DNA of 20,162 nucleotides from Ilumatobacter sp. (GTDB taxonomy: Bacteria; Actinomycetota; Acidimicrobiia; Acidimicrobiales; Ilumatobacteraceae). Each line of letters starts with the position of its first letter. Position 1 is the first letter of the stretch. The notes beneath the pieces are model-generated. The model had not been told where the DNA came from. It did not search any database and saw nothing but the letters and a program-made list of their open reading frames with translations. This document shows positions 1-20,162 of this stretch, one piece after another. The stretch is from contig JAJCXU010000366.1 in assembly GCA_029263275.1 (NCBI GenBank), positions 1 to 20,162 of the forward strand, given 5' to 3'. The translations under genes and the position numbers were made by a program.

Positions 1-2
1 GC

Positions 3-758
3 GCTCGGCGGCGACGGCGGCTGCTGCGCTTCGGTCTGCCGGCCGCGGGCCTGCTGATCGGCGGAGGGGTCGTGGCGGCGCTGCTGCTCGCCGAGGACGA
101 TGTGGATGGGCCGGTTGCGGCCGTAGCCACGACGCTTGCCCCGAACGCGGTGGAAGCGTCGACGGCTGGCGCGACAACTCCGGTCGCGGAGACCGCTTCG
201 GTCGACGAGGTGTGGCTGCTCGACCGCGGCAACGGGAGCTACGACTGGGGAGCGATCGTGTCATCGGCGTCAGACGTTGCTCGACGCGACCTCGACGTGA
301 CCGTGACGTTGTTCGACGTCGATGGCGTCGAGCTCTTCGTCGACGATGTTGTGATCGCAGAGCTCGCGCCCGACGGGCAGTCGGTTATCGGGGGAGAGGT
401 CGAGGTCGAGGGCCCGGCACCCAGCCGCATCGTGGTGACCGCCACTTTGGGACGTCTTGCGCCGGACTCGATCGTGACGATGGTCGCCGTGGTCGACCCG
501 CTTCGCGTGAGCTCCGGTCAGATCGACCGCGACGACCGGCTGCTCGGCAGTCTCGAGGTGATTGACGGAGACCCGCAGGCGGTTCGTGTGGCGGTGATCT
601 GGCGCGATGATGCGCAGAGCGTGATCGCTTCGGTCTTCGCCGTGATCGAGATCGACGATGCTGGCCAGCCCACCGATTTCTCGCTGGCGTTGCCACGGGA
701 GGTCGTTCCCCAGGGTGAACCCGACGAGATCATCGCGAATGCCGCGGTACTGACGTGA
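3..758 (+). CDS. membrane-anchored protein with FxLYD-like extracellular domain (5' partial)
   Basis: The reading frame is open back to the left edge of the window, so the gene starts outside it. The visible N-terminus is an Arg-rich stretch (about positions 6-29) followed by a hydrophobic Gly/Ala/Leu segment (about 30-95). That is a positive-inside membrane anchor. An Ala/Thr-rich linker follows, then a beta-rich domain whose pattern (aromatic, V-x-V-T-L-F-D-x-D-G, then a pro-polar turn and an alternating hydrophobic strand) resembles FxLYD domains, which are found in actinobacterial cell-surface proteins. An internal GTG at 72 would be a poor start because it cuts through the membrane segment. 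The TGA is at 756-758 and tRNA-His follows about 107 bp later. The function is unknown; the FxLYD assignment is pattern recognition only. Confidence 0.6.
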   Translation, partial: ARRRRRLLRFGLPAAGLLIGGGVVAALLLAEDDVDGPVAAVATTLAPNAVEASTAGATTPVAETASVDEVWLLDRGNGSYDWGAIVSSASDVARRDLDVTVTLFDVDGVELFVDDVVIAELAPDGQSVIGGEVEVEGPAPSRIVVTATLGRLAPDSIVTMVAVVDPLRVSSGQIDRDDRLLGSLEVIDGDPQAVRVAVIWRDDAQSVIASVFAVIEIDDAGQPTDFSLALPREVVPQGEPDEIIANAAVLT

Positions 759-822
759 GCCGACCCAGCCCGTGCGGGCACGTGCGTCCGCCTCGACGCG
801 CGAAGTTCGGCACAATTCGAGG

Positions 823-851
823 GTGTCGAACGGCGTCAGACCTGGCACACT
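823..851 (+). promoter_or_regulatory. candidate promoter of tRNA-His
   Basis: GTGTCG (823-828) lies 17 nt before CACACT (846-851), and the mature tRNA starts 13 nt further on. The same GTGTCG-N17 arrangement precedes tRNA-Lys, which is the main reason for calling it. The -10 is a weak match. Confidence 0.3.
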
Positions 852-864
852 GTGCGACCTACAT

Positions 865-941
865 GGTGGTCATAGCTCAATAGGTAGAGCACCAGGTTGT
901 GATCCTGGCGGTTGGGGGTTCAAGTCCCCTTGGCCACCCCA
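865..941 (+). tRNA. tRNA-His (anticodon GTG)
   Basis: A full cloverleaf can be drawn. The acceptor arm is GTGGTCA (866-872) with TGGCCAC (931-937). The anticodon arm is CCAGG/CCTGG around loop TTGTGAT, with anticodon GTG at 899-901. The T-arm loop is TTCAAGT. The extra G at 865 faces C938, which is the G-1:C73 pair diagnostic of tRNA-His. CCA is encoded at 939-941. It decodes CAC/CAU. Confidence 0.97.
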
Positions 942-959
942 AACGCTGGCTCTGAGCGG

Positions 960-988
960 GTGTCGGGCGAACTTTCGCTTGGTACCCT
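960..988 (+). promoter_or_regulatory. candidate promoter of tRNA-Lys
   Basis: GTGTCG (960-965), a 17-nt spacer and TACCCT (983-988) sit 12 nt before the tRNA-Lys gene. TACCCT fits the TANNNT -10 pattern of other promoters in the window. The -35 copies the one before tRNA-His, suggesting that each tRNA has its own promoter rather than a shared precursor. Confidence 0.4.
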
Positions 989-1000
989 CTCAGGCCGCTT

Positions 1001-1072
1001 GCTTCTCTAGCTCAATGGCAGAGCAGTTGACTCTTAATCAATTGGTTCTGGGTTCGAATCCCAGGGGAAGCA
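1001..1072 (+). tRNA. tRNA-Lys (anticodon CTT)
   Basis: The acceptor is GCTTCTC (1001-1007) with GGGAAGC (1065-1071), discriminator A1072. The D-arm is GCTC/GAGC. The anticodon arm is GTTGA/TCAAT around loop CTCTTAA, with anticodon CTT at 1033-1035. The T-arm is CTGGG/CCCAG around TTCGAAT. The following bases are CCCA, so a correct CCA is not encoded in register, unlike in the neighbouring tRNA-His. Confidence 0.97.
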
Positions 1073-1076
1073 CCCA

Positions 1077-1378
1077 CCGAGTCCAGCTTTCCGGCTGGCT
1101 GCGTTCCGTGAGCGCCGTCGTTGACACAAGTCATCCTCGGCGCCACGCGCCTTGCCAGCCGAAAACCGTGATCCTCGCTGAATCCCAAGAGGATTGAAGG
1201 ATTGGCAGTTGCTTGGCAATCGCCCCGCAAGCCCACCTCGCTGCTGGCGGTGCTGACATCCATCTTCGATTTTTCTGAGCGGTGGGCAGGTTCGTCGAGG
1301 TCAAGGAAGCCGACGACGAAGTTGCCCTCCGGCAACGAGGAGTTCGGGTGACGCAGAGATCGGCGAACGTGGCGCCGC
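1077..1378. other. gene-free stretch with nested inverted repeats after tRNA-Lys
   Basis: No credible gene was found in these 302 bp. Three inverted repeats are concentric: CGGCTGGC (1092-1099) with GCCAGCCG (1154-1161), GCGCCG (1112-1117) with CGGCGC (1138-1143), and TGAC (1122-1125) with GTCA (1130-1133) around an ACAA loop. ATCCTC (1171-1176) can pair with GAGGAT (1189-1194). A five-T run is at 1270-1274 but is not directly preceded by a good hairpin. The nested stems may end tRNA-Lys transcription or be part of a small RNA. The rest of the stretch shows nothing recognisable. Confidence 0.45.
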
Positions 1379-2188
1379 TCAGCGGGACCAGGAGTGTTGT
1401 TCGCGGTACCGTCCGACGCTGAGCGGGGTGGAGCGCTGGCGACGTTGGCGCAGCCCGGACGTCCCGAGCAGGACCGAACCGGCGATCGCCGCCGACATCA
1501 GGGCGAGCAGCAGCGTGGTGTTCCGCGACCGGTTGGCAAGCCGAGGGAAGACGCCCATCCAGGTGTTGTCGGAGAACGACGTGAGCGGCCCGACCGGGAT
1601 GAGATATCCGAAGAGGACGATCAGCACGGACAACGTGCCCATTCCGACGGCGATGGCGAACGTGAGCTCGCCGCGCTCAGGGCGCGTGACGACGCCGACG
1701 ATCAACAGCAGCAGTCCGCCGGCTGCCGACACGACCATCAGCCACCAGGTGAGCGAGTTGACCGATGAGACGCCACCGACTTCGGGAACTGGCAACGTGA
1801 TGTCCGAGGCGAGCGCCGCACGTTCGTCGCGCACGATCGTGTATTGCTCGAGCGCGCTAATGATGACGGGTTCGTTGTTGTCGCCGATGAGTCGGGCGTG
1901 TGCGTCTCCAACGAAGTCGCCCATCAGTGCGGCACCATCGTTGAGCCGGGAGATCTGTTCGATGAACTCTCGGAGCTGTGCCGTGGAGGTGCCGATTGCG
2001 CCCGCGTCGGCGGACGCGATGAGGGTCGCGACCTCACCGCGGATGTCAGCGTCGCCGAGGATGGAGTAGGTGGATCCGGCGTCGTTCGAGGGCGAAAAGG
2101 CGACCTGCTGCATCCACCATGTGCTGATCGACACGGCGAACAGCACGCACGAGATGAGCAGGATGAGCCCTGCAAGTGAACGACGCAT
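1379..2188 (-). CDS. four-helix integral membrane protein of unknown function
   Basis: The 269-residue product has hydrophobic helices at about residues 5-24, 147-168, 176-198 and 224-243. A soluble loop of about 120 residues lies between helices 1 and 2, and the tail is Arg-rich (RQRRQR near 248-252). By the positive-inside rule (MRRS start, basic C-terminus) both ends are cytoplasmic and the large loop is outside. I see no catalytic motif and do not recognise the family. The ATG at 2188 has no Shine-Dalgarno sequence. CAGACT (2195-2200, minus strand) lies 6 nt before it, in the spacing of the leaderless starts elsewhere in the window, although the hexamer is a weak -10. It diverges from the DUF983 gene. 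Confidence 0.7.
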   Translation of the reverse strand: MRRSLAGLILLISCVLFAVSISTWWMQQVAFSPSNDAGSTYSILGDADIRGEVATLIASADAGAIGTSTAQLREFIEQISRLNDGAALMGDFVGDAHARLIGDNNEPVIISALEQYTIVRDERAALASDITLPVPEVGGVSSVNSLTWWLMVVSAAGGLLLLIVGVVTRPERGELTFAIAVGMGTLSVLIVLFGYLIPVGPLTSFSDNTWMGVFPRLANRSRNTTLLLALMSAAIAGSVLLGTSGLRQRRQRSTPLSVGRYREQHSWSR

Positions 2189-2281
2189 TGGGAGAGTCTG
2201 ACAAATTTCGCGCCCAATTCACGACTGTCGGTGCCAAGTCGTTGTGTCGGAGGGCTCCGATGCTGCGATCGAGGGTGCTCG

Positions 2282-2287
2282 TATCCT
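2282..2287 (+). promoter_or_regulatory. -10 element of a leaderless promoter (DUF983 gene)
   Basis: TATCCT is followed by 7 nt and then the GTG at 2295. No ribosome binding site precedes that GTG. This spacing recurs throughout the window and decides the start codon. No clear -35 is present. Confidence 0.55.
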
Positions 2288-2294
2288 GGGTCTG

Positions 2295-2714
2295 GTGACC
2301 TCACCTGGCTTCGTTCGCATGATGGCCCGTGGCGTCATTCGTCGTTGCCCGTGGTGCGGCGGACGTGGTGCATTCTTCACCGGATGGTTCGCGAAGCAGC
2401 CACATTGTCGGACGTGTGGTCTGCAGTGGCGGCGCGGCGATGTCGGCTTTGAACTCGGTGCGGCTGCCATCGCGGCGGTCATCACGCTCGGGCCGTTGCT
2501 CGTTGCACTTGGCATCACGTTGGCGGTCACCTGGCCCGATACGCCGGTGGGGCCGCTGCTTGCGGTGTTCCTGCCGCTGGCGCTGCTGGTGCCGATCCTC
2601 ACCTATCCGCTGTCGTACACGATGTGGCAGGCGATCGATCTGACGTGGCGCGAGGTGTCTCCTGACGATTTCTCCGCTGAGCACATTGCGGCTCGCGCGC
2701 TCGACGCCGACTGA
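2295..2714 (+). CDS. DUF983 family zinc-ribbon membrane protein
   Basis: From the GTG at 2295 the product has 139 residues. A zinc-ribbon with CPWC (residues 18-21) and CRTC (38-41), followed by GLQW, is the hallmark of DUF983. Two hydrophobic helices follow, at about 53-75 and 84-105. The biochemical role of the family is not established. The frame is open upstream to another GTG at 2244, but the 2295 start is preferred. It puts the zinc ribbon close to the N-terminus, as is usual, and it sits 7 nt after TATCCT. The gene diverges from the four-helix membrane protein. The next gene downstream is recA, which has its own promoter. Confidence 0.8.
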   Translation: MTSPGFVRMMARGVIRRCPWCGGRGAFFTGWFAKQPHCRTCGLQWRRGDVGFELGAAAIAAVITLGPLLVALGITLAVTWPDTPVGPLLAVFLPLALLVPILTYPLSYTMWQAIDLTWREVSPDDFSAEHIAARALDAD

Positions 2715-2785
2715 CGTCGTCCGGGTCAACCGAGTGCGGATCGCGCACGAATCGCCCGTGTTCTGGATGTTCGAACGATTGATGC

Positions 2786-2815
2786 TTGCCCGAACAGTCG
2801 TTCGTTGACTACACT
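2786..2815 (+). promoter_or_regulatory. recA promoter
   Basis: TTGCCC (2786-2791) and TACACT (2810-2815) are spaced by 18 nt. The LexA box at 2791-2804 fills most of the spacer, so bound LexA would block RNA polymerase. The start point would be near 2822, giving a leader of about 144 nt. Confidence 0.6.
2791..2804. promoter_or_regulatory. SOS (LexA) box of recA
   Basis: CGAAC-AGTC-GTTCG is a perfect match to the Gram-positive/actinobacterial LexA operator CGAAC-N4-GTTCG. TTCGAACG motifs at 2770-2777 and 2823-2830 flank it almost symmetrically and supply further half-sites. Confidence 0.88.
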
Positions 2816-2828
2816 GCTGTCATTCGAA

Positions 2829-2933
2829 CGAAGCGCTGAGCACTCCCCGCCAACGGGGCTTCGATCAACTCTGTGACACCCAATCTTTACGGTGGTCACC
2901 AACACCCACAACAACCGCTTCGGGCCTCGGCCC
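2829..2933 (+). other. structured recA leader
   Basis: Two hairpins are visible in the predicted untranslated leader. CGAAG (2829-2833) pairs with CTTCG (2859-2863), enclosing CCCCG/CGGGG (2845-2849, 2854-2858) around a CCAA loop. GGGC-CTCG-GCCC spans 2922-2933. Their role is unknown. The leader is unusually long beside the leaderless genes around it. Confidence 0.4.
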
Positions 2934-2965
2934 CACACGCAGAGCACACGACAGGAACAGAGGAC

Positions 2966-4054
<1,089 letters not shown>

Positions 4055-4071
4055 GTCGTCAGTCCTGATCG

Positions 4072-4130
4072 ATCGGGCGGTCGGTGTCGTTGAGAGTCGG
4101 GCCTGACTCCAGCGTCGCCGACCGCCCGAT
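4072..4130 (+). terminator. recA terminator
   Basis: ATCGGGCGGTCGG (4072-4084) and CCGACCGCCCGAT (4118-4130) form a perfect 13-bp stem. The 33-nt loop contains a second hairpin, GAGTC/GACTC (4094-4098, 4105-4109). TGCATTTT follows, which is a weak U-tract. Confidence 0.8.
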
Positions 4131-4170
4131 TGCATTTTCGCCCGTCTCGCTCTTCTGCCACCCGTATTCG

Positions 4171-4209
4171 TGTGAGCACATCCTCCGTCCGACGGACTAT
4201 GTGCTCACA
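4171..4209. promoter_or_regulatory. 39-bp palindrome before the VOC gene
   Basis: TGTGAGCACAT (4171-4181) mirrors ATGTGCTCACA (4199-4209). Inside it TCCGTC (4184-4189) mirrors GACGGA (4191-4196). All pairs share the centre at 4190, with only two mismatched positions per side. It lies 38 bp before the ATG of the VOC gene and after the recA terminator. It could be a repressor operator, or a hairpin in the leader or terminator region. Perfect symmetry on both sides of one base favours a protein site. Confidence 0.6.
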
Positions 4210-4247
4210 TGAAGACGTGCCACTCACCATTTTGAGAGGACCTCCCG

Positions 4248-4703
4248 ATGACCGTTCCACAGCGCGTTTCCATCGTCACACTCGGTGTGGCCGATCTGGC
4301 CGCCTCGACGGCGTTCTACGAATCGCTGGGCTGGAAGAAGTCCACATCATCGCAAGACACCATCACCTTCTTCCAGATGCAGGGTTCGGTGTTTGGGCTC
4401 TACGAGCATCACGCGCTCGCCGACGATGCCAAGGTGTCACCGGAGCCCTTCGTCGGCGGAGTGCGCGGGTTTCGTGGCGTCACCTTCGCACTCAACGTCG
4501 ACAGTGTTGACGCGGTCGACGCGATGTATGCCGAGTGGGTCGCTGCCGGGGCAACCCCGATGGTCGAGCCTCACACGGCATTCTGGGGTGGGCATTCGTC
4601 TTACGTTGCTGACCCGGACGGCCATCTCTGGGAGCTCGCCTTCAACCCGTATGCAGAATTCGACGACGCGGGCAACCTCGTCTTGGCTCCAGCTGAGGAC
4701 TGA
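4248..4703 (+). CDS. VOC superfamily (glyoxalase/dioxygenase fold) protein
   Basis: The 151-residue product opens with the vicinal-oxygen-chelate signature VTLGVADLAASTAFYESLGW and ends with VADPDGHLWELAFNP, giving the two beta-alpha-beta-beta-beta halves of one VOC domain. In metal-binding members a His or Glu/Gln occupies the first strand; here the position carries Thr (VTLGV). The Glu of the last strand (WELAFNP) is kept. Metal use is therefore uncertain and the substrate unknown. The start is supported by GAGAGGA (4234-4240) 7 nt before the ATG. A 39-bp palindrome lies upstream. The gene converges on the amidohydrolase gene. It separates recA from miaB, where related genomes usually have recX. 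Confidence 0.85.
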   Translation: MTVPQRVSIVTLGVADLAASTAFYESLGWKKSTSSQDTITFFQMQGSVFGLYEHHALADDAKVSPEPFVGGVRGFRGVTFALNVDSVDAVDAMYAEWVAAGATPMVEPHTAFWGGHSSYVADPDGHLWELAFNPYAEFDDAGNLVLAPAED

Positions 4704-4713
4704 GCACTCGGCA

Positions 4714-4759
4714 CCTGACACGTTCGACCTCGACGAGTCGTTGACGGCTGAGTGTCAGG
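4714..4759. terminator. hairpin between convergent VOC and amidohydrolase genes
   Basis: CCTGACAC (4714-4721) pairs with GTGTCAGG (4752-4759). The second arm overlaps the amidohydrolase stop codon. There is no U-tract on either strand. Its position between convergent genes suggests a bidirectional terminator. Confidence 0.45.
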
Positions 4760-5780
4760 GCTCGATGGAATAGACCCGAGCGGCGGTCCCGGCGAACATG
4801 GTGTTCTGCTCGCCGTCGCTGAACGCTGCAGCGATCTTCTTCAGGCCGTTGTACAGCACGGCGTACGACAGCGAGAATCGGTCGACGGGGAAGTTGCTCT
4901 CGAACATGCACCGCTCGGGGCCGAATGCATTGATCGTGTGGAGGTAGTACCGGGCCTGCTCTTCGACGAACTCGTCTGAGGTCGGAGGCGCCGGAGCGGT
5001 GTGCCACCCGAACCCGTTGTCCGGCATCGCGAGTCCGCCGATCTTGGCCACGACGTTCGGGCACTCGGCAATCGCTGAGATGTCGTCGCACCATGACGCG
5101 AAGATCTGGTCGCGCTGCGATTCGTACTGGCCGACGCCGCACGGTGTACCGAAGTGGTCGAGCACCATCGTCGTGCCCGGAACTGCTCGAGCGAGTTCGA
5201 GGAACTCCTGGTTCTGGTGGTGGTAGTGCCACGAGTCGTAGGTCAGCCCACGTTCGCCCAGTCGGTTGACGCCAGCCCGGAAGGCCTCATCCGCGTACTT
5301 CCCAGCGGGGTTCATGCCGGCGATCATCATCACGTCGGGCTCCGTGGCGCGAGCAAGAGCGTCTCGAATCCCGCGGAAACGCCCGCCAGCGGCCTCGATG
5401 TGCGCGTCGAGCACGGCGTCGAGGTGGACCGTGTCGGCGAGATCCGCATGCCCGACGATGCCGGCAATCGGTGGACTGTCCGGTGCGCTTGCCGCGAGCC
5501 AGTCGGCGCTGGTTGCCACGAACTCGGTTTCGCCGACGCATCGCAGGTGCTCGGGCCCATCAGTGCGGTACGCGGCACTGCATTCCATGAAGATCGTCGC
5601 CACGACGTTGTGCCCGCTGCCGGTGTCGGCTGCCAAGTTGGTCGGTCCGTAGGCGATCGGACCTTCGACCGGCCACAGGTGATGGTGGGGATCGATGATC
5701 GGTCGGGCGGGATCGATGATCGGTTCAACGACCTGGTCGAGCCACGTTTGGTCGCCGGCAGGAATCGCCTCGCTTGTCAT
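4755..5780 (-). CDS. amidohydrolase-2 family metal-dependent hydrolase
   Basis: The 341-residue product is a TIM-barrel hydrolase of the amidohydrolase-2 type (COG3618-like, the group that includes 2-pyrone-4,6-dicarboxylate lactonase). The metal motif is DPHHHLW (D30, H32, H34). Further typical blocks are GIVGHADL, RFRGIRDAL, MVLDHFGTP, VVAKIGGLAM and the late FESNFPVD, whose Asp is the expected catalytic/metal residue. Length is normal. Likely reaction: hydrolysis of a lactone or amide of a small carboxylate; the substrate cannot be read from the sequence. The ATG at 5780 has no Shine-Dalgarno and directly abuts a 20-bp inverted repeat that includes a TAGAAC hexamer. The DUF2269-like gene lies 51 bp upstream on the same strand. 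Confidence 0.88.
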   Translation of the reverse strand: MTSEAIPAGDQTWLDQVVEPIIDPARPIIDPHHHLWPVEGPIAYGPTNLAADTGSGHNVVATIFMECSAAYRTDGPEHLRCVGETEFVATSADWLAASAPDSPPIAGIVGHADLADTVHLDAVLDAHIEAAGGRFRGIRDALARATEPDVMMIAGMNPAGKYADEAFRAGVNRLGERGLTYDSWHYHHQNQEFLELARAVPGTTMVLDHFGTPCGVGQYESQRDQIFASWCDDISAIAECPNVVAKIGGLAMPDNGFGWHTAPAPPTSDEFVEEQARYYLHTINAFGPERCMFESNFPVDRFSLSYAVLYNGLKKIAAAFSDGEQNTMFAGTAARVYSIEP

Positions 5781-5800
5781 CCACCGGTTCTAGCCGGTGG
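5781..5800. promoter_or_regulatory. inverted repeat abutting the amidohydrolase start codon
   Basis: CCACCGG (5781-5787) and CCGGTGG (5794-5800) are perfect 7-bp arms around TTCTAG. Read on the minus strand, TAGAAC (5787-5792) lies 6 nt before the ATG, the spacing of the window's leaderless -10 elements, though its last base is C rather than T. It could be an operator over the promoter, a hairpin masking the start codon, or a terminator for the gene upstream. Confidence 0.5.
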
Positions 5801-5831
5801 ATCGAGGCGGCCCGTGACCGGACCAACCTGG

Positions 5832-6275
5832 TCAGGGCTTGATGACGTAGGAGCCGTCGACGAACGGCTTGAAGACCATCAGAATCAGGCTGATCGTGAA
5901 GATCAGGTGCGTGATGCCGATCCCGGCTGAAAGCTTCTTGGTCGCTTCATCAGAGGTATCGGCGATGGACGGCTTGATCATGAACCAGCTCACCGCAACG
6001 GCGGCGACCCAGAGCAGGATGGTGATCGTGACCCACCACATCTCGGCAAGGTCGAACTTGTTGACGCCTGCGATGCCCATGCCGACCACCCAGAGCAAGA
6101 TGAGCGCCGGGAATGACATCTTCATGTGGAGCGCTGCGATGGCGCTCGTTTCGCCGGCTCGCTTCATCGGCGCGTACAGGAACAGCGGTCCGAATGCAGC
6201 GACGACGCTGATGATGTGCACCAGGTACAGCGCCTTGACGAGGTTCTGGCTGTCGTTGAGGAAGATCGCAATCAC
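5832..6275 (-). CDS. DUF2269-like four-helix membrane protein
   Basis: The 147-residue product has hydrophobic helices at about residues 14-35, 53-72, 79-101 and 120-140, and little else. The LVKALYLVHIISVVAAFGPLF opening (His in the first helix, Gly-rich end) resembles the DUF2269/CopD-like group of small integral membrane proteins; the assignment is tentative and no function is known. The GTG start at 6275 is chosen because TATCGT (minus strand, 6283-6288) lies 7 nt before it and no ribosome binding site is present. It may be co-transcribed with the amidohydrolase gene 51 bp downstream, unless the palindrome between them stops transcription. It diverges from the lipoprotein gene. Confidence 0.75.
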   Translation of the reverse strand: MIAIFLNDSQNLVKALYLVHIISVVAAFGPLFLYAPMKRAGETSAIAALHMKMSFPALILLWVVGMGIAGVNKFDLAEMWWVTITILLWVAAVAVSWFMIKPSIADTSDEATKKLSAGIGITHLIFTISLILMVFKPFVDGSYVIKP

Positions 6276-6282
6276 GGCCTGG

Positions 6283-6288
6283 ACGATA
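6283..6288 (-). promoter_or_regulatory. -10 element of a leaderless promoter (DUF2269-like gene)
   Basis: TATCGT on the minus strand is followed by 7 nt and then the GTG at 6275. Confidence 0.55.
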
Positions 6289-6320
6289 CCGGCGATGCAA
6301 GACGGCGAGGCCGGACCGGC

Positions 6321-6357
6321 GGGCGCTGCACTGTCGGGCGCTGCACTGTCGGGCGCT
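6321..6357. repeat. 15-bp tandem repeat, 2.5 copies
   Basis: GGGCGCTGCACTGTC occurs at 6321-6335 and 6336-6350, followed by GGGCGCT (6351-6357). The copies are identical and lie between the two divergent promoters, just upstream of the lipoprotein -10. Confidence 0.95.
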
Positions 6358-6370
6358 TGACTGCTGCCGA

Positions 6371-6376
6371 TACTTT
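6371..6376 (+). promoter_or_regulatory. -10 element of a leaderless promoter (lipoprotein gene)
   Basis: TACTTT is followed by 6 nt and then the ATG at 6383, with no ribosome binding site. Confidence 0.55.
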
Positions 6377-6382
6377 GGCGCC

Positions 6383-6799
6383 ATGAACCAACGGTTTCGC
6401 TGGACTGCAGTCAGTGCTGCGCTCCTGCTCGTCAGCCTGACCGGCTGTGGAGGTGACGACACGATGACCGCCGAACAGTATCGATCGGAATTCGAGACGT
6501 TGTGCTTGCAGGCCGAAGCCGACATCGTCGACATCAGCGACCGAGCTCGAGATGCCGACCTGGGGAGTGATGAGCTGCTCGAACTCAATCGCGAAACGGT
6601 GGCCGCGACCGCGAAGTTCACGGACGGAATCGCAGGGCTCCGGCCTCCAAGCGAGTTGGACAGCGATCATCAAGCGCTGCTGGGCTACATCGATGACGTC
6701 CGCACCGCGAGCGAGACGGATGACTTCGACGCAAGCGAAGCCGCGTCGATCGCCGCTGAGACGCTCATTGCCCAGATGGGCATCGACGGCTGCAGCTGA
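6383..6799 (+). CDS. small secreted lipoprotein of unknown function
   Basis: The 138-residue product has a Sec lipoprotein signal peptide: MNQRFR, a hydrophobic core, and the lipobox LTGC with the lipidated Cys at residue 22, followed by GGDD, which should leave it outside the cell on the membrane. The mature part is acidic and helical, with no Cys pair except a penultimate Cys. I recognise no family, although short helical lipoproteins of this kind are common in actinobacteria. The start is fixed by the signal peptide and by TACTTT 6 nt upstream. It diverges from the DUF2269-like gene, and an inverted repeat follows its stop codon. Confidence 0.85.
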   Translation: MNQRFRWTAVSAALLLVSLTGCGGDDTMTAEQYRSEFETLCLQAEADIVDISDRARDADLGSDELLELNRETVAATAKFTDGIAGLRPPSELDSDHQALLGYIDDVRTASETDDFDASEAASIAAETLIAQMGIDGCS

Positions 6800-6826
6800 C
6801 CGTCAGAGCCTGTGCCCGGCGGTCGA

Positions 6827-6873
6827 AACTCTGCCTGGGAAACACCGCAATGCTGTGCCATGCGGGCAGAGTT
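6827..6873 (+). terminator. hairpin after the lipoprotein gene
   Basis: AACTCTGCC (6827-6835) pairs perfectly with GGCAGAGTT (6865-6873), and CCGCA/TGCGG (6845-6849, 6861-6865) can pair inside as an alternative. No U-tract follows. Confidence 0.5.
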
Positions 6874-6885
6874 CTCCCGGCGGGA

Positions 6886-6923
6886 TGGGTGGACGGCGCC
6901 GGGCTGGGTGGACGGCGCCGGGC
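6886..6923. repeat. 19-bp perfect tandem duplication before miaB
   Basis: The 19-mer starting TGGGTGGACGG and ending CGCCGGGC occurs at 6886-6904 and again at 6905-6923, without a mismatch. The second copy ends 11 bp before the miaB -10, so it occupies the usual -35 region. Confidence 0.97.
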
Positions 6924-6934
6924 GGGGTCGTCGG

Positions 6935-6940
6935 TAGCCT
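6935..6940 (+). promoter_or_regulatory. -10 element of a leaderless promoter (miaB)
   Basis: TAGCCT is followed by 7 nt and the ATG at 6948. No Shine-Dalgarno is present. It fixes the miaB start, because the frame is open much further upstream. Confidence 0.6.
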
Positions 6941-6947
6941 GTCGCTC

Positions 6948-8390
6948 ATGTCCGATCAGGCTCCCGAGCAGCAGCGCAGCTACATCGTGCGCACGATGGG
7001 ATGCCAGATGAACGACCACGATTCCGAGCGCATTTCGGGTCTACTCGAAGCTGACGGTCTGGTCCGAGCGGAATCCGAGTCCGATGCCGATGTCGTCGTG
7101 CTCAACACCTGCTGTATTCGTGAGAACGCCGACAACAAGCTCTATGGCAATCTCGGGCACCTGAAGACCTGGAAGGGCAAGAAGGACGGGCGACAGATCG
7201 TCGTGTCCGGATGCCTGGCCCAAAAGGATCAGGAACTCGTCGCGGAGCGGGCCGGCCACGTCGACGTCGTCATGGGCACGCACAATGTGCACCGTGCTGC
7301 CGAGCTGCTGGCCGAGTCGACGACCTCCGACGTGCCGATCACCGAGATCCTGGCCGAAGCGGTCATCGACGATCATGCGATGTTCCCGTCGGCGCTTCCC
7401 GCCCGCCGGGAGACCTCCTACAACGCCTGGCTCACGATCCAGATCGGCTGCGACAACAACTGCGCCTTCTGCATCGTTCCGGCGGTCCGCGGTGCGGAGA
7501 TCTCTCGGCCGTATGCCGACGTTGTTGCCGAAGCCCGGCAGCTCGCGGCCGATGGAGTCACCGAGGTGACGCTCCTCGGTCAGAACGTGAACAGCTACGG
7601 GCGCGACCTGCAGCTCGCGGCGCGCCAAGCCGGTGACACCGACGCCAAACTTCGCCCACTCTTCTCGGACCTGCTCCGCGAGGTCGGCGCCGTCGAGGGC
7701 ATCCGCCGGGTGCGGTTCACCAGCCCGCACCCGAAGGACATGCGTCCGGACACGTTTGCGGCGATGGCCGAAACACCAGCGGTCTGTGAGCACCTGCACT
7801 ACCCACTGCAGTCGGGGAGCGATCGTGTGCTGGCGCTGATGCATCGGGGGTACACCGGCGCTCGCTATCTCGAACGACTTGGGCAAGCTCGGGCGGCCAT
7901 CGATGACTTGGCAGTGTCAACCGACATCATCGTTGGGTTCCCCGGCGAGACCGACGACGACTTCGAGCGCACGCTCGAGATCGCAGCCGCCGCGGAGTAT
8001 GACTACGCGTACACGTTCATCTTCTCGCCTCGCCCGGGCACCGAGGCAGCCGAGATGGCAGCCGACTTCATTGATCCCGACGTGGCCAGCGAACGTTTCC
8101 AACGCCTCCGCGTCGTCGTCGAACGCTCGGCGCTCCTCAAGCATGAGGCCCGAGTCGGACGAGTTGAAGAAGTGCTCGTCGAGGGGCCGAGCAAGCGCGA
8201 CCCCAGCGTCATCAGCGGTCGCACGCGTCAGAACAAGCTGGTGCACTTCACGCCGCCACGTTCCTTGCGCACTGGCAGCTACGCCACGGTGCGAGTCACC
8301 CGCGCCGCGCCGCACTTCTTGACCGGCGAATTCGTCGACTTCATCGCTGAGCCGAGCCACAAGCTCCGCATTCCCGTCGCCGCACTCTGA
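6948..8390 (+). CDS. miaB: tRNA-2-methylthio-N6-dimethylallyladenosine synthase MiaB
   Basis: Radical-SAM methylthiotransferase that adds the 2-methylthio group to i6A37 of tRNAs reading UNN codons. It acts after MiaA, whose gene is nearby. The product has 480 residues in the normal order. The N-terminal UPF0004 domain has cluster ligands C19 (RTMGC), C55 (LNTCCIRE) and C89 (SGCLAQ). The radical-SAM core has C168, C172 and C175 (IGCDNNCAFC). A C-terminal TRAM domain follows (GRVEEVLVEGPSK to about residue 470). The open frame extends upstream to 6552 through the lipoprotein gene, but the ATG at 6948 is correct because homology begins there and TAGCCT lies 7 nt before it. A hairpin follows the stop. 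Confidence 0.97.
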   Translation: MSDQAPEQQRSYIVRTMGCQMNDHDSERISGLLEADGLVRAESESDADVVVLNTCCIRENADNKLYGNLGHLKTWKGKKDGRQIVVSGCLAQKDQELVAERAGHVDVVMGTHNVHRAAELLAESTTSDVPITEILAEAVIDDHAMFPSALPARRETSYNAWLTIQIGCDNNCAFCIVPAVRGAEISRPYADVVAEARQLAADGVTEVTLLGQNVNSYGRDLQLAARQAGDTDAKLRPLFSDLLREVGAVEGIRRVRFTSPHPKDMRPDTFAAMAETPAVCEHLHYPLQSGSDRVLALMHRGYTGARYLERLGQARAAIDDLAVSTDIIVGFPGETDDDFERTLEIAAAAEYDYAYTFIFSPRPGTEAAEMAADFIDPDVASERFQRLRVVVERSALLKHEARVGRVEEVLVEGPSKRDPSVISGRTRQNKLVHFTPPRSLRTGSYATVRVTRAAPHFLTGEFVDFIAEPSHKLRIPVAAL

Positions 8391-8397
8391 ATCCCAC

Positions 8398-8428
8398 AGT
8401 CACAGCCGTACCCGGCCCCGCTGTGACT
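8398..8428 (+). terminator. miaB terminator hairpin
   Basis: AGTCACAGC (8398-8406) and GCTGTGACT (8420-8428) form a perfect 9-bp stem with a 13-nt loop, 8 bp after the miaB stop. There is no U-tract. The next gene's -10 lies 6 bp beyond. Confidence 0.65.
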
Positions 8429-8434
8429 CGACGG

Positions 8435-8440
8435 TAGGTT
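8435..8440 (+). promoter_or_regulatory. -10 element of the chorismate mutase promoter
   Basis: TAGGTT is followed by the ATG at 8450 after 9 nt, slightly longer than the 6-7 nt seen elsewhere. The GTG at 8444 is only 3 nt away. A very short leader or leaderless start is likely. Confidence 0.45.
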
Positions 8441-8449
8441 GGGGTGCTG

Positions 8450-8752
8450 ATGACTGACCCGGTGCACGATCCACAACTCGACGAGTTTCGATCGAGCATC
8501 GACAACATCGATGCAGCACTCGTGCATCTCCTCGCCGAGCGATTCAAAGTCACCAAAGCGGTCGGCCGATACAAGGTGACGGCGGCGCTGCCACCTGCCG
8601 ATCCGGCGCGCGAAGAGGTCCAGATCGCCCGGCTGCGGTCGATGGCTGAAGACGCGGGACTCGATCCAGTCTTCACGGAGAAGTTCCTCCGGTTCATCGT
8701 CGCTGAAGTCATTCATCACCACCAGCGGATCGCCGAAGGCGAACAGCTCTGA
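8450..8752 (+). CDS. AroQ-class (type II) chorismate mutase
   Basis: Converts chorismate to prephenate, the branch-point step to Phe and Tyr. The 100-residue, all-helical product aligns by eye with the chorismate mutase domain of E. coli PheA. The LDEFRSSIDNID arginine corresponds to R11, LLAERF to R28, GRYK to K39, and DPAREE to the D48/R51/E52 block. The position of Gln88 appears to be His in HHHQ, which would be worth modelling. It is free-standing with no fused dehydratase or dehydrogenase, and no secretion signal, so cytoplasmic. The ATG at 8450 is preferred over the in-frame GTG at 8444. It lies 23 bp before miaA and may share its transcript. A chorismate mutase here is not part of the usual miaB-miaA synteny. 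Confidence 0.88.
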   Translation: MTDPVHDPQLDEFRSSIDNIDAALVHLLAERFKVTKAVGRYKVTAALPPADPAREEVQIARLRSMAEDAGLDPVFTEKFLRFIVAEVIHHHQRIAEGEQL

Positions 8753-8775
8753 AGGACGTCCTACGACCACCACGC

Positions 8776-9669
8776 GTGGCGCTGGTCGGATCGACGGCGT
8801 CGGGGAAGTCATCGGTGGCGATGGCGGTGGCAGCGGAGCTGCCGGACATCGAGCTGGTCTCCGTCGACTCGATGCAGGTGTATCGCGGCATGGACATCGG
8901 GACGGCGAAGCCGACATTGGCCGAGCGCGCCGCCGTGCCGCATCACTGCATTGACCTTGTCGATCCGACGCAAGAGTTCACGGTCGCGCAGTTCAAGGTT
9001 GCCCATCAGCTTGCCCTCGACGACATCCACGCACGTGGGCGCCGAGCGCTGCTCGTCGGTGGCACCGGGCTGTATCACCGCGTGGTCGTCGACGACTTCG
9101 ACCTGCCGGGGGAGTGGCCGGAGGTACGCGAGTCACTGGCTGAGCAGGACCTCGCCACGTTGTACGCACAGCTCGTCGAGAGCGACCCCGCTGCGGCGGC
9201 CAAGATCGAACCGGAGAATCGACGGCGGGTCGTGCGAGCGCTCGAAGTTACGGTCGGCAGCGGTCGACCGTTCAGTTCGTTCGGTCCTGGCGTCGACCAC
9301 TATCCCGACTCCGGGGTGGCCCAGATCGGATTGCGGTGGCCGCGGGCGGTGATCGCGAAACGAATCGAAGCGCGCGTCGGCCAGATGATTCTCGACGGAT
9401 TGATCGACGAAGTACGTGGACTTCGAACCGCAGGCCTGTCGAAGACGTCGGGTCAGGCTCTCGGCTACAAGGAAACTCTGCAGTATCTCGACGGCGACAT
9501 CAGCGAGGATGCAGCCATGGAGATGATCGTGACCCGCACGCGGCAGTTCGCCGTACGTCAGGAGCGATGGTTCCGCCGCGATCCACGCGTACGCTGGATT
9601 GACGTCGAAGAGGATCCGGTCGCCGAGGTGGCGCCGATCGTCATCGAGCATTTCGAGAAGCTGCAATGA
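8776..9669 (+). CDS. miaA: tRNA dimethylallyltransferase MiaA
   Basis: Transfers the dimethylallyl group from DMAPP to A37 of tRNAs, making i6A, the substrate of MiaB. The 297-residue length is normal. The P-loop is GSTASGKS at residues 5-12. DSMQVYRGMDIGTAKPT follows, with the catalytic Asp and Gln, then PHHCIDL, the GGTGLYHRVVVDD block, the GYKE motif and the RTRQFAVRQERWFRRD tRNA-binding segment. The GTG at 8776 lacks a clear ribosome binding site. The frame is open upstream (about 8 further codons back to the chorismate mutase stop) but offers no ATG or GTG there, so translation may be coupled. The stop overlaps the dapF start as ATGA. Confidence 0.96.
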   Translation: MALVGSTASGKSSVAMAVAAELPDIELVSVDSMQVYRGMDIGTAKPTLAERAAVPHHCIDLVDPTQEFTVAQFKVAHQLALDDIHARGRRALLVGGTGLYHRVVVDDFDLPGEWPEVRESLAEQDLATLYAQLVESDPAAAAKIEPENRRRVVRALEVTVGSGRPFSSFGPGVDHYPDSGVAQIGLRWPRAVIAKRIEARVGQMILDGLIDEVRGLRTAGLSKTSGQALGYKETLQYLDGDISEDAAMEMIVTRTRQFAVRQERWFRRDPRVRWIDVEEDPVAEVAPIVIEHFEKLQ

Positions 9670-10469
9670 CCTCACTCACGCTCACGAAACACCACGGTCT
9701 GGGCAACGACTTTCTCGTCGCGTTCCACCCCGACGTTGCCGACCTCCCGGCCTTGGCCCGCGAGCTGTGCGATCGCCGAACCGGCATTGGTGCCGACGGA
9801 CTCCTCGTCGCCGAGTCCAAGGAGGGGTACGCCGCTGAGATGGTGCTGTACAACGCCGACGGATCGCGCGCCGAGATGAGCGGCAACGGCATCCGTTGCT
9901 TCGCGCAGGCGCTGGCGATGCGTCGAGGTGATCTCGATCAACAGCGCATCTCCACCGACGCGGGCGAGCGCACGGTCACGTTGTGGGCAACCGATGACTC
10001 GAACACGATCTCCGCACGTGTCGAGATGGGCGAAGTCTCGACCCTCGGTGAACCTGAGGACTGGCAGACCCTCGGCTGTCACCCCGATCGTCCCGTTGCA
10101 CACCTCAGCATGGGGAATCCGCACAGCATCGTTGGCGTCGACGAGGTCGCTGCCGTCAACCTCGCCGACCTCGGGAGCAAGGTGCCGCAGATCAACCTCG
10201 AAATCGTCGAGCCTGGCCCCGAGTTGCACGGCATCACGATGCGCGTCCACGAGCGTGGCGCCGGCATCACACAGGCATGCGGAACCGGCGCGTGTGCCGC
10301 TGCCTTCGCTTCCAAGCAGTGGGGGCTCGTCAAGGCGGACGCCGAGGAGATACTCGTACACATGGACGGTGGCACCGCCAGCGTGTCGTTCGACGCCGAA
10401 CAACCGACCCGGGCAATCCTGACCGGGCCGGCCACCCACATCGCAACGATCGACGTACCGCTCACGTGA
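9666..10469 (+). CDS. dapF: diaminopimelate epimerase-family protein DapF with Ser at the first catalytic Cys position
   Basis: Family reaction: interconversion of LL- and meso-diaminopimelate for lysine and peptidoglycan. The 267-residue product has the two-lobed layout, with GLGNDFLV (residues 11-18), RRTGIGADG (37-45), NADGS (63-67), GNGIRC (73-78), GNPHS and ERGAGITQACGTGACA. Enzymes of this family use two cysteines, one in an A/E-x-C-G-N-G motif and one in ACG[ST]GA. The second is present as Cys205. The first position is Ser72 (codon AGC) in EMSGNG; a Cys occurs six residues later (C78). The gene overlaps miaA (ATGA) and hflX (GTGA) and lies two genes before dapC, which supports a role in diaminopimelate synthesis despite the substitution. 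Confidence 0.93.
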   Translation: MTSLTLTKHHGLGNDFLVAFHPDVADLPALARELCDRRTGIGADGLLVAESKEGYAAEMVLYNADGSRAEMSGNGIRCFAQALAMRRGDLDQQRISTDAGERTVTLWATDDSNTISARVEMGEVSTLGEPEDWQTLGCHPDRPVAHLSMGNPHSIVGVDEVAAVNLADLGSKVPQINLEIVEPGPELHGITMRVHERGAGITQACGTGACAAAFASKQWGLVKADAEEILVHMDGGTASVSFDAEQPTRAILTGPATHIATIDVPLT

Positions 10470-11812
10470 CAACGCCCTACAACGAGGCGCTCGGCGCCAC
10501 ACTGATCGACCGGACGATTCGCGAGAAGATCGTGCTCGTCGGAGTCACATTGCCCGGAGACGACGAGGAGTCGACTGAAGCCAGTCTCGATGAGCTCGCC
10601 CTCCTCGTCGACACCGCCGGTGCTGATGAAGTGGCCCGCATGGTGCAGCGACGTGATGCGCCTGACCACACGTGGTTCATCGGCAAAGGCAAGGCCGAGG
10701 AACTGAAACAGCTCTGCCTGGCGGTCGACGCCGACACCGTGGTCTTCGACAACAGCCTCGCACCCGCTCAGCAGTACAACCTCGAGAAGATGCTCGGTCG
10801 AACCGCGATCGACCGAACCGCAGTGATTCTCGACATCTTTGGCCAGAACGCACACACGCTCGAAGGCAAGGCCCAGGTCGAGTTGGCCCTCCTTCGCTAC
10901 CGGCTGCCGCGGCTCCGCCGAGGCATCACCGACAAGCAGTCGCAACAGCGCGGTGGCGTCGGTGCCCGATTTGGCGGTGGCGAAACCAAGACCGAAGTCG
11001 AGCGGCGACGGATCAAGCGTCGCATCAACAAACTCGAGAAAGACCTCGACGGATTGGCCGAGACTCGATCGCTGCAGCGCAAGGGTCGCAACAAGAGCGG
11101 CCTCGCCAACGTCGCCATCGTTGGCTACACGAACGCGGGAAAGTCCACGCTGCTCAACGTGCTGACACAGTCTGGCGTGCTGGTCGAAGACCGTCTCTTT
11201 GCCACGCTCGACCCGACGACCCGACGACTCTCGTTGCCCGGCGGTGAGCCTGTGTTGCTCAGCGACACCGTCGGCTTCATCAGCAGACTGCCGCACGGGT
11301 TGATCGAGTCATTCAAGGGGACGCTCGAAGTGGCGGCGATGGCTGATTATCTCGTCCACGTGGTCGACGCGAGCGCGCCCGACCCTGAGGCTCAGATCGA
11401 TGCAGTGCGCGAGGTGCTCGCCGATATCAAGGCTGCTGAGGTTCCGGAGCTGCTCGTGTTCAACAAGGCTGATGTCGAGCCAGGAGTCGCCCAGCAGTTG
11501 GCCGAGTCGCACCCAGGCTCCGTTGCCATCAGCGCCGTCAATGGGGAGGGCGTCGAGACGTTCCTCCGCACGCTCGGTGATCGGCTTCGGGCGCTCGCGG
11601 TGGTCTACGAACTCGTTGTCCCCTACGACCGAGGCGACATCTTGGCGTCGGTGCACCGCGAGGGCGAAGTGGTGTCGATCGGCGATGGAGCTGGCGAGAC
11701 CGGCGAAGCCTGGCTGATCCGTGCCCGTTTGTCCGATGCCTCCGCGGGTCGGCTCGGTGAGTTCGTCGTCGGCACGCAGTCTCCGCCCGACTCCACTCAG
11801 GAGAATCCATGA
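10466..11812 (+). CDS. hflX: ribosome-associated GTPase HflX
   Basis: GTPase that binds the large ribosomal subunit and in studied species splits or rescues stalled ribosomes. The 448-residue product has the HflX N-terminal domain (about residues 15-200, with LVDTAGADEVARMVQRRDAPDHTWFIGKGKAEEL and the GRTAIDRTAVILDIFGQNAHTLEGKAQVELA block). A linker rich in Arg/Lys and Gly (GGVGARFGGGETKTEVERRRIKRRI) precedes the G domain: G1 GYTNAGKS (220-227), LFATLDPTTRR, G3 DTVGF and G4 NKAD. The GTG at 10466 overlaps the dapF stop as GTGA and gives the standard N-terminus; the open frame upstream lies inside dapF. Its stop overlaps the dapC ATG. Neighbourhood with miaA is an old bacterial arrangement. 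Confidence 0.97.
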   Translation: MTTPYNEALGATLIDRTIREKIVLVGVTLPGDDEESTEASLDELALLVDTAGADEVARMVQRRDAPDHTWFIGKGKAEELKQLCLAVDADTVVFDNSLAPAQQYNLEKMLGRTAIDRTAVILDIFGQNAHTLEGKAQVELALLRYRLPRLRRGITDKQSQQRGGVGARFGGGETKTEVERRRIKRRINKLEKDLDGLAETRSLQRKGRNKSGLANVAIVGYTNAGKSTLLNVLTQSGVLVEDRLFATLDPTTRRLSLPGGEPVLLSDTVGFISRLPHGLIESFKGTLEVAAMADYLVHVVDASAPDPEAQIDAVREVLADIKAAEVPELLVFNKADVEPGVAQQLAESHPGSVAISAVNGEGVETFLRTLGDRLRALAVVYELVVPYDRGDILASVHREGEVVSIGDGAGETGEAWLIRARLSDASAGRLGEFVVGTQSPPDSTQENP

Positions 11813-12939
11813 CCGTCATCGAAGCGCTCACGGGACCCTTCGAACCGCCGCCGTACCCGTACGACCGGCTCAACCGGTTCAAGCCGGTGTGCGAAGCCTT
11901 TGATGGCGGGCTGGTCGACCTGTCGATCGGGACCCCGTTCGATGCACCGCCGGCCGCCGTGATCGAGGCCCTCGCAACGAGCAACGCCGAGCGGTCGTAT
12001 CCGCCGAGCATCGGCACAGTCGAGTATCGAACGGCCTGCCACAACTGGATGGCCCGGCGACTCGACGTCGACGTGCCGATCGACCGGATCGCTGCTGCCG
12101 TTGGGACGAAGGAGTTCGTTGCCTCGTTGCCACGATTCATGCGCTTGATGCAGCCTGATCGCGACACGGTGCTGTACCCCGCGGTGGCATATCCGTCGTA
12201 TGCAATGGGCGCGACACTTGGCGGCTGCCGATCGGTTGGCGTGCCGTTCGGTCCCGATGGCACCCTTGATCTCGACGCCGTCGACGCATCGGACCGCGAC
12301 CGGGCCTTGCTCCTGTGGGTCAACAGCCCGGGCAACCCGACAGGTCAACTCGACGATCTGGAAGCAGCTGCCTCGTGGGGGCGAACGCACGGTGTTCCGG
12401 TGTTCTCGGACGAGTGCTACATCGAATTCACGTGGGACGGCGCGCCGCGGACGATCCTCGAGCATGGCCTCGACGGTGTGGTTGCGGTCCACTCGCTGTC
12501 GAAGCGATCCAACCTTGCTGGCGCTCGCGCTGGGTTCTACGCCGGCGACGCGGCGATCGTCGACTTCCTGAGCAGCGTGCGCCAACACAGCGGCATGTTG
12601 GTCCCCGGGCCGGTGCAAGCTGCCGCCGCTGTCGCGTTCGACGACGATGTCCACGTCGAGGAACAGCGTGAGCGCTATGCGCAGCGACTCGAACTGATGG
12701 CCAACGTGCTCTCGGAGTGGTCAGGGATCGACGTGCCTCGCCCCGCAGGAGCCTTCTATCTGTGGATTCCTGTTGCCGATGGCTGGGACTTCGCAGAACG
12801 GCTGGCCACTGACGGCGGTGCGCTGGTGAGCCCAGGTGAGTTCTATGGAGCCGATGGGACCAATTTCGTCCGTGTGGCCGTGGTACAACCTGATGAACGG
12901 ATCGATCTCGTCGCTCGCCGGCTCGCATCGACTGCCTGA
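11809..12939 (+). CDS. dapC: succinyldiaminopimelate transaminase-type aminotransferase (DapC-like)
   Basis: PLP-dependent fold-type I class I/II aminotransferase of 376 residues. Key features are LSIGTPFDAPP, the WVNSPGNPTGQ loop (substrate/PLP-binding Asn), SDECYIEF (the PLP-ring Asp, Tyr), SLSKRSNLAGARAGF with Schiff-base Lys232, and a C-terminal FVRVAVV with the carboxylate-binding Arg. The overall pattern matches the actinobacterial succinyl-DAP transaminase group. Position two genes after dapF supports that substrate, but other amino acids cannot be excluded. The ATG overlaps the hflX stop (ATGA) and has its own AGGAG at 11799-11803, so it is the last gene of the miaA-dapF-hflX-dapC chain. 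A 39-bp gap separates it from the next gene. Confidence 0.85.
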   Translation: MTVIEALTGPFEPPPYPYDRLNRFKPVCEAFDGGLVDLSIGTPFDAPPAAVIEALATSNAERSYPPSIGTVEYRTACHNWMARRLDVDVPIDRIAAAVGTKEFVASLPRFMRLMQPDRDTVLYPAVAYPSYAMGATLGGCRSVGVPFGPDGTLDLDAVDASDRDRALLLWVNSPGNPTGQLDDLEAAASWGRTHGVPVFSDECYIEFTWDGAPRTILEHGLDGVVAVHSLSKRSNLAGARAGFYAGDAAIVDFLSSVRQHSGMLVPGPVQAAAAVAFDDDVHVEEQRERYAQRLELMANVLSEWSGIDVPRPAGAFYLWIPVADGWDFAERLATDGGALVSPGEFYGADGTNFVRVAVVQPDERIDLVARRLASTA

Positions 12940-12978
12940 ATTGACACGCCGCCCCACCGACTCACACATCGGAGCAAC

Positions 12979-13839
12979 ATGACCACCTCGAGCAAACGGA
13001 GTGCACTGCTTGGCGTTGGCATCGTGGTCATGATCGTTGGGCTGCTCAGTGCGATTGGGCTCTGGTACTCGGCGGGTCAGCTCGAGTCCGACGCGATACG
13101 CAATCTGGCGCGGGCACCCAGCGGGTGCGACACGACGCTCGACTTCGAAGCGGCCGGAGACTTCACGATCTACGTCGAGACAGCGGGTCGCTTCGATGCG
13201 CCGATCGCAGGCGATTGTGTCGCAGAGGGCGAATACGGCATCGTCGGCGACGTCGTGCCGGCAGTCTCGCTGGTGATGACCTCGCCGACAGGTGACGCCG
13301 TCGAACTGGCCAACGCATCCGGGACGACCTACGACGCCGACGGCTTCAGTGGTCAGTCAGTTCGGACCTTCAGCGTCGAAACGCCTGGTGACCACGTGTT
13401 GCGCGTCGAACTTCCTGGTGACACCGATGTCCAAGTGGCGGTCGCCATCGGCAGAGACCCCTCGGACGGTGTCGCGATGATGCAACTCGGCGCGGTGCTT
13501 GCCGGGCTTGCTGGCGTGCTCATCGGTGGGGGATTGATCATTGCGGCGCGGCGTTCTGCAGCAGCCGAACCCGCTGCGGTCGTGACTGAGCCCTGGACGG
13601 CCGATCCGGCAGCATGGGCCACCACACCGCCGGGAATGCCGCAGGCGCCCCCTACCGAGGGCTGGCAGCCTGCAGTCGGGCCGCCGACGCATGCGCCTGG
13701 GGTGACCAGCCCGCAGCAGCCGGCAGCTTGGCCGCCACAACCCGCTGCGCCCGGCCCAGTGCCAGCGCCTCCGCCGGATGGCGCTTCGGGAGATGGCGAA
13801 CAATCACCGTGGGCGCCGCCAAGCAACCCCGCAGGCTGA
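12979..13839 (+). CDS. two-helix membrane protein with extracellular beta domain and Pro-rich tail
   Basis: The 286-residue product has a first membrane helix at about residues 9-30 and a second at 169-190. The 135-residue stretch between them is rich in short polar beta strands with two Cys (GCDTTLDF and GDCVAEG, possibly a disulfide). The last 95 residues are disordered and rich in Pro, Ala, Gln and Trp. By charge the tail is cytoplasmic and the beta domain outside. No enzyme motif is seen; family unknown. A GGAG lies 4-8 nt before the ATG. It may be read through from dapC (39-bp gap), although TTGACA at 12942-12947 could be part of a separate promoter. It converges on lexA. Confidence 0.75.
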   Translation: MTTSSKRSALLGVGIVVMIVGLLSAIGLWYSAGQLESDAIRNLARAPSGCDTTLDFEAAGDFTIYVETAGRFDAPIAGDCVAEGEYGIVGDVVPAVSLVMTSPTGDAVELANASGTTYDADGFSGQSVRTFSVETPGDHVLRVELPGDTDVQVAVAIGRDPSDGVAMMQLGAVLAGLAGVLIGGGLIIAARRSAAAEPAAVVTEPWTADPAAWATTPPGMPQAPPTEGWQPAVGPPTHAPGVTSPQQPAAWPPQPAAPGPVPAPPPDGASGDGEQSPWAPPSNPAG

Positions 13840-13857
13840 ATTTGAACGACGACGAGA

Positions 13858-13885
13858 GATGATCGGCGCTCAGTAGCGCCGCATC
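13858..13885. terminator. hairpin between the convergent membrane-protein gene and lexA
   Basis: CGGCGCT (13864-13870) and AGCGCCG (13875-13881) pair perfectly around CAGT, extended by GATG/CATC (13858-13861, 13882-13885). The lexA stop codon lies at the tip of the hairpin. There is no U-tract on either strand. Confidence 0.5.
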
Positions 13886-14499
13886 ACCGTGACGACCTTG
13901 CCATACAGTTCGACCTCGTCGGCACCGAACACCATTGGCTCCATCGTGGGGTTGTGCGGCGTGAGCGTGACCTCGGCGCCCGACCGCGAGTAGCTCTTGA
14001 CGGTGGCCTCGCCGCCCGGAATGCCAGCGACAACGATGTCGCCGTTGTGCGGGTGATCGACTTGCGTGGCCACCACGTAGTCGCCATCGAGGATGCCCGC
14101 ATCGACCATCGACTCGCCGCGGACTCGCAGCATGAAGAGTTCGCCTTCGCCGGCGAAGTCGGCCGGGACCGGGAGGAGCTCCTCGACGTTCTCCTCGGCG
14201 AGCACATCGGTGCCTGCGGCGACGTCGCCCACCAATGGCACGTGACGCACTGGCCTTTTCTCCATCATGGCGCCGCTGTTGGAGTCGTAGCGGACCTCGA
14301 TAGCGCGCGGCTTACTGGGGTCGCGCCGAAGGTAGCCGTGGCGTTGGAGCGTGTTGAGGTGACTGTGCACGGTCGATGGCGAGGTGAGGCCCACCGCATC
14401 GCCGATCTCACGCACTGATGGAGGGAACCCGCGATCGCTGATCTGCTGCTGGATGAAGTCGAGAATGTCGCGCTGACGCGTACTGATCTTGGGGGCCAT
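13870..14499 (-). CDS. lexA: SOS repressor LexA
   Basis: Represses SOS genes and cleaves itself when RecA filaments form. The 209-residue product has a winged helix-turn-helix domain (residues 1-70, with RDILDFI, GFPPSVREIGDAVGL as recognition region, and STVHSHLNTLQRHGYLRRD). A linker follows, then the S24 peptidase domain with scissile bond A95-G96 (GDVAAGTD), catalytic S130 (RGESM) and K168 (ATVKSY). All functional residues are present. The ATG at 14499 is chosen because MAPKISTRQRDIL is the normal N-terminus and TACGCT lies 7 nt upstream, so the mRNA is probably leaderless. Longer open frame upstream (to 14664) runs through the operator region and is not coding. Divergent from the LysM gene, with LexA boxes between. 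Confidence 0.98.
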   Translation of the reverse strand: MAPKISTRQRDILDFIQQQISDRGFPPSVREIGDAVGLTSPSTVHSHLNTLQRHGYLRRDPSKPRAIEVRYDSNSGAMMEKRPVRHVPLVGDVAAGTDVLAEENVEELLPVPADFAGEGELFMLRVRGESMVDAGILDGDYVVATQVDHPHNGDIVVAGIPGGEATVKSYSRSGAEVTLTPHNPTMEPMVFGADEVELYGKVVTVMRRY

Positions 14500-14506
14500 A
14501 CCGAAC

Positions 14507-14535
14507 AGCGTACGGGGATGCTGAGAGCGAGTCAA
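14507..14535 (-). promoter_or_regulatory. lexA promoter (leaderless)
   Basis: On the minus strand TTGACT (14530-14535), a 17-nt spacer and TACGCT (14507-14512) stand 7 nt before the ATG. This is the most complete promoter in the window. The LexA box at 14548-14561 lies just upstream of the -35. A weaker box-like sequence, CAAAC-N4-GTACC (14533-14546, plus strand), overlaps it. Confidence 0.8.
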
Positions 14536-14547
14536 ACATTTGTACCG

Positions 14548-14561
14548 GGAACGGTCGTTCG
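14548..14561. promoter_or_regulatory. LexA box upstream of lexA
   Basis: GGAAC-GGTC-GTTCG differs from CGAAC-N4-GTTCG at one base. Its position next to the lexA -35 fits autorepression. Confidence 0.7.
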
Positions 14562-14581
14562 AAAAAAGTCTCAAGTACGAG

Positions 14582-14610
14582 TTGACATCGAACACTTGTC
14601 CTGGTTCACT
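14582..14610 (+). promoter_or_regulatory. promoter of the LysM (DivS/ChiZ-like) gene
   Basis: TTGACA (14582-14587), 17 nt, then TTCACT (14605-14610). A CGAAC half-site (14589-14593) lies in the spacer and another (14615-14619) at the expected start point, consistent with LexA control. Confidence 0.7.
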
Positions 14611-14625
14611 GAGTCGAACAGAGAT

Positions 14626-14639
14626 CGAACACACGTTCA
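14626..14639. promoter_or_regulatory. LexA box of the LysM gene within a CGAAC array
   Basis: CGAAC-ACAC-GTTCA matches the LexA operator at nine of ten defined bases. It lies 15 nt after the -10. CGAAC also occurs at 14589, 14615, 14646 and 14656, and GTTCG at 14643. Confidence 0.8.
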
Positions 14640-14689
14640 ACTGTTCGAACGAAACCGAACACACCGCACGTCATCCGTTGGGGAGAGAC

Positions 14690-15151
14690 ATGAGTACCGC
14701 ATTGCTGATCGCACCACACCGCCGAACGAACTTCGAGCCAGCCGTCTCGCGTTCACACGTCACGGTTCGCCGGGAGTTGCCGGTGGTGGTGTCTGCCACA
14801 TCGCTCGCAGCGCACGCCGAGGTTCGTGCGATGGAGCGTCCGACCGTGCCGAACTATGCGCTTCGTCGCCTGGTCGTCGGTGGCTGTGCTGTCCTGGCGC
14901 TCGTTGTCGGCCTGCTCGGCGTCGTGGGCATGTCGGCCGGGTTCACGGGGTCGCCTGCCTCCGCTGCGTCGGCATCTCCGGCGGGCGCCGAGGTAGCGCC
15001 GTCAGTGCACGTCGCCCAAGCGGGCGACACACTGTGGTCCATCGCAAACACCTACCGAGGCGATGTCGGACGCGACCGCTTCATCGATGCGTTGATCCGA
15101 CTGAACGGTGGCGTCGCCATTCAGGCCGGTCAGGCAATCTGGCTGCCCTGA
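14690..15151 (+). CDS. LysM membrane protein, SOS-linked cell-division suppressor (DivS/ChiZ-like)
   Basis: The 153-residue product has a 60-residue N-terminal segment, one membrane helix (about residues 61-83), an Ala/Ser-rich linker and a C-terminal LysM peptidoglycan-binding domain (about 107-153, with VHVAQAGDTLWSIA and AGQAIWLP). Size, domain order and location between lexA and nrdR match DivS of Corynebacterium glutamicum and Rv2719c (ChiZ) of Mycobacterium tuberculosis, both LexA-controlled proteins that block division after DNA damage. That role is inferred from context here. A frame open to 14540 exists, but the ATG at 14690 has GGAGAG (14682-14687) before it and follows the promoter and LexA box. 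An SD-led start contrasts with the leaderless lexA and nrdR. Confidence 0.85.
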   Translation: MSTALLIAPHRRTNFEPAVSRSHVTVRRELPVVVSATSLAAHAEVRAMERPTVPNYALRRLVVGGCAVLALVVGLLGVVGMSAGFTGSPASAASASPAGAEVAPSVHVAQAGDTLWSIANTYRGDVGRDRFIDALIRLNGGVAIQAGQAIWLP

Positions 15152-15218
15152 TATCAGACGCGACAAACGTCACGTCGTCCCAACGCATTGGTGTCCCGGC
15201 ATCGGGGCGCCGCGGAAC

Positions 15219-15224
15219 TACTGT
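15219..15224 (+). promoter_or_regulatory. -10 element of a leaderless promoter (nrdR)
   Basis: TACTGT is followed by 7 nt and the ATG at 15232. The intervening AAGGGA ends one nt before the ATG, too close to act as a ribosome binding site. Confidence 0.6.
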
Positions 15225-15231
15225 AAGGGAC

Positions 15232-15696
15232 ATGAAATGCCCTGTCTGCCGTGACGATGAGACGAAGGTCGTCGATTCACGCGTGGCCGAGGAGAACACT
15301 GCCATTCGCCGCCGTCGGCAGTGTCTGAGCTGTGCGCATCGCTTCACCACGTTTGAGCGGGTCGATCACGCGCCCCTCACGGTCGTGAAGTCAGACGGTC
15401 GCGTCCAGCCGTTCGATCGGCAGAAGCTGGTGAGCGGACTCTCGGCGGCCACGAAGGGTCGCGACGTGGCGCCCGCCACGCTCGACGAGATCGCCGGTTC
15501 GGTCGAAGATGCCCTACGCCTCGAGGGCTCAGAGGTCACGAGCGCGAACATCGGCCTCGTCGTGCTGAAGGAGCTGCGCACCGTCGATGAGGTCGCGTAC
15601 CTGCGATTTGCCAGCGTCTACAAGGAGTTCGATGCGGCGGCCGACTTTCACCGCGAACTCGAACTCATGGAGAAGGCCGACCCCGCGTCCGTCTGA
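15232..15696 (+). CDS. nrdR: transcriptional repressor NrdR
   Basis: Nucleotide-sensing repressor of ribonucleotide reductase genes. The 154-residue length is standard. The N-terminal zinc ribbon has C3, C6, C31 and C34 (CPVC and CLSC) with the family signature VVDSR and IRRRRQC. The ATP-cone occupies about residues 46-136 (VVKSDGRVQPFDRQKL, then LRTVDEVAYLRFASVYKEF). The ATG at 15232 gives exactly the family N-terminus (MKCPVC) and has a TACTGT -10 7 nt upstream. The frame is open back to 14518 through the LysM gene, but that part is a shadow. No ribonucleotide reductase gene lies in the window; in many actinobacteria nrdJ follows nrdR. Confidence 0.98.
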   Translation: MKCPVCRDDETKVVDSRVAEENTAIRRRRQCLSCAHRFTTFERVDHAPLTVVKSDGRVQPFDRQKLVSGLSAATKGRDVAPATLDEIAGSVEDALRLEGSEVTSANIGLVVLKELRTVDEVAYLRFASVYKEFDAAADFHRELELMEKADPASV

Positions 15697-15751
15697 ATCC
15701 CGGCACCTCGTCCCACCCATTCTTCCGGTGAAGCTCGGGGCGAACTGGTGG

Positions 15752-15779
15752 TCTCACCTCTCACCTCTCACCTCTCACC
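15752..15779. repeat. four perfect copies of a 7-bp repeat
   Basis: TCTCACC is repeated four times without a break (15752-15758, 15759-15765, 15766-15772, 15773-15779), in the gap between convergent nrdR and the RibD-like gene. A 7-bp unit is prone to slippage. Confidence 0.97.
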
Positions 15780-15799
15780 CGAAGTCGTCGTCGTGGGTG

Positions 15800-16480
15800 T
15801 CAGCGTCGACGTTTCCATCGGCTGAACACGAACGACTGGTCGTCGATCACCATCTGCGCGAGGTCAAAGCGCTGCGCCAAGTCGTCAGCACCTGCCGTGA
15901 GACGGGGTCCCGCCCCGCCGACGCACAGCGGCGAGGTGGTGAGATTGATCTCATCGAACAGGTCAGCGTCGAGGACAGCACCGTTGAGCAGCGCTCCGCC
16001 CTCGACCTGAACGAAGTGCGGCGCGGGATGGATCTCGGCGAGGCGAGCCACCGCGGACCGAAGGTCGACGATCTCCTTCCCGGCGCGGATGACGTCGACG
16101 CCGGGAGCAATGTCGGTCTCGTTGGTCGTGATCAGGAAGCCAGCGCCTGATGTGAAGAGCGGCAGCGACGTGTCGACTCGGCCGCTCGCGGTGACCACGC
16201 CGATGCGCTGACCGACGGTGTCGGGTGGGCCATACCCCTCACCGCGAACGGTGCCGGCGCCGACGATGATGACGTCGGCGAGCCGTCGGAGACTGAGCAA
16301 CACGGTCAGATCGTTCGCACTCGACAACTCGGTGCTCCTGCCATCGACCACGGTCGAACCATCAATCGAGCTGACCATGCACAGGCCCACCCACGACCGA
16401 TCTCGCGGTGCCCCGAGTGGGGCGTCATAGGCCTGCGGGATGGTCGTGTCAGCGGAGTCGGGAAAGACGCGACGAGTCAT
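15800..16480 (-). CDS. RibD C-terminal-domain reductase (Rv2671-like, pyrimidine/dihydrofolate reductase fold)
   Basis: From the ATG at 16480 the product has 226 residues and consists of one RibD C-terminal (DHFR-like, NADPH-dependent reductase) domain with no deaminase domain. Diagnostic stretches are VGLCMVSSIDGSTVVDGRS, LADVIIVGAGTVRGEGYG, IGVVTASGRVD, VEGGALLNGAVLDADLFDE and TTSPLCVGGAGPRL. Together they recall mycobacterial Rv2671, a RibD homologue able to stand in for dihydrofolate reductase; that parallel is from memory. Likely role: reduction of a pterin or riboflavin precursor in the cytoplasm. The frame is open to an ATG at 16528, only 5 bp from the divergent oxidoreductase start. 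GAGGA lies 8 nt before the 16480 ATG, so that start is preferred. Confidence 0.82.
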   Translation of the reverse strand: MTRRVFPDSADTTIPQAYDAPLGAPRDRSWVGLCMVSSIDGSTVVDGRSTELSSANDLTVLLSLRRLADVIIVGAGTVRGEGYGPPDTVGQRIGVVTASGRVDTSLPLFTSGAGFLITTNETDIAPGVDVIRAGKEIVDLRSAVARLAEIHPAPHFVQVEGGALLNGAVLDADLFDEINLTTSPLCVGGAGPRLTAGADDLAQRFDLAQMVIDDQSFVFSRWKRRR

Positions 16481-16533
16481 GGCGTGATCCTCGCAGACTC
16501 GCCGCTCGACCACTGGGTCTGCGATCATCGGTG

Positions 16534-18852
16534 ATGGCCGTCATCGAGAACGATTCCGCAACCGAGTCCGCAAACCAGACGGGGATCGCGGTCGGGACGC
16601 GAACCGCTTATCGGACGTGCCCGCTGTGTGAGGCGACCTGCGGCTTGGAGATCACCCTCAAGTCCGACGGCGCCGGCGGAGAGACGGTCCAGCGCATTCG
16701 CGGTGACATGAACGACGTGTTCTCGAAGGGGTTCATCTGCCCGAAGGGGTCGACCCTCAAGCACCTCCACGAGGATCCTGACCGGTTGCGGACACCGCTG
16801 ATCAAACGAGACGGCGCGCACGTCGAGGCGACCTGGGAAGAAGCGTGGGCCGCGATCGATGCTGGCCTCGCTGGTGTCATCGAACGTCACGGACGGGCAG
16901 CGCTCGCGATGTATGGCGGCAACGCCGGCGCGCACTCGTTGTCATCGATGATGTACCTGCGGAGTCTGCTCGTCAGCCTCGGCACCAAGAACCGGTACAG
17001 CGCGTCAACGGTCGACCAGATGCCGCGTCACGTGGCTGCCGGCCACATCTTCGGAACGCCGGTGACCGTGCCGGTTCCCGACCTCGACCGCACCGATCAC
17101 CTGCTGATCCTCGGGGCCAACCCCTACGCGTCCAACGGCAGCATGTGTACGGCCCCCGACTTTCCTGGACGCATCGAACGCATCCGCGAGCGTGGGGGCA
17201 AGGTCGTGGTGGTCGACCCACGCCGTTCGCGGACCGCTGAGGAGGCAGACGAGTGGATCGCCGTGCGCCCTGGGTCCGACGCACTGCTGCTCGCCGCCAT
17301 GTGCAATGTGCTGGTCGATGAGGACCTCGTCGAGGTTGGGGTGCACGTCGGCGAGTACCTCAACGGGCTCGACGAGTTTGCGGCAGCGATTGCACCCTTC
17401 GCACCAGAGTCAGTCACCGACGCCACGGGCGTGGCGGCTGACACGATCCGAGTGATGGCCCGAGAGCTCGCTGCCGCGCCGACCGCAACGGTCTACGGCC
17501 GGATCGGGACGACGACCACCGAATTCGGATCGACGGCGACATGGCTCATCGATGCGTTGAACATTCTCACCGGGAACCTCGACCGTCCCGGGGGAGCCAT
17601 GTTCGCGATGCCCGTCGCCGGGGGAGCGACCACACGCGGCAAGAGTGGCTCCGGCCGCGGGTTCGCGGTGGGGCGAGGTCACACACGAGTCAGTGGCCGC
17701 CCCGAGGTCATGGGCGAATACCCCGTCGGTGCACTCGCCGAGGAGATCACCACCCCGGGTGACGGCCAGCTCCGAGCCTTGGTGACGGTCGGAGGCAATC
17801 CGCTCCGGTCCAACCCGAACAGCGAATTGCTCGCCGAGGCCTTCGCTGACCTCGAGTTCATGGTGTCGGTTGATCTGTACCTGAACGAGACCACGCAGTT
17901 TGCTGATGTGATTCTTCCCGCTCCGTCGCAGCTGCAGCGGAGCCACTACGACCTGCTGCTGATGCAGTTCGGCGTCCGCAACGTTGCCAACTACTCCGAG
18001 CGAGTTCTCCCGCTTGACGGCCAGCCGGACGAATGGGAGGTGCTGTCGAAGCTCGCCATGGTCGCCCAGGGGATGGGTGTCGACGGCGACCCGGCTGTCG
18101 CTGATGACATGACGATTGACGCGATGGTTCGAGGTGCGGTCGCCAATGAGCACAGCGCGTTGCACGGTTCCGACGCTGATGACATTCTCGCGGAACTCAA
18201 TGCATCAGGGCGGGTGGGCCCCGAACGCATGCTCGACTTCATGCTCCGCAGCGGCCCCTTCGGGGACGGGTTCGGATCGGACCCCGACGGCACGTCGCTC
18301 GACGACCTGCTGCAACACCCACATGGCCGTGACTTCGGAGCGCTCGAACCCCGCCTTCCCGAGATTCTCCGAACACCGAGCGGCAAGATCGAGTTGGCCC
18401 CGCCAGTGTTCGTTGACGACCTCGAGCGACTCGCCGACGCGGCCCCTGGTCTTGCCGAGCGAGGGCTCGTGCTCGTTGGTCGCCGTCACCTGCGAAGCAA
18501 CAACTCGTGGATGCACAACATCAACGTGCTGGTGAAGGGCAAGCCTCGCTGCACCCTGCACGTCCATCCCGATGATGCTGCGTCGCTCGGCCTGAGCGAC
18601 GGAAGCGCCGCGTCGATCACCTCGCGCGTCGGGTCGGTCACCGCTCCCGTCGAGGTCACCGACAGCATCACGCCCGGCGTGGTCAGCCTGCCGCACGGCT
18701 GGGGACACAACGCGCCCGGGGCGCAGATGCGTGTCGCCGCCGAACACGCGGGAGTGAACTCGAACGTGTTGACCGATCACGAAGCGATGGACCCGCTGTC
18801 GGGCACTGCGGTGCTCAACGGGATTCCGGTCGAGGTCGCCGCAGCCAGCTGA
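16534..18852 (+). CDS. molybdopterin-dependent oxidoreductase with N-terminal 4Fe-4S site
   Basis: The 772-residue product belongs to the DMSO reductase superfamily. The 4Fe-4S ligands are C29, C32, C36 and C69 (CPLCEATCGLEI ... CPKG). The molybdopterin core follows (PLIKRDG, then LLILGANPYASNGSM, VVVDPRRSRTAEEADEWIAVRPGSD, LTGNLDRPGGAMF, ALVTVGGNPLRSNPN). The C-terminal dinucleotide-binding domain is about residues 640-770, with LRSNNSWMHN, LPHGWGH and a final LNGIPVEV. No Tat signal is seen, so it should be cytoplasmic. Around residues 155-163 (YSASTVDQM), where this superfamily commonly places its Mo/W ligand, there is no Cys and no in-frame TGA for selenocysteine. No partner subunit, FdhD or cofactor gene is adjacent. 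Substrate unknown; a formate dehydrogenase label would be unsafe. GTG 16531 is an alternative start. Confidence 0.88.
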   Translation: MAVIENDSATESANQTGIAVGTRTAYRTCPLCEATCGLEITLKSDGAGGETVQRIRGDMNDVFSKGFICPKGSTLKHLHEDPDRLRTPLIKRDGAHVEATWEEAWAAIDAGLAGVIERHGRAALAMYGGNAGAHSLSSMMYLRSLLVSLGTKNRYSASTVDQMPRHVAAGHIFGTPVTVPVPDLDRTDHLLILGANPYASNGSMCTAPDFPGRIERIRERGGKVVVVDPRRSRTAEEADEWIAVRPGSDALLLAAMCNVLVDEDLVEVGVHVGEYLNGLDEFAAAIAPFAPESVTDATGVAADTIRVMARELAAAPTATVYGRIGTTTTEFGSTATWLIDALNILTGNLDRPGGAMFAMPVAGGATTRGKSGSGRGFAVGRGHTRVSGRPEVMGEYPVGALAEEITTPGDGQLRALVTVGGNPLRSNPNSELLAEAFADLEFMVSVDLYLNETTQFADVILPAPSQLQRSHYDLLLMQFGVRNVANYSERVLPLDGQPDEWEVLSKLAMVAQGMGVDGDPAVADDMTIDAMVRGAVANEHSALHGSDADDILAELNASGRVGPERMLDFMLRSGPFGDGFGSDPDGTSLDDLLQHPHGRDFGALEPRLPEILRTPSGKIELAPPVFVDDLERLADAAPGLAERGLVLVGRRHLRSNNSWMHNINVLVKGKPRCTLHVHPDDAASLGLSDGSAASITSRVGSVTAPVEVTDSITPGVVSLPHGWGHNAPGAQMRVAAEHAGVNSNVLTDHEAMDPLSGTAVLNGIPVEVAAAS

Positions 18853-18880
18853 CGAAGCTCGCTGAGTCAGGCGACGCATC

Positions 18881-18907
18881 GGTTTCGTCACAGGCTGTGG
18901 ACAAACC
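18881..18907. terminator. symmetric hairpin after the oxidoreductase gene
   Basis: GGTTT (18881-18885) and AAACC (18903-18907) enclose CACAG (18889-18893) and CTGTG (18895-18899), all centred on 18894. It begins 29 bp after the stop and has no U-tract. Its right arm overlaps the perfect DnaA box, so it may instead be part of that cluster. Confidence 0.4.
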
Positions 18908-18986
18908 CTGCTTGTTCACATTGTGTCCACACGGTTGTCAACACCTATTCACTGCATTTACCGAGTAATTCACAGGGTTGTCCTCT
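18896..18986. promoter_or_regulatory. cluster of DnaA-box-like nonamers
   Basis: A perfect actinobacterial DnaA box, TTGTCCACA, lies on the minus strand at 18896-18904. On the plus strand follow TTGTTCACA (18912), GTGTCCACA (18923) and TTGTCAACA (18935), each one mismatch from it. Looser copies are CTATTCACT (18945), TAATTCACA (18966) and TTGTCCTCT (18978). Plus-strand starts are spaced 11, 12, 10, 21 and 12 bp, close to whole helical turns. The 18941-18974 part is AT-richer than its surroundings. This could be an origin-like, DnaA-titrating or DnaA-activating site, or a DnaA-regulated promoter. dnaA and dnaN are not in the window. Confidence 0.6.
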
Positions 18987-19009
18987 TCCATCCCACAGGC
19001 AGAGGTTCC

Positions 19010-19015
19010 TAGAGT
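19010..19015 (+). promoter_or_regulatory. -10 element upstream of the candidate structured RNA
   Basis: TAGAGT ends 8 nt before the inverted repeat at 19024, where a transcript would be expected to begin. No clear -35 was found. Confidence 0.4.
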
Positions 19016-19023
19016 GAGTGCTC

Positions 19024-19137
19024 GTGCCGCCAGTGGCGCAACACATGGAGAGTCGGTGGAAGCGAGACGACGCTTGTCGGATCGCCCTGCTTGGGGGATC
19101 ATGCCCTGTACCTGTGTTGTTGCTTCACTGGCGGCAC
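19024..19137 (+). ncRNA. candidate structured small RNA closed by a 12-bp perfect stem
   Basis: GTGCCGCCAGTG (19024-19035) is the exact reverse complement of CACTGGCGGCAC (19126-19137). The stem continues inward through a G-U pair and one mismatch to GCAACA/TGTTGC (19038-19043, 19118-19123). After a bulge comes CATGG/CTGTG (19044-19048, 19112-19116). The enclosed part forms two hairpins: AAGCG/CGCTT (19060-19064, 19071-19075), and GATCGCCC/GGGGGATC (19080-19087, 19093-19100, one mismatch). A -10 lies at the right distance upstream. It does not show the signatures of SRP RNA, RNase P RNA or tmRNA. The same stretch holds an open frame from GTG 19024 to TGA 19188 (54 codons) of no recognisable composition, so a leaderless peptide gene cannot be excluded. 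Confidence 0.5.
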
Positions 19138-19162
19138 CATTGCGTCGTGGCGCTCGTTGCCT

Positions 19163-19203
19163 GTGATGCCCGTCGATCAACAGCTTGAAAACGTCGGGAT
19201 CAC
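19163..19203 (+). terminator. hairpin downstream of the candidate RNA
   Basis: GTGAT-G-CCCG (19163-19172) pairs with CGGGATCAC (19195-19203) with one bulged G, around a 22-nt loop containing GAAAA. It may end the RNA upstream. No U-tract follows. Confidence 0.4.
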
Positions 19204-19229
19204 CACCGGCGCCCACGGCTCCCGCCTTC

Positions 19230-19235
19230 TACGAT
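19230..19235 (+). promoter_or_regulatory. -10 element of a leaderless promoter (small membrane protein gene)
   Basis: TACGAT is followed by 6 nt and the ATG at 19242. Confidence 0.55.
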
Positions 19236-19241
19236 GCAGGC

Positions 19242-19511
19242 ATGGCTGAACACCTGAGTGACGCCGAACTCGCAGATCTCGCGATGGCGTCGACCCCCAC
19301 GGATCCGTTTGCCGACGGTGCCGTTCCGTTTGGCCAGGAGTCGATGGGTGCTGAGTTGCTGCCCGAGTGGTACATGCCCGTACCCCAGATGTCGGCGGCG
19401 GATCGGACGCCGCGTCGTGTGTTCACGGTCGGGCTCATCATTGTGGCGATGTTGCTCCTCAACGGCGTCGGCCTGTGCGTCACCTACGGCCTGCCCGAGA
19501 TCGCTTGGTGA
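19242..19511 (+). CDS. small single-helix membrane protein of unknown function
   Basis: The 89-residue product has an acidic, helical N-terminal half (AEHLSDAELADLAMAS, recalling the start of small regulatory adaptor proteins), a Pro/Met-containing middle (LLPEWYMPVPQM), a basic TPRR stop and one membrane helix at about residues 62-82. By charge the N-terminal part is cytoplasmic. I do not recognise the family. The MAEHLSDAELADLA opening with an EWYMP motif may be useful for homologue searches. The ATG at 19242 is supported by TACGAT 6 nt upstream and absence of any ribosome binding site. The frame is open to 19185, but no start there has better support. The epimerase gene follows after 38 bp with its own -10. 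Confidence 0.72.
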   Translation: MAEHLSDAELADLAMASTPTDPFADGAVPFGQESMGAELLPEWYMPVPQMSAADRTPRRVFTVGLIIVAMLLLNGVGLCVTYGLPEIAW

Positions 19512-19537
19512 GCGCGAGCCGGCTCAGACGCCCTCGG

Positions 19538-19543
19538 TAGCCT
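19538..19543 (+). promoter_or_regulatory. -10 element of a leaderless promoter (epimerase gene)
   Basis: TAGCCT, the same hexamer as before miaB, is followed by 6 nt and the GTG at 19550. Confidence 0.55.
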
Positions 19544-19549
19544 GCCGGC

Positions 19550-20162
19550 GTGCGCGTTCTTGTCACCGGTGCAGCCGGGTTCATCGGTTCCCACGTCTGC
19601 GAGCGCCTCGGCCAGTCCTCTGATGTGACCGACGTGGTCGGCATCGACGATCTCTCGACAGGATCGACCAACAATTTGAGCGGAATCGACGTCCGGCTCG
19701 TCACTGGGTCGATGCTCGACGAAGCCGCATTGGCAGACGCCATGGCCGGGGTCGACACAATTGTGCACCTCGCGGCTCGCCCGTCGGTGCCTCGATCGAT
19801 TGCCGACCCGGTCGCCTCGCACGAGGCGAACACGGTGGGCACGATGCGCATTCTGGAAGCTGCCCGAACGCTGAGCGACGCACACGTCATCGTCGCGTCA
19901 TCCTCGTCGGTCTATGGCTCGAACCCCACGCTGCCGAAGCACGAGATGCTGGCCACGTTGCCAGTGTCACCGTATGCCGCAAGCAAGCTGGCGGCGGAGC
20001 AGTACGCGCTGGCTTGGCAGAAGAGCTTTGGTCTCAAGACGCTCGCCTTCCGATTCTTCAACGTGTACGGCCCCCGTCAGGAGCCGGGCCATGCATACGC
20101 CGCCGTTGTCCCAGCCTTCACGCATGCGGCGTTGTCCGGTGAGCCACTGCAAGTCCACGGCG
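19550..20162 (+). CDS. NAD-dependent epimerase/dehydratase, extended SDR, UDP-glucose 4-epimerase-like (3' partial)
   Basis: The first 204 codons are present and the gene runs off the right edge. The N-terminus is the Rossmann motif VTGAAGFIGSH (residues 5-15), followed by an acidic strand end DDLSTG that favours NAD. VDTIVHLAARPSVPRSIADP, the catalytic-Ser strand VASSSSVYG and the YAASK catalytic Tyr/Lys motif come next, then FRFFNVYGPRQ. This is the standard order for UDP-glucose 4-epimerase and related nucleotide-sugar enzymes of cell-wall or exopolysaccharide synthesis. The exact sugar cannot be told without the C-terminal half. The GTG at 19550 lies 6 nt after TAGCCT and directly starts the Rossmann strand. 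Confidence 0.93.
   Translation, partial: MRVLVTGAAGFIGSHVCERLGQSSDVTDVVGIDDLSTGSTNNLSGIDVRLVTGSMLDEAALADAMAGVDTIVHLAARPSVPRSIADPVASHEANTVGTMRILEAARTLSDAHVIVASSSSVYGSNPTLPKHEMLATLPVSPYAASKLAAEQYALAWQKSFGLKTLAFRFFNVYGPRQEPGHAYAAVVPAFTHAALSGEPLQVHG

Follow-up and report, generated by a model that had tools for sequence, protein, structure and literature searches.

The cluster of DnaA-like boxes at positions 18,896 to 18,986 of the 20,162-bp stretch of DNA analysed here (the window) is the left, upstream half of a larger conserved unit. From sequence comparisons, the unit is best explained as a promoter at the ribonucleotide reductase locus that would be controlled by DnaA and would drive transcription of a structured RNA (probability about 0.6). 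A DnaA-regulated promoter for a downstream RNA was one of the options listed in the initial annotation, and it is the one favoured by the comparative evidence. The promoter itself had been missed: a conserved core abuts a -10 hexamer at a fixed distance, and the RNA hairpin that follows shows covariation.

A phased array of DnaA-like boxes away from dnaA

The window is one contig of a MAG (G000; 672 contigs, 3.54 Mb, 70% complete). The genes on it include, in this order, recA, lexA, nrdR and those for a RibD-domain protein and a molybdopterin oxidoreductase, followed by the array, by a hairpin resembling an RNA, by a small ORF and by a sugar epimerase gene; two tRNA genes were also found by Rfam at 866-938 and 1001-1072. 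The genes nearest to the array were as follows.

15232..15696, plus strand: nrdR (TIGR00244 above cut-off, and Pfam), a conserved upstream neighbour
15800..16528, minus strand: RibD C-terminal domain protein, a conserved neighbour
16408..18852, plus strand: molybdopterin oxidoreductase ORF (Pfam), a conserved neighbour
19242..19511, plus strand: small ORF, matched next to the RNA at several loci of the same genus

The true start of the molybdopterin oxidoreductase is probably inside its ORF. The small ORF, which had no Pfam or NCBIfam family, occupies the site where relatives carry nrdJ. The boxes of the array were located as follows.

18896..18904, minus strand: perfect DnaA box TTGTCCACA in the window sequence
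18912..18920, plus strand: DnaA-like box TTGTTCACA, one mismatch; opens a 2-bp-spaced pair with 18923
18923..18931, plus strand: DnaA-like box GTGTCCACA, one mismatch; 3-bp-spaced pair with 18935
18935..18943, plus strand: DnaA-like box TTGTCAACA, one mismatch; at the conserved TCCACAG of the family consensus
18945..18953, plus strand: degenerate box CTATTCACT, near the conserved TTTCCCCAG of the family consensus
18966..18974, plus strand: looser box TAATTCACA, first box of the 3-bp-spaced double box of the core
18978..18986, plus strand: looser box TTGTCCTCT, second box of that double box
18989..18997, plus strand: box-like CATCCCACA, the conserved CCACAGG element, starting 11 bp from 18978; additional to the initial annotation

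The description on which this work was based proved accurate. One perfect minus-strand box and three plus-strand boxes with one mismatch each lie within 48 bp, looser copies were found at 18945, 18966 and 18978 as claimed, and the plus-strand starts are exactly 11, 12, 10, 21 and 12 bp apart. Pfam agreed that the neighbours are a molybdopterin oxidoreductase and an NAD-dependent (sugar) epimerase, and the array is indeed away from dnaA, which lies with ordinary boxes on another contig of the same genome.

Four of the five sites in the window with no more than one mismatch to TTGTCCACA fall inside these 48 bp. When sites with up to one mismatch to either TTGTCCACA or TTATCCACA were counted per 60 bp, the maximum was two in shuffled sequence (2000 shuffles of the 175-bp intergenic stretch and 100 of the whole window). 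In a 1.2-Mb sample (25%) of the complete same-genus genome G006 there was no 60-bp stretch with at least three such sites, so that equally dense matches, raised in the initial annotation as an objection to the cluster, were absent from both the shuffles and this sample. The sample took in the G006 copy of the element and the G006 dnaA region; therefore, the strict box cluster is not kept in G006. In the MAG as a whole (3.54 Mb), TTGTCCACA occurred six times and its reversed control 16 times; two of the six sites are upstream of dnaA (contig C580), one is upstream of dnaB (C219), one is at the array and two are elsewhere. A perfect DnaA box was also observed near position 1647 of contig C415 (L003), where it is seemingly intergenic.

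Conservation of the boxes among seven same-genus loci was partial: it was clear in five (L007-L010 and L013), and the boxes 5' of the core were degenerate in two (L011, from G007, and L014, from G006). The core was kept in all seven, including the latter two, and is the most constant part of the unit, with the boxes 5' of it varying. A minus-strand box with zero or one mismatch was present 5' of the core in five of the seven loci, as TTATCCACA in one of them, and in L007-L009 the box positions were constant while TTG and TTA were exchanged.

The array is part of a conserved unit at the nrd locus

The unit has a defined layout: phased DnaA-like boxes are followed by AATTCACA-GGG-TTRTCCAC-TTCC, then by CCACAGG and then by a -10 hexamer 20 bp past CTTCC. 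In most of the lineages examined the unit ends with a long hairpin RNA. In the window, the central elements are as follows.

18967..18989, plus strand: conserved core AATTCACAGGGTTGTCCTCTTCC, the 3-bp-spaced double box (18966-18974, 18978-18986) plus CTTCC
19010..19015, plus strand: putative -10 hexamer TAGAGT, 20 bp past CTTCC

Transcription would start near 19022. A promoter scan of the window stretch gave no canonical -35/-10 pair, and a terminator scan likewise gave no match.

Used as a similarity query against 60 genomes, the intergenic stretch matched eight, the source genome included, from two genera. Among 150 family genomes, 38 carried a single copy of the core CACAGGGTTGTCCNCTTCC (up to one mismatch) and 112 had none; the reversed pattern had no match in these genomes. 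A longer form of the core (up to three mismatches) was found in 22 of 298 genomes of the order, compared with six for its reversed pattern. Finally, a degenerate form scanned through 84,980 species genomes (GTDB) yielded 75 loci, in records titled mostly as Acidimicrobiia or Actinomycetota. Sixty-six of these represent one locus, with nrdR, ribD or the molybdopterin oxidoreductase upstream and nrdJ downstream. On the downstream side, nrdJ was matched in 61 (the remaining five have just 34-433 bp of downstream sequence); on the upstream side, nrdR was matched in 40, ribD in 30 and the oxidoreductase in 53. The remaining nine were set aside as non-nrd loci: L122, L154 and L156 are titled as other phyla and are probably chance matches, L190 is unclear, L127, L162 and L191 precede a small-protein gene, and L137 and L159 precede dnaB. 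Six of the MAG records, all titled Bifidobacterium breve (L136, L138, L142, L149, L181 and L186), carry an Acidimicrobiia-type nrd locus, and these titles look wrong.

Full 95-bp flanks were available for 64 of the 66 nrd loci, and 27 of these were non-redundant (<85% identity). The consensus of the 27 reads TCCACAG, TTTCCCCAG 12 bp further on, an A-rich stretch, AATTCACA after 20 bp, TTGTCCACTTCC after 12 bp and CCACAGG after 11 bp, followed by CCGTANNGT. A PWM built from these loci gave the window element a score of 59.4, with -19.1 for the next best site in the window, and in G006, the one genome that served as background, the element scored 63.7 and the next best site in 1.2 Mb -7.6. The pattern TANNNT was found at the same place, 20 bp past CTTCC, in 64 of 65 nrd-locus matches. 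Conservation of the core, the fixed position of the -10 and the PWM result together identify the array as the upstream half of a putative promoter.

The core also stands directly before a small gene without a Pfam family in other families (L127, L162, L191, L096, L102, L111 and L114-L116). At these loci the start codon is mostly very close to the -10, and the mRNA may be leaderless.

The structured RNA and nrdJ as possible products of the promoter

The hairpin begins 9 nt past the -10.

19024..19139, plus strand: candidate structured RNA, with a closing stem of 17 bp (one bulge), the conserved sequence ACCUGUG and a small GGGG/CCCU hairpin

All three of these elements were kept in 14 sequences (genera g1, g17 and g19, and two scan records; L011 was excluded from the alignment), with aligned lengths of 104-137 nt in the window's clade. 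Fourteen of 23 base pairs showed a change on both sides (26 cells), and 95.6% of cells could pair. This covariation score was reached by none of 500 shuffles and by no slid control, the latter giving one to six pairs; further pair types were reached by one of 500 shuffles. The folding z over 31 selected loci had a median of -2.4 and a best value of -5.8, was weak (above -1) in L034, L099, L101, L112 and L174, and was -1.8 or -2.9 for the window hairpin, depending on which of two choices of ends was used.

No Rfam match was obtained at E ≤10 in 18840-19560, nor, with weak matches included, in the RNA stretch of the loci of 18 relatives. A model of the 14 sequences (R1), run against 54 selected loci, gave a convincing match in L041 alone (E 3e-5), with L174 (E 0.095) and L022/L168 (E 0.17) matching at the expected place. 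With stricter filters R1 matched just three of 198 genomes of the order, all from the window's own family, and the RNAs of distant genera are therefore linked by position and fold, not by sequence. The 6S RNA model (RF00013) had no match in 45 relatives at E ≤1 under the stricter filters, and matched five of 14 control genomes.

The strongest competing explanation, which we consider unlikely but worth weighing closely, is that the true output of the promoter is nrdJ, such that a distal DnaA-controlled promoter is followed by an RNA that is merely a structured leader. Similarity to NrdJ begins 239-568 bp downstream on the same strand in the 61 loci that have it, and the E. coli nrdA promoter provides a precedent. 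Some relatives also keep the promoter and nrdJ and have no RNA: in L024 (identical to L188), L027, L118 and L164 there are 38-53 nt before the next TTGAC motif, and the RNA is absent, the 38 nt of L118 still folding with a z of -3.4. Against this explanation, a 113-aa NrdJ probe from another genus, which matched four of the 13 genomes searched, failed to match nine of the ten genomes from the window's genus (a complete chromosome among them, and several incomplete genomes), and six of those nine keep the core and the RNA. Furthermore, the nrdJ gene of the window's genome is on another contig. In many loci the RNA and nrdJ also seem, by eye, to be separated by a TTGACA-type promoter, which was seen together with palindromes downstream of the RNA and before nrdJ in L018, L024, L025, L041 and L043-L045; we take these palindromes to resemble NrdR boxes. 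Since each is found without the other, neither the RNA nor nrdJ alone explains conservation of the promoter, and both may profit from it.

DnaA as the candidate binding protein

In E. coli, ChIP-seq has shown that DnaA binds pairs of boxes 2 or 3 bp apart, its preferred arrangement in vivo, with close matches to the box pair at 15 of 16 DnaA-bound regions (PMC11317965); the pair at nrdA is gTTATCCACAaagTTATGCACTt (PMC11317965). The core consensus AATTCACA-GGG-TTRTCCACT-T has the layout of this double box, by a rule (2-3-bp gap) that was set in E. coli, outside the present data. In the window, the overlapping pairs 18912/18923 (gap 2) and 18923/18935 (gap 3) each had two mismatches and the core pair 18966/18978 (gap 3) had four; one further pair with four mismatches lies in a coding stretch (10827). 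Pairs spaced by 2-3 bp with up to four mismatches were present in 24 of the 27 non-redundant elements, and three had none. In 1.2 Mb of G006 there were 15 pairs with up to four mismatches and none with up to two. The pair of the G006 element itself has four mismatches, as do 12 other sites in the 1.2 Mb (13 in all), and by the double-box rule alone that element is therefore not outstanding. Single-box scores were modest because the second box of the core has no ninth A and the first box has two or three mismatches.

A different DNA-binding protein could own the core, with the likeness to DnaA boxes being incidental; we judge this somewhat less probable than an nrdJ output. The conservation of CTTCC and AATTCACA exceeds what a DnaA box needs, the main box has a base other than A at position nine, and the core also precedes the small gene of other families. 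Against such a protein, the boxes share one orientation with a spacing of mostly 11-12 bp and match the E. coli double-box rule, perfect boxes occur in the genus, and boxes recur before dnaB.

Work on E. coli and Caulobacter has described DnaA regulation of ribonucleotide reductase genes as well as predicted DnaA boxes at dnaB (PMC8203912). Here, 10 of 30 dnaB loci from 29 genomes had a close pair with up to two mismatches, and all ten pairs lie 69-240 bp before the DnaB similarity on the dnaB strand. Fifteen of the 30 exceeded the G006 background of the promoter PWM; every one of these matches is on the strand of dnaB, and 14 are upstream. The other 15 loci did not reach this background. Three of 27 dnaA loci (L049, L050 and L052) also exceeded it, a result consistent with a DnaA-box layout. 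Box-like copies precede the gene in many of the 30 dnaB loci (L193-L222; in the MAG, C219 near 7025), and some of these arrays are close in layout to the RNA promoter.

The variable third base of the core box went with the boxes near dnaA: in a table of 27 genomes compiled by hand, TTATCCACA was found near dnaA in four of five genomes with a TTAT core and in three of 22 with a TTGT core (Fisher p 0.009, uncorrected for kinship). The sites before the RNA/nrd genes, dnaB and the small gene fit a small regulon of one box-binding protein, which would most simply be DnaA.

Alternative roles for the box cluster

The cluster might instead resemble E. coli datA, DARS1 and DARS2, which are DnaA box clusters outside the origin that, with IHF/Fis, promote hydrolysis of DnaA-ATP or release of ADP, and act by titrating DnaA or changing its nucleotide state, with transcription being incidental. 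The array has more boxes than a promoter needs, and the distance between the element and dnaA is similar in three single-contig relatives (G006, 1.84 Mb; G069, 1.89 Mb; G027, 1.67 Mb), which corresponds to about 0.35-0.38 of the chromosome. This comparison involves too few genomes, however, and a stable position of the gene cluster could by itself explain it. A site of this type would also not account for the fixed -10 spacing, the conservation of the RNA, the conserved promoter that abuts the boxes or the like arrangement before dnaB, and we regard it as improbable.

A second or displaced chromosomal origin, also among the options of the initial annotation, can be set aside as very improbable: the boxes are dense and the stretch is lower in GC (55% versus 64%), but the dnaA gene of this genome, with its ordinary boxes, is at another place, and the array is therefore not the origin. 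An oriC is expected next to dnaA/dnaN and at the skew minimum; the array is away from dnaA, and the G006 element is near the maximum of the sampled cumulative GC skew. G006 has dnaA at base 625 and the element near 2,993,150; the skew, from 60 sampled 20-kb stretches (25%), peaked at approximately 2.94-2.98 Mb, near the element and not opposite dnaA. This skew is weak, noisy and 25% sampled, and shows just that the element is on the terminus side. A dif search for the terminus gave one weak match in seven genomes.

Proposed mechanism and biological implications

The array would thus be the operator half of a DnaA-controlled promoter. DnaA is predicted to bind cooperatively along the phased boxes, which are in many cases separated by 2-3 bp; the series closes with the double box, immediately upstream of a sigma-A-type promoter that has a good -10 and no recognisable -35. 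Occupation by DnaA of the upstream boxes and of the double box, which directly precedes the -35 position, may help the promoter, and ATP-DnaA on the last box (18989-18997), which overlaps the promoter, may repress it. In this way, DnaA binding would set transcription of the structured RNA. The ancestral place of the unit is probably the nrdR-nrdJ (class II ribonucleotide reductase) locus, which it would tie to replication in the manner of DnaA at E. coli nrdA; in the window's genus, nrdJ appears to have gone from the site while the promoter and the RNA stayed.

DnaA-controlled nrd and dnaB promoters are already a known kind; the novelty lies in the lineage, in a promoter layout that is both strict and shared, and in the structured RNA. 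The closest likeness is to E. coli nrdA (nrdAB), where the second box ends in CACTt, compared with CACTT in the consensus here (PMC11317965, Table 1) and TTGTCCTCT as the second box of the window. In contrast to E. coli nrdA, the locus is actinobacterial, the reductase is class II and not class I, the array is longer, a structured RNA lies between and DnaA binding is predicted from sequence. DnaA boxes are also predicted upstream of Caulobacter dnaB (PMC8203912); the difference is that the dnaB array here resembles that of the RNA promoter. The RNA itself, a single long hairpin with an interrupted middle, is like 6S RNA and Ms1 RNA. It differs from 6S RNA in that the relatives gave no Rfam 6S match, and from Ms1 in that the neighbours described for Ms1 (HAD hydrolase and others) are not those found here (PMC9130861). 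Neither DnaA boxes in Acidimicrobiia nor control of nrdJ by DnaA came up in a literature search conducted mostly without subscription papers.

As a speculative and rather improbable extension, Acidimicrobiia could carry a DnaA-controlled regulatory RNA, perhaps the missing RNA-polymerase-binding RNA of the 6S/Ms1 type, whose level would follow the DnaA cycle and link nucleotide (nrd) and helicase (dnaB) supply to initiation.

A role for DnaA as a transcription factor is known from a small number of model bacteria, where its targets include ribonucleotide reductase. If the proposed explanation is true, the same logic has been kept across a large group of aquatic actinobacteria, most of them uncultured; the promoter would then produce a previously undescribed structured RNA, and its sharply defined layout makes DnaA control directly testable. 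These findings suggest that, in this little-studied group, production of an RNA at a locus for DNA precursor synthesis is coupled to the initiation of chromosome replication.
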